Origin: Brevibacillus sp.
GTDB taxonomy: Bacteria; Bacillota; Bacilli; Brevibacillales; Brevibacillaceae
DNA: 64,000 nt
Assembly (NCBI GenBank): GCA_017656235.1
Contig: JACDOF010000011.1
Span: 62,001 to 126,000, forward strand
Reading direction: 5' to 3'
Below are positions 1 to 64,000 of the stretch, one piece after another. The position numbers were made by a program, and so were the translations under genes. The notes below the pieces were generated by a model. It did not search any database. It worked only from the letters and a program-made list of their open reading frames with translations, and was not told the DNA's origin. Within the stretch, counting starts at the first letter, position 1, and the number at the start of each line of letters is the position of its first letter.

Positions 1-261
1 TCCCGGTCCGTGCGCGATTATTATCTGTATAAAAACCTGGTCAAGCGATTTATGGAAGAAGCGGTGAAGTACGGGGTGGCGCTGGAGGACCGCCGCGGCA
101 TCAATCGCCGGGGCAGAAGCCGGCTGTACAAGATCATCAAGCAGGTGGACGAGCAGCTTCTCAAACTGGCCGACGAGCTGATTGAAGAGCAGAGTGCGAC
201 CATCGACCTGCTGGCCCGCATCGGGGAAATCCGCGGACTGTTGATCAACCTCTACTTTTAG
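1..261 (+). CDS. yaaR: YaaR family (DUF327) protein, C-terminal part
   Basis: The reading frame is open from base 1, so the N-terminal half lies outside the window; about 86 residues are visible against about 145 in the family. The visible part is helical and charged and ends with the sequence IRGLLINLYF. Its place directly before holB matches B. subtilis yaaR. The family is conserved in Firmicutes and its molecular role is not established. The stop codon sits 9 bases before the probable holB ATG, so the two genes are likely cotranscribed. Identification rests on position and on the general look of the C-terminus. Confidence 0.75.
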   Translation, partial: SRSVRDYYLYKNLVKRFMEEAVKYGVALEDRRGINRRGRSRLYKIIKQVDEQLLKLADELIEEQSATIDLLARIGEIRGLLINLYF

Positions 262-270
262 GTGACGCGT

Positions 271-1263
271 ATGACATGGAGTGAAATCACCGAACAACCA
301 CGCGTCACCAAGCTGCTGGCGGCCAGTCTCAAAAACGATCGGTTGGCCCACGCCTACCTGTTTACCGGCCCGCGGGGGACGGGCAAGAAGCGCATCGCAC
401 TGCACCTGGCGAAGGCACTTTTCTGCCGCGAGTACCCTTGTGACGCGTGTGGTCGGTGCGTCAACTGCCAGCGGATTGCGGCCGGCAATCACCCGGATGT
501 GTACGTGATTGCGCCCGACGGTGCCTCGATCAAGATCGATCAGATCAGGACGCTGCAAAAAGAGATGGCGATGCGTTCCATGGAATCCGTGCACAAGGTG
601 TATGTGATCGAGCACGTAGACAAAATGACCGTCCAGGCGGCCAACAGCTTGTTGAAGTTCCTCGAAGAGCCACCCAAAGGAGTGGTTGCTGTCCTGCTGA
701 CGGAAAACAGCCACGCACTGCTCCCTACCATACTGTCCCGCTGCCAGATTATCCCGTTTTCCCCGCTTCCTGCTGAGGTCCTGGCTGCCCGCCTGACTGA
801 CGAAGGGATCCCGGCAGGTTTGGCCCATTTGGCCTGCCAGATTACAACACATTTGGACGAAGCGCGGGAAATGAGCCAGTCAGATTGGTTTGCACAGCTC
901 CGAAACGAAGTGATACAATTGGTGCAGGACCTCAAACAACGCGGCTCGTACGCGCTGTATTCGATACAGGAACTGTTCAACAAGAATGAAAGACTGAAAG
1001 AGGAACTGCCACTTTTTCTGGATATGCTCATCCTATGGCTGCGCGACGTTCTCCATGTCCAGGCAGGCCGACGCGCGCAGTTGACATACAGGGATCAACA
1101 AGATTTGCTGGAGCGTCAGGCTTATGTTTGGACCCAGGCGGAACTGATACAGGGGATCGGACTAGCCATGGATACGAGAAATCGGATAGAGCGTAACGCT
1201 AATCCGCAGTTGGCGTTGGAACGGCTGGTTCTTCGACTCCAGGGGGGATATACCTTTGTATGA
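271..1263 (+). CDS. holB: DNA polymerase III delta' subunit
   Basis: This is the clamp-loader delta' subunit, which works with tau and delta to load the beta sliding clamp. It is an AAA+ protein with a P-loop-like GPRGTGKK at residues 33-40, a zinc-binding cysteine cluster (C52, C57, C60, C63, C66) and the SRC motif of clamp-loader subunits. The start is ATG 271, with AGGTG seven bases upstream. A GTG at 262 is also in frame but has no room for a ribosome-binding site. Length is 330 aa against 329 in B. subtilis. The 3' end overlaps the ricT start by 8 bases, which suggests translational coupling. Confidence 0.93.
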   Translation: MTWSEITEQPRVTKLLAASLKNDRLAHAYLFTGPRGTGKKRIALHLAKALFCREYPCDACGRCVNCQRIAAGNHPDVYVIAPDGASIKIDQIRTLQKEMAMRSMESVHKVYVIEHVDKMTVQAANSLLKFLEEPPKGVVAVLLTENSHALLPTILSRCQIIPFSPLPAEVLAARLTDEGIPAGLAHLACQITTHLDEAREMSQSDWFAQLRNEVIQLVQDLKQRGSYALYSIQELFNKNERLKEELPLFLDMLILWLRDVLHVQAGRRAQLTYRDQQDLLERQAYVWTQAELIQGIGLAMDTRNRIERNANPQLALERLVLRLQGGYTFV

Positions 1264-2068
1264 AGTGGTAGGTGTTCGCTTTAAGAAAGCAGGGAAGATC
1301 TATTACTTCGATCCGGCTGGGCTGCCTGTAGAGAAAGATTGTCACGTCATAGTGGAAACAGCCCGCGGGATTGAGTATGGCAAAGTGGTCATCGGCAGAA
1401 AACTGGTGAACGAGACAGATGTCGTTCTCCCGCTGAAAAAAGTCATCCGCGTGGCGAACGAAGACGATGCCAGGCAGGTTGAAGACAACAAACAGGCGGC
1501 AAAGAACGCGTTTAAAATCTGCCAGACCAAGATACAAGAGCACAATCTGGAAATGAAGCTGATCGATGTGGAGTACACCTTTGACCGGAACAAGATCATC
1601 TTTTACTTTACCGCCGATGGTCGGGTCGATTTCCGGGAACTGGTCAAAGATCTGGCTTCCGTGTTTCGCACGCGTATTGAGCTTCGCCAGATCGGCGTAC
1701 GGGATGAAGCCAAGATGTTGGGTGGAATTGGCCCGTGCGGTCGGCTCCTCTGCTGCTCCACATTTCTCGGTGACTTTGAACCAGTCTCGATCAAGATGGC
1801 CAAGGATCAGAGCTTGTCTCTCAACCCCGCCAAGATTTCCGGGCTGTGCGGCCGATTGATGTGTTGCCTCAAGTACGAGAACGACAACTATGAAAGCGCA
1901 AAAGAAGAGCTTCCTGACATCGGAACCTACGTCATGACACAAATGGGTTCAGGCCGGGTGGTCAGCGTCAACCTGCTCGACCGTCTGGTTCAGGTGGAAC
2001 TGTCAGACGTACACCGGGTCATGGAGTTCGCTCTGGATGAGATCGTAACCGGAGAACAGCTCACGTAA
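1256..2068 (+). CDS. ricT: RicT (YaaT), PSP1-domain iron-sulfur protein
   Basis: RicT is part of the RicAFT (Y) complex, which in B. subtilis stimulates RNase Y mRNA maturation and is needed for sporulation, competence and biofilm formation. The protein has the PSP1 fold and two CGRLxCC motifs (C161, C166, C167 and C198, C203, C204), the cysteines linked to [4Fe-4S] binding in this family. Length is 270 aa against 275. The start is TTG 1256 ([14 protein letters not shown], as in B. subtilis), preceded by AGGGGGG and overlapping the end of holB. The rare start codon is supported by this strong ribosome-binding site. Confidence 0.93.
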
Positions 2069-2106
2069 AGCAAAGAGGGGCGAGGGCAGCGGGATGGGGT
2101 GGTGAA

Positions 2107-2490
2107 GTGGATAAGCGAGAGATTTTCGTCAAGATGGCGAGCATTGAGGAGAGAATCGGTGAGCTTTATCAGGAAGTTGGCGAACTAAAAAACGTGATCG
2201 TCTCGCTGATTGAAGAGAATGGCCAACTGCAATTGGAGAACGAACATCTGCGCAACCGACTAAACGGGAAACCGACCAATCCCATGCCGAGACAGCCGGA
2301 ACGGGCGGAACCGGACCGCGCCAAAAAGAAGGCGGGAGGAAAAGGAAAAGTGGTCGGTGAAGGATACGACAACCTGGCCCGCTTGTACGCCGAGGGCTTC
2401 CACATCTGCAACATTCATTACGGGAGTTTGCGCAAAGAAGGCGACTGCCTGTTTTGCCTCTCGTTCCTGAGTGGAGTCATTCATAAATAA
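2107..2490 (+). CDS. yabA: replication initiation control protein YabA
   Basis: YabA is a negative regulator of replication initiation that binds DnaA and the DnaN clamp. The N-terminal 50 residues form the leucine-rich coiled coil used for tetramer formation. A basic, proline-rich linker (60-83) follows. The C-terminal zinc site is visible as H99, C101, C114 and C117 within [20 protein letters not shown]. The start is GTG 2107, giving MDKREIF, close to B. subtilis MDKKELF. The product is 127 aa against 119, with the linker slightly longer. The gene is closed by a strong terminator directly after the stop codon. Confidence 0.93.
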
Positions 2491-2492
2491 GC

Positions 2493-2534
2493 AAAAAGCG
2501 ACCTCGTCAGGCAAGCCCGACAGGTCGCTTTTTC
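2493..2534 (+). terminator. intrinsic terminator after yabA
   Basis: A perfect 12-bp stem AAAAAGCGACCT/AGGTCGCTTTTT closes a loop of about 18 bases. The A-tract and T-tract make it usable in both directions. It ends the holB-yabA transcript. Confidence 0.9.
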
Positions 2535-2640
2535 CGTCATCAGCGGTCTTCCGTGCCGAGAGCAGGAGCGTCAACGCACGAGACCATTACAGCAGCTGCA
2601 AACTTTACGGAGAATCGTGTAAGAAGGAGAACATATTGGT

Positions 2641-3408
2641 ATGCACCCAACAAAGCGAGTTCCCCTGTACGAGAAGGAACGGATTGACGACCTGCTCACG
2701 CACGACCTGAAAATCATCCAAAGCGACGAGGTGTTCTGCTTCTCGATGGATGCGGTCCTGTTGGCCCGCTTTGCCTCGGTTCCGAAGCGTGGACGGGTGA
2801 TGGACCTGTGTACGGGTAATGGAGCCATTCCGCTGATCATGAGTACGCGCAGCCGGGAGGCCGTGTTTGAGGGTTTGGAAATCCAGCAGCGCTTGTACGA
2901 CATGGCTCATCGAAACGTCCTCTTGAACGGACTGGAAGAGCGGATTTGCATGCATCACGGGGACGTGAAGCAGGCAGTCGAACGATTTGGAAGCGGTCAG
3001 TACGACTTGATTACCTGCAATCCGCCCTACATGCCAGCGGCCAGCGGGGAGATTAACCGGCGGGACCACTTTGCGATTGCCCGTCATGAGATTTTGCTGA
3101 CCCTCGAGGATGTGATCCGGGTCAGCAGCCGGTTGGCCAAAAACGGCGGGAAGGTGGCACTGGTCCATCGGGCAACGCGGCTGGTCGACATCATCACCTT
3201 GATGCGGCAGTATCAGATCGAACCCAAGCGGATGCGGTTGGTGTATCCGCGCCGTGATGCCGAGCCCAACATGGTCTTGATCGAAGGAATACGCGGCGGC
3301 AGACCGGAACTGCGCATCCAACCGCCGCTGATTGTCTACGAACGAGGGGAAGAATACTGTGAAGAACTGTATCAAATCTATTACGGAAAACGGGATTCCC
3401 TCGCATAA
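2641..3408 (+). CDS. trmN6: tRNA1(Val) (adenine37-N6)-methyltransferase
   Basis: This is an S-adenosylmethionine-dependent N6-adenine tRNA methyltransferase (B. subtilis YabB). The Rossmann methyltransferase fold is marked by DLCTGNG at 55-61 (SAM binding) and the N6-adenine signature NPPY at 127-130. The 255-aa length fits the family (247 in B. subtilis). The ATG at 2641 follows AAGGAG at about 11 bases, slightly long. The 3' end overlaps the GIY-YIG gene by about 50 bases, so the two are translated from the same mRNA. The family name is firm; the exact target base is inferred from homologs. Confidence 0.88.
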   Translation: MHPTKRVPLYEKERIDDLLTHDLKIIQSDEVFCFSMDAVLLARFASVPKRGRVMDLCTGNGAIPLIMSTRSREAVFEGLEIQQRLYDMAHRNVLLNGLEERICMHHGDVKQAVERFGSGQYDLITCNPPYMPAASGEINRRDHFAIARHEILLTLEDVIRVSSRLAKNGGKVALVHRATRLVDIITLMRQYQIEPKRMRLVYPRRDAEPNMVLIEGIRGGRPELRIQPPLIVYERGEEYCEELYQIYYGKRDSLA

Positions 3409-3661
3409 AAGCCACTTCGTCTACATCCTGCGCTGTCGGGACGGCAGCCTGTATACCGGCTACACGACAGAAGTAGGCAGACGGCTGGCAGAGCATAACG
3501 CCGGAAAAGGGGCCAAATACACCCGCAGCCGCACACCAGTGGAATTGGTCTATGTGGAAGAAGGGGAGTCGCGTTCCTGGGGTCAGCGGCGGGAGCAGCG
3601 CATCAAGCGAATGAGCCGTCGTGAAAAGGAACTGTTAATCACCAGCCGCCATTCCCAATGA
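3359..3661 (+). CDS. yazA: GIY-YIG domain nuclease-fold protein (YazA)
   Basis: This is a small UPF0213-type protein with one GIY-YIG domain: the VYILRC strand, YTGYT, a following HN, and GAKYT are all visible. The fold is that of UvrC and homing endonucleases, but the cellular role is unknown. The start is taken as GTG 3359, with GAGGGG nine bases upstream, which gives 100 aa, almost the same as B. subtilis YazA (99). It overlaps the end of trmN6. The order trmN6-yazA-rsmI is the same as in B. subtilis. Confidence 0.85.
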   Translation: MKNCIKSITENGIPSHKSHFVYILRCRDGSLYTGYTTEVGRRLAEHNAGKGAKYTRSRTPVELVYVEEGESRSWGQRREQRIKRMSRREKELLITSRHSQ

Positions 3662-3685
3662 GGGAAGGGGAAGGAGGGTTCGTGG

Positions 3686-4573
3686 ATGAGAATCCAGAGG
3701 AGTTTTGCGGATGACCAGGGTGGCGTGTTATATCTGGTGGCGACACCGATTGGCAACCTTGACGACATCTCGGTACGGGCGTTAGAGACGCTTCGCCAAG
3801 TGGATGTGATTGCCTGCGAAGATACCCGGCAAACCCGCAAGCTGCTGAATCACTTTCAGATTGACAAAAGAACGGTCAGCTACCATGAGCACAACAAGCA
3901 GAGCAGTGGTTCCGGCCTGCTGCAATGGCTGGCTGAAGGGAAGAAAATCGCCTTGGTGAGCGACGCGGGGATGCCGGCCATCTCCGATCCGGGAGCCGAT
4001 CTTGTGCGGGATGCAGTGGCTTCGGGATTTCCCGTTGTACCCATTCCTGGTGCCAATGCGGCACTGACTGCGCTGATCGCGTCTGGCCTTCCCACAGATT
4101 CTTTTACCTTTGTCGGGTTTTTGCCGCGTGAGAATAAACTGCGGCAGCTTGAACTGGAACGGCTGCGCTATTACCCGGAAACCCTTCTGGTTTACGAAGC
4201 GCCGCACCGCATCGAGAAAACGCTGGAAGCGATGCTGGAGGTTTGGGGAGATCGACAGGCAGTGCTGGCGCGTGAGCTGACCAAGCGTTACGAGGAATTC
4301 GCACGCGGCCGGTTATCGGAACTGATTGCATGGCTGGAAGAAGAACAGATTCGCGGTGAATTCTGCATTGTGGTGGAAGGCGCCAAAGAAGAGGAAAAAG
4401 AACAGAAAGCGGCGGAAATTGTGACCTGGTGGGAGCCGCTCACCATCTCGCAACATGTGGATCAGTATTGCGAACAGGGACTGAGCAAAAAAGAAGCAGT
4501 GAAACAAACAGCCCTTGATCGCGGTTTGGCCAAGCGGGATGTGTACAACGAATACCATCGCACACAGTCATGA
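3686..4573 (+). CDS. rsmI: 16S rRNA (cytidine1402-2'-O)-methyltransferase
   Basis: RsmI 2'-O-methylates C1402 in the decoding centre of 16S rRNA. The tetrapyrrole-methylase fold is clear from LYLVATPIGNLDDIS near the start, EDTRQTRKLL, the SDAGMPAISDPG loop and PIPGANAALTALIASGLP. The C-terminus carries the short RsmI extension ending AKRDVYNEYHR. The start is ATG 3686 with AAGGAGGG ten bases upstream. The 295-aa length is normal for the family. In B. subtilis abrB follows directly; here a secreted-protein gene lies between them. Confidence 0.94.
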   Translation: MRIQRSFADDQGGVLYLVATPIGNLDDISVRALETLRQVDVIACEDTRQTRKLLNHFQIDKRTVSYHEHNKQSSGSGLLQWLAEGKKIALVSDAGMPAISDPGADLVRDAVASGFPVVPIPGANAALTALIASGLPTDSFTFVGFLPRENKLRQLELERLRYYPETLLVYEAPHRIEKTLEAMLEVWGDRQAVLARELTKRYEEFARGRLSELIAWLEEEQIRGEFCIVVEGAKEEEKEQKAAEIVTWWEPLTISQHVDQYCEQGLSKKEAVKQTALDRGLAKRDVYNEYHRTQS

Positions 4574-4716
4574 CTTCGGTAGGGACCATTTTATTGAAGA
4601 AAAAACAGGCAATTGGTACCGTTGCATCTTACCTGATGAAACAAGTTCTGGTAAAGTGGACACTAGATTGAACAAAAAAATTACCAGAGAAACATGTTTC
4701 AAAAAGGATGAAACCG

Positions 4717-6249
4717 ATGAAGAAAATTCTGGGACTGATTGCAGCGCTATGCCTGATCGCTCCGGGTTCTGACGGATATGCCTTTCCTGGCGATTATCCA
4801 CCCATCAAACTGGATTTGAACGAAGACGGCACACCCGAGTATGTCATCACGGTTGATGGCGGTGGACGTTTTGCCAACCTGCGGATCGAGCAGGACAATC
4901 ATCCACACATGTCCTATACACACTACACGTTTGAGGAGGCAGGTCATGCCGCGGCTTCGTTTCGTTTGACCATTGCCAAAACCCCGGAGCAGGATGTCCT
5001 GTTTTTTGCCCAACAAGAGGAGTCGGCTTGGCCGGTACAGACGATGGTAACGATTCAAGCCAATGAACCAAACTTCACTCACCGCTACGTAGAGGCAAAA
5101 GACAAGGAAACCTTTCTGGGCGATTGGAACATCTGGCAGTCTGCCGAACAGCAGGCCGTCCTGCCGTTAAGGCCTGTATACCTGCAGGGAAACCGGCTGC
5201 ACGCCCGTCTGGCTCCAGTCGATACCTTTCAGCCACAGGGGCACACCGTGCTCAAACTGGTGGAAAAGACGGCAGTGGAACGGATAGCAGGCGCCTCCGA
5301 CACTCGATACCGACTCCACCTTTCCGGAGGCAAGCAGTCGGTTTCCCACACCTGGGGGATCTTGACCCACCGGCCATTGGTCCAATGGGGACTGCCCCGT
5401 GCGGTTGACATTGCCCGCAAAATCGATATTGACACCTTTCGCAAACTGCTGTTCGATGGTTTGTATGACGTGACACCCCTGACCTACTCACCATCTTCTC
5501 CAGAGTCGTACTACCGCAACCCGGCCAACATCTCAGGGCTTTACCACGTCTACGATGCCTCGCAACCACAATACGGCAGTCTGACAAAAGTGATCCTGAC
5601 TCATTTGGCCTATACTGCGGTGAAGAATCAGCATGTATGGGGCTATTGGCCGACCCATCCCAAGTCGACATGGCTGCATACCGACTACGGGATCGGTGCC
5701 GACTACTTTGATAACAGGCGCAATGCCGACAATGCCACGTTTTTGCTCAGGTTTAACCGGCAATTCCCTGATTCGCAGTTTGCCGATGCCCTGCACAAAT
5801 GGGAGAGCTTCCTGTTTGATTACATCGACCGAACCGGGTTGCGTACGGCCAATCAGGGGATTTTGCTGCCAGATTACGTGGACAGCACGATGACCCTGGT
5901 CTCCCATACCGCCCTCAATCATCAGATGGCGGTAATCAATTACTTGCTGGAAAGCCATCTCTACGAGCCAAACGCGAAAAAACTGGTCTACATCCAGTCT
6001 CTGTTAAAAGGGATTGAAGATACGCAGGACCGGTGGATCAAGCCGGATTCCGATTTGTACTACGCACTTTATCGCGATTTGCGTCCGCACCCTTATCCTG
6101 ATTACTACAGTTTGACGCTGGAGGACATGATGTTGACCCAGTCCCTGCTGCGGCAAAACCGAATGCCGACCAGTCAGGCGCTGGATAAACTGATTCAGGC
6201 CAAAAAAGCGTGGATGGAAGCAAAGCGGTTGGCAGCCAATGCCGGCTAG
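4717..6249 (+). CDS. secreted protein of unknown function with an FG-GAP-like Ca motif
   Basis: I do not recognise this 510-aa protein. It begins with a typical signal peptide (MKKILGLIAALCLIAPGSDG, cleavage likely around residues 20-22) and is therefore exported. Residues 33-44 read DLNEDGTPEYVI, a DxNxDG calcium-loop pattern as in FG-GAP/VCBS repeats. The N-terminal half looks beta-rich. The C-terminal half (about 250-510) looks helical, rich in Tyr, Trp and His, with GIGADYFDNRRNADNATF and HTALNHQMAVINYLL. It loosely recalls alpha/alpha-barrel sugar-active proteins such as the D-glucuronyl C5-epimerase C-terminal region; that is inference. ATG 4717 has AAGGA eight bases upstream, better placed than ATG 4708. 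It stands alone between rsmI and abrB, with a shared terminator downstream. Confidence 0.8.
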   Translation: MKKILGLIAALCLIAPGSDGYAFPGDYPPIKLDLNEDGTPEYVITVDGGGRFANLRIEQDNHPHMSYTHYTFEEAGHAAASFRLTIAKTPEQDVLFFAQQEESAWPVQTMVTIQANEPNFTHRYVEAKDKETFLGDWNIWQSAEQQAVLPLRPVYLQGNRLHARLAPVDTFQPQGHTVLKLVEKTAVERIAGASDTRYRLHLSGGKQSVSHTWGILTHRPLVQWGLPRAVDIARKIDIDTFRKLLFDGLYDVTPLTYSPSSPESYYRNPANISGLYHVYDASQPQYGSLTKVILTHLAYTAVKNQHVWGYWPTHPKSTWLHTDYGIGADYFDNRRNADNATFLLRFNRQFPDSQFADALHKWESFLFDYIDRTGLRTANQGILLPDYVDSTMTLVSHTALNHQMAVINYLLESHLYEPNAKKLVYIQSLLKGIEDTQDRWIKPDSDLYYALYRDLRPHPYPDYYSLTLEDMMLTQSLLRQNRMPTSQALDKLIQAKKAWMEAKRLAANAG

Positions 6250-6312
6250 CAGTTTACGGCAGCATGTACCGCAAGGCGGTTAGGCAATAGGGGGCGAAAA
6301 GAAATCAATGTG

Positions 6313-6363
6313 AAGAGGGGCTTTCCCCGGTAGATTTTATCTACACGCGGGACAGCCCCTCTT
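6313..6363. terminator. bidirectional terminator between the secreted-protein gene and abrB
   Basis: AAGAGGGGCT and AGCCCCTCTT form a 10-bp stem around an inner hairpin GTAGAT/ATCTAC. Flanking A and T runs let it serve both converging genes. Confidence 0.75.
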
Positions 6364-6366
6364 GAA

Positions 6367-6621
6367 TTACCGGCTTTGGGAAACAGGCAGCTCGGAGACG
6401 CAATCGTTGCAGATAATTTTACCTTTAAAATAGGTAACTCTGTCGGCGTTGCCGCAGAAGATACAAGCAGGCTCGTACTTCTTCAGGATGATCCGTTCGC
6501 CGTCTACGTAGATCTCCAGTGCGTCTTTTTCGGCGATTCCCAGTGTACGGCGCAGCTCGATCGGAATGACTACGCGACCAAGCTCGTCTACTTTTCTTAC
6601 AATTCCGGTGGATTTCATCAT
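6367..6621 (-). CDS. abrB: transition-state regulator AbrB
   Basis: AbrB represses post-exponential and sporulation genes during growth and is itself repressed by Spo0A~P. The N-terminal swapped-hairpin DNA-binding domain is typical (MKSTGIVRKVDELGRVVIPI). The C-terminal multimerization part retains cysteines in CIFCGNAD and IICNDCVSELP. Length is 84 aa, with the second Met giving 83, against 94-96 in B. subtilis; the C-terminus is a little shorter. On the minus strand AGAGGGG lies ten bases before the first ATG. It is transcribed away from metS and shares a regulatory region with it. It resembles spoVT in the N-terminal domain only. Confidence 0.93.
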   Translation of the reverse strand: MMKSTGIVRKVDELGRVVIPIELRRTLGIAEKDALEIYVDGERIILKKYEPACIFCGNADRVTYFKGKIICNDCVSELPVSQSR

Positions 6622-6659
6622 GATTTCAATTCCCCTCTCGCTTGATTATGTATGTCGAT

Positions 6660-6689
6660 TTATTATCGACTTTCGGTAATTATCGTCAA
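6660..6689 (-). promoter_or_regulatory. probable abrB sigma-A promoter
   Basis: On the minus strand, TTGACG (6689-6684) and TAATAA (6665-6660) are spaced by 18 bases and lie about 40 bases before the abrB start. A Spo0A-type box (6692-6698) sits just upstream of the -35. Confidence 0.5.
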
Positions 6690-6691
6690 TA

Positions 6692-6948
6692 TTCGACATT
6701 TTTGACTTATCATCATCATACCAACCATTCCCAAAGGTGTCAATACGAGAATTACATTTCTTTGTATTATATGGTTGCATCTGTGGTGGAACCATACAAA
6801 TACGTCTGAAAATACGGGCTGACGATAAGATTCGATGCTGTTTTCAGGGGCGATAACAGCTTAAAACGACAGGGCAAATGGAAAAATGTTTTTCAATAAA
6901 TGGATTTAAACCGTCAAAAAATGTCGAATGAAGGGTGCTGTTTCGACA
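6692..6948. promoter_or_regulatory. three perfect Spo0A-type 7-mers (0A boxes)
   Basis: The 0A-box core TGTCGAA occurs exactly at 6692-6698 (minus), 6922-6928 (plus) and 6942-6948 (minus). Spo0A control of abrB is known in Bacillus. The paired inverted boxes at 6922-6948 lie 35 bases upstream of the metS -35. The intervening AT-rich sequence contains no gene I can see. Confidence 0.6.
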
Positions 6949-6982
6949 AAGCAGCGGGTAGAGGCAGACAAGGCAAAAGGCG

Positions 6983-7010
6983 TTTACAAATCACCCAAGT
7001 CGTATAAAAT
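6983..7010 (+). promoter_or_regulatory. metS promoter
   Basis: TTTACA (6983-6988) and TAAAAT (7005-7010) are separated by 16 bases, immediately upstream of the T-box leader. Confidence 0.6.
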
Positions 7011-7021
7011 AGTAGGTAGAT

Positions 7022-7311
7022 TGCTTACATGGATCAGACGATGACGGGAAGAGTACGTTTGGGCAGCTTTATCTCAGAGAGCCGGGGATGGTGAAAGCCG
7101 GCATAAGGCGCAAGCGGAAGATGGCCCCCGAGTCTTCGTAGGCGAATCGCTGCAGTTCGGTCGTGTCCGTCTGCACGACTAGTTTACGACGTGTTCCCTC
7201 GTTACGGGAGAGTCGCACGCCGACTTGCCGAGTCCACGTTTCGCGAGAAGCGGGAGCATTTGGGTGGTACCACGGGTTACAAGCTCGTCCCAAACCGGGA
7301 TGGGCTTTTTT
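7022..7311 (+). promoter_or_regulatory. T-box riboswitch with Met specifier (metS leader)
   Basis: This leader senses uncharged tRNA-Met and controls metS by antitermination. The visible parts are the Stem I elements GATGACGGGAAGAGTA, then CAGAGAGCCGG and GGTGAAAGCCGGC, and a specifier region GGAAGATGGCCCC in which ATG is the Met codon. The T-box sequence GGGTGGTACCACGGG (7262-7276) follows. The terminator stem (7281-7305, CUCGUCCC/GGGAUGGG core, then TTTTTT) completes the switch. The specifier assignment by eye matches the downstream gene. Confidence 0.9.
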
Positions 7312-7346
7312 ATTTCATAGCGAGAACCCAAAAGGAGGTATGATTC

Positions 7347-9380
7347 TTGTCGAAACCGACCTACTACATCACCACGCCGATTTACTATCCCAGCAACACC
7401 CTTCATATCGGCAATGCCTACACGACCATTGCCGCCGATACCATGGCCCGCTACAAACGGCTGCGCGGGTACGATGTCTACTATTTGACCGGAACGGATG
7501 AGCACGGACAAAAGCTGCAGGAGCGGGCTGCAAGTGAAGGGAAAGAACCGCTTGCGTTTATCGACCCGATCGTGGAGTGGATACGCGATTTGTGGGATAA
7601 ACTGGACATTTCCTACGACGACTTCATCCGTACCACCCAGCCCCGCCACAAAAAAGTGGTAGAGAAGATTTTCCAACGCTTGGTCGACCAAGGCGACATC
7701 TACCTGGGTGAATACGAGGGGTATTACTGCGTGCCGGACGAAGCATTCTGGACGGAGACACAGGCCAGAACCGACAAAGGGTATTTCTGCCCGGATTGCG
7801 GCCGGGAACTGCGTAAGGTCAAAGAGAAAAACTACTTTTTCCGCATGTCCAAGTACCAGGATCAATTGCTCAAGTACATTGAAGAGAACCCGGACTTTAT
7901 CCAGCCGGAGAGCCGCCGCAACGAGATGATCAACAATTTTTTGAAGCCGGGCCTGCAGGATTTGAGCGTGTCCCGCAGCACGTTTGATTGGGGGATCAAG
8001 GTGCCCAACGATCCGGAACACGTCATTTACGTCTGGATCGACGCGCTCGCCAACTACATTTCCGCACTGGGCTATCTATCCGACGACGATAGCAAGTTTA
8101 CGCGCTATTGGCCGGCAGACGTTCACCTCGTGGGGAAAGACATTCTCCGTTTTCACACGATTTACTGGCCAATCCTGTTGATGGCGTTGGGACTGCCGCT
8201 GCCGAAGAAAGTGTTTGGCCACGGATGGTTGTTGATGCCGGATGGCAAAATGTCAAAGTCGAAAGGAAACGTGATTGACCCCAAGTTTTTGATTGATCGC
8301 TACAGCTCGGACGGCGTTCGCTATTTCCTGCTGCGTGAGATTGCCTTTGGGCAGGATGGCGTGTTTACGCCGGAAAGCTTCATTCAGCGGCTCAATTTCG
8401 ACTTGGCCAATGACCTTGGCAATCTGGTCAGCCGTACCGTGGCAATGATCGAGAAGTATTTTGACGGCGTGATTCCCGCACCGACCCAACCGGGCAACCA
8501 CGACGACCAATTAATCGATCTGGCTGGAAGGACACCCGCGTTGGTGGAAGCCCATCTGGACGAAATGCGCTTCAGCAATGCTCTCGGCCACCTCTGGGAG
8601 TTGGTCAGCCGAACCAACAAGTACATCGACGAAACACAGCCGTGGGTGCTGGCCAAATCGGAAGAGACACGCGAGCGACTGGGGACGGTCTTGTACAATC
8701 TGGCGGAAAGCATCCGCGTCATTTCCATCCTGCTGCAGCCGTTCATGACCAAGACACCCGCCAAGATCTGGAGCCAGCTTGGCATTGCTGATCGCACCGA
8801 CGTACAAGAGTGGGAGGCAGCCAAAAAGTGGGGGGCGCTTCCGGTCGGCTGCCGCGTCAATCGGGGAGAGCTGTTGTTCCCGCGCCTTGACGTGGAAAAG
8901 GAACTGGGCTATATTGATGCTTCGACAGAGGCAGCCCGCAAACAAGCGGAAGAAAACAAGAAAAAACAAGAGGCGTTAACAGGGGGAAGCAAGATGAACC
9001 AGACAACCAACCAGGAGACCAAAACGGCCGAAGCCGTTTCAGCGCCGGAGAAGACGGCGGAGATCGGGATTGACGACTTTGCCAAGGTGGAACTTCGTGT
9101 CGCTGAGGTGAAAGCGTGCACCAAACACCCCAACGCCGACAAGTTATTGATTCTGCAGCTTGACGTAGGGGACGAACAGCGGCAGGTGGTGTCTGGCATC
9201 GCCAAGTACTACGCGCCGGAAGAACTGATCGGCAAAAAAGTTCTGCTGGTGGCCAACTTAAAACCGGTCAAACTGCGCGGGGAGCTGTCACAGGGAATGA
9301 TCCTGGCGGCTTCGTCCGGCGATCAGCTTGCCTTGGCCACGGTGGATGCCAGCATGCCCAACGGTGCGATCGTAAAATAG
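7347..9380 (+). CDS. metG: methionyl-tRNA synthetase
   Basis: The enzyme charges tRNA-Met (B. subtilis name metS). The class I signatures are HIGN at residues 20-23 and KMSKS at 301-305. The connective-peptide zinc knuckle CPDC is present. The C-terminal EMAP/Arc1p-type tRNA-binding domain lies at about 570-677 (FAKVELRVAEV to the end), after a Lys/Gln-rich linker. The start is TTG 7347 with AAAGGAGG eight bases upstream. The more visible ATG at 7340 is out of frame. Length is 677 aa against 664 in B. subtilis. It is controlled by the preceding T-box. Confidence 0.96.
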   Translation: MSKPTYYITTPIYYPSNTLHIGNAYTTIAADTMARYKRLRGYDVYYLTGTDEHGQKLQERAASEGKEPLAFIDPIVEWIRDLWDKLDISYDDFIRTTQPRHKKVVEKIFQRLVDQGDIYLGEYEGYYCVPDEAFWTETQARTDKGYFCPDCGRELRKVKEKNYFFRMSKYQDQLLKYIEENPDFIQPESRRNEMINNFLKPGLQDLSVSRSTFDWGIKVPNDPEHVIYVWIDALANYISALGYLSDDDSKFTRYWPADVHLVGKDILRFHTIYWPILLMALGLPLPKKVFGHGWLLMPDGKMSKSKGNVIDPKFLIDRYSSDGVRYFLLREIAFGQDGVFTPESFIQRLNFDLANDLGNLVSRTVAMIEKYFDGVIPAPTQPGNHDDQLIDLAGRTPALVEAHLDEMRFSNALGHLWELVSRTNKYIDETQPWVLAKSEETRERLGTVLYNLAESIRVISILLQPFMTKTPAKIWSQLGIADRTDVQEWEAAKKWGALPVGCRVNRGELLFPRLDVEKELGYIDASTEAARKQAEENKKKQEALTGGSKMNQTTNQETKTAEAVSAPEKTAEIGIDDFAKVELRVAEVKACTKHPNADKLLILQLDVGDEQRQVVSGIAKYYAPEELIGKKVLLVANLKPVKLRGELSQGMILAASSGDQLALATVDASMPNGAIVK

Positions 9381-9399
9381 GAGAGGAGGGATCAGCCCG

Positions 9400-10170
9400 T
9401 TGTTGATCGATACGCACGCTCACTTGAATGCCCCGGAGTTTGATGAAGATCGGGAAGACGTGATCGCTCGTGCATGGGAGAACGGGGTTTCGACGATTAT
9501 CAACATTGGATTTAACCGGGAGACCATTCCGACCTGTCTGGAATTGGCTGAGCGCTACGAGTTTATCTACGCTGTGATCGGCTGGCATCCGCAGGACGCC
9601 AAGAACATGACAGACGCCGATTTGGAGTGGATCGCCGGGCTGACCAAACACCCCAAAGTAGTCGGACTGGGTGAAATGGGGTTGGATTACTATTGGGATA
9701 CGTCGCCGCGCGACGTGCAGGCCGACGTGTTTCGCAAACAGATCAGGCTTGCACGCAAGCTTGGCTTGCCGATTGTCATCCACAATCGTGACGCTCATCA
9801 AGATGTCATCGAGATCCTGCGCGAAGAAAAAGCGGGCGAGGTCGGGGGGATTATGCACTGTTTTTCCGGCAGTTGGGAGACGGCCAAACAGGCGCTGGAC
9901 ATGAACTTCTACATCTCGTTTGGCGGCCCGTTGACCTTCAAAAACGCGAAGAAACCAAAGGAAGTAGCCGCTCAAGTACCGCTTGACCGGCTGCTGATCG
10001 AAACCGATTGTCCGTATCTGACTCCCCATCCGTATCGCGGGAAACGCAACGAATCGGGTTATGTCCGCTACGTGGCGGAGGAGATGGCCAGGATACACCG
10101 TCTTTCCTGCGAAGAGATTGCACGCATTACGACGGAAAATGCACGAACCGTCTTTCGTCTGAAAACCTGA
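9400..10170 (+). CDS. tatD: TatD-family metal-dependent deoxyribonuclease
   Basis: This is a TIM-barrel metal-dependent hydrolase (B. subtilis YabD) linked to DNA 3'-end processing in relatives. Metal-binding motifs are THAH at residues 5-8, GEMGLDYYW, VIHNRDAHQD, MHCFSGS and ETDCPYLTPHP. The 256-aa length matches the family. The start is the TTG at 9400 following GAGGAGGG; a second TTG codon follows directly. It lies 19 bases after metS and is likely cotranscribed. A terminator closes the unit. Confidence 0.93.
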   Translation: MLIDTHAHLNAPEFDEDREDVIARAWENGVSTIINIGFNRETIPTCLELAERYEFIYAVIGWHPQDAKNMTDADLEWIAGLTKHPKVVGLGEMGLDYYWDTSPRDVQADVFRKQIRLARKLGLPIVIHNRDAHQDVIEILREEKAGEVGGIMHCFSGSWETAKQALDMNFYISFGGPLTFKNAKKPKEVAAQVPLDRLLIETDCPYLTPHPYRGKRNESGYVRYVAEEMARIHRLSCEEIARITTENARTVFRLKT

Positions 10171-10190
10171 CGATACGTTGTTAGCGGTTT

Positions 10191-10222
10191 GAGGTGCCAC
10201 TGCGGCACCTCCTTGTTTTTTC
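10191..10222 (+). terminator. terminator after tatD
   Basis: GAGGTGCC/GGCACCTC forms an 8-bp stem with a 5-base loop, followed by CTTGTTTTTT. Confidence 0.85.
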
Positions 10223-10435
10223 CCTTCACGTCTACATGGAAGCAAGTCTGCATAAAATGAGTAGCGGATGGTCCCGTTTTTCAGAGAGAACGGGCCAGGA
10301 TGTCGAACAAAACAGAAAAGTAAGCCGGGCACGTCGACACAAAACCACTATCTTTCGTATCTTTGCGATGGTATCGTAAAGGGTACGCTGGACACACTGC
10401 TGCCTGTCAATAGGAGTATGGGTGGAAGGTGGAGT
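10223..10435. other. gene-free spacer before the yabE-like promoter
   Basis: No gene is seen in this 213-base stretch. It contains a small inverted repeat (CCCGTT/AACGGG near 10273-10294) and one exact Spo0A-type 7-mer at 10301-10307. Overlapping open frames here have no homology that I recognise. Confidence 0.5.
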
Positions 10436-10464
10436 TTGACAAACTGACCAAAGTAGCATACAAT
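10436..10464 (+). promoter_or_regulatory. strong sigma-A promoter of the yabE-like gene
   Basis: TTGACA (10436-10441), a 17-base spacer and TACAAT (10459-10464). This leaves a leader of about 100 bases containing a GTTGC/GCAAC hairpin before the start codon. I cannot assign the leader to a known riboswitch. Confidence 0.8.
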
Positions 10465-10571
10465 CATGTCGACTTTGCTCGGGAGGGGAAGTTTCATTTT
10501 TTTCCAGGGCAGATGTCAATGTTGCCGGCTGGTAAGAGGCTGCAACGGGTATGAAAGAAGGAGTGTGAAAC

Positions 10572-11651
10572 ATGGAAATAGGAAGGGTATGGAGGATGCA
10601 CAAGCCCATCATACTCTCGCTGATCGTGGGAGGGGCTTTGGTTGCGTCGTCCATGGCAAGCTATTTCTACTTGATCCTAGCTGCCCAGCCCAAACAGGTG
10701 ACACTGACCGTGGATGGTGTTTCCCAAACGTTTCAGACACGTGCAGAGACTGTCGCACAATTTTTGCAGGAGCGCAATATCACCGTACGAGATATAGATG
10801 TCCTAACGCCAGAAGCAAACACGCCGATAATGGATTCGCTGTCCATCCGTCTGCGAACAAGCTGGGAAGTGCCGATCCTCGTAGGCACGAAAAAACAGGT
10901 GGTACATACCGTAAAACGAGACGTCGCGGGTGTACTGCAAGATGCGGGCATTACGCTTGGCGAGCTGGATCAGGTCCATCCGTCGCTCACGAGCGAAATC
11001 GCGCCTGACACACGGATTGTCGTCACCAGAGTAGAAGAAAAAGTCGTGCAAGTGGAGCAAGAGGTACCGTTTCAAGAAATCCGCAAAAACGACGCTTCGC
11101 TTTCGAAAGGACAGACACGCGTCATCCAGCAGGGGGAACCAGGAAAGGCGATGCTGCACTACAAGGTGAAGCTGGAGAACGGCAAGGAGGTTTCCCGCGA
11201 ACTGGTCAAGCAGGAAGTAATCAAGCCCAAAAATGACCGGATCGTCGCCGTTGGAACAGCGCAGCCTGCCAGTGCGGCAGAAGCGTGGACTACAACAGCG
11301 ATGGTCTCTCGCGGCGGCGTGGAATTCCGACCGCGCAGCGTTTTAAAAGGGGTCACGCTGACTGCGTACAGCCCTGCAGGTGGCGGCAAAAGTCCGGGTG
11401 ATCCCGGTTACGGTTATACCGCTATGGGCATCAAAGCCGTTGAAGGCAAAACGGTTGCGGTCGATCCCAATGTGATCCCGCTGGGCTGGTGGGTCTATAT
11501 TGAAGGGGTTGGCTACAGACGAGCAGAGGACACCGGTGGTGCAATCAAAGGCAAGAAGATCGACGTGTTCTTTGATAACCGCTCCGAGGCTGTACAGTTC
11601 GGGCGGAAGAGAGGGCATACGGTCTACATCATCGGGCCGAAAAAACCGTAA
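10572..11651 (+). CDS. yabE: YabE-like cell-wall protein (DUF348-G5-3D)
   Basis: This is a membrane-anchored or secreted cell-wall-active protein. A single hydrophobic segment lies at about 12-37. Two DUF348 repeats follow (about 41-81 and 98-141), then a G5 domain (about 154-230). A C-terminal 3D domain (about 268-355) contains the TAYSP, AVDPNVIPLG, AEDTGGAIKG and DVFF motifs. The three Asp of the 3D fold suggest a lytic-transglycosylase-like function, as in Rpf/YabE relatives. ATG 10572 has AAGGAG eight to ten bases upstream. At 359 aa it is shorter than B. subtilis YabE (437). It sits alone between its own promoter and terminator. Confidence 0.88.
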   Translation: MEIGRVWRMHKPIILSLIVGGALVASSMASYFYLILAAQPKQVTLTVDGVSQTFQTRAETVAQFLQERNITVRDIDVLTPEANTPIMDSLSIRLRTSWEVPILVGTKKQVVHTVKRDVAGVLQDAGITLGELDQVHPSLTSEIAPDTRIVVTRVEEKVVQVEQEVPFQEIRKNDASLSKGQTRVIQQGEPGKAMLHYKVKLENGKEVSRELVKQEVIKPKNDRIVAVGTAQPASAAEAWTTTAMVSRGGVEFRPRSVLKGVTLTAYSPAGGGKSPGDPGYGYTAMGIKAVEGKTVAVDPNVIPLGWWVYIEGVGYRRAEDTGGAIKGKKIDVFFDNRSEAVQFGRKRGHTVYIIGPKKP

Positions 11652-11664
11652 AGTGTCACCCATT

Positions 11665-11690
11665 CGGCAGGGGGATTGTCCTCCTGCCGC
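11665..11690 (+). terminator. terminator after the yabE-like gene
   Basis: CGGCAGGGGGA and TCCTCCTGCCG pair over 11 bases with one G-U and a TTG loop, followed by CTTTCTATTT. Confidence 0.75.
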
Positions 11691-11835
11691 TTTCTATTTG
11701 GGTCAGCCTGCTAAGACAAAGTTTGTTTGTGATAAGCAACTCTATCAGATAAGACGATTGAAATGGTGATTCGTTTCATGTTTTTTTGTTCACATGGAAC
11801 AGGCGAGATGTGAGAAACTAAAGCAGGTGAGAGGT

Positions 11836-13304
<1,469 letters not shown>

Positions 13305-13424
13305 AACAGCAGACGGTCAGGTTAGCCTCAGGTTCAGATGTCACCCGCTTGTATGCCCTGCCAGTATGTCGAAACAGCACGACAAGAAAGAGGGAAACCG
13401 CCTATCATTCCGCAAAAGAGACCG

Positions 13425-13494
13425 TTGACAAAAATACAAACAGGTTGCTATAATTTTAAATTTATTTGACACAATAAGGATGGGCTGTTATAAT
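13425..13494 (+). promoter_or_regulatory. tandem consensus promoters of veg
   Basis: Two sigma-A promoters with perfect hexamers follow one another. The first is TTGACA at 13425-13430 with TATAAT at 13449-13454 (18-base spacer). The second is TTGACA at 13466-13471 with TATAAT at 13489-13494 (17-base spacer). The veg promoter is a classic strong promoter in B. subtilis. An exact TGTCGAA lies upstream at 13367-13373. Confidence 0.9.
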
Positions 13495-13520
13495 GGATAC
13501 AAGCGAGGTGGATGATACAA

Positions 13521-13793
13521 ATGGCCAGAAATGCGTTAGTTGATATTAAACGCAGTTTGGATCTCCATGTAGGCGAGCGAATTATGTTAAAAGCCAATGG
13601 TGGTCGCCGCAAGACCGTCGAACGGACGGGCATCCTCGAAGAGACATACCCATCGGTGTTTGTCGTGAAGCTTGATGACGATCAGTTGTTTGAACGAGTA
13701 TCCTACAGCTATGCAGATATTCTGACGGAGACAGTGGAATTGACTGTCTGTCGGGATAACGAACATATTCGCATCACCGTTGTTCAACAGTAG
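13521..13793 (+). CDS. veg: Veg protein
   Basis: This is a small, abundant Firmicutes protein, in B. subtilis linked to biofilm formation and possibly peptidoglycan metabolism. It is 90 aa (86 in B. subtilis) and carries the conserved core [33 protein letters not shown] and [21 protein letters not shown] 13521 has AGGTGG nine bases upstream; ATG 13512 is also in frame but adds residues not seen in relatives. Two consensus promoters drive it and its stop codon lies inside the terminator hairpin. Confidence 0.94.
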
Positions 13794-13824
13794 GGCAGTT
13801 CGCTCTGCTGTTGTTTTGTTTTTC
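13788..13824 (+). terminator. terminator overlapping the veg stop codon
   Basis: CAGTAGGG pairs with CTCTGCTG over 8 bases (two G-U), and a T-rich tail TTGTTTTGTTTTTC follows. Confidence 0.7.
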
Positions 13825-13873
13825 TGCAAGAAGCGTATACTAACCCTGTCAACGAGGAAGGAGGTTGTTACGC

Positions 13874-14056
13874 GTGGGTCGCAGACGCGGCATCATGTCC
13901 GAAGCATTCAAGTACGAGCTCGCAAAAGATCTGGGGTTTTACGATACCGTCATCACCGAAGGGTGGGGCGGGATTAAGACGCGAGATGCGGGTAACATGG
14001 TGAAGCGTGCCATTCAGATTGCCGAAGAGGCATTGGCCAAGCAGCAGCAACAGTAA
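13874..14056 (+). CDS. sspF: alpha/beta-type small acid-soluble spore protein SspF
   Basis: SspF is a DNA-binding spore protein that protects spore DNA. The 60-aa sequence is nearly identical in pattern to B. subtilis Ssp[45 protein letters not shown]. The start is GTG 13874 with AAGGAGG nine bases upstream; a TTG nine bases earlier is in frame but would remove the spacing. A sporulation-specific promoter is expected upstream, but I could not place one with certainty. It ends before a terminator. Confidence 0.95.
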
Positions 14057-14070
14057 ACACTCGTTGACCA

Positions 14071-14093
14071 AAAGCCGGTACCCCCGGCTTTTT
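14071..14093 (+). terminator. terminator after sspF
   Basis: AAAGCCGG/CCGGCTTT forms an 8-bp stem with a 5-base loop, then TT. Confidence 0.8.
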
Positions 14094-14114
14094 CAGCGTG
14101 CAAACAACCTGTCC

Positions 14115-14323
14115 CGAAGGGGCCATTGCCCTGCTCGCGCGCTTGCCTGGCCAGCAAAGCTGCACGACTGCCCGCTGCGAAACGATCCGCGGGGACGAGG
14201 GCATACCGGCTCGGCTTCCCAGAGCAGCGTCGAGTTGCCCTCGCATTTCCCCGCGTCCACGTTTCTTTCGCTCGGTTGGCCAGGCAAAGGCGCTCGTCAC
14301 GGACAATGGGCACCCTTCCCCGG
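14115..14323. repeat. long imperfect palindrome between sspF and ispE
   Basis: About 209 bases form one imperfect inverted repeat. Paired segments, outside to inside, are TTGCCTGGCC/GGCCAGGCAA (14143-14152 with 14278-14287), CGAAAC/GTTTC near 14178 and 14261, CGCGGGG/CCCCGCG (14188-14194 with 14249-14255), and GAGGGCA/TGCCCTC (14197-14203 with 14236-14242). It could be a structured RNA, a degenerate mobile repeat (MITE-like), or two inverted copies of a short repeat. Open frames on both strands look like palindrome by-products. Confidence 0.65.
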
Positions 14324-14443
14324 AAAACGGGTTTGTATGAAGTTTGCACAAGCCGTCCAGGCTTCTTGCTGGTAAGGGAGTTTATGCCTGTGTTACAATA
14401 TGAGATTAGGGAAACCAGTACGCAGGCAAAGGTGTGAAAGAAC

Positions 14444-15322
14444 GTGCGGATCTCTGTCAAAGCTCCGGCAAAAATTAACTTGACCTTGGACGTACTTGCC
14501 AAGCGATCGGATGGATACCATGAAGTGGAAATGGTGATGACGACGGTGGATTTGGCTGACCGGATCGATCTAACCCTGCTGGAGGACGGCGAGATCCACT
14601 TGGAATGTTCAGCCAGTTACGTGCCTGTTGATGAACGGAATCACGCCTACAAAGCCGCCCGCCTGCTCCAGATGCGGTACGGGATCAACAAGGGAGTGCA
14701 GATCTACATTGACAAACAGATTCCTGTAGCGGCCGGCCTTGGCGGTGGGAGCAGCGATGCAGCGGCCACTCTGCGCGGGCTAAACACGTTGTGGGGGCTG
14801 GATCTGTCGTTGGACGAGCTGGCTGAGATTGGGGCGCAAATCGGCTCGGACGTTCCCTTTTGCGTATACGGTGGAACAGCTTTGGCCCGCGGACGGGGCG
14901 AACTGGTCACGCCGCTGGGAGCGCCCGCCCCTTGCTGGGTGGTGTTGGCCAAGCCGTTGATCGGCGTCTCTACGGCCGATGTGTACGGCAGCCTGCGCGT
15001 TAACGAAATTGCGGAACACCCGGAAACCGGTGACATGCTGAAAGCAATTGAAAGCCAGGACTTTTCGCTGATGTGCGATTCGCTGTGCAATGTACTGGAA
15101 GAGGTGACGCTGGCACGCTATCCTCAGGTGCGCCAAATCAAAGAACTGATGCGGGAATCGGGTGCCGATGGCGTGCTGATGTCGGGAAGTGGTCCTACCG
15201 TGTTTGCACTGGTGCAAAAACAGGCCAAGGTGCACCGCATCTACAACGCTCTGCGCGGTTTTGTAAAAGATGTGTATGCGGTACGGATGTTGGGCGGCTC
15301 GGAAGCAGAGGTACTTGCGTAA
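14444..15322 (+). CDS. ispE: 4-diphosphocytidyl-2-C-methyl-D-erythritol kinase
   Basis: IspE phosphorylates CDP-ME in the MEP isoprenoid pathway. The GHMP-kinase marks are [12 protein letters not shown] (catalytic Lys region), the ATP loop [14 protein letters not shown] at 94-107, the SDVPF segment and the C-terminal [13 protein letters not shown]. The GTG start at 14444 has AGGTG nine bases before. Length is 292 aa against 289. The gene precedes purR as in B. subtilis. I saw no consensus promoter in the 350 bases upstream, which hold the palindrome described separately. Confidence 0.94.
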
Positions 15323-15383
15323 TTCCGTACAAAAATGATAAATTAACAGAAAACATTCGGTTTTTTGGTTTGGAGGAAGAAGA

Positions 15384-16217
15384 ATGAAAAAAATGCGCAG
15401 AAGCGCGCGCCTGGTGGACATGACGCAGCATTTGCTGGCACATCCTCATACGCTGATTCCGCTGACGATGTTTTCCGAGCAGTACGGTGCCGCCAAGTCG
15501 TCAATCAGCGAAGACTTGTCCATCATAAAGGAGGCTTTTGAGAGTGAAGGGATTGGCGCGCTGAAGACGGTAGCGGGCGCAGCAGGCGGAGTCAAGTACA
15601 TACCGCAGACGAATGACGAACAAGCAGTCCATTTTATGAAAGGACTGATCGAGCAGTTGGAAAACCCCGAGCGTTTGCTGCCGGGAGGCTATCTATACAT
15701 GTCGGACATACTTGGTCATCCGGCGACGCTGAGCAAAATCGGCAAACTGTTTGCGACGGCCTTTGCAGACAAGGAAGTGGAAGTGGTGATGACCGTCGAA
15801 ACAAAAGGGATCCCGCTTGCCTACGCAACTGCCGGCTACCTGAACGTACCGGTCGTGATCGTCCGTCGTGACAACAAAGTGACCGAGGGATCGGTGGTCA
15901 GCATCAATTATGTGTCTGGCTCCAGCAAGCGGATTCAAACAATGTCACTGGCTCGCCGCGCGCTGGCCGAAGAATCGCGCGTTCTTATCGTCGATGATTT
16001 CATGAAAGCGGGCGGAACGATTCGCGGAATGATCGACTTGCTGCAGGAGTTTAAGGCGACGGTGGTTGGCTGCGGCGTTTTTGTCGAAACAGCCGATGTT
16101 GCCGAACGGTTGGTGGACGATTACCTTTCCTTGGCCAAGCTGCGCGATGTCGATGTAAAAGGGAAGCAGATTGGCATTGAATTGGGCAGTTACTTTCATG
16201 AAATAAGGGGGAGTTGA
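15384..16217 (+). CDS. purR: purine operon repressor PurR
   Basis: This repressor controls purine synthesis and salvage genes; PRPP relieves repression. The N-terminal winged helix (about 1-70; [20 protein letters not shown] and [11 protein letters not shown]) is followed by a PRT-type effector domain with the PRPP loop [13 protein letters not shown]. Length is 277 aa against 285. ATG 15384 has TTGGAGGAAGA upstream. It overlaps ridA by a few bases, the same order as in B. subtilis. Confidence 0.95.
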
Positions 16218-16219
16218 CG

Positions 16220-16606
16220 ATGGCGGAACTGACGTATGTGACAACCGAACAAGCACCGGCGGCGATTGGGCCGTACAGCCAGGCGGTAAAAGTGGGCTCA
16301 CTGTTGTTCACCTCGGGGCAGATCCCGTTGAAGCCTGACGGCACGCTGGTGGAAGGGGGCATCGTGGAGCAGGCCCATCAGGTGTTTGCCAACCTGAAGG
16401 CAATTCTGGAGGCTGCCGGTGCCTCGCTGAACGACGTGGTCAAAGCGACCGTTTATATCAAGGATATGAACGAGTTTGCCAGCTTGAACGAGGTATATGC
16501 TCACTATTTTGGTGATCATCGGCCGGCCAGATCGACGGTAGAAGTGGCTCGTCTGCCGAAAGATGTCCGCGTGGAAATCGAAGTAGTGGCCAATGTAGGA
16601 GCATAG
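16220..16606 (+). CDS. ridA: RidA-family enamine/imine deaminase
   Basis: RidA (B. subtilis YabJ) hydrolyses reactive enamines from PLP enzymes. In B. subtilis it is also needed for full purA repression by PurR. Motifs are [15 protein letters not shown], the conserved Arg in [13 protein letters not shown], and EIEVVA. Length is 128 aa. ATG 16220 has GGGGGAG six bases upstream; the in-frame TTG 16214 overlaps the purR stop and lacks spacing. Coupled to purR. Confidence 0.95.
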
Positions 16607-16651
16607 ATGGAGATTTTTCCAGAATTTCTTACAATTTTTCGGAAGCGCAGG

Positions 16652-16680
16652 AGGAATATTTACCCATCATGTTGAAGTAT
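16652..16680 (+). promoter_or_regulatory. possible sigma-H promoter of spoVG
   Basis: AGGAATAT (16652-16659) and GAAGTAT (16674-16680) resemble the sigma-H elements AGGAWWT and GAAT at fitting spacing, 35 bases before the start. SpoVG is a model sigma-H gene in B. subtilis. The -10 match is imperfect. Confidence 0.5.
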
Positions 16681-16711
16681 TGTATCCAGTTGATACAGAT
16701 AAAGGGAGTGA

Positions 16712-17005
<294 letters not shown>

Positions 17006-17011
17006 GCCGCG

Positions 17012-17060
17012 AAGGGGCTGTCCCAAAAGTCTTGCGCAGACTGAGGGACTGCCCCTTTTT
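17012..17060 (+). terminator. terminator after spoVG
   Basis: A 13-bp stem with one mismatch (AAGGGGCTGTCCC/GGGACTGCCCCTT) encloses an AGTC/GACT hairpin and is followed by TTTTT. Confidence 0.85.
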
Positions 17061-17149
17061 CAATGTAAGTGTGGCAGGAGAGAATGTAACCGTTTTGTGA
17101 CGAAGGATCAGCTGCCGCCCTTTTCAAGGCGAATTCGTTGTTTGTTATC

Positions 17150-17178
17150 TTGAAATCACCATACGATTAAGATATAGT
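17150..17178 (+). promoter_or_regulatory. glmU promoter
   Basis: TTGAAA (17150-17155), 17-base spacer, TATAGT (17173-17178). Confidence 0.7.
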
Positions 17179-17209
17179 CAGGATGGAACTTATACGCTGG
17201 AGGGTTATC

Positions 17210-18595
17210 ATGTCAAATAGATACGCCGTGGTTCTAGCCGCCGGTCAAGGAACACGGATGAAGTCCAAACTCCACAAGGTTCTCCATCCGTTGTGCGGCA
17301 AGCCAATGGTTCAACACGTGCTGGATACCCTGGCCGAGGTACAGGTGCACGATGTGGTGGTTGTCGTCGGACATGAAGCCGAAGCCGTGAAAAGTGCACT
17401 GGGAGACGGGATTACTTATGCCATGCAGGCTGAGCAGCTTGGTACGGCGCACGCCGTCCAGCAAGCACTTCCCCACCTCCAGGACAAGCGCGGAACGACG
17501 CTGATTTTGTACGGTGACGTCCCCCTTCTGACATCGGATACACTGACCCAACTCATTGATTGCCATATTGAACAGCAGGCGGCGGCAACGGTGCTGACTG
17601 CCGTGCTTCCCGATCCGACCGGTTACGGCCGGATTATTCGCAATGAAACTGGTGAAGTGTTGCGAATCGTCGAACACAAGGATGCCAGTGAGGCTGAGCG
17701 GGCTGTTCAAGAGGTGAATACCGGCATTTACTGCTTTGACAACGAAAAAATGTGGAAAGCGTTGTCACAGGTGGACAACGATAATGTACAAGGGGAATAC
17801 TACTTGACAGATTGCATCGAAATTCTTCGGAAAGCGGGAGAGAAGGTATCCGCTTTTGTCATGTCCGACCCCGAAGAATCAAATGGAGTGAACGACCGGG
17901 TACAGCTGTCGCAGGCGGAAGCCTCAATGCGCAGGCGCATTTGTGAAAGACACATGCGAAACGGGGTTACGATTACCGACCCGGATCATACCTATATCGA
18001 CGCTGATGTGAAGATCGGCCCCGACACGGTCATTCATCCGGGAACCTATCTGCGTGGACGGACCGTGATTGGTGCCGATTGTGTAATCGGGCCGCAGGCT
18101 GACCTTACAGATATGGTCATCGCAGACAAGGTTGCTGTTTCCTATACGGTAGCCGTTGGCAGCGAAATAGAAGCAGAGGCGGTTATTGGCCCATTTGCCT
18201 ATATTCGGCCGGGCTCCCATATCGGCACCAGCGTAAAGATTGGTGACTTTGTGGAACTGAAAAACGCCAAAGTGGGGGCGGGCAGCAAAATTCCCCACCT
18301 CAGTTACATCGGTGACGCGGAGATTGGGCAAGGCGTAAATATTGGCTGTGGAACGGTCACCGTCAATTTTGATGGAGCGCAGAAACACAAGACCATTGTC
18401 GATGATCATTCCTTTATCGGCTGCAATGCCAACCTGGTTGCTCCGGTTCGCGTTGGCAAACACGCGTATGTGGCGGCCGGTTCCACCATAAACCAGGATG
18501 TGCCGGACGAAGCGCTGGCAATAGCCCGGGAGCGTCAGGTGAACAAGCTGGGTTACGCGAACAAGTTGCCCCGAAAACAGGGGAAAAAGCAATAA
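17210..18595 (+). CDS. glmU: bifunctional GlcNAc-1-P uridyltransferase / GlcN-1-P acetyltransferase
   Basis: GlmU makes UDP-GlcNAc for peptidoglycan and teichoic acids. The N-terminal pyrophosphorylase has LAAGQGTRMKSK at 9-20, YGDVPLL and NTGIYCF. The C-terminal part is a left-handed beta-helix with hexapeptide repeats (IGP, IGA, IGD, VGA) and the acetyltransferase end region. Length is 461 aa against 456. ATG 17210 has GGAGG six bases upstream; the in-frame ATG 17183 lies close to the promoter and is rejected. It precedes prs as in B. subtilis. Confidence 0.96.
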   Translation: MSNRYAVVLAAGQGTRMKSKLHKVLHPLCGKPMVQHVLDTLAEVQVHDVVVVVGHEAEAVKSALGDGITYAMQAEQLGTAHAVQQALPHLQDKRGTTLILYGDVPLLTSDTLTQLIDCHIEQQAAATVLTAVLPDPTGYGRIIRNETGEVLRIVEHKDASEAERAVQEVNTGIYCFDNEKMWKALSQVDNDNVQGEYYLTDCIEILRKAGEKVSAFVMSDPEESNGVNDRVQLSQAEASMRRRICERHMRNGVTITDPDHTYIDADVKIGPDTVIHPGTYLRGRTVIGADCVIGPQADLTDMVIADKVAVSYTVAVGSEIEAEAVIGPFAYIRPGSHIGTSVKIGDFVELKNAKVGAGSKIPHLSYIGDAEIGQGVNIGCGTVTVNFDGAQKHKTIVDDHSFIGCNANLVAPVRVGKHAYVAAGSTINQDVPDEALAIARERQVNKLGYANKLPRKQGKKQ

Positions 18596-18618
18596 TCTAG
18601 GAGGTTTCAAAAGAAGAC

Positions 18619-19569
18619 ATGGCGAACTACCGCGACCCGAAACTGAAAGTATTTACGTGTAATGCAAATCCACAGTTGGCTCGAGAAATTGTCGAGCACA
18701 TCGGACTACCTCTGGGTAACGCCGAGGCGGTCCGGTTCAGCGATGGTGAATGCCAAATCAAGCTGAACGAAAGTGTGCGGGGAGCTGATGTGTTCGTCAT
18801 CCAGCCGACCTGCGCTCCGGTCAATGAGCATTTGATGGAGCTGTTGGTAATGGTGGATGCTCTGAAACGCGCGTCGGCGAAAAGCATCAATGTGGTGATC
18901 CCGTATTACGGGTACGCTCGGCAGGACCGGAAAGCGCGCGCCCGCGACCCGATTACAGCAAAACTGGTGGCCAATCTGATCGAAACGGCCGGCGCACACC
19001 GCGTGATCACGATGGATCTGCACGCCACCCAGATTCAGGGCTTCTTCGATATCCCGGTGGACCATTTGCTGGGCGTGCCGATTTTGGCCAACTACTTCGC
19101 GCAAAAAGGGTTGTCTGATATCGTGGTCGTTTCCCCCGATCATGGCGGAGTAACACGGGCGCGTAAGCTGGCGGAGCGGTTGGAGGCGCCAATTGCGATC
19201 ATCGACAAGCGCCGTCCGGAGCCGAATGTTGCGGAAGTGATGAACATCGTCGGGAATATCGAGAACAAGACTGCTATTATTATTGATGACATTATTGACA
19301 CGGCCGGAACGATTTCGCTGGCTGCCAACGCTCTTGTCGAAGCGGGAGCAAGGGACGTCTACGCCTGCTGTACGCATCCGGTATTGTCCGGACCGGCGAT
19401 TGAGCGGATAGCCAATTCCAAAATCCGCGAACTGGTCGTCACCAACACGATTCCGCTATCCAAAGACAGCATGATCGACAAGATCAAGGTGCTTTCCGTA
19501 GCGCCCATTATTGGCGAAGCGATCATCCGGGTGCACGAGGAGCTTTCGGTCAGCAAGTTGTTTGATTAA
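18619..19569 (+). CDS. prs: ribose-phosphate pyrophosphokinase
   Basis: Prs makes PRPP from ribose 5-phosphate and ATP for nucleotide, NAD, His and Trp synthesis. Motifs are [52 protein letters not shown] and the PRPP-binding [11 protein letters not shown]. Length is 316 aa. The ATG at 18619 has TAGGAGG about 14 bases upstream, a long spacing. It follows glmU by 23 bases and shares its transcript. Confidence 0.96.
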
Positions 19570-19644
19570 TTCCATTGACTCAAAACCTCCTGAAGTGGAC
19601 AAGCTAGAAAAGAAAAGTCTGGTTGGTCCCAAGGAGGTTTTTAT

Positions 19645-20259
19645 GTGGAAAGGATTGAAGCCAAAAAGCGACAGATTGGACCGGCCCACAACGTAAAGAA
19701 ACTGCGCCGGACAGGATGGATTCCAGCAGTTGTATACGGCAGAGAGGTGAAAAACCTGCCCATTCAGGTAAGAGCTGTTGACCTGGATCTGGCGCTGCGC
19801 CATCAAACCACCAACAAACCATTTCGACTGCAAGTAGACGGTGAAGAGTACGATGTGATGATCTATGAACTGCAGCGCCATCCGGTCATGGGAAATATTC
19901 TTCACACCGACTTCAAACAGATTAATCGGAATGAACGGGTTCACACCTCGGTACCAATTGTCCTGGAGGGCAAACCGGAGTACGGGGTACCATCGTGTGT
20001 CCGGCACAGTGTGGAGGTGGCCTGTTTGCCGAAGGACATCCCGACTTCGTTGACTGTCAACGTAGATGGATTGCAAGTGGGCGATGTCATTCTGGTCAAA
20101 GATCTGGACATTCCGCCTGGTGTTGACGTAGGCCTGGATGAAATGGAAGTGGTCGTCAGCGTACTTGCGCCGAAAGCGGCCTCCGACCAATCGGTAGAGG
20201 CTGAGGAAGAAGCGGAGGCGGAGGCGCAAAAAGAAAAGACGGAGGAAGCAAACGTTTGA
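19645..20259 (+). CDS. rplY: 50S ribosomal protein L25/general stress protein Ctc
   Basis: This is the CTC form of L25, which binds 5S rRNA. The N-terminal L25 beta-barrel (about 1-90; IPAVVYGREVKNLPI) is followed by the TL5-type beta domain and a strongly acidic tail of Glu/Ala repeats (185-204). Length is 204 aa, the same as B. subtilis Ctc. The start is GTG 19645 with AAGGAGG nine bases before; an ATG two bases earlier is out of frame and closes soon. In B. subtilis ctc is a sigma-B stress gene; no sigma-B promoter was recognised here. Confidence 0.92.
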   Translation: MERIEAKKRQIGPAHNVKKLRRTGWIPAVVYGREVKNLPIQVRAVDLDLALRHQTTNKPFRLQVDGEEYDVMIYELQRHPVMGNILHTDFKQINRNERVHTSVPIVLEGKPEYGVPSCVRHSVEVACLPKDIPTSLTVNVDGLQVGDVILVKDLDIPPGVDVGLDEMEVVVSVLAPKAASDQSVEAEEEAEAEAQKEKTEEANV

Positions 20260-20265
20260 TCGGGC

Positions 20266-20290
20266 AGCGCGATGTACGCGCTCTTTTTTC
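20266..20290 (+). terminator. terminator after rplY/ctc
   Basis: AGCGCG/CGCGCT stem, 5-base loop, then CTTTTTT-like tail. Confidence 0.7.
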
Positions 20291-20406
20291 TTGTTGTCTA
20301 TCTCTTTCATTCGGTACAATAAACATAACCATTTGCTAATGTTAACACAAATGGGCGCATGGCCATCCTGTCAGGCACATCTGCCGCCCTTGATGGAGGA
20401 ATAAAA

Positions 20407-20976
20407 GTGAAGGTCATTATTGGATTGGGGAATCCGGGTAAGAAATACGAGGAGACCAGGCATAATATTGGCTTTATGACCATAGATAAAATTAGCGACA
20501 AATGGTCGATTCCCGTGCAGCAGAACAAGTTTCGCGCGTTGGTCGGAGATGGCCGCATTCATAACGAGCGAGTCCTCTTGGTTAAACCGTTAACCTATAT
20601 GAATCTATCGGGAGAATCGGTAGGAGAACTGCTCTCTTTTTACAAGCTGTCAGCTGAAGACATCTTGGTGATCTACGATGACCTTGATCTGCCCGTGGGC
20701 AAGATCCGACTGCGGGTAAAAGGAAGCGCAGGAGGGCATAATGGCATCAAGTCAATTATTCAGCATGTCGGCACGCAGGAGTTTAAGCGGATCAAGATCG
20801 GCATCGGCCGTCCCGAAGCGAAAGAACGAACGAGAGACTACGTCCTCGAGACATTTTCTCAAGCGGAGCGTCCTCTGATCACGCAAGCTGTGGAAGAGGC
20901 AGCCGAAGCTGCCGCGATGTGGACAGGCGCCCCGTTTTTGCAGGTGATGAATCGGTACAACCAGGCAAAAGGCTGA
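20407..20976 (+). CDS. pth: peptidyl-tRNA hydrolase (SpoVC)
   Basis: Pth releases tRNA from prematurely dropped peptidyl-tRNA. Motifs are IIGLGNPGKKYEETRHNIGF with the catalytic His, KPLTYMNLSGESV, VIYDDLDLPVGKIRLR and GSAGGHNGIKSI. The start is GTG 20407 with GGAGG seven bases upstream; the longer in-frame ATG 20359 would add 16 unrelated residues. Length is 189 aa against 188. The order ctc-pth-fin-mfd matches B. subtilis. Confidence 0.95.
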   Translation: MKVIIGLGNPGKKYEETRHNIGFMTIDKISDKWSIPVQQNKFRALVGDGRIHNERVLLVKPLTYMNLSGESVGELLSFYKLSAEDILVIYDDLDLPVGKIRLRVKGSAGGHNGIKSIIQHVGTQEFKRIKIGIGRPEAKERTRDYVLETFSQAERPLITQAVEEAAEAAAMWTGAPFLQVMNRYNQAKG

Positions 20977-21101
20977 CTCCAGACGCGGTATGATTCCGCC
21001 AAATGCAGGCCATACTAGGAATTAGAAAAAGGCCCGGTTGCAGTTCTTGTCTGAAGGAAGCGCAGCCGCGCTTGTGGCTGAAACCTGGGGGTGGCTTTGC
21101 C

Positions 21102-21332
21102 TTGAGTTACCGTTATGTCTGCCGCTGCTGCGGCATGAAGATCGCCCAATTTGACCAGCCTCATCTCTCGGATGTTCAATTGGGCCTTGATTCCTTGACC
21201 CCGGAAGAACGGGAACATATAATAACCAGAGATGTTGACGGGGATACCGTCATCCGCATCACGTGCGATTACTGCCGCGATGCTCTGGACCGGAATCCCG
21301 AGCTTTCCCTGGTCGGGAATCCGCTGCAGTGA
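21102..21332 (+). CDS. fin: anti-sigma-F factor Fin
   Basis: Fin (YabK) blocks sigma-F in the forespore to allow the switch to sigma-G. It has two zinc-type CxxC pairs (CRCC near the start; CDYC later) and the ITCDYCRDALDRNPEL end. The start is taken as TTG 21102 with GGGGGTGG seven bases upstream, which gives exactly 76 aa as in B. subtilis and begins MSYRYVCRCCG. An in-frame ATG at 21003 would add 33 residues not found in relatives. Confidence 0.85.
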   Translation: MSYRYVCRCCGMKIAQFDQPHLSDVQLGLDSLTPEEREHIITRDVDGDTVIRITCDYCRDALDRNPELSLVGNPLQ

Positions 21333-21352
21333 CACAAAAAGGCTATCCATTC

Positions 21353-21387
21353 AAGCCTTGGCTTGCGGTGAAGCTAAGGCTTATTTT
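21353..21387 (+). terminator. terminator between fin and mfd
   Basis: AAGCCTTGGCTT pairs with AAGCTAAGGCTT over 12 bases (one G-U), followed by ATTTT. Confidence 0.7.
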
Positions 21388-21420
21388 CGCATGAAAAACG
21401 GCCGGAGAGGAGACCAGTGC

Positions 21421-24400
21421 ATGCAAGTCATCATCAATCGCCTGAAAGAAGATCCCCATTACGAAACCATTGTGGCCGGCCTCTCCCGTGGGTTGTCGGA
21501 GCAGCTGATCTCAGGTCTTGCCGGCTCCTCGCGCCAAGTCATGATGTGTGCCCTCTACCAGCAGGTGAAACGGCCGCTCTGCGTGGTTACACACAACATG
21601 TTTCAGGCGCAAAAGGTATTTGAAGATTTGTCGGAGCTGGTCCCGGACGATCAACTTTTGCTCTTCCCTGCCAATGAGCTGATTGGGTCGGAGCTGGCAG
21701 TTGCCAGTCCGGAAATGCTCGCACAGCGTATCCATGTACTTAACCGGTTGGCTCAGGGCTTTACGGGTATTCTGGTAGTGCCGATTGCCGGGTTGCGCCG
21801 TCTGGTCGTCCCCAACAGGGTGTGGAAAGATGCTCAACTCACGCTGAAAACGGGGGCGGAACTGGACGTTGCCAGTTTCCTAGAGAAGTTGATAGAGTTG
21901 GGCTACGAGCGGGTTGACATGGTGGAGCGAAAAGGTGAGATGAGCGTTCGAGGCGGCATCATTGACCTGTATCCTATTGATTCCGAATGGCCGGTACGGA
22001 TTGAATTGTTTGATGTTGAGATTGATTCGATCCGTACCTTTGACATGGCCACGCAGCGCTCTCACGAATCAATCGATACGTATACGATCGGTCCGGCCAA
22101 GGAGATGATCGTTTCCACATCCGTCCTGCAAGAATCAGGAGTGCGCCTGGAAAAGAAGCTGGGCGAAACCTTGGGCAAGCTGAAAGAAAGTGCTGCCAAA
22201 GAAAAGCTGATGGAGAGGATCGGCGCCGATTTGGAGCGGATGCAAGAAGGACAGCGCTTCCCCCATCTGTTTTCCTATATTTCTGTCATTTATCCGGAGC
22301 AGCAAACGGTTCTTGATTACCTGCCGGACAATACGATTCTGGTCATTGATGAGCCGTCGCGCGTGCTCGAGACGGCTGGCCAGCTGCACAAAGAGGAGCT
22401 GGAGTGGCAGACCGAGCGCATTGCCCAGGGGCAGTTCATGGCCAATTTGTCGCTTTCGCTATCCTATGAGGAACTGATCAGCAGATACAAACGGCAGATG
22501 ATCTACTTGTCTCTGTTTCTCAGACAGACCCCACGGACGCAGCCGCAAAACATTGTCAACATAAACTGCCGGACGATGCAGAATTTCCACGGACAGATGA
22601 ATGTGCTGAAAAGTGAACTGGGCCGCTGGCAAAAGGGGCAGAACCAGATTGTATTTGTGGCTGCTGATGTTGACCGGGCCAAGCGGCTGGAACGGGTGCT
22701 GCACGACTACGGCATGGAGGCCGACCTGCTGCTGGAGCAGCCGGAGACGCTGCCGCCCGGGAGGCCGACGATCATCATCGGCAACTTGCAAAGCGGCTTT
22801 GAATTGCCGCTGAACAAGATCGTCGTCGTGACTGAGGGAGAAGTCTTTACGCCCAAACAGCGCAAAGCTCGCAAGGTTCAGCAGCAGACGATGAGCAACG
22901 CCGAGCGGATCAAGAACTACCTGGAGTTGAAACCGGGTGACTACGTGGTCCACATCAACCATGGGATCGGCAAATACTTGGGGATTGAGACCAAGGAGAT
23001 ACTCGGTATTCACAAAGATTATCTGCACATTCAATATGCGGGTGGAGACAGCCTGTTCGTGCCGATTGAGCAGATCGACCACGTCCAGAAATACGTCGGC
23101 AGCGAAGAGGCGGAACCGAAGATTTACAGCCTGGGCGGAAGCGAATGGAAGCGGGTCAAAAACAAGGTGCAATCTTCTGTCAAGGATATTGCCGAAGACC
23201 TGATCAAGCTGTATGCAGCCAGGGAAGCCTCTGTCGGCTATGCATTCAGCCCCGATACGTTGGAGCAGCGGGAGTTTGAGGCGATGTTCCCGTATCAGGA
23301 GACGGCCGACCAGCTGCGTGCCATAGCCGAAGTAAAAGCAGACATGGAACGAAATCGGCCGATGGATCGTCTCATATGTGGGGACGTCGGATACGGCAAG
23401 ACGGAAGTAGCCATTCGTGCTGCCTTCAAGGCGGTGATGGACGGCAAACAGGTGGCCGTGCTGGTCCCGACGACAATCCTCGCCCAACAGCACTACGAAA
23501 CGTTTCGTGAGCGATTTGCCGATTACCCGATCCGCGTTGAAGTGATGAGCCGGTTCCGCTCTCGCAAGGAGCAGAACGCGACGATCAAGGGGCTGAAAGA
23601 GGGAACCGTCGATGTCGTCATTGGTACTCACCGAATTTTGTCAAAAGATATTCAGTTCCGCGACCTGGGGCTGCTTATCGTCGACGAAGAACAGCGCTTC
23701 GGGGTCAGCCACAAGGAAAAGCTGAAGCAGTTGAAGACCAATGTGGACGTGCTGACCCTGACCGCCACGCCGATCCCCCGGACCCTGCACATGTCGATGC
23801 TGGGCGTGCGAGATTTGTCCGTGATTGAGACGCCGCCGGAAAACCGCTTTCCGGTGCAAACCTATGTGCTGGAGTACAGTCCTGCTTTGGTGCGGGAAGC
23901 AATTGAGCGGGAACTGGCCCGTGAAGGTCAGGTGTTTTTCCTGTACAACCAGGTGCAGGGTATCGAGCAGATGGCGGAGCACATTCGCATGCTTGTCCCT
24001 GACGCCCGGGTAGCAGTGGCGCACGGTCAGATGAATGAAAGCGAACTGGAAGCGATCATGCTGGACTTTCTCGACGGACAGTACGATGTATTGGTGAGCA
24101 CGACGATCATCGAGACCGGAGTGGACATTCCCAACGTCAATACGCTGATCATCTACAATGCGGACAAGATGGGACTCTCTCAGCTGTACCAGCTGCGCGG
24201 CCGCGTCGGGCGATCAAACCGGATTGCCTACGCCTATTTCACCTATCAGCGGGATAAGGTGCTGACGGAAGTGGCGGAGAAGCGGCTGCAGGCGATCAAG
24301 GAATTTACGGAGCTGGGGTCAGGCTTTAAAATCGCGATGCGCGACCTCTCGATTCGTGGTGCCGGCAATCTGCTGGGAGCCGAACAGCACGGGTTTATCA

Positions 24401-24984
24401 ATTCAGTCGGGTTTGATCTGTACACGCAGATGTTGAAGGAAGCGATTGACGAACTGAAAGGGGAACCCAAACGGGAAGTCCGTACACCGGTGGAGATCAA
24501 TCTGCAGCTTGATGCCTACATCCCTTCCACCTACATCACGGACAGCCGGCAAAAAATTGAAATGTACAAAAAATTCGTCGCCGTCTCCACCCTGGAAGAA
24601 GTGGCTGATTTGGCCGATGAATTGGTGGACCGGTTTGGGGACATCCCCCGGCCGGTAGAAAATTTGCTGACCATCTCGCGCTGCCGGGTCTACGCGATGC
24701 AGCACCACATCGTGGAGATCAGCCAAAAAGATCCCGATGTGATCAAGCTGTATCTGCATCCCGACCAAAACAGCAACATTGACGGCGGAGCGTTGTTTAC
24801 TCTGGCCAAAAAATGGGATCGCCGGATCGGGCTTTCGACTGGACAACAGATTGTCATAACTGTTAAAGTGAAAGGGTTGAGTACCGAGGAAGGGGCGAAA
24901 GTGGTGGAAGAGCTGCTCAGCCAGTTCCACCTGGTGCGCCGAGACCTGGGTGCCAATCAAGAGTTACGGACCAACTCGGTATGA
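21421..24984 (+). CDS. mfd: transcription-repair coupling factor
   Basis: Mfd displaces stalled RNA polymerase at lesions and recruits UvrA. It is 1187 aa (1177 in B. subtilis). The N-terminal UvrB-like part is followed by the CarD-like RNA-polymerase interaction domain (about 490-570; LKPGDYVVHINHGIGKYLG). The RecG-like motor has Walker A GDVGYGKT at 654-661 and DEEQ at 755-758, with the TRG-type end. The start is ATG 21421 (MQVIINRLKEDPHY); the in-frame ATG 21391 is less well placed and frames further upstream overlap fin. Confidence 0.96.
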   Translation: MQVIINRLKEDPHYETIVAGLSRGLSEQLISGLAGSSRQVMMCALYQQVKRPLCVVTHNMFQAQKVFEDLSELVPDDQLLLFPANELIGSELAVASPEMLAQRIHVLNRLAQGFTGILVVPIAGLRRLVVPNRVWKDAQLTLKTGAELDVASFLEKLIELGYERVDMVERKGEMSVRGGIIDLYPIDSEWPVRIELFDVEIDSIRTFDMATQRSHESIDTYTIGPAKEMIVSTSVLQESGVRLEKKLGETLGKLKESAAKEKLMERIGADLERMQEGQRFPHLFSYISVIYPEQQTVLDYLPDNTILVIDEPSRVLETAGQLHKEELEWQTERIAQGQFMANLSLSLSYEELISRYKRQMIYLSLFLRQTPRTQPQNIVNINCRTMQNFHGQMNVLKSELGRWQKGQNQIVFVAADVDRAKRLERVLHDYGMEADLLLEQPETLPPGRPTIIIGNLQSGFELPLNKIVVVTEGEVFTPKQRKARKVQQQTMSNAERIKNYLELKPGDYVVHINHGIGKYLGIETKEILGIHKDYLHIQYAGGDSLFVPIEQIDHVQKYVGSEEAEPKIYSLGGSEWKRVKNKVQSSVKDIAEDLIKLYAAREASVGYAFSPDTLEQREFEAMFPYQETADQLRAIAEVKADMERNRPMDRLICGDVGYGKTEVAIRAAFKAVMDGKQVAVLVPTTILAQQHYETFRERFADYPIRVEVMSRFRSRKEQNATIKGLKEGTVDVVIGTHRILSKDIQFRDLGLLIVDEEQRFGVSHKEKLKQLKTNVDVLTLTATPIPRTLHMSMLGVRDLSVIETPPENRFPVQTYVLEYSPALVREAIERELAREGQVFFLYNQVQGIEQMAEHIRMLVPDARVAVAHGQMNESELEAIMLDFLDGQYDVLVSTTIIETGVDIPNVNTLIIYNADKMGLSQLYQLRGRVGRSNRIAYAYFTYQRDKVLTEVAEKRLQAIKEFTELGSGFKIAMRDLSIRGAGNLLGAEQHGFINSVGFDLYTQMLKEAIDELKGEPKREVRTPVEINLQLDAYIPSTYITDSRQKIEMYKKFVAVSTLEEVADLADELVDRFGDIPRPVENLLTISRCRVYAMQHHIVEISQKDPDVIKLYLHPDQNSNIDGGALFTLAKKWDRRIGLSTGQQIVITVKVKGLSTEEGAKVVEELLSQFHLVRRDLGANQELRTNSV

Positions 24985-25008
24985 GCCGATAGGAAGGAGA
25001 ACGACACG

Positions 25009-26061
25009 ATGCAAAAAAGCAATAAACGGAGGCGTTTCTTAACGGCAATGTTAGCAGCCGTGCTGGCATGCTCCGTTCTGGCAGTCGGCTGCGGCAAAGC
25101 CGATGAGAAACAGCAGGCTGAATCCGGCGGGCAGGCCGAACAAAACGACCCGCTGGCTCAGTTTCCGGGTCTGACCCTGCCTTATGAAGCCGATCCTGAT
25201 GCAGTGCTTGCCGAATACGAGGGCGGCAAGCTGACCGGGGAAGAATTTGAAAGCTTTCTGCGCATGCTGAACTTCCTGCAGCCGGGACAGGGGTTGGCGA
25301 TTCAGGGCGCCGATCAGGAGATGTTGAAAACGTACGTGCGCGAATACACGGGAACCAAACTGCTGGCTGATCGGGCCGACCAGAAAATGGTCGACGAAGC
25401 GAAAAAACAGGCGGAAGAGACTTTTGACCGCTTCAAGCAGCAGTACCTGACGATCCTGAACAACGAGGAAGCGAAGTTTGACAAGCTGCTTAAGAACCAG
25501 AAAATCACCAGAGACAGTGTGGTTGAGCGCATGACCACAATCAATGCTTCGATCAACTACCTTCGCAGTCAGATCAGCGACGAGGAATTGAAGCAGCGAT
25601 ACGATCAGGCAGATAAGGCGGCCTTTACTACCGCTTCCGTGCGTCACATCCTGGTCAGCACCGAAAACCGCTCGGATGAGGAGGCCCTGCAGCTGGCCAG
25701 GGACCTGGCGAAGCGCTTGAAAGAAGGCGAGGATTTTGCCAAACTGGCCAAGGAGCACTCCGACGACCCCGGCAGCAAGGATACCGGCGGACTGTACGAA
25801 GACGCCAACGTAAACAATTGGGTGCCGGAGTTTAAACAGGCGGCGCTGACCCTGCCGATCGGGGAAATCAGTGATCCGGTTAAAACCGACTACGGCTACC
25901 ATGTGATGAAAGTGGAAAAACGCACCGTCCAATCGTTTGACGAGGCAAAAGAGGTTCTGCGCGAAACCGCGCTGCAGGAGAAGTACGGCCAGTTTATCAA
26001 TGACGAAGTGGACAAGCTGGTCACCAAGTGGAATGTTCCGAAGGTCACTACACAAGGCTGA
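25009..26061 (+). CDS. PrsA-like lipoprotein peptidyl-prolyl isomerase
   Basis: This is a membrane-anchored extracytoplasmic foldase. The lipobox LAVGC places the lipidated Cys at residue 28, followed by a polar linker. A SurA/PrsA-type N-terminal helical domain comes next, then one parvulin PPIase domain (about 200-300; VRHILVS, LAKEHSDDPGSKDTGG, GYHVMKV) and a helical tail. Length is 350 aa. ATG 25009 has AAGGAGA eight bases upstream. A gene of this kind is common after mfd in this group of Bacillales but is absent there in B. subtilis. Its clients are unknown. Confidence 0.85.
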   Translation: MQKSNKRRRFLTAMLAAVLACSVLAVGCGKADEKQQAESGGQAEQNDPLAQFPGLTLPYEADPDAVLAEYEGGKLTGEEFESFLRMLNFLQPGQGLAIQGADQEMLKTYVREYTGTKLLADRADQKMVDEAKKQAEETFDRFKQQYLTILNNEEAKFDKLLKNQKITRDSVVERMTTINASINYLRSQISDEELKQRYDQADKAAFTTASVRHILVSTENRSDEEALQLARDLAKRLKEGEDFAKLAKEHSDDPGSKDTGGLYEDANVNNWVPEFKQAALTLPIGEISDPVKTDYGYHVMKVEKRTVQSFDEAKEVLRETALQEKYGQFINDEVDKLVTKWNVPKVTTQG

Positions 26062-26077
26062 AACCGCTCCAACCTGA

Positions 26078-26106
26078 CAGGGAATCGCCCCGATTCCCTG
26101 TTTTTT
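26078..26106 (+). terminator. terminator after the PrsA-like gene
   Basis: Perfect stem CAGGGAATCG/CGATTCCCTG with CCC loop, then TTTTTT. Confidence 0.92.
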
Positions 26107-26115
26107 CGTGTGATC

Positions 26116-26144
26116 GCATATTCTGCATGCCTAGGTACATACTA
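26116..26144 (+). promoter_or_regulatory. sigma-G-type promoter of spoVT
   Basis: GCATA (26116-26120), 17-base spacer, CATACTA (26138-26144) match the forespore sigma-F/sigma-G elements. SpoVT is a sigma-G gene in B. subtilis. Confidence 0.7.
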
Positions 26145-26296
26145 TAGTCACTCGCTACCACCCGGAGGGAGTGTTACCAAAGTGGAAAACATTGCAGTGG
26201 TGTGAAGGATAGTAAAATCAGGGTTGACGGAAAAAATAAAGATGAACCTCCAAACTAGTCCAACCCAATTTCTCAAGAAAGCGAGGCAACACGATT

Positions 26297-26839
26297 ATGA
26301 AGGCAACAGGAATTGTTCGTCGAATTGACGACCTCGGACGGGTCGTAATCCCGAAGGAAATCCGTAGGACACTGCGCATTCGCGAAGGGGACCCACTTGA
26401 GATTTTTGTCGACCGTGACGGAGAAGTCATTTTAAAGAAGTATTCCCCCATTGGGGAATTGGGTGATTTTGCCAAAGAATACGCCGATTCGTTGTATGAA
26501 AGTTTAAATCACGTGGTCTTGATTTCTGACAGAGACACCATTATCGCCGTTGCCGGTGCTTCCAAGAAAGAGTACCTGGATAAGCCGGTGGGCAGCATCG
26601 TCGAAAAAACGATGGAAGAGCGCAGGACTCGTTTGGAGAAAAATTCCGGACAGTTCGATATTTGCCGGGATATGCCTGAACAGTATGCATCCTTTGTGAT
26701 TGCACCGATCATCTCGGGTGGTGACCCGATAGGAGCCGTCATTCTCTTAAGCAAGAACGAAGCCGTCAAAATGGCGGAACTGGAGATGAAGATGGCGGAG
26801 ACGGCTGCCGGGTTTCTGGGCAAACAGATGGAACAGTAA
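26297..26839 (+). CDS. spoVT: stage V sporulation protein T
   Basis: SpoVT is a forespore transcription factor that modulates the sigma-G regulon. The AbrB-like N-terminus (MKATGIVRRIDDLGRVVIPK) is followed by a GAF-like C-terminal domain (about 60-180). Length is 180 aa against 178 and the first 55 residues are nearly the family consensus. ATG 26297 has GCGAGG at about ten bases. It has its own forespore-type promoter and a terminator. Confidence 0.96.
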   Translation: MKATGIVRRIDDLGRVVIPKEIRRTLRIREGDPLEIFVDRDGEVILKKYSPIGELGDFAKEYADSLYESLNHVVLISDRDTIIAVAGASKKEYLDKPVGSIVEKTMEERRTRLEKNSGQFDICRDMPEQYASFVIAPIISGGDPIGAVILLSKNEAVKMAELEMKMAETAAGFLGKQMEQ

Positions 26840-26848
26840 TCGGAAGAT

Positions 26849-26882
26849 CAGCCCCTGTGTTCCACAGGAGGCTGTTTTTTTG
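26849..26882 (+). terminator. terminator after spoVT
   Basis: CAGCC-CCTGTG/CACAGG-GGCTG stem (one bulge), TTC loop, then eight T. Confidence 0.88.
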
Positions 26883-26966
26883 ACGGAATGGTCTTTCCGC
26901 AAGAAGTGGATGAATGGGCGTTCGGAGCGGAGAGCGGCGGGCTTTTCCTGTTGCGCGACAAGATGT

Positions 26967-26974
26967 GATATAAT
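26967..26974 (+). promoter_or_regulatory. possible extended -10 promoter before the flippase gene
   Basis: TATAAT at 26969-26974 is preceded by TG at 26966-26967 (extended -10). No good -35 is seen at 16-18 bases. It lies 38 bases before the chosen start. Confidence 0.45.
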
Positions 26975-27011
26975 GGACGAAGTTTGGTTCGAGAGGAGAC
27001 CGAAATCCTGT

Positions 27012-28676
27012 ATGCTCGTCGAAAAAAGCTCCAGCCACTTCGTCAAAGGCGCCGCCATCCTGGGGATTGCCGGATTGATCTCCAAGCTGCTCGGCGCCGT
27101 TTATCGCATCCCGTATCAAAACATTACGGGTGACATTGGCTTGTATGTCTATATGCAGGTCTATCCGCTTTACTCTACGCTGTTGATCCTGGCGACGGCC
27201 GGGTTTCCCATTGCAATTTCCAAAATCGTTTCGGAACGCCTTGCCCTGGGCGATGTGTCGGGGGCACGCAGGACCTTTCGGGTGGCCAGCATCGTGCTGG
27301 CCGCTTTGGGATGTCTTTTCTTTATCTTGTTGTATGCAGGGGCACCGTTGATTTCACGCTTTATGGGTGACGAGCAGTTGACCTTGCCGCTTCGGGCGGT
27401 CGCCTGGTCGCTGCCGCTGGTCCCGGTGGTGGCGATTATGCGCGGCTACTTTCAGGGACATCAAAACATGATCCCTACGGGTGTCTCGCAAGTGGTGGAA
27501 CAACTGTTCCGCGTCATTGTCATCCTGATCTCCGCCTACTGGATGATGAGCGTCTACCACGATGCGTATCTGGCGGGGACAGGAGCCGTGTTTGCCGCTT
27601 TTCCCGGTGCGCTGATGGCAGTGCTGGTACTGTTGTTTTACTGGACAAAAAACACAAGGGCCCAGCGCAGGGTGCAGGTGCGGCAGAAGCAAACCGAGGC
27701 GGCGGACCATCCGCTTTCCCATCGGGAGATTCTCCGCAGTTTGGTCTTCTACGCTTTGCCGATCTGTCTTGGCGCTCTGGTCATGCCATTGATTCCCCTG
27801 GTAGATTCGCTTACCGTCGCCAACATGCTGCAGTGGAGCGGCACACCCGAACAGACGGCTAAAGTGCTGAAAGGGGTGTTTGATCGGGGGCAGCCATTAA
27901 TCCAGTTTGGTTCGTTTTTTGCCACCTCGCTATCGCTGGCGCTGGTTCCGGCAATCAGTGAGGCGGCAGCGCAGAGGCAAATCCGCGTGATTGCCGCTCG
28001 AACCGAATTGGCCATGCGCCTGACTTTTCTTCTGGGACTGCCCGCCTCCTTTGGCCTTGCGCTTTTGGCTGAACCGGTCAACGTGATGCTGTACGGCGAT
28101 GCCAGCGGGACGCAGGCGCTGGCAATCCAGGCGTTTACGATTGTGTTTGCGACCTTGGCCATTTCTTCATCCGGTATTTTGCAGGGGTTGGGCAAAGTAA
28201 TGCTCCCCGCCTTTCATCTGATGATTGGCGTCATCATCAAACTGCTGGGCAATCTGCTGCTGATTCCGTTCCTGGGTATATCCGGGGCGGCGGCTGCCAC
28301 CGTGCTGGCCTATGCCGTGGCGATGCTGCTCAACGCCGTCGCCATTGTCCGCCATACGGGTGCTCGTTTTCCGCTTCGTTCTCTGATCGGAAAACCGTTT
28401 ATTGCCGTATGTGTGATGTCGGTGGTGGTCTTTTTGGTGGATGCAGCCATGTTCGCTGCCTTGACAGGCCGCATCGGATCGGAGCGATTGCTTCATACGA
28501 TCGTCGGGCTGTGTGGAGTGACGGCCGGAGCGCTGGTGTACGGCATCGCCTTGTTCTGGACGGGCGGATTGACGCGTGCCGATCTGCGCTTTTTGCCCAA
28601 GGGGGAGCGGATCGCAGCGCTGTTGACCCGATTGCGACTGCTGCCGGATGAGGTTCGGCGTGAAGAGACGCGTTGA
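27012..28676 (+). CDS. MurJ/SpoVB-family polysaccharide flippase (YabM)
   Basis: This multidrug/oligosaccharidyl-lipid/polysaccharide (MOP) family membrane protein has about 14 predicted helices, beginning FVKGAAILGIAGLISKLLGA. Relatives in Bacillus are SpoVB and YabM, which are involved in moving lipid-linked cell-wall precursors. Length is 554 aa (532 in YabM). The start is ATG 27012; the SD AGGAG lies 13 bases upstream, so TTG/GTG alternatives cannot be excluded, but the longer frame from 26880 crosses the terminator and promoter and is rejected. It overlaps the frame of yabN by a few bases. The substrate is inferred from family and position. Confidence 0.88.
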   Translation: MLVEKSSSHFVKGAAILGIAGLISKLLGAVYRIPYQNITGDIGLYVYMQVYPLYSTLLILATAGFPIAISKIVSERLALGDVSGARRTFRVASIVLAALGCLFFILLYAGAPLISRFMGDEQLTLPLRAVAWSLPLVPVVAIMRGYFQGHQNMIPTGVSQVVEQLFRVIVILISAYWMMSVYHDAYLAGTGAVFAAFPGALMAVLVLLFYWTKNTRAQRRVQVRQKQTEAADHPLSHREILRSLVFYALPICLGALVMPLIPLVDSLTVANMLQWSGTPEQTAKVLKGVFDRGQPLIQFGSFFATSLSLALVPAISEAAAQRQIRVIAARTELAMRLTFLLGLPASFGLALLAEPVNVMLYGDASGTQALAIQAFTIVFATLAISSSGILQGLGKVMLPAFHLMIGVIIKLLGNLLLIPFLGISGAAAATVLAYAVAMLLNAVAIVRHTGARFPLRSLIGKPFIAVCVMSVVVFLVDAAMFAALTGRIGSERLLHTIVGLCGVTAGALVYGIALFWTGGLTRADLRFLPKGERIAALLTRLRLLPDEVRREETR

Positions 28677-28696
28677 GAGGGAGGCGTTGGTTTGCG

Positions 28697-30163
28697 ATGA
28701 ACAGCATCATACGGATTGCCGGCCTCGGTGCCGGTACATTGGATCAACTGCCGCTTGGAATTTACAAAGTGATCAGCCAGGCGCCGCTTTTATTCCTGCG
28801 GACGGCCGAGCATCCGGTCGTCGATCAGCTTCGGAAGGAAGGAATTGCGTTTCAGTCCTTTGACCGGCTGTACGAGCAGGCGGACACGTTTGCCGAGGTG
28901 TACGAGCGGATTGTTGATAAGCTGATCGAAGCGGCCCGGGAAACGGGAGAGATCGTCTACGCCGTACCGGGTCATCCGCTGGTGGCGGAGCAGACCGTTC
29001 AACTGCTCCTTGAGCAGGGGCCTCGGCACGGGATTCAGCTGGATGTGGTTGGTGGACAGAGCTTTCTCGATCCGCTGTTTGCGCGGCTTGGCATCGACCC
29101 AATCGACGGTTTTGCCTTGCTTGACGCCACCAGTTTGCGCACAGATCAGCTCAATCCCGGTCTCCATACGGTCATTGCTCAGGTGTACGACCAGTTTACG
29201 GCCTCGGATGTGAAGCTGACGCTTATGGATGTGTATCCCGACGAGTATCCGGTCACGGTGGTGACAGCGGTCGGCGTGGCCGGAGCGGAGCGGATTGAGA
29301 CGGTGCCGCTGTATGAATTGGACCGTGTCGGTCATCTCGGCAATCTGACGCTGGTGTACGTCGCCCCAGCTGCAGACGAAACCATCCGCTACCGCCAGTT
29401 CAGCTATCTCAAGGAGATTGTATCGATCTTGCGCAGTCCCGAGGGGTGTCCCTGGGATCGCGAACAGACGCACCGCAGCATTCGCAAAAATCTGATCGAA
29501 GAGACATACGAAGTTCTGGAGACGATTGACGATGACGACCCGGACGCCATGTGCGAAGAACTGGGCGATTTGCTCATGCAGATCATGCTGCATGCCCAGA
29601 TTGCGGCCGAAGACGGATACTTTACCGTCGACGACGTCATCGCCGGGCTCAATGAGAAGCTGATTCGCCGCCATCCGCACGTGTTTGGCAACAAACAGGC
29701 AGAAGATGCGGAACAAGCCTTTGCCAACTGGCAGGAGATGAAAGCGGCGGAAAAGGCGGCCAAAGGGATCAACCCCGATGAGGAGTCCAAACTGGCTGGT
29801 ATCCCGCGCGGCCTGCCGGCTCTGCTGTATGCGTACAAACTGCAAAAGAAGGCAGCTTCCGTCGGATTCGACTGGGACAACATTGACGACGTCTACCGCA
29901 AGATTGACGAGGAGTACCGCGAACTGAGGCAGGCTGCTCCCGAAGAACAGGCGGGAGAACTGGGTGACCTGCTGTTCGCCGTCGTCAACCTGGCCCGTTT
30001 TCTTAGGATCGATCCGGAAGAAGCGCTGGCCTTAACCAATCGCAAGTTTATCAAACGGTTCGGCTACATCGAACAAAAATTGCGAGAGACCAACCGCACG
30101 TTTGCCGAGACTGATCTGGAAGAGATGGACAAGTGGTGGGAAGAAGCCAAGCAGGTTCCATAG
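28697..30163 (+). CDS. yabN: YabN: tetrapyrrole-methylase-like / MazG pyrophosphohydrolase fusion
   Basis: This is a fusion of an N-terminal SAM-dependent tetrapyrrole methylase fold (about 1-215; IRIAGLGAGTLDQLPLGI, VVGGQSFLDPLFARLGID) and a C-terminal tandem MazG NTP pyrophosphohydrolase (about 230-488; GCPWDREQTHRSIRKNLIEE, ELGDLLMQIMLHAQIA, ELGDLLFAVVNLARF). The MazG part cleaves nucleoside triphosphates, probably damaged ones. The methylase-like substrate is unknown. Length is 488 aa against 489. ATG 28697 has GGGAGG at 12 bases. The gene follows the flippase as in B. subtilis. Confidence 0.93.
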   Translation: MNSIIRIAGLGAGTLDQLPLGIYKVISQAPLLFLRTAEHPVVDQLRKEGIAFQSFDRLYEQADTFAEVYERIVDKLIEAARETGEIVYAVPGHPLVAEQTVQLLLEQGPRHGIQLDVVGGQSFLDPLFARLGIDPIDGFALLDATSLRTDQLNPGLHTVIAQVYDQFTASDVKLTLMDVYPDEYPVTVVTAVGVAGAERIETVPLYELDRVGHLGNLTLVYVAPAADETIRYRQFSYLKEIVSILRSPEGCPWDREQTHRSIRKNLIEETYEVLETIDDDDPDAMCEELGDLLMQIMLHAQIAAEDGYFTVDDVIAGLNEKLIRRHPHVFGNKQAEDAEQAFANWQEMKAAEKAAKGINPDEESKLAGIPRGLPALLYAYKLQKKAASVGFDWDNIDDVYRKIDEEYRELRQAAPEEQAGELGDLLFAVVNLARFLRIDPEEALALTNRKFIKRFGYIEQKLRETNRTFAETDLEEMDKWWEEAKQVP

Positions 30164-30230
30164 ACAGCCCTGATGGAGACAGTGCGGGTTCGGGTGAAGT
30201 TTCTGAAGATTGCTGGGGGGACAAGAGCAG

Positions 30231-30524
30231 ATGAGACTGGACAAGTTCTTGAAGGTATCTCGGTTGATCAAGCGGCGCACCTTGGCCAAAGAGGTGTGCG
30301 ACCAGGGACGGGTGGAAATCAACGATCGTCCGGCCAAAGCGTCCAGTACTGTCAAGCCTGGCGACAAGCTGGCCATCCGCTTTGGACAAAAGGTGGTTGT
30401 GGTGCGAGTGGAAGCAATCAAGGAAAATCCACGTAAAGAAGAGGCGGCTTCTCTCTACCAGGTGGTGGGGGAAATCCCCGTACCACGCGACGAAAAGGAA
30501 GAAGAAGAGTACCTGCAAGGGTAG
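30231..30524 (+). CDS. rqcP: RqcP, S4-domain ribosome-quality-control factor
   Basis: RqcP (YabO/Hsp15-like) binds stalled 50S-peptidyl-tRNA complexes with RqcH and supports Ala tailing. The S4 RNA-binding domain fills residues 1-65 (MRLDKFLKVSRLIKRRTLAK, GRVEINDRPAKAS, VKPGDKL). The tail is acidic. Length is 97 aa against 86. ATG 30231 has GGGGGG ten bases upstream; the in-frame TTG 30210 adds 7 unrelated residues. Confidence 0.92.
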   Translation: MRLDKFLKVSRLIKRRTLAKEVCDQGRVEINDRPAKASSTVKPGDKLAIRFGQKVVVVRVEAIKENPRKEEAASLYQVVGEIPVPRDEKEEEEYLQG

Positions 30525-30531
30525 TTCAAAT

Positions 30532-30564
30532 GGCCCAAGTACAGCTTGGGCCTGTTGTTTTCTC
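30532..30564 (+). terminator. terminator after rqcP
   Basis: GGCCCAAG/CTTGGGCC stem with 5-base loop, then TGTTGTTTT. Confidence 0.85.
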
Positions 30565-30662
30565 TTTGCCTGTCGGCATTCCGGTTCTAAAAGGACATCC
30601 CTCTCCATAACATAGTACAAGTAGAATGCGTCGCAGGATTGAAAAAAGGAGGGGGACCGCCG

Positions 30663-30947
30663 ATGATCGAACAGACCAAGCGTCCGCGTCATGAAATCGT
30701 CATGGTTAATCGCCGCAGTCTCGCCATTAGCGGTGTGAAAAACGTGGAGAGCTTTGACAGTGAAGAGTTCCTGTTGGAGACGGAAGCCGGGTTTTTGACC
30801 ATTCGCGGGCAAAACCTGCATATGAAGAACCTCAGTCTGGAAACGGGCGAAGTGGCGATCGAGGGACTTGTCATCGAGGTGGCGTATTTGGAACAGGGGC
30901 AGGCCGGAGACCGGTCGCGGGGCTTCTTCGGCAAGTTGTTCAAGTGA
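30663..30947 (+). CDS. yabP: spore coat/cortex protein YabP
   Basis: This sigma-E-type sporulation protein is needed for normal spore cortex in B. subtilis. The YabP fold is visible as short beta segments (HEIVMVNRRSLAISGVKNVE, FLLETEAGFLTIRGQNLHMK, NLSLETGEVAIEG). Length is 94 aa (100 in B. subtilis). ATG 30663 has GGAGGGGG seven bases upstream. The stop overlaps the yabQ GTG (GTGA), so they are coupled. A sporulation promoter is expected; the region before it has a CATAGTACA that only partly fits sigma-E. Confidence 0.9.
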   Translation: MIEQTKRPRHEIVMVNRRSLAISGVKNVESFDSEEFLLETEAGFLTIRGQNLHMKNLSLETGEVAIEGLVIEVAYLEQGQAGDRSRGFFGKLFK

Positions 30948-31513
30948 GTATCGCGGTTCAACTGCAGACGATTGCGCTGATGTCCGCATGCGGCGCACTG
31001 ATGGGGATGGGGTTTGACACCTATCAGCTGTTCAGGCGGAGATGGCGGATACCCGCCTGGCTGATTTTTGTGCTCGATGTAAGTTTTTGGGTGACAAGTG
31101 TACTGCTGGTCTTTGCCGTCCTTCAGCGGGTGAATGATGGAGTTGTGCGCTGGCCGATTTTTTTGGGAATTATCGCTGGTGCCTGGCTGTACTTTGTCCT
31201 AGGAAGTAAGTCTTATACTCAATTCCTTCTTTCCGTGATAAAATTTGTAAAGTGGCTCTATCTGACCATCATGAAGATCATCGATATCTTAATTGTGCAG
31301 CCCATCCTTTTTGTATACAAGCTGCTCTCGATCCTGTTCGGATTTTTGTTTACCGTCTTGTTAACACTGGGCTCTTTTTTGTGGAAACTGGTCTTGTTTG
31401 CAGCACAGCCATTTGCCGGATGGGGTCGACTGATGGGGAGACATTTCAGCCGGAGCGCGGCAGGAATAAGCGCACATATCAAGAAGTGGTTGTTGCCGAA
31501 GAAAAAAAGATAG
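30944..31513 (+). CDS. yabQ: spore cortex biosynthesis membrane protein YabQ
   Basis: YabQ is an integral membrane protein of the outer forespore membrane required for cortex formation. Four to five hydrophobic segments are visible (about 4-20, 38-62, 70-88, 118-150), followed by a basic C-terminus ending KKKR. Length is 189 aa against 211. The GTG 30944 start overlaps the yabP stop. The sequence is poorly conserved in the family, so the call rests on position, topology and the N-terminal pattern. Confidence 0.87.
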   Translation: MSIAVQLQTIALMSACGALMGMGFDTYQLFRRRWRIPAWLIFVLDVSFWVTSVLLVFAVLQRVNDGVVRWPIFLGIIAGAWLYFVLGSKSYTQFLLSVIKFVKWLYLTIMKIIDILIVQPILFVYKLLSILFGFLFTVLLTLGSFLWKLVLFAAQPFAGWGRLMGRHFSRSAAGISAHIKKWLLPKKKR

Positions 31514-31553
31514 AAGATGACTGTGTATCAGCTTACAAAGGTGGCGTTATCGG

Positions 31554-31886
31554 ATGAGACACAGCCCCTCCCAACCGAATCGAAGAGGACAGCAGCGCAG
31601 GATTCGTCTGTTTCTGTTTCTCATGCTTTGCTTTTCCATCTGGACGGGCTATACCGCCTATTTGCAGAGCGGCGTACTGGCCGAGAAGGAAAGGGAACTC
31701 AACAAACTTACGCAGGAACTGGCCGACATTCGCCAGATAAACGATGAACTCAAGTACAAGGTGAACCGGTTAAACGACAAGGAATATATCGCCGAAATTG
31801 CCCGCAAAAACTACTATTTGTCGAAGCCGGGTGAAGTGATCTACGTGCTCCCCGAATCCCGTCATGACGCAATTTCAGCCGATTGA
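31554..31886 (+). CDS. divIC: septum-forming protein DivIC (FtsB-like)
   Basis: DivIC is a bitopic divisome protein that pairs with FtsL and DivIB. It has a basic cytoplasmic N-terminus, one TM segment (about 20-40), then a coiled coil (about 43-75) and the conserved end AEIARKNYYLSKPGEVIYVLP. Length is 110 aa (125 in B. subtilis). ATG 31554 has AAGGTGG nine bases before. The yabR promoter overlaps its 3' end. Confidence 0.92.
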   Translation: MRHSPSQPNRRGQQRRIRLFLFLMLCFSIWTGYTAYLQSGVLAEKERELNKLTQELADIRQINDELKYKVNRLNDKEYIAEIARKNYYLSKPGEVIYVLPESRHDAISAD

Positions 31887-31912
31887 CACGTTTTTTTTCC
31901 TTCCGATATAAT
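31883..31912 (+). promoter_or_regulatory. yabR promoter
   Basis: Perfect TTGACA (31883-31888) and TATAAT (31907-31912) with an 18-base, T-rich spacer; the -35 lies over the divIC stop. Confidence 0.75.
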
Positions 31913-31955
31913 TTAAAATGTTCCAACTATTTTAAAAGGGAGGATATCCACGTTC

Positions 31956-32327
31956 ATGGTAGTTGAAGTGGGCAGCAAGCTTGAGGGGAAAGTTACAGGT
32001 ATCACACATTTTGGAGCGTTTGTCGAGCTGCCTGGGGGGGTTACCGGTCTGGTTCACATCAGCGAAATCGCTGACACCTACGTGAAAGACATCAACGAAC
32101 ACCTGCAGGTCGGTGACATCGTAACGGTTAAAATCATGAATATTCAGCAAGACGGGAAGATCGGGCTTTCTATCAAAAAAGCCGTCGATCAACCACCCAA
32201 ACCCCCTCGACATATGCGGGAACGTGGAGACGGGTTCGAGGAAAAATTGTCCAGGTTTTTGAAAGAGAGTGAAGACCGTCAATCGTCGCTCCGCAAAAAT
32301 TACGATAAAAGAGGGCGTGGTCGCTGA
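31956..32327 (+). CDS. yabR: S1 RNA-binding domain protein YabR
   Basis: This single S1-domain protein of the GSP13/YabR type probably binds RNA or ribosomes. The S1 domain (about 3-73) is clear: VGSKLEGKVTGITHFGAFVE, GLVHISEIADTYVKDI, GDIVTVKIMNI, DGKIGLSIKKA. A basic tail with RERGDG and KRGRGR follows. Length is 123 aa. The ATG is preceded by GGGAGG at 12 bases. It has its own strong promoter. Confidence 0.92.
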   Translation: MVVEVGSKLEGKVTGITHFGAFVELPGGVTGLVHISEIADTYVKDINEHLQVGDIVTVKIMNIQQDGKIGLSIKKAVDQPPKPPRHMRERGDGFEEKLSRFLKESEDRQSSLRKNYDKRGRGR

Positions 32328-32489
32328 GATTCCGGGATATGCGGCAGACCGCGCACTTCTCATAGAGAATCGACTCGGAAAAATATTTGCCAAAATCGTA
32401 AAATGACGAAAAAGACAGGAAGGGTTATTTGAAAGAAGTGGCGAATGTATATGATATAGCCCGTTTCGCTAGCGCGAATCACCTGATCG
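32328..32489. other. gene-free spacer after yabR
   Basis: No gene or tRNA is recognised. In B. subtilis two tRNA genes lie between yabR and spoIIE; no cloverleaf is seen here. A short hairpin TTCGC/GCGAA is near 32465-32478. Confidence 0.5.
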
Positions 32490-32523
32490 GCCGACGTTGA
32501 ACGCACGACGTCGGCTTTTTTTT
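32490..32523 (+). terminator. terminator upstream of spoIIE
   Basis: GCCGACGT/ACGTCGGC 8-bp stem, 10-base loop, eight T. Confidence 0.88.
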
Positions 32524-32583
32524 GTCTACATACGAGGAATGCCGAAAACGAGAGCCGACACGGTGTGGGGCTCTCTTCTATTT

Positions 32584-32651
32584 TTGTCGGACGATTCTGC
32601 AAGCCGCCACCCTAACTTTTGACAAATTTTCCACAGCCAGCTTCGTATAAT
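32584..32651 (+). promoter_or_regulatory. spoIIE promoter with 21-bp spacer and Spo0A-like boxes
   Basis: TTGACA (32619-32624) and TATAAT (32646-32651) are perfect but 21 bases apart, as in the Spo0A-activated spoIIE/spoIIG class. TTGTCGGA (32584-32591) and, on the minus strand, TTGTCAAA (32618-32625) each differ from the 0A box TTGTCGAA by one base. Confidence 0.8.
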
Positions 32652-32690
32652 GGGAACCACATCAAAAAAAGAGAACGGGTGGTGCTGATC

Positions 32691-35168
32691 ATGCTAAACA
32701 AACATCACGTCATCTCTGATAACACACAGATGTGGTCAGAAAGGATAGCCAGCCAGTGGGCCCGGACGACCGGAGCCTGGGGGGAGCGGGCTGCCGAGTT
32801 GGCCAAAAAATATCGTCTGCTGCCGCTGGCGATGGGCTTTTTGTTGGGGCGGGCCCTGATTCTGGAAGAACTGTCCCCATTTATCGTGCCCTACTTTATC
32901 GTGATGTACTTTTTGAAACGGGATCATCTGCCAGCGGGAGCGGTCGCCCTGATTGCGGGGGCGGCCACTCATTCCATTCCGCTGCTGCTTAAGGCCGTAC
33001 TCAGTGTGGTTCTGTCTCTTTTGGCCTGCCGGATGGCCGAGCGATTTCCACGCAAGGACTTCTCGATCACGCCATTTATCGTCTTGGCAACGGTGTTCGT
33101 CAGCCATTTGTTGTTTTACGTGCTGACCAATCAGGTGTCGACCTATTCGCTGGTTATGGTGATGATAGAGGCAATTCTCAGTTTTGTGTTGACCCTTATC
33201 TTTATCCAATCCCTGTCCATTGTCCACCTGGCCAAGCCGTTCGAGCCGCTGAAAAACGAGGAGATTGTCTGCTTGGTGATACTGCTCGCTTCGCTGATGA
33301 CCGGTACCGTCGGGTGGGTTGTGCAGGGAATTTCCATGGAACATGTATTGTCCCGTTACCTGCTGCTCTTGTTCGCGTTTATCGGAGGGGGCACGGTAGG
33401 AGCGGCCGTGGGTGTGGTAACCGGGCTGATCCTCAGTCTGGCCGACGTTGGCGCGCTGCAGCAAATCAACCTGCTCGCTTTCAGCGGGCTCCTGGCCGGA
33501 CTGTTAAAAGAAGGAGGAAAAGCAGGCGTTTCCGCTGGTCTGGTGATCGGAACGGCGATTCTCGCCATTTATGGGGGAGCCGAAGCCACACTATACCTCT
33601 CCCTGTTGGAGTCGGCGCTGGCAATCTTCTTGTTTGTCCTGACACCGGCGGCAGTCTGGAAAAAGGTCTCCCGCTTTATCCCCGGCACCGCAGAACACCA
33701 GCAATCGCATCAGGAGTACATGCGGCGGGTACGTGACATGACGGCAGGGAAAATTCTCCAGTTCTCCGAGCTGTTCACGCAGTTGTCGCGCAGTTTTGCA
33801 CAAACCTCTGCTCCTCAGTGGCAGGATGAGCAGGTTGACCTGTTCCTGAGCCGGGTGACTGAATCCACCTGCCAAAAATGCTGGAAAAAGGAACAGTGTT
33901 GGGAGCGGGAGACGCAAACCACCTATGAGGCCATGCGCAGCATGGCGGAGGCGATGTTCGAACAAGGCACGCTGCATGGCGTTCCGATGTCCAAGGAGTG
34001 GGAACGCAAATGTGTCAAGACGGACAAGGTGCTGGAGATGATCGAGAACGAATATCGGCGCCACCAAACCTACAGTCAGTTGAAGAAACAGGTGCAGGAA
34101 AGCCGAAAGCTGGTCGCCGACCAACTGTCCGGTGTCTCCCGGGTGATGATGGACTTTGCCATGCAGATTCAGCGGGAAGGGATGGAATTAAGCTTTCAGG
34201 AAAAACAGGTAAGCCGTGCTTTGGAAGGTTTGGGATTGTCGGTACGCAGGGTGGACATCCACAACCTGGAAGAAGGCAAGGTTGACATTGAGATCAGCCA
34301 GCCTACTTGCTACGGCCGCGATGAGTGTGCCAAAATCGTTGCACCGATGCTGACGGAGATTCTGGGCGAGACGATCGTCGTCAAGGAACGGCAATGTGAA
34401 GCATACCGGGACGGCTACTGCAAGATGTGTCTGACATCAGCAAAAGCGTTTGAAGTGGATATTGGAGTGGCAGGAGCAGCCAAGGGGGGCAAGCTGCTGT
34501 CCGGCGACAGTTTTAAAACAATGGACCTGGGGAACGGCAAGGTGGCACTGGCGATCAGCGACGGCATGGGCAACGGTGAGCGGGCTTATCTGGAAAGTCA
34601 GTCGGCCTTGGACATGCTTGCTCAACTGCTGCAATCGGGTCTGGACGAGACGTTGGCGATTAAAACGGTCAATTCGGTACTGGCACTGCGCTCGACAGAC
34701 GAAATGTTCGCCACCGTTGATCTGGCCCTGATCGACCTGCAGACAGCCAACACACGTTTCGTCAAGATTGGCTCCACCCCAAGCTTTATCAAGCGCGGCA
34801 AGGATGTGCTGACCATCACCGCCAACAATCTGCCGGTAGGGATTCTGGAAGATATCGAAGTGGACGTGGTCAGCAGGAACTTGCGGCCGGGCGACCTCTT
34901 GATCATGATGTCGGACGGCATCTACGAGGCACCGCGGCACATTGAAAACCGACAGCTGTGGATGAAACGGCTGATCGGTGAATTGGAGACGGACGATCCG
35001 CAAGAGGTAGCCGACCTGCTGCTGGAAAAGGTAATCCGTCATCACTGCGGTGATATCCTGGATGACATGACCGTCTTGGCGGCCAGAATAGACCGGTTTG
35101 TCCCGCAGTGGTCCGCCATTCAGGTACAGGGGATGGAAAAGGTAGAGCGGCCGAGGATTGTCAGTTAA
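32691..35168 (+). CDS. spoIIE: stage II sporulation protein E, PP2C phosphatase
   Basis: SpoIIE dephosphorylates SpoIIAA at the polar septum and so activates sigma-F. The N-terminal third is a membrane domain with about ten helices (45-345). A FtsZ-interacting central region follows, with a Cys cluster around CQKCWKKEQCWERE. The C-terminal PP2C domain (about 590-820) carries ISDGMGNGERA and MMSDGIYEAP metal ligands and a late DDMTVL. Length is 825 aa against 827. ATG 32691 has GGGTGG eight bases before. The frame is open back through the promoter, but those residues are not coding. Confidence 0.96.
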   Translation: MLNKHHVISDNTQMWSERIASQWARTTGAWGERAAELAKKYRLLPLAMGFLLGRALILEELSPFIVPYFIVMYFLKRDHLPAGAVALIAGAATHSIPLLLKAVLSVVLSLLACRMAERFPRKDFSITPFIVLATVFVSHLLFYVLTNQVSTYSLVMVMIEAILSFVLTLIFIQSLSIVHLAKPFEPLKNEEIVCLVILLASLMTGTVGWVVQGISMEHVLSRYLLLLFAFIGGGTVGAAVGVVTGLILSLADVGALQQINLLAFSGLLAGLLKEGGKAGVSAGLVIGTAILAIYGGAEATLYLSLLESALAIFLFVLTPAAVWKKVSRFIPGTAEHQQSHQEYMRRVRDMTAGKILQFSELFTQLSRSFAQTSAPQWQDEQVDLFLSRVTESTCQKCWKKEQCWERETQTTYEAMRSMAEAMFEQGTLHGVPMSKEWERKCVKTDKVLEMIENEYRRHQTYSQLKKQVQESRKLVADQLSGVSRVMMDFAMQIQREGMELSFQEKQVSRALEGLGLSVRRVDIHNLEEGKVDIEISQPTCYGRDECAKIVAPMLTEILGETIVVKERQCEAYRDGYCKMCLTSAKAFEVDIGVAGAAKGGKLLSGDSFKTMDLGNGKVALAISDGMGNGERAYLESQSALDMLAQLLQSGLDETLAIKTVNSVLALRSTDEMFATVDLALIDLQTANTRFVKIGSTPSFIKRGKDVLTITANNLPVGILEDIEVDVVSRNLRPGDLLIMMSDGIYEAPRHIENRQLWMKRLIGELETDDPQEVADLLLEKVIRHHCGDILDDMTVLAARIDRFVPQWSAIQVQGMEKVERPRIVS

Positions 35169-35249
35169 CAGGGTATGGTTTCCTTTCTCCCCGTCGATAC
35201 TGTTAAAAGTCGTTTGAAAAGTAAGGTAATAAGAATGGGGAGATGACAG

Positions 35250-36017
35250 TTGAACAAAACGGCAACACTTCGGCAAATTCTGGTTGTGACAGACGGGTGT
35301 TCCAACGTAGGGATCAGTCCGGTGGCAGCAGCTGCGCTGGCACGTGAGCAAAACATCACCGTCAATGTGATCGGTGTGATCGACCGTGACGAAATGAGTG
35401 AACAAGGTGAACGGGAAATCCGCGAAATGGCGAAAGCTGGCGGCGGTCTGAGCGACATCGTTTATCCCGCACAGCTCTCGCAAACCGTGCAGATGCTGAC
35501 GCGGAAGGCGATGACACGAACCATTCAACACGTGGTGCATCAGGAGCTAAAGGAGATACTCGGCGATTCGAGCGTTGTTGACCTGCCTCCGGAAAAGCGG
35601 GTTCAAGTGGCCGGTATGGTAGACGAATTGGGTGAGCGAAGCCATTTGGACGTGGTTATGCTGATAGACACGTCCAGCAGCATGAAATCGAAGCTGAAGG
35701 CGGTGCAGCAGGCCATTCACGACTTCAGCATCAGCCTGCGTTCCCGCAGCGGGACAAGCCGGATGGCGGTCTGTTCATTTCCTGGGAAACAAAAACACCT
35801 CGATGTGCGGATTCCTTGGACCGAACAGGTGGACAAAGCCCTTCAACTTGGGTCAAATCTGACAATGAGCGGCGTCACGCCGACTGGTCCGGCGATCGTG
35901 GAAGCGATCACACTGTTTGAACATGTGGAACTGCCCGCGCATCTTGCCGACCATTATCGTTCTCCTGTACAGCGAAACCAGGATGATGAGGGATTGCTGC
36001 AGGATCATGTCTTCTAA
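35250..36017 (+). CDS. yabS: von Willebrand A-domain protein YabS
   Basis: This is the sporulation-associated vWA protein next to yabT. Two Rossmann-like parts are seen: residues 7-85 (ILVVTDGCSNVGISPVAAAA) and a second vWA domain from about 130 with a MIDAS motif in MLIDTSSSMKSK and the later TPTGPAIVEAI. It may bind a metal and a protein partner. Length is 255 aa. The start is TTG 35250 with GGGGAG seven bases upstream. Its 3' end overlaps the yabT start. Function is not established. Confidence 0.87.
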   Translation: MNKTATLRQILVVTDGCSNVGISPVAAAALAREQNITVNVIGVIDRDEMSEQGEREIREMAKAGGGLSDIVYPAQLSQTVQMLTRKAMTRTIQHVVHQELKEILGDSSVVDLPPEKRVQVAGMVDELGERSHLDVVMLIDTSSSMKSKLKAVQQAIHDFSISLRSRSGTSRMAVCSFPGKQKHLDVRIPWTEQVDKALQLGSNLTMSGVTPTGPAIVEAITLFEHVELPAHLADHYRSPVQRNQDDEGLLQDHVF

Positions 36018-36918
36018 CCGTCTTCCACTTCCAGTTCCTGTTACATTTTCTGGAAAATGGAACCAGAAACAATATACCATTTTGAAAGAATTGGGCAGTG
36101 GAGCCAACGGTACGGTCTATTTTGCCGTCTGTAACGGGAGAAAGGTAGCGGTGAAAATTGGAACCGACCCATTTGACCTCTTGATGGAAGCAAACATGCT
36201 GAAAAGTGTGCAGGCACATCGCCAGGAGCGGATTGGTCCGGAACTGATTGATGTTGACGATCTGATGTACGCCGGCCGTTCTTACTCGTATTACGCGATG
36301 GAGTACGTAAAGGGAGAACGCCTTGACGAGTACGTGGAGAGAGTCGGAGCCGACTGGATCCCTGTCTTGATGGTGCAGGTACTAAACCGTCTGGCCGTGC
36401 TGCACCGACAGGGATGGGTGTTCGGAGATGTAAAACCGGACAACATTCTGGTTTGGAACAAGCAGGTCCACCTGATTGATTTTGGGGGTGTCAGCCAGAT
36501 CGGGCGGGCTGTACGGCAGTTTACTGAAGATTACGACCGGGCGAGCTGGCAGGCCGGTGACCGGCGAGCGGAGCGCTCCTACGATCTGTTTGCCGTCGCC
36601 GTCATGATGATTTGCCTGTTCCTCGGGCGCCAGGATTGGGACAGAATACGCTGTCAGGTGCGGCATTTACCGACGCTTTGTGATATAATACGTGACAACA
36701 AGGGGTTGTCCCTGTATTCTGAACCGATCATCAAAGCGCTGTACGGAAAATACGTCACTGCCGAAGAGATGAAGCGAGAGCTGTTGGAGACACTGCGCAG
36801 CCGCGTGCAGGCGACCCCGGCACGGAAGGACGGCGGCACGCTGGATTTTTGGATCGGCAGCCTGTTTGTCGCTTCCCTTTTGTTGTTGGCAAGTTCGCTG
36901 TATTATCTGTGGATGTGA
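36007..36918 (+). CDS. yabT: membrane-anchored Hanks-type Ser/Thr kinase YabT
   Basis: YabT is a sporulation kinase that in B. subtilis phosphorylates RecA when bound to DNA. Kinase features are the Gly loop GSGANG (30-35), K50, E61, the catalytic GDVKPDNIL (D141, N146) and DFGG (D158). A TM anchor lies at about 281-302, with a positively charged linker before it. The kinase lobe is compact. The start is uncertain: ATG 36007 is used, overlapping yabS by 11 bases, but ATG 35983 is also in frame and neither has a strong SD. 303 aa (338 in B. subtilis). Confidence 0.88.
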   Translation: MSSNRLPLPVPVTFSGKWNQKQYTILKELGSGANGTVYFAVCNGRKVAVKIGTDPFDLLMEANMLKSVQAHRQERIGPELIDVDDLMYAGRSYSYYAMEYVKGERLDEYVERVGADWIPVLMVQVLNRLAVLHRQGWVFGDVKPDNILVWNKQVHLIDFGGVSQIGRAVRQFTEDYDRASWQAGDRRAERSYDLFAVAVMMICLFLGRQDWDRIRCQVRHLPTLCDIIRDNKGLSLYSEPIIKALYGKYVTAEEMKRELLETLRSRVQATPARKDGGTLDFWIGSLFVASLLLLASSLYYLWM

Positions 36919-36934
36919 AAGGTGCGGATTGGCG

Positions 36935-37400
36935 TTGTCTGACGAGCTGGTGATGGAGACCTGTCTGTTGGCCGGTGAGATCATGCTGAAAAGCGGGGCG
37001 ACATGGACAGCGTGCACAGTTTTGTCACTCCAACCTTTGCCGTCTTGAGGAAATCGACCTGAAAAAAACCTTGTATCCTGCGTGGATCATGCATTTGGCG
37101 GCTGGCCTGGCCAGCGGCTCTTTTGCTGTTTTGATCGGAGGCAGTCCGTATGATTTTCTGTCGACCATCCTGTCGGGCCTGCTGGTCAACTTGAGCCTTT
37201 CGTATGTGCAGCAAGGAGTGGAAGCGCTGCTCACCGCCCTGTCGGTGGCGGTAGCAGCGGCAATCGCACTCTCATCAACGGCGACCACTTGGGAGGGATC
37301 ACGCTGGGGGCGCAAACCTCCCTGTTGGGCGGAGCGATTGCTGCCGGATTGATCTTGGGCTTGTCGGTATTTAAGCTGTGGAAAGGATTTGGAACCCACT
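36935..37400 (+). pseudogene. decayed threonine/serine exporter (ThrE/YjjP, DUF1212) gene
   Basis: Four pieces of one protein family lie in order but in different frames. They are a start ELVMETCLLAGEIMLKSGA (from TTG 36935), then MDSVHSFVTPTFAVL (37003-37048). Next is EEIDLKKTLYPAWIMHLAAG and the following membrane part (from about 37048 to 37290). Last is INGDHLGGITLGAQ and a TM end (about 37275-37400). Relative to intact ThrE N-terminal domains the linking stretches are missing, so at least three internal deletions have occurred. The remains sit between yabT and tilS, where B. subtilis has no such gene. Confidence 0.75.
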
Positions 37401-38837
37401 ATGCTCGCAAGCGTGCGAAAACGGATTGATACGGATAGGCTGCTTTTGCCCGGAGAGGCGGTCGTTGTCGGTGTCTCGGGCGGGACAGACTCGACGGCGC
37501 TATTACACATTCTCTGGTCGCTCAATCGACAGTATGCATATGGGTGGAAGCTGCATGTGGTCCATCTCAATCACGGCTTTCGCGGTGAAGAAGCACGGCA
37601 GGACGCTGCCTATGTCAAAGAGGTGTGTGACCGTTTGCAGATCCCCTGTCACCTGTTTGCGGAAAATGTTTCTTTATATATGAAAGAAAGCGGCATGGGA
37701 GCACAGGAAGCAAGCCGCGTCCGGCGGTATGAACTGTATCGAAGGGTGGCGGAACAGGTAGGAGCGTCAAAAGTGGCGCTTGCTCACCATGCCGACGATC
37801 AAGTGGAGACAATCCTGTTTCGGATGCTGCGCGGCACGGGGCTGTCCGGTCTGGGCGGCATGCCGGTACGCCGCTGGCTCATTCCGGATCGGCTGGAGGT
37901 GGTACGTCCGCTGCTCGATGTCTACCGGGCCGATCTGGAAGCCTACTGCCGGCAAGCCGGACTCACCCCCCGGCTGGACCGAAGCAACCTGTCGCGGAAA
38001 TACAGCCGAAACAAACTGCGTCTCGATGTGCTGCCGCTTTTGGCGGAGATTAACCCCCGCTACCGGGAGCATTTGCTGCAGTTGGCAAACCTGGCTCGTG
38101 CCGATGACGCTTATTTGAGGAATCAAAGCGAAGCGGAACTGAAACGGGTGATCGTGTCGCGGGAGACGGAAAAAGTCGTCATCGATGGAAAGAAGTTTCG
38201 ATCTTGTGACCTTGCTTTACAAAGGAGGATGATTCCTCTAATATTAAGTTATCTGTCGACCTTGACAGAGTGGTCTTCGCAGCATGTGGAGGCCGTTTTG
38301 CGTGTCATTGGCGGTGAACACCCGTCGGCTCAGGTTCATTTGCCAGACGATCTCGTGGTAAAACGGGTATACCATTACATACACTTTGTAAAAAAGGAAA
38401 GGGAAAACGAGTCTGCCGACCCCCTTTACTGTTACGAATTGGAGGTTCCCGGGACTGTCTGGGTGAAGGAATGTGGAGCCTGTCTCCACGCTGAACGGCT
38501 CGCCCAGGCTCCCGATTGGAAATCGCTGACGGTGTATGATGCGGTATTCGATGCGAAGCAACTGCCTGAGAAGCTGTTTGTGCGAAACCGGCGGAGCGGT
38601 GATCGCGTATCTATATACGGGCTGTCTGGCAGCAAAAAGGTGAAGGAACTGATGATCGACCACAAGGTTCCGAAACATTGGCGAGACAGGCTGCCCTTGG
38701 TAACAACAGAAGATCGCATTCTTTGGGTTCCCGGTATTCGCCGCTCGGGCCACGCCCTGGTCGGGAAAGAAACCGAAACGTACATATGGCTGCACATTGA
38801 GTTTGCCGAAGATTGGCGGGAGGTTATTTCAGAATGA
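37401..38837 (+). CDS. tilS: tRNA(Ile)-lysidine synthetase
   Basis: TilS modifies C34 of tRNA-Ile2 to lysidine so that it reads AUA. The PP-loop ATPase motif is SGGTDS at 26-31, followed by [10 protein letters not shown], the conserved Arg-rich [10 protein letters not shown] and [12 protein letters not shown]-terminal TilS domains end with [11 protein letters not shown] and WVPGIRRSG. Length is 478 aa against 472. ATG 37401 lies at the end of the exporter remnant, with AAAGGA 13 bases upstream. The stop overlaps hpt (ATGA). Confidence 0.95.
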
Positions 38838-39373
38838 CAAGTGACATCAAGGAGATTTTAATAACGGAAGCAGAAATTGCTGCAAAGGTGAAGGAGTTGG
38901 GCGACACCCTTGGCGCCGAATACCGGGATAAGAATCCGCTGGTGATTTGCGTCCTGAAGGGTGCCGTGCTGTTTATGGCCGATCTGGTCAGACAGATGAA
39001 CATTTCGTTGGAAATGGATTTTATGGCTGTCTCCAGCTACGGAAGCAGCACCGCCTCATCCGGTGTAGTGCGGATTCTCAAGGATTTGGACACGTCTGTG
39101 CAGGGACGTCACGTCCTGATCGTTGAAGACATCATGGACAGCGGCCTGACTCTCAGCCGTCTGGTCGAGCTGCTGAAGCATCGGGAAGCGGCATCGGTCA
39201 AGGTGGTGACGCTGCTCAACAAACCGGAGCGGCGCAAAGTGGAGATTTCACCCGATTACAGCGGATTTACCATACCGGATGAGTTTGTCGTCGGGTACGG
39301 TCTCGATTATGCGGAAAAATACCGGAATTTGCCGTTTATTGGCGTTCTGAAACCAGAGGTCTATTCCGGCTAG
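38834..39373 (+). CDS. hpt: hypoxanthine-guanine phosphoribosyltransferase
   Basis: Hpt salvages hypoxanthine and guanine with PRPP. The type I PRT motif [14 protein letters not shown] is clear; [12 protein letters not shown] and [11 protein letters not shown] are the flexible loop and hood regions. Length is 179 aa against 180. ATG 38834 overlaps the tilS stop, with GGGAGG ten bases upstream. The order tilS-hpt-ftsH is the standard one in Bacillales; TilS and HprT interact with FtsH expression in B. subtilis. Confidence 0.95.
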
Positions 39374-39378
39374 TTTGG

Positions 39379-39408
39379 TTGTGATGAGCAGGCGCGATGT
39401 GATAAAAT
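39379..39408 (+). promoter_or_regulatory. possible ftsH promoter
   Basis: TTGTGA (39379-39384) and TAAAAT (39403-39408), 18-base spacer. Weak -35. Confidence 0.4.
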
Positions 39409-39442
39409 GTGTGAAGTGTCTTTTCGCGAGAGGAGGTAAGAA

Positions 39443-41377
39443 ATGAATCGGTTTTTCCGCAATACCGGGTTCTATCTACTTATATTTCTCGTCACGGTTG
39501 GGATCGTTAACTTCGTCCTCTCCGGGACAGACAAGGTATCGCAGCTGACCTACCAGGAATTCCGCACTGAGTTGTTGAAGAACAACATCCTAAACGTTAC
39601 GCTTCAACCAGACGGGGGTACATATCGCGTTGAGGGAACGCTAAAAGAGGCGCCTGCCGGTCAAGAGCCGACGTTTGTGACTCACGTTCCTCTCTACGAT
39701 TCCGATATTATTCAACTGATCAACGAACGGATTGACAAACAGGCTATCGACGGTGTCGTCATCGAACGGCAAGAAGGCAACAATATCTGGCTGACCTTCC
39801 TTACCTCGATCATCCCATTTGTCATTATCTTCATCCTGTTCTTCTTCCTGTTGAATCAGGCACAGGGCGGCGGAAGCCGGGTGATGAACTTCGGCAAAAG
39901 CCGTGCCAAACTGTACAACGACGAGAAGAAGCGCGTCACGTTTGACGATGTGGCGGGAGCAGACGAGGAGAAAGCAGAGCTCGTCGAAGTTGTTGAGTTT
40001 CTGAAGGACCCGCGCAAGTTCAACGCGGTTGGGGCCCGGATTCCCAAGGGCGTACTGCTGGTGGGACCGCCGGGTACAGGTAAGACCTTGTTGGCAAGGG
40101 CTGTAGCTGGTGAGGCCGGTGTGCCGTTTTTCAGCATTTCCGGTTCCGACTTCGTCGAAATGTTTGTCGGTGTCGGTGCATCCCGCGTGCGGGACTTGTT
40201 TGAAAATGCCAAGAAAAATGCACCGTGTATCATTTTTATTGACGAGATTGACGCTGTTGGTCGTCAGCGGGGCGCCGGCCTGGGAGGCGGCCATGACGAA
40301 CGGGAGCAAACATTGAACCAATTGTTGGTAGAAATGGATGGATTTGGCGCAAATGAGGGGATTATCATTATCGCCGCCACCAACCGTCCGGACATTCTGG
40401 ACCCGGCACTGCTGCGCCCGGGACGGTTCGACCGTCAGATAACGGTAGATCGCCCGGATGTGAAAGGGCGTGAAGCGGTGCTGAGAGTACACGCTCGCAA
40501 CAAACCGCTGGGGGATGACATCGATATTGACATTATCGCCCGCCGGACGCCCGGTTTTACCGGTGCCGATCTGGAAAACCTGCTCAACGAAGCGGCTCTT
40601 TTGACCGCCCGTAAAAACAAGAAGCAGATCAATATGGAAGAGATTGATGAAGCGATTGACCGTGTCATCGCCGGGCCGGCCAAGAAATCGCGGGTCATCA
40701 GCGAGGAAGAAAGGCGGCTGGTTGCCTATCACGAAGCGGGCCACACGATTATCGGCTACCACCTGAAGCGGGCCGACATGGTTCACAAGGTGACGATCAT
40801 CCCGCGCGGCCAGGCCGGCGGCTACACGGTGATGCTGCCCAAGGAAGATCGCTACTTTGCAACCAAGTCCGATTTGCTTGACAAGATTACCGGCTTATTG
40901 GGCGGCCGGGTAGCGGAAGAATTGGTGTTGGGCGACATCAGTACGGGTGCGCACAACGACTTTCAACGGGCTACCGCGATTGCCCGCAGCATGATTACGG
41001 AATACGGCATGAGCCGATTGGGGCCGATGCAGTTTGGCCGATCGCAGGGACAGGTTTTCCTGGGGCGTGACATCGGGCACGAGCGGAACTACTCCGAACA
41101 GATTGCCTATGAGATTGACCTGGAAATGCAGCGGATCATCAACGAGCAGTACGAGCGATGCAAAGAGCTGTTGATCAAGTACCGGGATCAGCTCGAGCTG
41201 GTTGCGCAAACCTTGCTCAAGGTGGAGACGCTTGACGCCGAACAGATCAAGCAGCTGATCGAAACGGGAAAACTGGACAATCAGCCGGCGGTGACGTCAG
41301 ACGTTGTGGTTCACATTCAATCAAAGAACGAACCTACTGAGCAGGCAAATGATTCAGAGAAAAAGGAAGAAAAGTAG
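39443..41377 (+). CDS. ftsH: ATP-dependent zinc metalloprotease FtsH
   Basis: FtsH is a membrane AAA+ protease for quality control and regulator turnover, needed for sporulation in B. subtilis. Two TM segments (about 8-28 and 118-138) flank an extracytoplasmic domain. The AAA module has Walker A GPPGTGKT at 208-215, the [11 protein letters not shown] Walker B and the SRH region. The zinc site HEAGH lies at 430-434. Length is 644 aa. ATG 39443 has GAGGAGG eight bases upstream. Confidence 0.97.
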
Positions 41378-41401
41378 GAGCGCCATCGGTGCTCCTTTTT
41401 T
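41377..41401 (+). terminator. terminator after ftsH
   Basis: GGAGCGCC/GGTGCTCC (one G-U) with ATC loop, then TTTTTT; it begins at the stop codon. Confidence 0.88.
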
Positions 41402-41425
41402 CACAGGCAGGAAGGGGGCAGGATC

Positions 41426-42295
41426 ATGGGGATCGCTGAGGTAAAACTGGTCGCGTTTGACATGGACGGCACGCTTCTCAACGGAGCGTCAGAAATGACG
41501 GAGGAGACACGGCGGGCGTGCAGCCAGCTTCGGGCAGAAGGGTGCCGCCTGGTCATATCCAGCGGCCGCACCTTCATGTCGGCGCAAATGCCTATCGGCG
41601 GATTTGAGTTCGACGGATATGTTTGCAGCAACGGTGCAGCCATTTACGAGCAGGATGGTCGTTTGGTGAGAAGTACCGTTCTGCCCGCGGAAATGGTCAT
41701 CGCCGCCGTAGAGCAGCTCAGAGATCGACCGGTCTACTACGAACTGCACGACACCGAGAGCAACCGCTGGATGATCCGGGAAGACCGCGAACGTATCGAG
41801 AAGCTGCTGGGGGCATCCGATGGGACGACACATGAGATCGACCTGCGCCATTTTACGTTCTACAACCTGACCAGAACGGCGGAGAAAAGCGAGTTGTTTG
41901 AGCGGATTACAAGCGGCCAAAACCAGATTACCAAACTGTTTGTCTGGCATAGAGAGCCAGCGGAGCTTGATTGGGTGCGGCAGCAGCTTCAACCCTATCA
42001 AGCGGTTGCGAACATCACTTCTTCGGGGATTTACAATGTGGAAGTGGTCGCGCACGGGGTGAACAAGTGGCAGGGGCTTCAGTACTTTTTGGAAAAGTGG
42101 CAAATCTCTGCCGATCAGGTTGCAGCTTTTGGTGATGCCGACAACGACCGGGACATTCTGACCCGGGTTGGTCACTCGGTGGCAATGGGGAATGCGCCGG
42201 ACGAACTGAAAAAGATCTGCCGGTACGTCGCGGGGCATCACGATGAAGAGGGAGTGGCCCGTTTTATTCGCGATGTGCTGCTGCGCACTCCCTGA
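41426..42295 (+). CDS. Cof-type HAD-superfamily phosphatase
   Basis: This is a cytoplasmic HAD IIB phosphatase. Motif I is AFDMDGTLL (nucleophile Asp), motif II is VISSGRT, the conserved Lys lies in the GVNKWQGL region, and motif IV is FGDADNDRDIL. The C2 cap is in the middle. Length is 289 aa. ATG 41426 has AAGGGGG eight bases upstream. Substrates of Cof proteins (flavin or sugar phosphates, nucleotides) cannot be read from sequence. It begins the block inserted between ftsH and coaX and is followed by the nadA promoter. Confidence 0.85.
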   Translation: MGIAEVKLVAFDMDGTLLNGASEMTEETRRACSQLRAEGCRLVISSGRTFMSAQMPIGGFEFDGYVCSNGAAIYEQDGRLVRSTVLPAEMVIAAVEQLRDRPVYYELHDTESNRWMIREDRERIEKLLGASDGTTHEIDLRHFTFYNLTRTAEKSELFERITSGQNQITKLFVWHREPAELDWVRQQLQPYQAVANITSSGIYNVEVVAHGVNKWQGLQYFLEKWQISADQVAAFGDADNDRDILTRVGHSVAMGNAPDELKKICRYVAGHHDEEGVARFIRDVLLRTP

Positions 42296-42322
42296 TTCAC
42301 AGGGGGGACCCAATGATATACA

Positions 42323-42351
42323 TTGACAATGCCCGGTACCGGGCTTACAAT
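42323..42351 (+). promoter_or_regulatory. nadA promoter with a palindrome in the spacer
   Basis: TTGACA (42323-42328) and TACAAT (42346-42351) are 17 bases apart. A perfect 14-bp palindrome GCCCGGTACCGGGC fills 42331-42344, between the two hexamers. Bound repressor would block RNA polymerase. The regulator is unknown; NiaR/YrxA is one candidate for nad genes. Confidence 0.75.
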
Positions 42352-42416
42352 GACCCTAATGAAATTGAGATGACCACAGCACAGTTTGTCCAAAAGGGAC
42401 AGGGAGGTTGGACGCA

Positions 42417-43361
42417 ATGGAAGCGTTGGCGTTAAAGAAGAAAGCGCAGCGCAACGCCGAACTGCGCGAGCGACTGATGCAGCTCAAAAAAGAGCGCAAC
42501 GCCATCATTCTTGCTCATTATTACCAAAGACCAGAAATACAGGAAGTTGCTGACTATATAGGAGATTCGTTTGGATTGGCCCAAAAAGCGCGGGAAACAG
42601 ATGCTGATGTCATCCTGTTCTGCGGTGTTCACTTCATGGGAGAAAGTGCAAAAATTCTCAATCCCGAAAAAACCGTAATCATTCCGGACGAACGGGCAGG
42701 CTGTCCCATGGCGGACATGGTAAACGTTGACGGTTTGCGCAAGCTGAAAGCACAGCACCCGAACGCCAAGGTGGTAGCATACATCAATACCTCGGCGGAA
42801 GTGAAGGCGGAGACGTACATCTGCTGTACGTCGTCCAATGCCCGTAAAGTGATCGAGTCCATTGACAGCGACGAAATCATCTGGGTACCGGACAAGAACC
42901 TTGGCCATTACGTTTCCCAGTTCACGGACAAAAAGATGATCATCTGGGAAGGATACTGCAACACCCATGACCAGTTGTCCGTGGAAGACGTCATGAACTT
43001 GAAGCGGCAGCATCCCAATGCCTTGTTTGTGGTCCATCCCGAATGCCGTCCGGAAGTGGTGGCTTTGGCAGACTTTGTCGGCTCAACCACCGGTATACTC
43101 AAGTTCTGCCGGGAGTCCACTCACAAGGAGTTTATCATCGGGACGGAAGACGGAACCGGTTACATGCTGCAAAAAGACAGTCCGGATAAAACGTTCATCT
43201 TTGCATCGAAATATTTGGTCTGCCCCAACATGAAGGTGAACAACCTGAAAAAGTGTGTGGAAGCGCTGGAGAAGATGAGCCCGGAGATCTATGTGCCCGA
43301 GCATATTGCCACTGCGGCACGCGCGTCCCTGGAACGGATGCTGGAAGTATCTCCTGCCTGA
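42417..43361 (+). CDS. nadA: quinolinate synthase
   Basis: NadA condenses iminoaspartate with DHAP to quinolinate in NAD synthesis. The [4Fe-4S] ligands are probably C69 (CGVHFMGE), C180 (EGYCNTHD) and C269 (CPNMK). IILAHYYQRPEIQEVADY and the HPECRPEV segment are typical. Length is 314 aa, the shorter form (B. subtilis about 368). ATG 42417 has GGGAGG nine bases upstream. Its partner genes nadB and nadC are 11 kb downstream. Confidence 0.94.
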   Translation: MEALALKKKAQRNAELRERLMQLKKERNAIILAHYYQRPEIQEVADYIGDSFGLAQKARETDADVILFCGVHFMGESAKILNPEKTVIIPDERAGCPMADMVNVDGLRKLKAQHPNAKVVAYINTSAEVKAETYICCTSSNARKVIESIDSDEIIWVPDKNLGHYVSQFTDKKMIIWEGYCNTHDQLSVEDVMNLKRQHPNALFVVHPECRPEVVALADFVGSTTGILKFCRESTHKEFIIGTEDGTGYMLQKDSPDKTFIFASKYLVCPNMKVNNLKKCVEALEKMSPEIYVPEHIATAARASLERMLEVSPA

Positions 43362-43380
43362 AAAGAATATGTGGAAACAG

Positions 43381-43413
43381 CCGCTGCCCTACGAGCGAGG
43401 GCAGCGGTTTTTT
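43381..43413 (+). terminator. terminator after nadA
   Basis: Perfect CCGCTGCCCT/AGGGCAGCGG stem, 7-base loop, six T. Confidence 0.93.
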
Positions 43414-43455
43414 GTGCTGTGCATGGGCGGCAAAAGGGTAATGCAGTTTATTTGC

Positions 43456-43483
43456 TTGACAATATACAATAGGGGGGTATAGT
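43456..43483 (+). promoter_or_regulatory. copA promoter with CsoR-like operator
   Basis: TTGACA (43456-43461) and TATAGT (43478-43483) have a 16-base spacer. The operator-like ATAC...GGGGGGTAT (43464-43480) resembles CsoR boxes with a G-tract flanked by ATAC/GTAT and lies over the spacer. No csoR or copZ is adjacent. Confidence 0.65.
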
Positions 43484-43579
43484 ATAAAAGCGTAGAGATC
43501 CTGATCTGCTGTTATCGTGAAGATTACTGAAAGAAAACGTTGATGTACTGGAATACTGGGAAAGGAGAAGGTGAGAGTA

Positions 43580-45994
43580 ATGGAAAAGCAAGCGACATTG
43601 CACATCACCGGCATGACGTGTGCAGCCTGCGCACTGCGCATTGAAAAAAGCCTGAACAAGATGGACGGCGTCACACAGGCCAGTGTCAATCTGGCATTGG
43701 AGAAAGCTTCCGTGACCTACGATCCGGACAAAGTCGACATAGCCGAGGTTGAGCAGAAAATCAGGGATCTCGGCTATGGAACGGTGAAGGAAGCGGTTGA
43801 ACTGAAGATCAGCGGGATGACCTGCGCAGCCTGCGCCAACCGGATCGAAAAGGGCCTTGGCAGGATGCCGGGAGTGACCAAAGCGGCGGTCAACTTTGCG
43901 CTGGAGACGGCACGGGTGGAGTATGCACCGGGGCAGGTTAGTGTTGCGGATTTGATCGCGAAGGTGGAGCAGCTGGGGTACAAAGCAGCGCCAAAGAATG
44001 AAGGAGCGGATCCCGGTGATTACCGGCAGCGGGAGATTGCTTTACAAAAACGGAAAGTGATTATCTCTGCGCTGCTTTCATTCCCGTTGTTGTGGGCGAT
44101 GGTGAGCCATTTTTCGCTTACGTCGTTTGTTTGGCTGCCGGAGCTGTTCATGAATCCCTGGTTTCAGTTGGCGCTGGCCACCCCGGTACAGTTCGTAATC
44201 GGTAAACAATTCTACGTTGGGGCTTACAAAGCACTGCGCAACAAGAGTGCAAACATGGACGTGCTGGTGGCGCTGGGAACCTCGGCCGCCTACTTCTACA
44301 GCCTGTACCTCACCCTGCAGTCACTGAACACCATGCATGGACACCAAGTAGAGCTGTACTACGAGACCAGTGCGATCCTGATCACGCTGATCCTGCTTGG
44401 CAAGCTGATGGAAGCGCTGGCCAAAGGCCGTTCTTCGGAAGCGATCAAATCGCTGATGGGTTTGCAGGCGAAGACGGCCCTGGTTGTGCGTGATGGCCAA
44501 GAGCTGACCGTTCCGGTTGAGGAGGTTGTGGTTGGGGATACACTCATCGTCAAACCGGGTGAAAAGGTGCCGGTTGACGGTGAAGTGGTGGAAGGATTTT
44601 CTACAGTTGACGAGTCCATGCTGACTGGAGAAAGCATCCCGGTTGAAAAACGAGTCGGCGACCAGCTGATTGGTGCTGCCATTAACAAAAACGGAGTCCT
44701 GCGGATGAAAGCGACCAAGGTTGGCAAGGAGACGGCCTTGGCGCAGATCATCAAGGTCGTGGAAGAAGCACAAGGTTCAAAAGCGCCGATTCAACGTATT
44801 GCTGACAAGATCTCCGGCATCTTTGTGCCCATCGTGGTAGCAATTGCCGCAATCACCTTTTTACTCTGGTATGTTGTCGTGGAACCCGGCCAGTTCGCGG
44901 GAGCATTGGAGAAGGCCATTGCCGTGCTCGTCATTGCATGCCCATGTGCGCTGGGATTGGCAACCCCCACATCAATCATGGCCGGTTCCGGTCGGGCAGC
45001 CGAAATGGGGATTCTCTTCAAAGGCGGCGAACATCTGGAGTCGACACAGCGGATTACAACGGTAGTGCTGGATAAAACCGGTACGGTGACCAAAGGCAAG
45101 CCGGAATTAACCGACGTCCTGCCTGCTGCCGAGATGGATGAACGCCAGTTCCTGGCGCTGGTAGGAGCTGCCGAACGGAATTCGGAACATCCCCTGGCAG
45201 AGGCGATCATGTCAGGCATAAAGGAAAGAATGCCAGACATACAGTTTCCCGTGGCAGCCGCTTTTGACGCCATCCCTGGTTACGGCATACGTGCCGTGGT
45301 AGAAGGGAGAGAGCTGTTGGTCGGGACCCGCCGGCTAATGGCTCAGTACGACGTACAGACGGCTGATGCCGAACAGATGATGAGCCGTCTGGAGGAACAA
45401 GGGAAGACAGCGATGCTAGTGGCGGTTGACCGGGTATATGCCGGACTGCTGGCTGTCGCCGATACAATGAAGGAAACTTCCCCTGAAGCGGTAGCCCGTT
45501 TGCAGGCACTGGGAATTGACGTGATCATGATCACGGGAGATAACGAGCGGACGGCACGGGCGATCAGCCGGCAGGCGGGGATTGAACATGTTCTGGCTGA
45601 AGTACTGCCGGAAGGGAAAGCTGATGAAGTGAAAAGGTTGAAGGAAGCGGGTAAAGTCGTTGCGATGGTGGGGGACGGCATCAATGATGCCCCCGCTCTG
45701 GCCACCGCTGACATCGGCATGGCGATTGGAACGGGGACCGATGTAGCGATGGAAGCGGCAGATGTAACGCTGATGCGGGGTGATCTGAACAGCATTGCCG
45801 ACGCGATTCTGCTCAGCCGCAAGACGATGCGCAACATCAAACAAAATCTGTTCTGGGCTCTTGCTTACAACGTAATCGGCATCCCGGTTGCCGCTGCCGG
45901 TTTTCTTGCGCCCTGGGTGGCGGGGGCAGCGATGGCGCTCAGTTCTGTCTCGGTTGTCCTCAATGCCCTGCGCCTGCAGCGGGTGAAGCTGTGA
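43580..45994 (+). CDS. copA: copper-exporting P1B-type ATPase CopA
   Basis: CopA exports Cu(I). Two N-terminal heavy-metal domains carry GMTCAAC (C14, C17 and C82, C85). The metal-transport CPC is C454-P455-C456; the actuator TGES, phosphorylation site DKTGT (D498), SEHP and [10 protein letters not shown] are all present. Eight TM helices are expected. Length is 804 aa against 802. ATG 43580 has AAGGTG six bases upstream. It is the only gene of its transcript and is controlled by a CsoR-like site. Confidence 0.96.
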
Positions 45995-46038
45995 TGCAAA
46001 AGCTTCGCCGCTCAGGATGGGCCTTGTCTGCTCACCCC

Positions 46039-46530
46039 TCACATTGGCATGGGAGTAGGGGTGGGTTTGGCATATCCTTTCTGATATTTCTCGTCAATAA
46101 GCGTGCGAATCTCTTTGGCTGATTTACCCTGCTCTGCCAACTGACCGGAGATGAGTGCAGTCTCCAGACAAACACCACAGCGGGTACCATGGTCGTCCCA
46201 GACGACAGACCCGTTTTCTTTTACTTCTTTGATAAAACAATTACCGTTGTGTTGGTGACCGGCGCTTTCCCCGCATCCGCAGTAGCATGGAATCCATTGC
46301 AGGGTATCGTGATGCTGGGCGGCCAATTGGTACACGTCTTTGATTCGAGGATCGAGCTTGTCAAGAAATGTAGGCAGTTCCGAGACGGATGCCGTCATTT
46401 CCTGCAGGTCACCGTTCGGAGCGTGCTTACGATCACCCGGCTGCATGGCATCCTCTCCGGATGGTGCCGAACATCCAGCGGCCAACGATAAGGCCAACAG
46501 TCCAATATATAGAAAACGACGTCGTTTCAC
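46039..46530 (-). CDS. PCYCGC-motif lipoprotein
   Basis: This small lipoprotein has a signal peptide and lipobox LAAGC (C20). The PCYCGC motif is followed by a spaced H/C set (HQHNGNCF, HGTRCGVCLE), a likely metal site. The C-terminus is Pro-rich (PTPTPMPM). It is 163 aa from GTG 46530, which has AAGGAGG ten bases upstream on the minus strand; TTG 46536 is closer to the SD. A TGATATAAT extended -10 lies at 46558-46563 (minus). Relatives are often near copper genes. It is convergent with copA and next to the Zur region, so a metal role is plausible. Function is unknown. Confidence 0.8.
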   Translation of the reverse strand: MKRRRFLYIGLLALSLAAGCSAPSGEDAMQPGDRKHAPNGDLQEMTASVSELPTFLDKLDPRIKDVYQLAAQHHDTLQWIPCYCGCGESAGHQHNGNCFIKEVKENGSVVWDDHGTRCGVCLETALISGQLAEQGKSAKEIRTLIDEKYQKGYAKPTPTPMPM

Positions 46531-46601
46531 CGTCAATCAACCTCCTTGTCCCTTCGCATTATATCACAACAGACACGGAAGAAACTGTCGGCTCTATGAC
46601 C

Positions 46602-46700
46602 AAATCGGAAATATTTTTATTGTAAATCGGAATTAGTCTTATTTACTTCTTGTCCGCATATGGTTATAATGAGGGGAGTAAATCGGAACGATTATGAAAT
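46602..46700. promoter_or_regulatory. znuA promoter with Zur-like boxes
   Basis: AAATCGGAA occurs three times (46602, 46624, 46680). The best 21-mer is at 46680-46700: AAATCGGAACG then ATTATGAAAT, close to the Zur box AAATCGTAAT-N-ATTACGATTT. Promoter hexamers are TTTACT (46642-46647) and TATAAT (46665-46670), 17-base spacer. The boxes flank it. The upstream box also lies in front of the PCYCGC gene. Confidence 0.75.
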
Positions 46701-46724
46701 AACCATAGAGGAGAGGAAGAAAAG

Positions 46725-47798
46725 ATGAAGGACTGGGGAAGTATGCTGTCCCGACTGTTTGTCTTGCTTGCGGTACTGGCTTTGGCGGCATGCACACAGC
46801 AGCCGAATGCCGGTAGTGGATCAGTTCAGCCGACAGCCGCGGAGGGCGGCGGCGAAGCGGGCGAAACGATTGTCGTATACACGACACTCTATCCGCTGTA
46901 CTACGTGGCAGAACGGATCGCCGGGGAACATGCAGAGGTAAAAAATGTAGTGCCGGCTGGTGTGGAGCCGCACGATTTTGAACCGACGGCAAGGGATATA
47001 GTAGCCATGTCCAACGCACAGATTTTTATCTACAATGGTGCCGGCTTTGAGCAGTGGATCGAGAAAGCGGTAGAGGGCATGGATCAAGGCAAAACGGTAA
47101 TCGTCAACGCGACGGAAGGGCTGGAGCTCCTTCCTGCATCAGGTGATGACCACGAACATGGGGACGAAAAGGGACACGCTGCCGAAGAGGAAAATGCCCA
47201 CGAAGAGGAGCACGCCCATGAGGAGGAACACGCTCACGAAGAGGACCATAACCACGACCATGGCTTGTTCGATCCGCATGTTTGGCTTGATCCCATCCTG
47301 GTCAAGCAGCAGGCGGAAAAGATAAAAGAGGCGCTGATCCAGGTCGACGAGTCCCATCGCGACGATTATCAGCGAAACTACAACGCGCTGGCCGCCGATC
47401 TGGACGCCCTGGATCAGGAGTTCCGGGAACTGGCCGCAAAAGCAAAGCGGAAGGAGTTTGTCGTCTCCCACAGTGCCTTTGGCTATCTGGCCCATCGGTA
47501 CGGTCTGACCCAAACAGCGATTTCCGGGGTTTCTCCGACCGACGAACCTTCCCCTGCCGAGTTGAAAGAACTTGTTGAGCATGTGAACGAACATCAGATA
47601 GAATATATCTTGTTTGAAACGCTTGCATCGCCGAAAGTAGCGGAAGTGATAGCGCGTGAGACGGGAGCCAGGACCGGCACGTTAAATCCGTTGGAGGGCT
47701 TGACGGAAGAGGAGCAGCGGTCAGGAAAAGATTACCTCTCGATCATGCGCGAAAACCTGGAAACCCTACGCCTGGCGCTAGGAGTTGAAGAAAAGTGA
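46725..47798 (+). CDS. znuA: zinc ABC transporter substrate-binding lipoprotein
   Basis: ZnuA/AdcA-like protein captures Zn(II) outside the membrane. Lipobox LALAAC (C23). A His/Glu-rich loop from about 140 to 182 repeats EEEHAH-type units, as in high-affinity zinc proteins. GVEPHDFEPT, FDPHVWLDP and SHSAFGYLAHRYGL carry zinc-binding His. Length is 357 aa. ATG 46725 has GAGGAGAGG upstream. The stop overlaps the znuC GTG. The operon is znuA-znuC-znuB-zur. Confidence 0.95.
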   Translation: MKDWGSMLSRLFVLLAVLALAACTQQPNAGSGSVQPTAAEGGGEAGETIVVYTTLYPLYYVAERIAGEHAEVKNVVPAGVEPHDFEPTARDIVAMSNAQIFIYNGAGFEQWIEKAVEGMDQGKTVIVNATEGLELLPASGDDHEHGDEKGHAAEEENAHEEEHAHEEEHAHEEDHNHDHGLFDPHVWLDPILVKQQAEKIKEALIQVDESHRDDYQRNYNALAADLDALDQEFRELAAKAKRKEFVVSHSAFGYLAHRYGLTQTAISGVSPTDEPSPAELKELVEHVNEHQIEYILFETLASPKVAEVIARETGARTGTLNPLEGLTEEEQRSGKDYLSIMRENLETLRLALGVEEK

Positions 47799-48568
47799 GT
47801 GAATCAAAAGCAGGAGGCGAGCCGATTGTCCGGCTCTCCTCCGTCACGTTTCAATACGATGGAAAATCCGTACTGGAGCAGATTGATTTCACCCTGCACA
47901 AGGGCGATTTCTGTGGGATCGTCGGGCCAAATGGCTCGGGCAAATCCACCTTGCTGAAACTGATTTTGGGTCTGCTTGTGCCTAAGCAGGGGACGGTTGA
48001 GCTGTTTGGAAAGCCGCTGTCAAAGTTCCGCGAATGGTCAAAAATCGGTTATGTTGCCCAGCAAGCGGCGCATGGTACGGGCGGCTTTCCGGCGACTGTG
48101 CGGGAAGTTGTCCTCTCCGGACTGACAGGGAAGGTGGGACTGTTCCGGTGGTTTACAAAAGAGCACAAGCGCCATGCGGAAGAGGTGATCACCCGGGTCG
48201 GGCTTGGGGAAAAGATTGACGCCCACATCGGAACACTCTCCGGCGGGCAGCGGCAGCGTGTCTTTATTGCCAGAGCGCTGGTGGCTCAACCGGAACTGTT
48301 GATTCTGGATGAGCCGACCGTAGGAGTGGATCAAGAGTCGATTGAACAGTTTTACCGGCTTCTGCGCACTCTCAAAGACGAGAGCGGCCTGACGATGATG
48401 ATCGTCAGCCACGATGTCGGCGTGATGAGCCAATGGGTAAACAAGGTGGCCTGCCTGCAGCAGCGCCTTCACTTCCACGGCAGCTCTGACGAATTCGCTC
48501 GTGCGGAAGAACAGATTCTCAAACGGATGTACGGTGATTCGATTCGCCTGTTGACCCACCATCACTAG
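47795..48568 (+). CDS. znuC: zinc ABC transporter ATP-binding protein
   Basis: This is the ATPase subunit of the zinc importer. Walker A is GPNGSGKST (residues about 43-51), the signature is LSGGQRQR, Walker B is LLILDEPTVGVD, and the switch His is in IVSHD. Length is 257 aa. GTG 47795 overlaps the znuA stop codon (GTGA). The zinc specificity comes from the flanking genes. Confidence 0.94.
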   Translation: MSESKAGGEPIVRLSSVTFQYDGKSVLEQIDFTLHKGDFCGIVGPNGSGKSTLLKLILGLLVPKQGTVELFGKPLSKFREWSKIGYVAQQAAHGTGGFPATVREVVLSGLTGKVGLFRWFTKEHKRHAEEVITRVGLGEKIDAHIGTLSGGQRQRVFIARALVAQPELLILDEPTVGVDQESIEQFYRLLRTLKDESGLTMMIVSHDVGVMSQWVNKVACLQQRLHFHGSSDEFARAEEQILKRMYGDSIRLLTHHH

Positions 48569-48622
48569 GCGGAGACACAGCGGAACGGGTTTGTGTGATC
48601 TACGCCAGAAGGAGAAATGAGC

Positions 48623-49465
48623 ATGTTGGCTGACTGGTGGCAGTATGATTTTTTGCGGTATACCCTGTTTTCAGGCATTCTGATCGGGTTGATCTGCCCT
48701 GTCCTCGGCACCTTTTTGATCGTGCGGCGGTTGTCGATGATGGCGGACGGCTTGTCACACGTCACCCTTTCTGGAGTGGCCGCCGGTATGTTACTATCAA
48801 AGAAAGTAGTCATTTTCAACAGTGTGAACCCGTTGTTTTTCGGGATGCTTTTTTCTGTGCTTGGATCGCTGTTCATTGAGCGGCTGCGCAAGGTGTACAG
48901 AGCTTACCAGGACTTGGCCATACCGATTACGCTGTCGGCCGGGCTGGGGTTGTTCACTGTCCTCATCAGTGTGGTCGACGGTTTTAATGCCGACCTGTAC
49001 GCATACCTTTTTGGCAAGATCGTCACCGTCACGGAGGAAGATTTGTACGCGCTGATTGGTGTGGCTGTCGCTGTGCTGATCACGGTGCTCTTGATTTACA
49101 AGGAACTGTTTACCGTATCGTTTGACGAAGAGTTTGCCCGGGTATCGGGTGTGTCCCACCGCTGGATCAACCTCTGGTTTACCGTGCTGGTGGCGCTGAC
49201 CATCGCAGCGTCGATGCGCATTGTTGGTGTGCTCTTGATCTCCGCCCTGATCACGCTCCCGGTGGCGGCCAGCCTGCAGTTGGCGAGAAGCTTCAGACAG
49301 GCAATCCTGTTCGCCATCCTGTTCGCGGAGGTTGCCGTCCTGTCCGGTTTGTACCTCGCCTACTGGCTGGACTGGGCCTCTGGCGGAACAATCGTGTTGG
49401 CGGCCGTGCTCATTCTGCTTGCAGTGCTTGCCACCAAGCGGATAAAGGTGATGGTTGCGAGATAA
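48623..49465 (+). CDS. znuB: zinc ABC transporter permease
   Basis: ZnuB is the ABC-3 family permease, with about eight TM helices. Typical segments are GLICPVLGTFLIVRRLSMMADGLSHVTLSGVA and RIVGVLLISALITLPVAAS. Length is 280 aa. ATG 48623 has AAGGAG eight bases upstream; ATG 48617 is in frame but too near the SD. It overlaps the zur upstream region. Confidence 0.94.
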   Translation: MLADWWQYDFLRYTLFSGILIGLICPVLGTFLIVRRLSMMADGLSHVTLSGVAAGMLLSKKVVIFNSVNPLFFGMLFSVLGSLFIERLRKVYRAYQDLAIPITLSAGLGLFTVLISVVDGFNADLYAYLFGKIVTVTEEDLYALIGVAVAVLITVLLIYKELFTVSFDEEFARVSGVSHRWINLWFTVLVALTIAASMRIVGVLLISALITLPVAASLQLARSFRQAILFAILFAEVAVLSGLYLAYWLDWASGGTIVLAAVLILLAVLATKRIKVMVAR

Positions 49466-49487
49466 CTACCGGAAGGAGGAAGCCGCG

Positions 49488-49913
49488 TTGACGGTGGAAG
49501 AAGCTTTGCAAATCCTCAAAGAGCGGGGATACAAATACACGGGAAAGCGGGAAGAGATGATCCGCATCTGCGCCCAGGAAAAGCGCTATCTGTCTGCCAA
49601 GGAGATTATGGAGCAGATGCAGGCGGAGTACCCCAATCTGAGCTTTGATACCGTTTACCGCAATCTGTCCACGTTTGTCGAGCTAGGCATACTGGAAGAG
49701 ACGGAGCTGGACGGTGAGGGGAAGTTTCGGTTGGCCTGTTCGGCAAACGGCCACCATCACCATGTGATTTGTACGGTTTGCGGCAAATCCTCGTCCCTTC
49801 CGGGGTGTCCGATGACAGAGCTCCCGGATCTGCCCGACGACTTCCACGTCACCGGTCACAAGTTTGAAGTGTACGGCACCTGCAAGGATTGCTACGAAGC
49901 AGCACACTCGTAA
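49488..49913 (+). CDS. zur: Fur-family zinc uptake regulator Zur
   Basis: Zur represses zinc uptake genes when Zn is bound. The winged-helix domain (about 1-80) has KYTGKREEMI and SFDTVYRNLSTFVELGIL. The metal domain contains HHHH, ICTVCGK and YGTCKDCYE, the structural Cys4 zinc site. Length is 141 aa against 145 and the sequence is close to B. subtilis Zur, not Fur or PerR. TTG 49488 has AGGAGG eight bases before. It lies downstream of the operon it likely controls through the Zur-like boxes. Confidence 0.93.
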   Translation: MTVEEALQILKERGYKYTGKREEMIRICAQEKRYLSAKEIMEQMQAEYPNLSFDTVYRNLSTFVELGILEETELDGEGKFRLACSANGHHHHVICTVCGKSSSLPGCPMTELPDLPDDFHVTGHKFEVYGTCKDCYEAAHS

Positions 49914-49956
49914 GCGGCGTGTTGTTTGCTCTTTCTAGTCGAAAAAGCATTGACAA

Positions 49957-50013
49957 TTGACAAACCCTTTTCCCAACCACTAAGATAGATATACAGGTTG
50001 AAAGCGTTTAACA
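49957..50013 (+). promoter_or_regulatory. glcT promoter and cre-like site
   Basis: TTGACA (49957-49962) and TAAGAT (49981-49986), 18-base spacer; a second TTGACA lies at 49950. TTGAAAGCGTTTAACA (49998-50013) resembles a CcpA cre site with one extra base. Confidence 0.55.
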
Positions 50014-50014
50014 A

Positions 50015-50045
50015 GGCGTGTTACTGGGAAAACCAGGCATGAGCC
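50015..50045 (+). promoter_or_regulatory. RAT antiterminator site 1 (GlcT target), before glcT
   Basis: GGCGTGTTACTG, a short loop, then CAGGCATGAGCC matches the RAT consensus of B. subtilis ptsG (GTGTTACTG...CAGGCATGAG). GGC/GCC close the stem. Its 3' edge overlaps the terminator that follows. Confidence 0.88.
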
Positions 50046-50095
50046 GGAAGGAGCTCTATTCGTTCAGGCGAACAGGGTTTTTTCCGGCTTTTTTC
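50042..50095 (+). terminator. conditional terminator before glcT
   Basis: AGCCGGAA/TTCCGGCT stem with an inner hairpin, then TTTTTT. It overlaps RAT1, so GlcT binding would prevent it. Confidence 0.85.
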
Positions 50096-50147
50096 TGCCC
50101 CGAAGGTGGGAGGTACAGCGTTTTCCAAGGAAAGTGGTGAATCAAAA

Positions 50148-51002
50148 ATGGCATCCCGTACCTTCACAGTTCAGCGGGCGTTTAACAACAACGTCCTCTT
50201 GGTCAAGGAAGAGCCGTCAGGATCAGAAGTTATTCTGTTAGGCAAAGGGATCGGGTTCAGCAAAAAGCCGGGTGATGCCGTTGACGTTGACGATCAGCGG
50301 ATCGAAAAAAAATTTCGCCTGGAAAACGAACACCACATCAAGCAGTACCATCACCTGATCAATGAAGTGGATCAGGGCGTGATCGGGCTGTCGGAAGAGA
50401 TTCTTGCCATGGTAGCCAAAGAATTGACCCCCGTGCTTAATGAGCACGTCCACGTGGCTTTGCCCGATCACATCCAGTTTGCCATCCAGCGGCTGCAAAA
50501 CGGACTGGAAATCGTCAATCCATTTCTGTTTGAGATTCAGACGCTGTACCCCAGGGAGTACAGCTTGGCCAAACGGGCGGCAGAGTTGATTGAGCTGCAC
50601 TTTGGTGTAGAAATCCCGGACAGCGAGACTGGTTTTTTGGCTCTGCACATTCATTCGGCTGCGACACCGTTTCCCGTCTCGCAAACGGTACGCTTCACCA
50701 ACCTGATCCGGGAACTGGTGCAGCATGTCGAAGAACGGACAGGAGCGAAGCTGAAGCCGGACAGTATTGATTACGTCCGCCTGATTACGCATTTGCGGTT
50801 TGCGGTGGAGCGCATCCGGCAGGGAAAAGCGGTGCAAAATCCGCTGCTGGATCGGGTGAAGGAACTGTTTCCCGAGGCGTATCAGCTTGCCTCCAGTCTG
50901 ACGGCACTGATTGGCCAGCGGTTGGATCTGGAGGTGCCGGAAGAAGAGACGGGATATGTGGCCATGCACCTGCAGCGGCTGCTGCAAGTGAACGACACGT
51001 GA
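50148..51002 (+). CDS. glcT: transcriptional antiterminator GlcT
   Basis: GlcT binds RAT RNA and prevents termination before PTS genes; PTS components phosphorylate its PRD domains. The CAT RNA-binding domain is at 1-60 (FTVQRAFNNNVLLVKEE, EVILLGKGIGFSKK). PRD1 is about 70-170 and PRD2 about 175-284, each with conserved His (DHIQFAIQR, GFLALHIHS; RLITHLRFAVERI, GYVAMHLQR). Length is 284 aa. ATG 50148 follows GTGGTG. Unlike B. subtilis, a RAT/terminator pair stands before glcT itself. Confidence 0.93.
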   Translation: MASRTFTVQRAFNNNVLLVKEEPSGSEVILLGKGIGFSKKPGDAVDVDDQRIEKKFRLENEHHIKQYHHLINEVDQGVIGLSEEILAMVAKELTPVLNEHVHVALPDHIQFAIQRLQNGLEIVNPFLFEIQTLYPREYSLAKRAAELIELHFGVEIPDSETGFLALHIHSAATPFPVSQTVRFTNLIRELVQHVEERTGAKLKPDSIDYVRLITHLRFAVERIRQGKAVQNPLLDRVKELFPEAYQLASSLTALIGQRLDLEVPEEETGYVAMHLQRLLQVNDT

Positions 51003-51010
51003 ATACTGCG

Positions 51011-51041
51011 GACGTGTTACTAGTTCGACTAGGCATGAGTC
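51011..51041 (+). promoter_or_regulatory. RAT antiterminator site 2, before the EIIA gene
   Basis: GACGTGTTACTAG, TTCGA, then CTAGGCATGAGTC; again the GlcT-type RAT, closed by GAC/GTC. Confidence 0.88.
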
Positions 51042-51102
51042 CTTGAGGGGAAATAAGAAGTAAGGTCTTCTTTTTACGCCCCACTTGGATCATGCCTTTT
51101 TT
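51031..51102 (+). terminator. conditional terminator overlapping RAT 2
   Basis: AGGCATGA...GAGGGG pairs with CCCC...TCATGCCT over a long, imperfect stem and ends TTTTTT. It shares the 3' half of RAT2. Confidence 0.8.
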
Positions 51103-51197
51103 ATCGTTATTGTTTTGGTACGCGTCTTCCCGCCGTTGTTGTTCAGCCGGCGGACGGACATACAACAAGTGGAGAAAACCATAGATGGAGGAAACAG

Positions 51198-51698
51198 ATG
51201 CTCGGAAAACTGTTCGCACATAAGAAACGTCAACGTCAGGTTGCTTTGCTTGCGCCGTTATCCGGCAGGGTCATCCCGCTGGAAAGTGTTTCAGACCCGG
51301 TTTTTTCGCAGAAAATGGCCGGTGACGGTGTGGCCATTATCCCTGTGGAGGGAAAACTGCTCTCGCCGATTAACGGCACAGTCGTCTCCCTGCTTAAGAC
51401 GGGACATGCGGTCGGACTGGCCACCGAAGACGGATTGGAAATCTTGCTGCACATCGGGCTGGACACCGTAAAACTGGAAGGGAAGGGTTTTTCTCCAGAG
51501 GTTCGGATAGGCGAGAAGGTGACAGCGGGGGATGTATTGATTCGCTTTGATCTGGATGTAATCAAGGAAGCGGGCTTCTCGCCGGTTACGCCCGTCGTGA
51601 TTACCAACGAACAGCAGATGGTCAGCGACAAGACTTTTCATACCAATCTGACGGCAGAGGCCGGGGTTACCGAGATCATCCGGGTCACGCTGAAATAA
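51198..51698 (+). CDS. PTS EIIA component, glucose/GlcNAc type
   Basis: This soluble EIIA-Glc-type protein passes phosphate from HPr to EIIB. The phospho-acceptor is likely H85 (EILLHIGLDTVKLEG), with H70 (TGHAVGLA) as the second conserved His. SGRVIPLESVSDPVFSQKMAGDG is characteristic. Length is 166 aa. ATG 51198 has TGGAGG six bases upstream. Together with the EIICB that follows it makes a complete permease from separate polypeptides. Confidence 0.93.
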   Translation: MLGKLFAHKKRQRQVALLAPLSGRVIPLESVSDPVFSQKMAGDGVAIIPVEGKLLSPINGTVVSLLKTGHAVGLATEDGLEILLHIGLDTVKLEGKGFSPEVRIGEKVTAGDVLIRFDLDVIKEAGFSPVTPVVITNEQQMVSDKTFHTNLTAEAGVTEIIRVTLK

Positions 51699-51834
51699 GC
51701 GAAATAAGAGAGATCGGGGAAGTTTGGCATATCGATTCGTCATGGAACAGCAAACTGCAGAATATGGTCATACAAAACACTCAGTCAAACCTTGCTGCTT
51801 AAAAAGAGAAAGTCACAAATACTCGCGGCAGTCG

Positions 51835-51867
51835 AGCAAAACGCTGCCCGGTGTGCGGCGTTTTGCT
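51835..51867 (+). promoter_or_regulatory. hairpin before the EIICB gene
   Basis: AGCAAAACGC/GCGTTTTGCT forms a stem of 10-13 bp. It lacks a clean T-tract. The preceding ATACTCGCGGCAGTCGAGC does not match the RAT consensus well. Confidence 0.5.
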
Positions 51868-51904
51868 TGCTGATAGATTCAAAACAGGAAAAGGAGGTTT
51901 TTCC

Positions 51905-53350
51905 ATGTTGGCTTTTTTGCAAAAAGTCGGGAAGTCGCTGATGCTTCCAGTGGCCACGCTGCCGGCAGCGGCCCTCTTGCTGCGGTTTGGCGCCATCAGC
52001 TATGAAAACGATTTCAAGTTGGGGGCCTTTGGCGCATTTCTCGATCAGTATGTGGCACCTTTTCTGCTTGCCGGCGGAGATGCGATTTTTGCGAACTTAT
52101 CTCTTATTTTTGCTGTAGGTGTTGCGATCGGGTTTGCCGGGGACGCGGTGGCGGCACTGGCCGCTGTCATTGCTTATCAGGTGCTCGTTGCGGTGCTGGA
52201 AAAAGTTCCGGCAGCCATGCCGTATATCGACGACGAAGTGAAACTGAACATGGGGGTACTTGGCGGGATTCTGGCCGGGGGCATCGCTGCCTACATGTAC
52301 AACCGCTACCATACCATCAAGCTCCCCGATTGGCTGGGCTTTTTCGGCGGAAAACGGTTCGTTCCCATCGTCACCTCATTGGCAATGGTCATTATCGCTT
52401 TGTTGTTTGGATTGATCTGGGGACCGGTACAAGCGGCTCTGGATGCCTTCGGTAACTGGATTGTCGGTTTGGGTGCCGTCGGTGCCGGATTGTTTGGTTT
52501 CTTTAACCGTCTGTTGATCCCGTTTGGTCTGCACCACGTGTTAAATGCAATTGCCTGGTTCCAGATTGGCAGCTTCACCAATGCCAAAGGCGAGGTCGTT
52601 CACGGAGACCTGCACCGCTTCTTTGCGGGAGATCCGGAAGCGGGCATGTTTATGACCGGGTTCTTCCCGATCATGATGTTTGCCCTGCCGGCCGCAGCCT
52701 TTGCGATCATCCACACGGCCAAACCAGAAAAGCGTTTGGCGATCTCGTCCGTCTTTCTGGGTGCGGCGCTGTCTTCCTTCCTGACGGGGATTACGGAGCC
52801 GATTGAATTCGCCTTCATGTTCGTCGCACCGCTGCTGTACGTCGTTCACGCCGTGTTGACCGGTGTATCCGCTTTTGTGGTGACGCTGCTGGGGATCAAG
52901 CACGGTTTCGGGTTTTCTGCCGGATTGATTGACTACGTGCTGAACATGCCGCTGGCCACCAAACCGTTCCTGTTGATTCCAATCGGTCTGGTGTTTGCCG
53001 CCGTCTACTACTTCTTGTTCCGCTTCCTGATTGTCAAACTGAACCTCAGGACACCGGGCCGCGACGATGACGAGATGGTACTGGATGGAGAAGACGGAAC
53101 CGCTTCCTCCGCACTGACAGACAAGGCAGCCAGGGTGCTGGAAGCGATCGGCGGGAAGCAAAACATCAAAGATGTGGATGCGTGCATCACCCGCCTGCGT
53201 CTGGTTCTCGCAGACGACAAACAGGTTGACGAAAAAACGTTGAAAGCACTGGGAGCAGCCGGTGTGCTGAAACTCGGTCAGGGAAGTGTGCAGGTTGTCT
53301 TCGGCACTCAGTCAGAGTTGCTGAAAGACGAGATCAAGAAGATGTTGTAG
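51905..53350 (+). CDS. nagP: PTS EIICB component, N-acetylglucosamine type
   Basis: This permease imports and phosphorylates a hexose, most likely GlcNAc. EIIC (about 1-370) has ten or so TM segments; GLHHVLNAIAWFQIGSFTN, GDLHRFFAGDPEAGMFM and TGITEPIEF follow the NagE/NagP pattern more closely than PtsG. The EIIB domain (about 400-481) has the phospho-Cys C427 in DACITRLRL. No EIIA is fused. Length is 481 aa. ATG 51905 has AAAGGAGG upstream. The GlcNAc assignment is by resemblance to E. coli NagE; glucose cannot be excluded, and GlcT is usually a glucose regulator. Confidence 0.85.
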   Translation: MLAFLQKVGKSLMLPVATLPAAALLLRFGAISYENDFKLGAFGAFLDQYVAPFLLAGGDAIFANLSLIFAVGVAIGFAGDAVAALAAVIAYQVLVAVLEKVPAAMPYIDDEVKLNMGVLGGILAGGIAAYMYNRYHTIKLPDWLGFFGGKRFVPIVTSLAMVIIALLFGLIWGPVQAALDAFGNWIVGLGAVGAGLFGFFNRLLIPFGLHHVLNAIAWFQIGSFTNAKGEVVHGDLHRFFAGDPEAGMFMTGFFPIMMFALPAAAFAIIHTAKPEKRLAISSVFLGAALSSFLTGITEPIEFAFMFVAPLLYVVHAVLTGVSAFVVTLLGIKHGFGFSAGLIDYVLNMPLATKPFLLIPIGLVFAAVYYFLFRFLIVKLNLRTPGRDDDEMVLDGEDGTASSALTDKAARVLEAIGGKQNIKDVDACITRLRLVLADDKQVDEKTLKALGAAGVLKLGQGSVQVVFGTQSELLKDEIKKML

Positions 53351-53392
53351 AATTCGCCGCAGTGGCAGAGGCGGAAAGGTGCAGATGAGCGA

Positions 53393-54310
53393 ATGAAGCG
53401 ATTTTTGGATTGCAGAGCGTCAGATTTTCAGCAAATGAACGGCAAACAGTTGAAACAGTCGATCAAGGCCGCGGAGGGAAGGGTACTGATTGCCGAGGTG
53501 ATCGGTGCGGTCCCTCCCCTGTACGATGGAGTGACCAACGCGGAGATTGTGGCAGCTTTTGGCGCCGACATGATTCTCCTGAACATGTTTGACGTGTTTG
53601 CTCCTGCGGTTGCAGGACTGGAAGTGGATGATTCACAGACCGTCGTCAGACAGCTGCAGCGCTATACGGGGCGGCCAATCGGTGTTAACCTGGAGCCGGT
53701 CGACCTGAAGCTGGTCAGCACCTTCCGATATGCTCAACTGCCGCCGGGCCGGGCTGCCAGTGAACAGTCGTTTGCAGCGGCCAAACGTCTTGGATTTGAT
53801 TTTGTCTGCCTGACAGGCAATCCCAAGACAGGCGTGACCAATAAAGAGATTGCGGAGGCGATTGCCAAGGCCCGGCAGGTGATGGGCGAGGATATGCTGA
53901 TTATCGCCGGCAAAATGCATGGAGCTGGCGTCGATGCGGAAACGGGGGAATCATTGGTCAGTGAAGCGGATCTGGTCACCTTTATCGAGGCGGGTGCCGA
54001 TGTAATCCTGCTGCCTTCACCCGGAACGATTCCCGGCATAACCGTGGAGGTATGTCAGGCGATGGTACGGACGGTGCACAAGCATGGTGCGCTGGCGCTG
54101 GCGGCGACCGGCACCAGTCAAGAGGGGGCCGATGAGCAGACGATCCGGCAGATCGCCCTTTACAGCAAAATGGCCGGTGCGGATCTGTACCACATCGGCG
54201 ACGCCGGATACTCGGGGATTGCCGTCCCGGAGAACATCATGCAGTATTCGATCGTGATACGCGGCAAGCGGCACACGTATGTACGCATGGCCGCATCGGT
54301 ACTGCGCTGA
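53393..54310 (+). CDS. TIM-barrel-like protein linked to the PTS genes, function unknown
   Basis: This 305-aa cytoplasmic protein has the alternating strand/helix pattern of a TIM barrel. Examples are RVLIAEVIGAVPPLYDGVTN, DMILLNMFDVFAP, GFDFVCLTGNPKTGVTN, MLIIAGKMHGAGVDAET, ADVILLPSPGTIPG and GDAGYSG. Relatives are often labelled haloacid-dehalogenase-like hydrolase, but I see no HAD motifs (no DxD). It lies 42 bases after the EIICB gene and shares its terminator. It may handle a phosphorylated amino sugar or phosphoenolpyruvate-like compound; that is inference. ATG 53393 has AAAGGTG at 11 bases. Confidence 0.75.
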   Translation: MKRFLDCRASDFQQMNGKQLKQSIKAAEGRVLIAEVIGAVPPLYDGVTNAEIVAAFGADMILLNMFDVFAPAVAGLEVDDSQTVVRQLQRYTGRPIGVNLEPVDLKLVSTFRYAQLPPGRAASEQSFAAAKRLGFDFVCLTGNPKTGVTNKEIAEAIAKARQVMGEDMLIIAGKMHGAGVDAETGESLVSEADLVTFIEAGADVILLPSPGTIPGITVEVCQAMVRTVHKHGALALAATGTSQEGADEQTIRQIALYSKMAGADLYHIGDAGYSGIAVPENIMQYSIVIRGKRHTYVRMAASVLR

Positions 54311-54327
54311 TGCATGGACTGCAACAA

Positions 54328-54366
54328 GCATCCCTTCTACGCTCAATGTGGAAGGGATGCTTTTTG
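54328..54366 (+). terminator. terminator after the PTS-linked gene
   Basis: Perfect GCATCCCTTC/GAAGGGATGC stem, then TTTTTG. Confidence 0.92.
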
Positions 54367-54388
54367 TTTCATCCTGCTGATGCGGATT

Positions 54389-54397
54389 TGCTATAAT
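54389..54397 (+). promoter_or_regulatory. nadB promoter (extended -10)
   Basis: TGCTATAAT (54389-54397) is an extended -10; the -35 is poor. Confidence 0.55.
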
Positions 54398-54439
54398 GAG
54401 TGCAGCATGGCTTGAGTCAAAAGAAGAGAGAAGGAACCG

Positions 54440-56062
54440 ATGATGATACCACGATACATTGTAGATTTTGATCTTGACCGACTTCCGCGCAAACGGACCA
54501 GAGTGGTCGTCGTCGGGGCAGGGATTGCCGGTCTTTACACCGCACTGAGGGTCAGCTTGTATGCAGATGTGGTGTTAATCAGCAAAAAAAAGCTGGATGA
54601 CAGCAATACTCGCTGGGCACAGGGTGGAATCGCCGCCGTGACGGCCAAGTCGGACTCGCCGGCGCTGCATCGACAGGACACGCTTGTAGCCGGAGCCGGA
54701 CTTTGCTGGACGGCGGCTGTCGATGTGCTGGTGCATGAAGGCCCCGAACGGCTTAAAGAGCTGGTCGCTTATGGAACACAGTTTGACCGGGATGAACGGG
54801 GACAGTACGAACTGACTCGCGAGGGTGCCCACAGTCAGCGCCGGATTTTGCATGCACAAGGGGATGCAACGGGTGCGGAAATCGTTCGCGCCTTGTCGGA
54901 GCGTGTGCGGGAGACGCCGCGCATTACCGTTTTGGAGGACCACTTTGTGATTGATGTGATCACCGATGACGAGCAGTGTGTGGGGGCCCTGGTGATGCAG
55001 CCTGACGGGGAGATGTTTTTTCTCCAATCGGATGCAACCGTGCTGGCTACAGGAGGCGCGGGGCAGTTATACCGCTACACCACCAATCCGGACATCGCCA
55101 CCGCGGACGGAATCGCAATGGCGTACCGTGCCGGTGCCGAGATAAAAGATGTGGAGTTCATTCAATTCCATCCGACCGCCCTTTACTATCCCGATGCGCC
55201 CCGTTTTCTGATCTCGGAGGCGGTTCGCGGAGAGGGGGCCGTGCTGCGCAATATCAACGGGGAGCGTTTCATGCCGCAGTATCATCCGCAAAAGGAACTG
55301 GCCCCCCGCGATGTGGTGGCGCGGGCAATCGTCACGGAAATGGAGAAGACCAACTCTGCCTACGTCTATCTGGACATCACGCACGAATCGGAAGAGTTGA
55401 TCAAACACCGCTTTCCGACCATCTACAGGTTTTGCCTGAAGTACGGGCTGGACATGGTGACTGACTGGATTCCGGTCGCACCAGCCTGCCACTACATCAT
55501 GGGTGGCGTTCGCACCGATTTGTACGGGGAGAGTTCAACCAGCCGCCTGTTTGCCTGTGGAGAAGTCTCCTGTACCGGTGTGCATGGGGCCAATCGGCTG
55601 GCCAGCAATTCGCTGTCGGAGGCGGTCGTGTTTGGCCATCGAATTGCCGAGCGCATCAAGGAACTGCCCCCTTTGCAGACCATTCCCTCGATCCGCTACG
55701 AGCAGCCGCGTGAAAATCGGCCCGCCAATCCGATACAGCAGCGGGTGAAACTGCAGAAGCTGATGCTGCGGCATGTTGGTCTGAAGCGAAACGAAAGGGG
55801 ATTACGCAAAGCGATCGAAGAGATGGAACGGATGAAGCGGTTTTTCCACCATGCCTATCGTGACCGGGAAGGGTTTGAGTTCCTCAACCTGCTGAATACG
55901 GCCCTGTTGACCGCGCGGGCGGCTCTCCTGCGCGAGGAGAGCCGCGGCGGCCATTTTCGTACCGATTTTCCGCGCAAGGACGATTTGATCTGGCGCAAGC
56001 ACATCATCCACTCGATCAAGGACGGTGTCAGGGAAGAAGGGAGCGATCCGTATGTGGAATAA
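54440..56062 (+). CDS. nadB: L-aspartate oxidase
   Basis: NadB oxidises L-aspartate to iminoaspartate for NadA. FAD binding is shown by VVVVGAGIAGLYTAL, NTRWAQGGIAAV, LATGGAGQLY, GAEIKDVEFIQFHPTAL and the active-site region GVHGANRLASNSLSEAVVFG. The C-terminal helical domain is normal. Length is 540 aa. ATG 54440 has AGAAGGA upstream. Its 3' end overlaps nadC by 11 bases; the two and probably coaX form one transcript. Confidence 0.95.
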   Translation: MMIPRYIVDFDLDRLPRKRTRVVVVGAGIAGLYTALRVSLYADVVLISKKKLDDSNTRWAQGGIAAVTAKSDSPALHRQDTLVAGAGLCWTAAVDVLVHEGPERLKELVAYGTQFDRDERGQYELTREGAHSQRRILHAQGDATGAEIVRALSERVRETPRITVLEDHFVIDVITDDEQCVGALVMQPDGEMFFLQSDATVLATGGAGQLYRYTTNPDIATADGIAMAYRAGAEIKDVEFIQFHPTALYYPDAPRFLISEAVRGEGAVLRNINGERFMPQYHPQKELAPRDVVARAIVTEMEKTNSAYVYLDITHESEELIKHRFPTIYRFCLKYGLDMVTDWIPVAPACHYIMGGVRTDLYGESSTSRLFACGEVSCTGVHGANRLASNSLSEAVVFGHRIAERIKELPPLQTIPSIRYEQPRENRPANPIQQRVKLQKLMLRHVGLKRNERGLRKAIEEMERMKRFFHHAYRDREGFEFLNLLNTALLTARAALLREESRGGHFRTDFPRKDDLIWRKHIIHSIKDGVREEGSDPYVE

Positions 56063-56897
56063 CTGGGAACTGAAACGAAAGCTGGAAGAGTGGATTCAGG
56101 AAGACATCGGCTTTGGCGACATCACCACGAACAGCACGATTCCCGCAGAGGAACAGGGAACCGGCATCATCTACACAAAAGAGACAGGGGTGATCGCCGG
56201 GCTTGACGTAGCGGAACAAGTGTTTACCCTGATCGATCCGTCCCTTCAATTTTTCCGGCGGACAGAGGATGGAGCGAGTGTGGAGAAGGGAACGGTCATT
56301 GCGGAAGTAACCGGTTCTGTCCGCTCGATACTGAGTGGTGAACGCCTGGCACTCAACCTGATGCAGCGGATGTCCGGCATTGCGACCTGTACCCGACAAT
56401 ACGTACAGGCAGTGGCCGGAACCAAGGCGCGGGTGGTTGATACCCGCAAAACGACGCCAGGCCTACGCATGCTGGAGAAGTATGCGGTACGCGTAGGAGG
56501 CGGACACAATCACCGCTATGCCTTGTATGATGCGGTGATGATCAAGGACAACCACATCAAGGGAGCGGGTGGAATTCGGCAGGCGGTACAAGCGGCCCGT
56601 GCAGCCATCCCGCACACGATGAAGATTGAGGTGGAGGCGGAATCGCTCGACCAGGTGCAGGAGGCACTCGCAGCCGGGGCTGACATCATCATGCTGGACA
56701 ATATGTCGCTGGATGAGATGCGAGAGGCAGTGGCACTGATCGACGGCCGCGCGATCGTGGAAGCATCCGGCGGCGTGACGCTGGAGACAATCGGCGCAAT
56801 TGCGCAGACAGGGGTCGATGTGATCTCGGTAGGGGTGCTCACCCATTCGGTACGTGCCCTTGACATCAGTCTCGATTTAAACCAAAGAAAGCGATAA
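56052..56897 (+). CDS. nadC: nicotinate-nucleotide pyrophosphorylase (quinolinate PRTase)
   Basis: NadC converts quinolinate and PRPP to NaMN. Motifs are [39 protein letters not shown] and [10 protein letters not shown], and GGVTLETI near the C-terminus. Length is 281 aa. ATG 56052 has GGGAG eight bases upstream, inside the end of nadB. With nadA and nadB it completes de novo NAD synthesis from aspartate. Confidence 0.95.
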
Positions 56898-56911
56898 GGA
56901 GTTTGGAATCG

Positions 56912-57679
56912 ATGCTTTTGGTCATCGACGTGGGCAATACCAATATCGCATTGGGTTTGTACGAGAAGGCAGACCTGCACTACTGCTGGCGGGTGGCGAC
57001 AGACAGAAACAAGACAGAAGACGAGTATGGCATGCTGGTTCGCAGTTTGTTTCACAGTGTCGGTCTGAGTCTGGAACAGGTGAAAGGCGTGATCGTTTCG
57101 TCTGTGGTACCTCCGCTCAACTATGCCATTGATCGCATGTGTACCAAGTATTTTCGCCAAAAACCGCTGATCGTGGGACCTGGAGTAAAAACAGGACTAA
57201 ACATCAAGTCGGAGTATCCGCGCGAAGTTGGAACCGATCGGATTGTCAATGCTGTGGCCGGGATTCACTATTACGGTACCCCCTTGATCGTGGTCGATTT
57301 CGGTACCGCGACAACTTTCTGCTACATTGATGAAAACGCCCAGTACCTGGGGGGAGCGATTGCTCCCGGAATTGGCATCTCGGCGGAGGCACTGGTCAGC
57401 TACGCTGCCAAACTGCCGCGGATCGAGCTGACCAAACCGTCCAGTGTGGTTGGGCGCAACACCGTAGCGTCCATGCAGTCGGGCATTTTTTACGGCTTCA
57501 TCGGTCAGGTGGAGGGAATCGTCCAGCGGATCAAAGCGGGGGCCAAGTGCGAACCGAAGGTGGTGGCGACCGGTGGTCTGGCGGAACTGATTGCGAACGA
57601 GACCGACTGTATCGACACCGTGGACATCCATCTTACGCTAAAGGGACTGCGGCTCATCTACGAGCGAAACAAATCATAA
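56912..57679 (+). CDS. coaX: type III pantothenate kinase
   Basis: CoaX phosphorylates pantothenate, the first step of CoA synthesis; it is the K+-dependent, CoA-insensitive type. Motifs are the ASKHA phosphate loop [11 protein letters not shown] at 5-15, [23 protein letters not shown] and GGAIAPGI. Length is 255 aa. ATG 56912 has AAGGAG ten bases upstream. In B. subtilis it follows ftsH directly; here 15 kb intervene. The hslO gene normally downstream is absent. Confidence 0.95.
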
Positions 57680-57724
57680 CCCCCGCTGCACACGAAGTCA
57701 CAGACCGTAATGACACGCAAAGTA

Positions 57725-57763
57725 AACATCCCGTACTTTTCCTGTGAAACGGGATGTTTTTTC
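57725..57763 (+). terminator. terminator after coaX
   Basis: AACATCCCGT/ACGGGATGTT stem, then TTTTTT-like tail. Confidence 0.9.
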
Positions 57764-57832
57764 ATTTATTTTTTGAGCTTGGGCCTTGAAAGGAGCATGA
57801 GTAAGAGGACACCTTCAAGCATTTGGAAGTGA

Positions 57833-57861
57833 TTGACAGATGGGCGCTGAAGATGTATCAT
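57833..57861 (+). promoter_or_regulatory. esterase-gene promoter
   Basis: TTGACA (57833-57838) and TATCAT (57856-57861), 17-base spacer. It leaves a leader of about 215 bases. Confidence 0.65.
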
Positions 57862-57891
57862 TTTCTAGTAACAAAGGAATAATTATCCAAC

Positions 57892-58012
57892 AAGAACAGA
57901 ATGAAGCCCCCTGTTCTTTCCTTTTGGGAATATTTTTTTGAATATTCTGTTATAACAGAAACTTCTGCAATTATTTCTTCCGGAAGCGGAAAGGAGGTGA
58001 TCAGATTGAGTT
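57892..58012 (+). promoter_or_regulatory. structured leader with a 16S-complementary SD
   Basis: Three elements are seen. AAGAACAG/CTGTTCTT (57892-57918) is a hairpin. TTCTGTTATAACAGAA (57945-57960) is a perfect 16-bp palindrome. GAAAGGAGGTGATCA (57989-58003) is complementary to the 3' end of 16S rRNA; eight bases later stands TTG AGT TAG, a two-codon ORF. The true start lies 75 bases further, with its own SD. The extra SD resembles STAB-SD elements that protect mRNA 5' ends (cry3A). Confidence 0.6.
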
Positions 58013-58085
58013 AGGGTTAGGTGCAAGACAGTGCCGGACGAGGTAGGCCAATGAAAACATTTTTGAACAAGGGAGGGAGAATTCT

Positions 58086-59633
58086 TTGCTGAAGAGAAGT
58101 GCCGTCCTGCTGTTAGCTGTTTTATTCGCGTTGGTACTTGCTTCTTCTTCTGTATTCGCAGGCTCTATACGCATCGTTATCGGCACACCCGGGGTACCGG
58201 GGACCTGGTATGTTGGGGAAGCGCCTGCCAATCCCGATCCTGAAAAACCTGTGATCCTGTTTGTTCAGGGACTTAATTCGGCCGCCAGCATCTGGTGGCA
58301 AAACAGCGATATGTATGAAACCGCTTACGAGGCAGGGTACCAGACAGCATTTGTTGAGCTGTATGACTCCGCCGGCACCCCCAAAAACATGTGGAACAAC
58401 GGGCGCCTTTTGGCGGAGTTGATCAAGAAGGTGAGTGACTACTTCCAGAAGGAGATCGTGATTGTGGCCCACAGCAAGGGTGGGCTGGACACGCAAGCGG
58501 CGCTGATTCACTACGGGGCCCATCCCTATGTCTCCCGTGTCATTACGCTGGGCAGCCCGCATTATGGTTCAGAAGTGGCCGATCTCGCCTTCAGCTCATG
58601 GGCGGGGTGGATCGCGGATTTGATTGGTCAACAAAATGAAGCTACGTATGTGCTGCAAACAGGTTATATGAATTACTTCCGCGAGATTACCGATACCCAT
58701 GAAAACAGTGAGCGCAATACCTATTACACACTGGCTGGAGACGCTTGGTATTCTTCCTTGTTCAATCCTTTGTTTATCGGGGGACTGTACTTGTCCGCCT
58801 ATGGCGATAACGACGGGCTGGTAACGGTGAGGAGCGCTCGTTTGCCCTACGCCAGCATGATTCAGGTCGGTCCGTGGAACCATCAGGAAATCACGGAGGG
58901 AAGCAAGACCTTTTCCCTGTTTGAGTCTTACCTGACCCAGGCGGAAACGGTTGGATTCGCTTCGGCCGATCACATGAGCAGACGATCGAACGAGGAGACG
59001 GAGCTAAGCGATGTGTTTATCCGCGGCGGGCAGTTCTCGGGTGAGACCAGCGAATCGTTTTTGGTGGAAAACGACGTCAAGGAAGTGACCATTGACTGGA
59101 TCAGTGCACATCCTGCAGAGGAGATCGAACTGATCTCACCTGACGGGAAGCGAACGCTGGCCAATGTGAAGACATTCCAGGATGATCAGATGTTTAAAGG
59201 TGCCTGGCATCATGTGATGAATGTGAAAAATCCGGATCAGGGAACATGGCACATGCACGTGACTTCCGAAGAGAAGGACGAGGATGCGTATCTGATGACC
59301 GTTCACTACGACTCCAAGCTGTCCGAAAAGTTTGGGATTTCCCTTCAAAAGAACGGCTTTAGCCTTAACACCGACAAGGAGTTTGTCAACCAAAAACAAG
59401 TGAATGCCCAATATCGGATAGAGTATATCCCCGAGAAACAGCGGGGAACATTCGGGCCAAGAACAAGCATGCGGGGCAGCAGCGAGGATGCGTCCTCCCT
59501 CTCTTTTGAGGAAGCGGGCATTTACAACGTTACCATCGACATTCAGGGGGAGACGGCCGAGGGTATTCCTTTTGCGAGAACGATCGTGGAAAATGTGTAT
59601 GTAGATGAGAAAGGAAACAGGTACCAAAAGTGA
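58086..59633 (+). CDS. secreted alpha/beta-hydrolase (lipase/esterase-like)
   Basis: This exported serine hydrolase is 515 aa. The signal peptide is about 1-25 (cleavage after SSVFA). The hydrolase domain (about 50-290) carries the nucleophile elbow AHSKGG (S130), Asp in YGDNDGLVTV (D243 or D241) and His in WNHQEI (H266), as in Bacillus-type secreted lipases. Residues 320-515 look like beta-sandwich domains, perhaps for binding a surface or substrate. The TTG start at 58086 has GGGAGGG eight bases before. It is monocistronic and ends at a terminator. The substrate is unknown. Confidence 0.85.
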   Translation: MLKRSAVLLLAVLFALVLASSSVFAGSIRIVIGTPGVPGTWYVGEAPANPDPEKPVILFVQGLNSAASIWWQNSDMYETAYEAGYQTAFVELYDSAGTPKNMWNNGRLLAELIKKVSDYFQKEIVIVAHSKGGLDTQAALIHYGAHPYVSRVITLGSPHYGSEVADLAFSSWAGWIADLIGQQNEATYVLQTGYMNYFREITDTHENSERNTYYTLAGDAWYSSLFNPLFIGGLYLSAYGDNDGLVTVRSARLPYASMIQVGPWNHQEITEGSKTFSLFESYLTQAETVGFASADHMSRRSNEETELSDVFIRGGQFSGETSESFLVENDVKEVTIDWISAHPAEEIELISPDGKRTLANVKTFQDDQMFKGAWHHVMNVKNPDQGTWHMHVTSEEKDEDAYLMTVHYDSKLSEKFGISLQKNGFSLNTDKEFVNQKQVNAQYRIEYIPEKQRGTFGPRTSMRGSSEDASSLSFEEAGIYNVTIDIQGETAEGIPFARTIVENVYVDEKGNRYQK

Positions 59634-59704
59634 GAGGACGACAACCAGGGTCGGCTGCGGTGCAGCGGAGTCACAGGATGGATCCTCAGATGTGACGATC
59701 AAAC

Positions 59705-59728
59705 GAGCCTGACAAGGCTCTTTTTTTT
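59705..59728 (+). terminator. terminator after the esterase gene
   Basis: GAGCCT/AGGCTC stem, GACA loop, eight T. Confidence 0.85.
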
Positions 59729-59785
59729 GTCCCAGTCTGCTGATATATCCTACCGGTAAAAGCAGGACGAGAGGGGGATGGGAAT

Positions 59786-60526
59786 TTGATTCACCTGCCT
59801 GCAATCAATCCGCTGCGCACCGCCGCATTGCTGGTGCTGGCCGGAACCATATCGTTCGTTACCTTTCAGATTCTCCAACCGCAGACAATTGCGTACGTGC
59901 AGGTGCGGGAAGGGGTGACGCTGGAAGCGGGACAAGTCCTGCAGTGGGAGCATGTTGACACGGGCGAGCTTACATTTGGCGGAACAATGATGAAAGACAG
60001 CGTGCTGCCGCCGGGACTGATTGCCTGGACTGAAATCGAGACGTATCTGGGGGTACCGCTCAGTCGGCCCATCCACGGACCATCACCGCTGTTAACCAGT
60101 GACTTTGAGCGGAATGGTGCATCTGCGCTTGATCTGCCCGCTGACGAAACGCTAAGCCTGATGAGCATCCCTGTGGACAATGTGAGCGGAGTTACACCGG
60201 AATTGTCGAGGGGTGACAGGGTTCATCTTTACGCTTCCTTTGAGGATGAGCAGGGTGCCCACTCCGGGATGCTGTTTCGCGATATGCCGGTGGTTGCCGT
60301 TCAGCGCGAGTTGGACGGCTCCGTAACAGAGTTGGTTGCCGTGTCAATCGCCTTGACCATGGAAGAGGCTGTGCTGTTGACGCATGCACTGCATTACGGA
60401 AAGATTCGGCTCAGCAAGGCCCTGGTTCAGGAAAAGGCACACCCCGGCATTGGCGACAGGACATTTGCCAATGCCTTGATGAAGACGCAAAAACGCTGGG
60501 AAAGAAAGGAGGCAGAAGCACATTGA
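59786..60526 (+). CDS. SAF-domain protein, CpaB/RcpC-like pilus assembly factor
   Basis: This is a likely Tad/Flp pilus assembly protein. One TM helix (about 10-30) is followed by an SAF-like beta domain (about 38-110; AYVQVREGVTLEAGQVLQWE, GVPLSRPIHGPSPLL) and an RcpC-like part (PVDNVSGVTPELSRGDRVHL). Length is 246 aa. TTG 59786 has GAGGGGG eight bases before. Its stop overlaps the CpaE-like gene start (TTGA), so they are coupled. Confidence 0.8.
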   Translation: MIHLPAINPLRTAALLVLAGTISFVTFQILQPQTIAYVQVREGVTLEAGQVLQWEHVDTGELTFGGTMMKDSVLPPGLIAWTEIETYLGVPLSRPIHGPSPLLTSDFERNGASALDLPADETLSLMSIPVDNVSGVTPELSRGDRVHLYASFEDEQGAHSGMLFRDMPVVAVQRELDGSVTELVAVSIALTMEEAVLLTHALHYGKIRLSKALVQEKAHPGIGDRTFANALMKTQKRWERKEAEAH

Positions 60527-61827
60527 ACAAACAACGAGGTCGTTTGCTGATCATCGATCAGGACCTGGTGCTTATCGGCAGCCTGCCTGACATGGAAATA
60601 GGTTTTCTTTGTCAGCAGCTCCGATTCTATTATCCGCAAATAGCCTGCATCGCCTCCTGTTCGGTTCGTGAATCGCACTGGGAGCCGTTTTTGCGCAATT
60701 TGGGGGTGTGGGTGATCAGCAAGCCGGTTCAGATTGCTCAATTGGAACTGCTGGCGGTCCAGTTGGTCCGGTATCACGAGTCGCGCACAGAGTATCCATC
60801 TTCGCCTGCACCGCCATCTGCGCAATCTTTTGCCGGACTATGGCCAGGTGCCGGCCAGGTTCAGCCAATCCTCCAGCCCCCTCAACCACCTCGCTCTCCC
60901 AGGGAGAAACACTTGATCACCGTTTACGGTCCCAAAGGAGGCGTCGGCAAGACGTTTTTGTCACGTGAATTGGCCATTTTTTTTACCCGGCAAAAAAAGG
61001 ACGGGCAGCGGCTCAAGGTACTGGCCGTGGACTTTAACCTCGACCTGGGAACAATTGCCACCTCACTCAACCTGGCACGCCGCCCCAATCTGTACACCTG
61101 GGTTCAGGCCATAGACGAACAACTGGCTGAACTGGTGCGTCAGGAGGGGCGGGATCCGGAGGAGGTAGCTCACGCTGAGTGGCAGGAGTTCAGCGCTCTT
61201 TTGCGCTTATCTCCAGAAGAGGTGGAGCGGTACGTGGTGATCCATCCGGAATCGGGTCTGCACGTATTAACCTCGCCGCAAGACATTCGGCACAGTTTTG
61301 AGATAAAGGACTACCACTTGTACATCATCCTTGAAACCCTGAAACAAAGCGAGTACGACGTGATCTTGATCGATACGGCGCCCGATACGACAGACGCTAC
61401 GATTCAGGCTCTGTTCTTTGCCCAAAAGGTGGTACTTGTGGGCAATCACGTCGTCGATGCGATTGAAAACATTCAGCGCATGTTGAAGCTGTTGCGGGAG
61501 GCTGACTATCCGGAAGAGCGGATTGAGGTATGCATGAATCGGCTGCAGCGCAAGGAAATGTTTACGCTTGAAGAGATTCGCGCCTTCTTTCAGCTTCCTC
61601 CGGGAAAACTTTTGTACACCATTCCAGACGACGCAGAGGTGAAACGCTCGGTCAACACGGGGGTACCCCTGATGCTTGCAGCCGGCCGATCGCAGGCGAG
61701 AGAAGCGGTGGCCTCATTGGGCAGGGTGCTGATACCCTCTCTTTTTGAAGAGAGCGAAGACGAGGTTCAGTCAAAGACACGGAAAGAAAAAGAACGTTCC
61801 TTCTGGTATAAATGGTTTCATAGGTAA
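60523..61827 (+). CDS. CpaE/TadZ-like MinD-family ATPase
   Basis: This is a pilus-localization ATPase. The N-terminal part (about 1-85) resembles a receiver-type domain, a Pro-rich linker (92-125) follows, then a deviant Walker A GPKGGVGKT at 136-144, Walker A' VDFNLDLGT and the switch IDTAPDTTDATI. Length is 434 aa. TTG 60523 has GGAGG ten bases upstream and overlaps the previous stop. It is the last apparently intact gene of the pilus cluster. Confidence 0.85.
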   Translation: MNKQRGRLLIIDQDLVLIGSLPDMEIGFLCQQLRFYYPQIACIASCSVRESHWEPFLRNLGVWVISKPVQIAQLELLAVQLVRYHESRTEYPSSPAPPSAQSFAGLWPGAGQVQPILQPPQPPRSPREKHLITVYGPKGGVGKTFLSRELAIFFTRQKKDGQRLKVLAVDFNLDLGTIATSLNLARRPNLYTWVQAIDEQLAELVRQEGRDPEEVAHAEWQEFSALLRLSPEEVERYVVIHPESGLHVLTSPQDIRHSFEIKDYHLYIILETLKQSEYDVILIDTAPDTTDATIQALFFAQKVVLVGNHVVDAIENIQRMLKLLREADYPEERIEVCMNRLQRKEMFTLEEIRAFFQLPPGKLLYTIPDDAEVKRSVNTGVPLMLAAGRSQAREAVASLGRVLIPSLFEESEDEVQSKTRKEKERSFWYKWFHR

Positions 61828-61837
61828 GGGGGATTCT

Positions 61838-62485
61838 ATGACATTTGACCGCAAAAGCTTGCTCGGTTTGCATTCGTCTGGCCGCACCACGATTTCAGAC
61901 ATTCGACGATCGGCGGGGGAGGTGACACGTGCCCAGCAGCAGAAGGCTGACTGGATGCAGCATGGTGCGGAGACGGGTGAAGAAGCACAGTGGAAACTGA
62001 CCAAAGAGCAAGTTGCATCCATCAAGGCGCAGATTGTAGAAAAATACGGGCGGAAGCTGTGGGAAAAGAAGCACAACGATACTTTTTTGAAGGATGTTGC
62101 TGGCGATCTGCGGACACTTTTGGAAATGGACACAACGCTGCCCAGCCGTCAGTTGGACGTAGAAGTCAAGCGGCTGCTGCAGGAATTGGTCGGGTGGGGG
62201 GCGCTTGATAGCCTGCTGAACGACCCGGATATTACGGAAATCCTTGTTCACCGTTTTGACAATGTGGTGGTGGAAAGAAAGAGCACGGGGCGGATTGAAC
62301 GGCTCCAGGAGAAGATATTTCGTGATGAAGAGCAGCTGCTTCGACTGATTGAACACATTGCTGCAACGATGGGGAGGGAGTTTAACGAGACCAAGGCGGA
62401 AATGCATACGCAGCTCCCCGACGGTTCACGTGTGGCCGCCGTCCATCGCTCTATTTCTCTGGTATGCGGCGTTCAAAACAAGTGA
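61838..62485 (+). pseudogene. truncated CpaF/TadA-like secretion ATPase
   Basis: Residues 1-208 match the N-terminal part of CpaF ATPases: the helical start, then LLNDPDITEILVHRFDNVVV, LIEHIAATMGREFNE and LPDGSRVAAVH. The reading then leaves the family at about 62460 and stops after VCGVQNK, before Walker A, Asp and Walker B boxes. It therefore cannot act as an ATPase. Family length is about 450 aa. ATG 61838 has AAGGGGG five bases upstream. The break joins it to a fragment of another gene, so a deletion is likely. Confidence 0.85.
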
Positions 62486-62923
62486 ATTCGTCAACAATCT
62501 GTATTACTCCGGCGCGGTCAACCGGTGGAGAAGCCAGGAAATCTCAGTGATGCTTTCCGCTTTGCGCAATCGGTTTGATTACATCTTTATCGATTATGGT
62601 TCCTGCGCACCCGAAACGGAAACACTGCATCAGCTGCTGAAGGAATCCGACTGCACGATGTTTTTGCCCGGTCTGACCCTTTCAGCCTACATGGTGCATC
62701 CAGTTGGATAAGAAGATGGCACAAGGTTCCGGACAGCCTGCAGCTGCTCGTCAGTCATCATAGATGAGAGGAGATGAGTGTAAAGCGGGTCAAAGAATTG
62801 TCGGGTCTTCCGCTCTACTGGCTAATTCCGCGGCTGCCTTCCGGAAGGCTGGTTCAATCGCTGCTGACGCGAAGTGTGTTGGCGGAGATGGTGAACTGGA
62901 AGGGAGTGAAAATAACCGGATGA
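62460..62923 (+). pseudogene. remnant of a second MinD/CpaE-like ATPase gene
   Basis: Frame 3 from about 62460 to 62711 reads a fragment with SEFVNNLYYSGAVNRW and FDYIFIDYGSCAPETETLHQ, a Walker-B-like region with no Walker A. From about 62702 the match continues in another frame (WIRRWHKVPDSLQLLVSHH), is cut by TGA at 62765, and goes on with MSVKRVKELSGLPLYWLIPR to 62923. One frameshift, one nonsense codon and a missing 5' half mark it as dead. It may have encoded the next pilus ATPase of the locus. Confidence 0.65.
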
Positions 62924-63021
62924 TTGCAGAGGCCAGGCGATGGGAGTCCAGCCAGATCCGCACTGTGGAAGACATCAAGCAGGCTGCCCGTGACGCCGCC
63001 GTTTCCCAATATCAACTGTGA
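62920..63021 (+). CDS. short ORF, unrecognised, possibly a gene start remnant
   Basis: ATG 62920 overlaps the stop of the preceding remnant (ATGA) and encodes 33 aa ending KQAARDAAVSQYQL. This coupling suggests that it was the start of the next gene of the locus. I do not recognise the family. It could be chance. Confidence 0.3.
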   Translation: MIAEARRWESSQIRTVEDIKQAARDAAVSQYQL

Positions 63022-63159
63022 AAACTGTGAAACGTCAGCAGATCTGTTTAAAATGAAGAGTTGGTGAAACCGATTCCTGTTCCATAAAGAAGAGAAAATG
63101 AGGACTGGATCCTACGGCTCCCCAGCCATGACCTCATCCACCTAAACCATGAAAAAATC
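63022..63159. other. intergenic stretch before the IS-like end
   Basis: No intact gene is seen. Short matches to what could be a transposase C-terminus (DLIHLNHEKIAVCVNLKP near 63130-63185) are too short to assign. Confidence 0.35.
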
Positions 63160-63217
63160 GCCGTGTGTGTCAATTTGAAACCGGCGATGGTGGGTCAAAA
63201 TAAAGTCGGCGTTGACA
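63160..63217. mobile_element. probable IS21-family terminal end
   Basis: Read outward to inward on the minus strand, TGTCAACGCCGACTTTATTT, then GACCCACCATCGCCGG and TTTCAAATTGACAC, follows the repeated pattern of IS21-type ends (TGTCAACGCCGG, TTTGACCCA). No transposase gene is present. The outer edge (TGTCAA) is at 63217. Confidence 0.5.
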
Positions 63218-63241
63218 AAAATTTATAACACTATCTAATAC
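63212..63241 (+). promoter_or_regulatory. hybrid promoter of the mannose-1-P guanylyltransferase gene
   Basis: TTGACA (63212-63217) and TAATAC (63236-63241) have an 18-base spacer. The -35 is the outer tip of the IS-like end. Confidence 0.6.
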
Positions 63242-63321
63242 AGGCTGTTGTACCGTTTCAAACGACTGTCACAGCACATACAGTATACGGAAATCGTATT
63301 AGAAAGTGAGGAAAGACGTTA

Positions 63322-64000
63322 ATGAGAATAATTCTGCTTTCTGGCGGGGCGGGAAATCGCCTTTGGCCCCTTTCGAATAACTCAAGAACCAAGCAATTTC
63401 TCAAGATTTTAGAAAATGACGTTAACATGCCAGAATCGATGATACAAAGAGTATGGCGACAGCTCAAAAAAGGTGGTTTAACGAAATATACGTATATATC
63501 AACTAGTAAATCTCAAGTAGATTACATTCGTAGTCAGATTGGCGAAGAGGTGGAATTGATCATAGAGCCGGACCGTAGGGATACTTTTCCGGCCCTTGCT
63601 TTGGCATCGACATATCTGAATAGACTCGTGATAGATAAGGATGAGGTAATCGTAGCCTTACCTGTCGACCAGTTTGTAGTTGATACGTTTTTTGAGATGT
63701 TAAACCGATTAGAGTTCGTGCTGCAAAACAAACAGGTTAATATTGGGCTGATCGGGGTAGTTCCTACGTATCCTTCTACGAAATACGGTTATATAGTACC
63801 AGATTACAGTGATCAAGGATCCAGTCAGATGTTTGCAAAAGTAAAACAATTCGTTGAAAAACCAACAGAAGAACGTGCCGCTTCCTTAATCTCTCAGAAG
63901 GCACTTTGGAACTGTGGAGTGTTTGCCTTCAAGATAAGATACATCATAGACTTGCTGCAACAAATGGGCCTCCCGACCGAGCATGAACAACTATTGAACC
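63322..64000 (+). CDS. manC: mannose-1-phosphate guanylyltransferase, N-terminal part
   Basis: The enzyme makes GDP-mannose for exopolysaccharide or S-layer glycans. MRIILLSGGAGNRLWPLSNN, PDRRDTFPALALA, ALPVDQFV, STKYGYIVP, FVEKPTEERA and LWNCGVFAFK are family motifs. The frame is open to the window edge (226 codons shown). ATG 63322 has GAGG ten bases upstream. Codon use and base composition are clearly AT-richer than the rest of the window, suggesting acquisition with a polysaccharide cluster. Confidence 0.9.
   Translation, partial: MRIILLSGGAGNRLWPLSNNSRTKQFLKILENDVNMPESMIQRVWRQLKKGGLTKYTYISTSKSQVDYIRSQIGEEVELIIEPDRRDTFPALALASTYLNRLVIDKDEVIVALPVDQFVVDTFFEMLNRLEFVLQNKQVNIGLIGVVPTYPSTKYGYIVPDYSDQGSSQMFAKVKQFVEKPTEERAASLISQKALWNCGVFAFKIRYIIDLLQQMGLPTEHEQLLN

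Follow-up and report, generated by a model that had tools for sequence, protein, structure and literature searches.

A long 16S rRNA complement in the leader of a Brevibacillus esterase gene is a candidate STAB-SD element

Introduction

Why would the leader of an esterase gene carry a Shine–Dalgarno (SD) sequence of exceptional strength that drives no gene? The question is raised by a stretch of Brevibacillus DNA of 64,000 nt (hereafter the window), in which positions 57989-58003 read directly as GAAAGGAGGTGATCA. The first 14 of these bases (GAAAGGAGGTGATC, 57989..58002, + strand), referred to here as SD1, are a Watson–Crick complement of the 3′ end of 16S rRNA and a candidate STAB-SD. Such elements are best known from cry genes and are defined at the RNA level, by a processed mRNA 5′ end just above the SD and by an mRNA half-life that depends on 30S binding there.

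Published work offers several roles for strong SDs and very short open reading frames (ORFs) in mRNA leaders. The STAB-SD of cry3A binds the 30S subunit and blocks RNase J1 (PMC4113751), and in Bacilli an mRNA can be stabilised by a strong SD even where a start codon is missing (PMC3997798). In E. coli, initiation is poorer at SDs longer than six nt (PMC2176067). Two-codon minigenes in the leader control axe-txe and EHEC LEE1, and dipeptide ORFs are found upstream of B. subtilis ycbK (PMC8708949).

SD1 and its pairing with 16S rRNA

No recognisable 16S gene was found in the assembly to which the window belongs (G000). The 3′ tail of the genus, the complement of TAGAAAGGAGGTGATCC, was taken from the 16S genes of two other genomes, G001 and G002, where these genes were located as antisense matches to the SD1 motif. 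The first-pass annotation had described pairing over the whole length of the motif, which is correct for the 14 bases 57989-58002 and fails at the fifteenth, the A at 58003; on the other side, the G at 57988 could give one extra G-U pair.

SD1 is present, unusual and beyond chance. The 13-mer AAAGGAGGTGATC has a single exact copy in its own 3.6-Mb genome, both strands included, and the reversed-pattern control has none; with at most one mismatch, 21 matches are obtained against 5 for the reversed pattern. Complements to the 16S tail were counted over 2.06 Mb of G000 and 0.4 Mb of G001, and SD1 is the longest and the sole 14-nt complement in the 2.06 Mb measured, with one site of 13 nt and a few of 12 nt behind it. 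The SD1/16S duplex has an energy of -27.3 kcal/mol, which was attained by 0 of 500 shuffled leaders.

An antisense 16S fragment can be ruled out as the origin of SD1, as the similarity to 16S ends with the 14 bases. A search for a copy of SD1 in plasmids gave no match, and no paralogous leader was found elsewhere in the genome, where only the upstream terminator repeats recur. The second-longest complement, the 13-nt GAAAGGAGGTGAT (locus L094 near 1501; G000:C12:13954-13966, minus strand), opens a 19-codon ATG ORF, possibly a leader peptide or small protein.

The esterase transcription unit

The gene below SD1 (58086..59633, + strand) encodes, by homology, an esterase-like alpha/beta hydrolase that looks secreted and has a PGAP1-like match. 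Its TTG start at 58086 aligns with the ATG of the ortholog in G001 and lies 83 nt below the end of SD1, a distance first annotated as 75 bases. The gene has an SD of its own, AGGGAGGGAG (58070..58079, + strand), aligned with GAGGGAGGAG of G001, and an intrinsic terminator, GAGCC-TGACAA-GGCTC-T8, can be read below it (59705..59728, + strand).

Upstream, coaX is the last gene of a nad-coaX group and is followed by a hairpin that appears to be the intrinsic terminator of that unit (57724..57766, + strand), consisting of the inverted repeat AAACATCCCGT/ACGGGATGTTT and a T run, with a fold z of -3.0. A predicted sigma-A-type promoter, TTGACA-17-TATCAT (57833..57861, + strand), comes next; it agrees with the consensus at 11 of 12 positions, and its TTGAC box aligns with G001. 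From this promoter transcription would be expected to start near 57868, which, together with the start codon and the G001 alignment, gives a predicted esterase leader of about 218 nt (57868..58085, + strand). The esterase is predicted to form a single-gene transcription unit, and SD1 lies on the sense strand of this promoter-to-terminator unit. A known riboswitch or other Rfam RNA in the leader was ruled out by an Rfam search, in which the window gave no gathering-level match and the leader nothing credible at E up to 5.

Other features of the region deserve mention in their own right. The terminator-like hairpin, CAAAGTAAACATCCCGT-CCCACTTTTCCTGTGAA-ACGGGATGTTTTTTCAT, belongs to a repeated element found at 57709-57785 of the window and at about ten other places in G000; the copies are mostly 85-95% identical, loop included, and mostly intergenic, and weaker relatives occur in G001 and G002. 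Just past the predicted transcription start, positions 57877-57889 read GGAATAATTATCC, a stretch that is kept in G001 as GGAGTAATTATCC and resembles half of a Fur-family box and could be an operator of the esterase gene. Tad/Flp pilus genes lie directly below the secreted esterase in both G000 and G001 (58086-62485 of the window), and the window esterase has its own terminator.

Conservation of the leader

G001 holds the only close ortholog of the esterase (72% identity). The locus is syntenic there, with the nad genes and coaX above, two extra genes between, and cpaB-like and further tad-type genes below. Promoter and leader align to G001 with a score of 6, against -83 +/- 14 for shuffles, and conservation is highest at the -35 box, GGA.TAATTATCC past the predicted transcription start, TTTGAATATTC and the gene's own SD. 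By this alignment the leader is detectably conserved around SD1, which suggests that it is under constraint.

For SD1 itself, the comparison rests on one ortholog. Of four gap settings, three place SD1 on GAGGGGGTG of G001, and two of these give exact register. The G001 site is SD-like and weaker (-14.6 vs about -27 kcal/mol), and the G001 leader has a stronger 16S match elsewhere. Outside the genus, no convincing counterpart was seen among about 25 more distant ortholog leaders, of which one (L037) has a site of -20.3 kcal/mol 182 nt upstream.

Strong SDs with no start codon in other leaders

The same kind of site was sought in 623 leaders from 2.06 Mb. Their limits come from a crude longest-ORF script, and some are misjudged, such as that of rny, which has a non-canonical start. 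SDs of at least 10 nt that open no 30-codon ORF were counted on both strands of these stretches: the sense strand has 4 and the antisense strand 0, a small count in which one of the 4 is 322 nt away from the gene it precedes. Complements of 7-9 nt are about equally frequent on the two strands of those leaders, with no enrichment on the sense strand.

Two of these leaders resemble that of the esterase. The first belongs to a gene for a dctP-like binding protein, whose likely ATG is 84 nt below a 10-nt SD that has no start codon in range. The block GAGAAGGAGGTG is the same in G000 and G002 and reads GAGGAAGGAGGCG in G001, amid a spacer that has otherwise diverged strongly; in none of the three genomes of the genus does a start codon follow at workable spacing. 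In the second, a 10-nt SD lies 73 nt above a ketoreductase, again with no start codon in range; this SD, GGGAGGTGAT, is shared by G000 and G001, as is more of that leader. Both sites were picked by length in one genome and afterwards looked up in the others, so their conservation counts as independent evidence, in small numbers.

The dctP SD, GAG(G)AAGGAGG (loci G000:C1 about 74914-75010, L175:1370-1506 and L178:1281-1375), comes right after the preceding transporter gene and may confer stability on the segment of the operon mRNA that encodes the binding protein. The dctP of G001 (L178) appears broken, as the open frame of the match has only 51 codons.

These data bear on the leading rival explanation, in which SD1 does nothing in the leader today and is either what remains of the ribosome-binding site of a vanished small ORF or a run of purines that arose by chance. 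The weaker site in the single ortholog and the roughly 25 distant orthologs that lack SD1 would fit such a history, as would the lack of conservation of the two-codon ORF described below and the chance SDs with tiny ORFs known elsewhere, both in other genomes and at non-genic SDs. However, a 14-nt complement that is unique in its genome should decay quickly if neutral, the surrounding leader appears constrained, and comparable SDs with no start codon are conserved in two other leaders. We regard a relic or neutral sequence as less likely than the reading favoured below, though it keeps more weight than any other rival.

The two-codon ORF

SD1 could still serve translation of its own, for 8 nt separate its GGAGG from a TTG that begins the two-codon ORF TTG AGT TAG (58006..58014, + strand). 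SD, start, one sense codon and stop are all present, and the first-pass annotation was right about their spacing. On this explanation the ORF would be translated, with termination and possible reinitiation, and repeated initiation at SD1 would protect the mRNA or feed ribosomes to the gene or withhold them from it. The workable spacing and the precedents of axe-txe, EHEC LEE1 and ycbK speak for it. Against it, the aligned site of G001, the sole syntenic ortholog compared, has no start codon behind it, where conservation would be expected if translation mattered; the TAG lies 71 nt from the esterase start, in a different frame, compared with 15 nt in axe-txe; and TTG is a weak start. The first of these objections also tells against ribosome parking on a dipeptide ORF, and the second against translation coupling, both of which had been suggested for this site. 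A translational relay could be drawn through an in-frame GTG at 58021 or the ATG at 58051 to the overlapping TGA at 58090, the latter ATG opening a 13-codon ORF (MKTFLNKGGRILC, 58051..58092, + strand) that overlaps the esterase start. Such a relay is possible on paper, and neither it nor the 13-codon ORF is seen in G001. Altogether, we consider a functional minigene improbable.

Tiny ORFs also follow several strong SDs outside genes, so the presence of one here is no more than would be expected by chance. For example, a motif identical to SD1 in two genomes of the family (L076 and L078; GAAAGGAGGTGATC..TTG..TAGGGT) likewise opens a tiny ORF, of 3 codons. These sites were rejected as relatives of SD1, since they run antisense inside an ftsW-like coding sequence and are a matter of chance. 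As the aligned SD of G001 has no start codon after it, TTG AGT TAG is probably incidental.

Predicted folding of the leader

A hairpin and a palindrome noted at first pass above SD1 are both confirmed by reading: the inverted repeat AAGAACAG/CTGTTCTT (57892..57918, + strand) and the perfect 16-nt palindrome TTCTGTTATAACAGAA (57945..57960). Neither is kept in the G001 sequence. A further predicted hairpin (57964..58005, + strand) holds SD1 in its 3′ arm, with a fold of -14.9 kcal/mol for 57962-58014 that is mildly unusual in stability (z = -1.8).

In the full leader SD1 is predicted to be about 80% paired (mean unpaired 0.19). Removal of the 5′ arm raises the predicted unpaired value to 0.44, or 0.57 at 55 C. 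The predicted pairing in the full leader is a warning against constitutive binding of the 30S subunit, and the predicted opening after loss of the 5′ arm would be compatible with exposure of SD1 by trimming.

A further possibility is a regulatory fold, thermometer-like or protein-bound, in which hairpins of the upper leader compete and SD1 is gated, its opening altering expression of the gene. This reading can draw on the G-U-rich hairpin that mostly pairs SD1, on 5′ hairpins that are mutually exclusive and on a gradual predicted opening with temperature, but it is quite doubtful given a z of only -1.8, a predicted accessibility that goes from 0.18 at 30 C to just 0.29 at 60 C, an accessibility of the gene's own SD that stays constant with temperature, hairpin sequences that are not conserved and the lack of an Rfam match.

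A possible docking site for the 30S subunit

The reading that we favour, while putting it at somewhat less than an even chance, is that SD1 is a STAB-SD-like docking site at which a 30S subunit blocks 5′-3′ decay. It is preferred because SD1 stands in a leader, is exceptionally strong and drives no gene, because its position is like that in cry3A, and because SDs with no start codon in two other leaders are kept in relatives. The published mechanism in cry3A and other Bacilli also counts in its favour. So do the nuclease genes of the genome, which encodes two full-length RNase J-family matches over the cut-off and RNase Y.

In outline, transcription of the esterase gene would begin near 57868 and give a leader of about 218 nt. 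An endonuclease, for which RNase Y is the candidate, would cut in the AU-rich upper leader, and RNase J1 would then trim 5′-3′, strip the arm that hides SD1 and run into a 30S subunit held by 14 base pairs. Trimming would halt there, and what is left, a truncated mRNA that keeps the gene and its real SD, would be stabilised; any initiation at TTG AGT TAG would be incidental. We infer each of these steps, that is transcription, cutting, 30S binding and stabilisation.

A STAB-SD had already been proposed at first pass, and of the ideas offered then it is the best supported. It is plausible and somewhat strengthened by a strong SD that lies in the leader with no gene to drive and by the RNases encoded; the predicted fold that hides SD1 counts against it.

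A more specific extension can be imagined, in which the hairpin locks SD1 until a 5′ cut frees it, so that processing switches on protection, and in which SD1 is one of a genus-wide set of SDs with no start codon (esterase, dctP and ketoreductase) that set mRNA stability. This combination is a long shot. If the STAB-SD interpretation is true, a Brevibacillus-like genus stabilises ordinary cellular mRNAs, those of a secreted esterase, a transporter binding protein and a ketoreductase, by means of strong leader SDs that serve no gene. Further cases would then be expected from genome searches for a long 16S complement that lies in a leader with no gene in range and is kept in relatives, and such leaders could serve in Bacillus-type expression hosts to stabilise mRNAs from the 5′ end.

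One of the decay genes has a feature of its own. In rny (loci L155 near 1490-1510, at G000:C1:471012-471045; L157; L156), the apparent start codon behind a strong SD, AAGGAGGTGA, is ATA in G000 as well as in G001 and ATC in G002; ATG stands at this position in several other genomes of the family. By analogy with infC, which is autoregulated through its start codon, the conserved non-canonical start suggests start-codon-based autoregulation of rny.

Comparison with known systems

The minigene mg2 of axe-txe shares with the esterase leader an SD and a two-codon ORF above a gene (PMC8708949). The effect of mg2 depends on active translation, and its stop lies within 15 nt of the gene, whereas the ORF behind SD1 ends 71 nt away in another frame and its start is not conserved. 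The six-codon mini-ORF of EHEC LEE4 is similar in its strong SD and long AU-rich leader, and there the mRNA is stabilised by occupancy of the SD and not by the peptide (PMC8708949). However, LEE4 belongs to an RNase E organism and has six codons, as opposed to two codons in an organism with RNases J and Y. In the 5′ maturation of B. subtilis hbs (PMC3997798, PMC5419742), as proposed here, an SD-bound ribosome would halt 5′-3′ trimming by RNase J1. The protecting ribosome of hbs sits at the gene's own start site, whereas in the esterase leader it would sit at an extra SD upstream.

The closest counterpart is the STAB-SD of Bacillus thuringiensis cry3A (PMC4113751), likewise an SD-like 16S complement in a 5′ untranslated region that is not used to translate the gene. 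It lies roughly 100 nt above its gene, about where SD1 sits, in a host that likewise has RNase J. SD1 differs in its longer complement (14 nt), in the workable start codon next to it and in being predicted to lie hidden in a hairpin, and it is known from sequence, whereas cry3A has a mapped processed 5′ end. On this comparison, SD1 is best described as a candidate further STAB-SD and not as a new kind of element.
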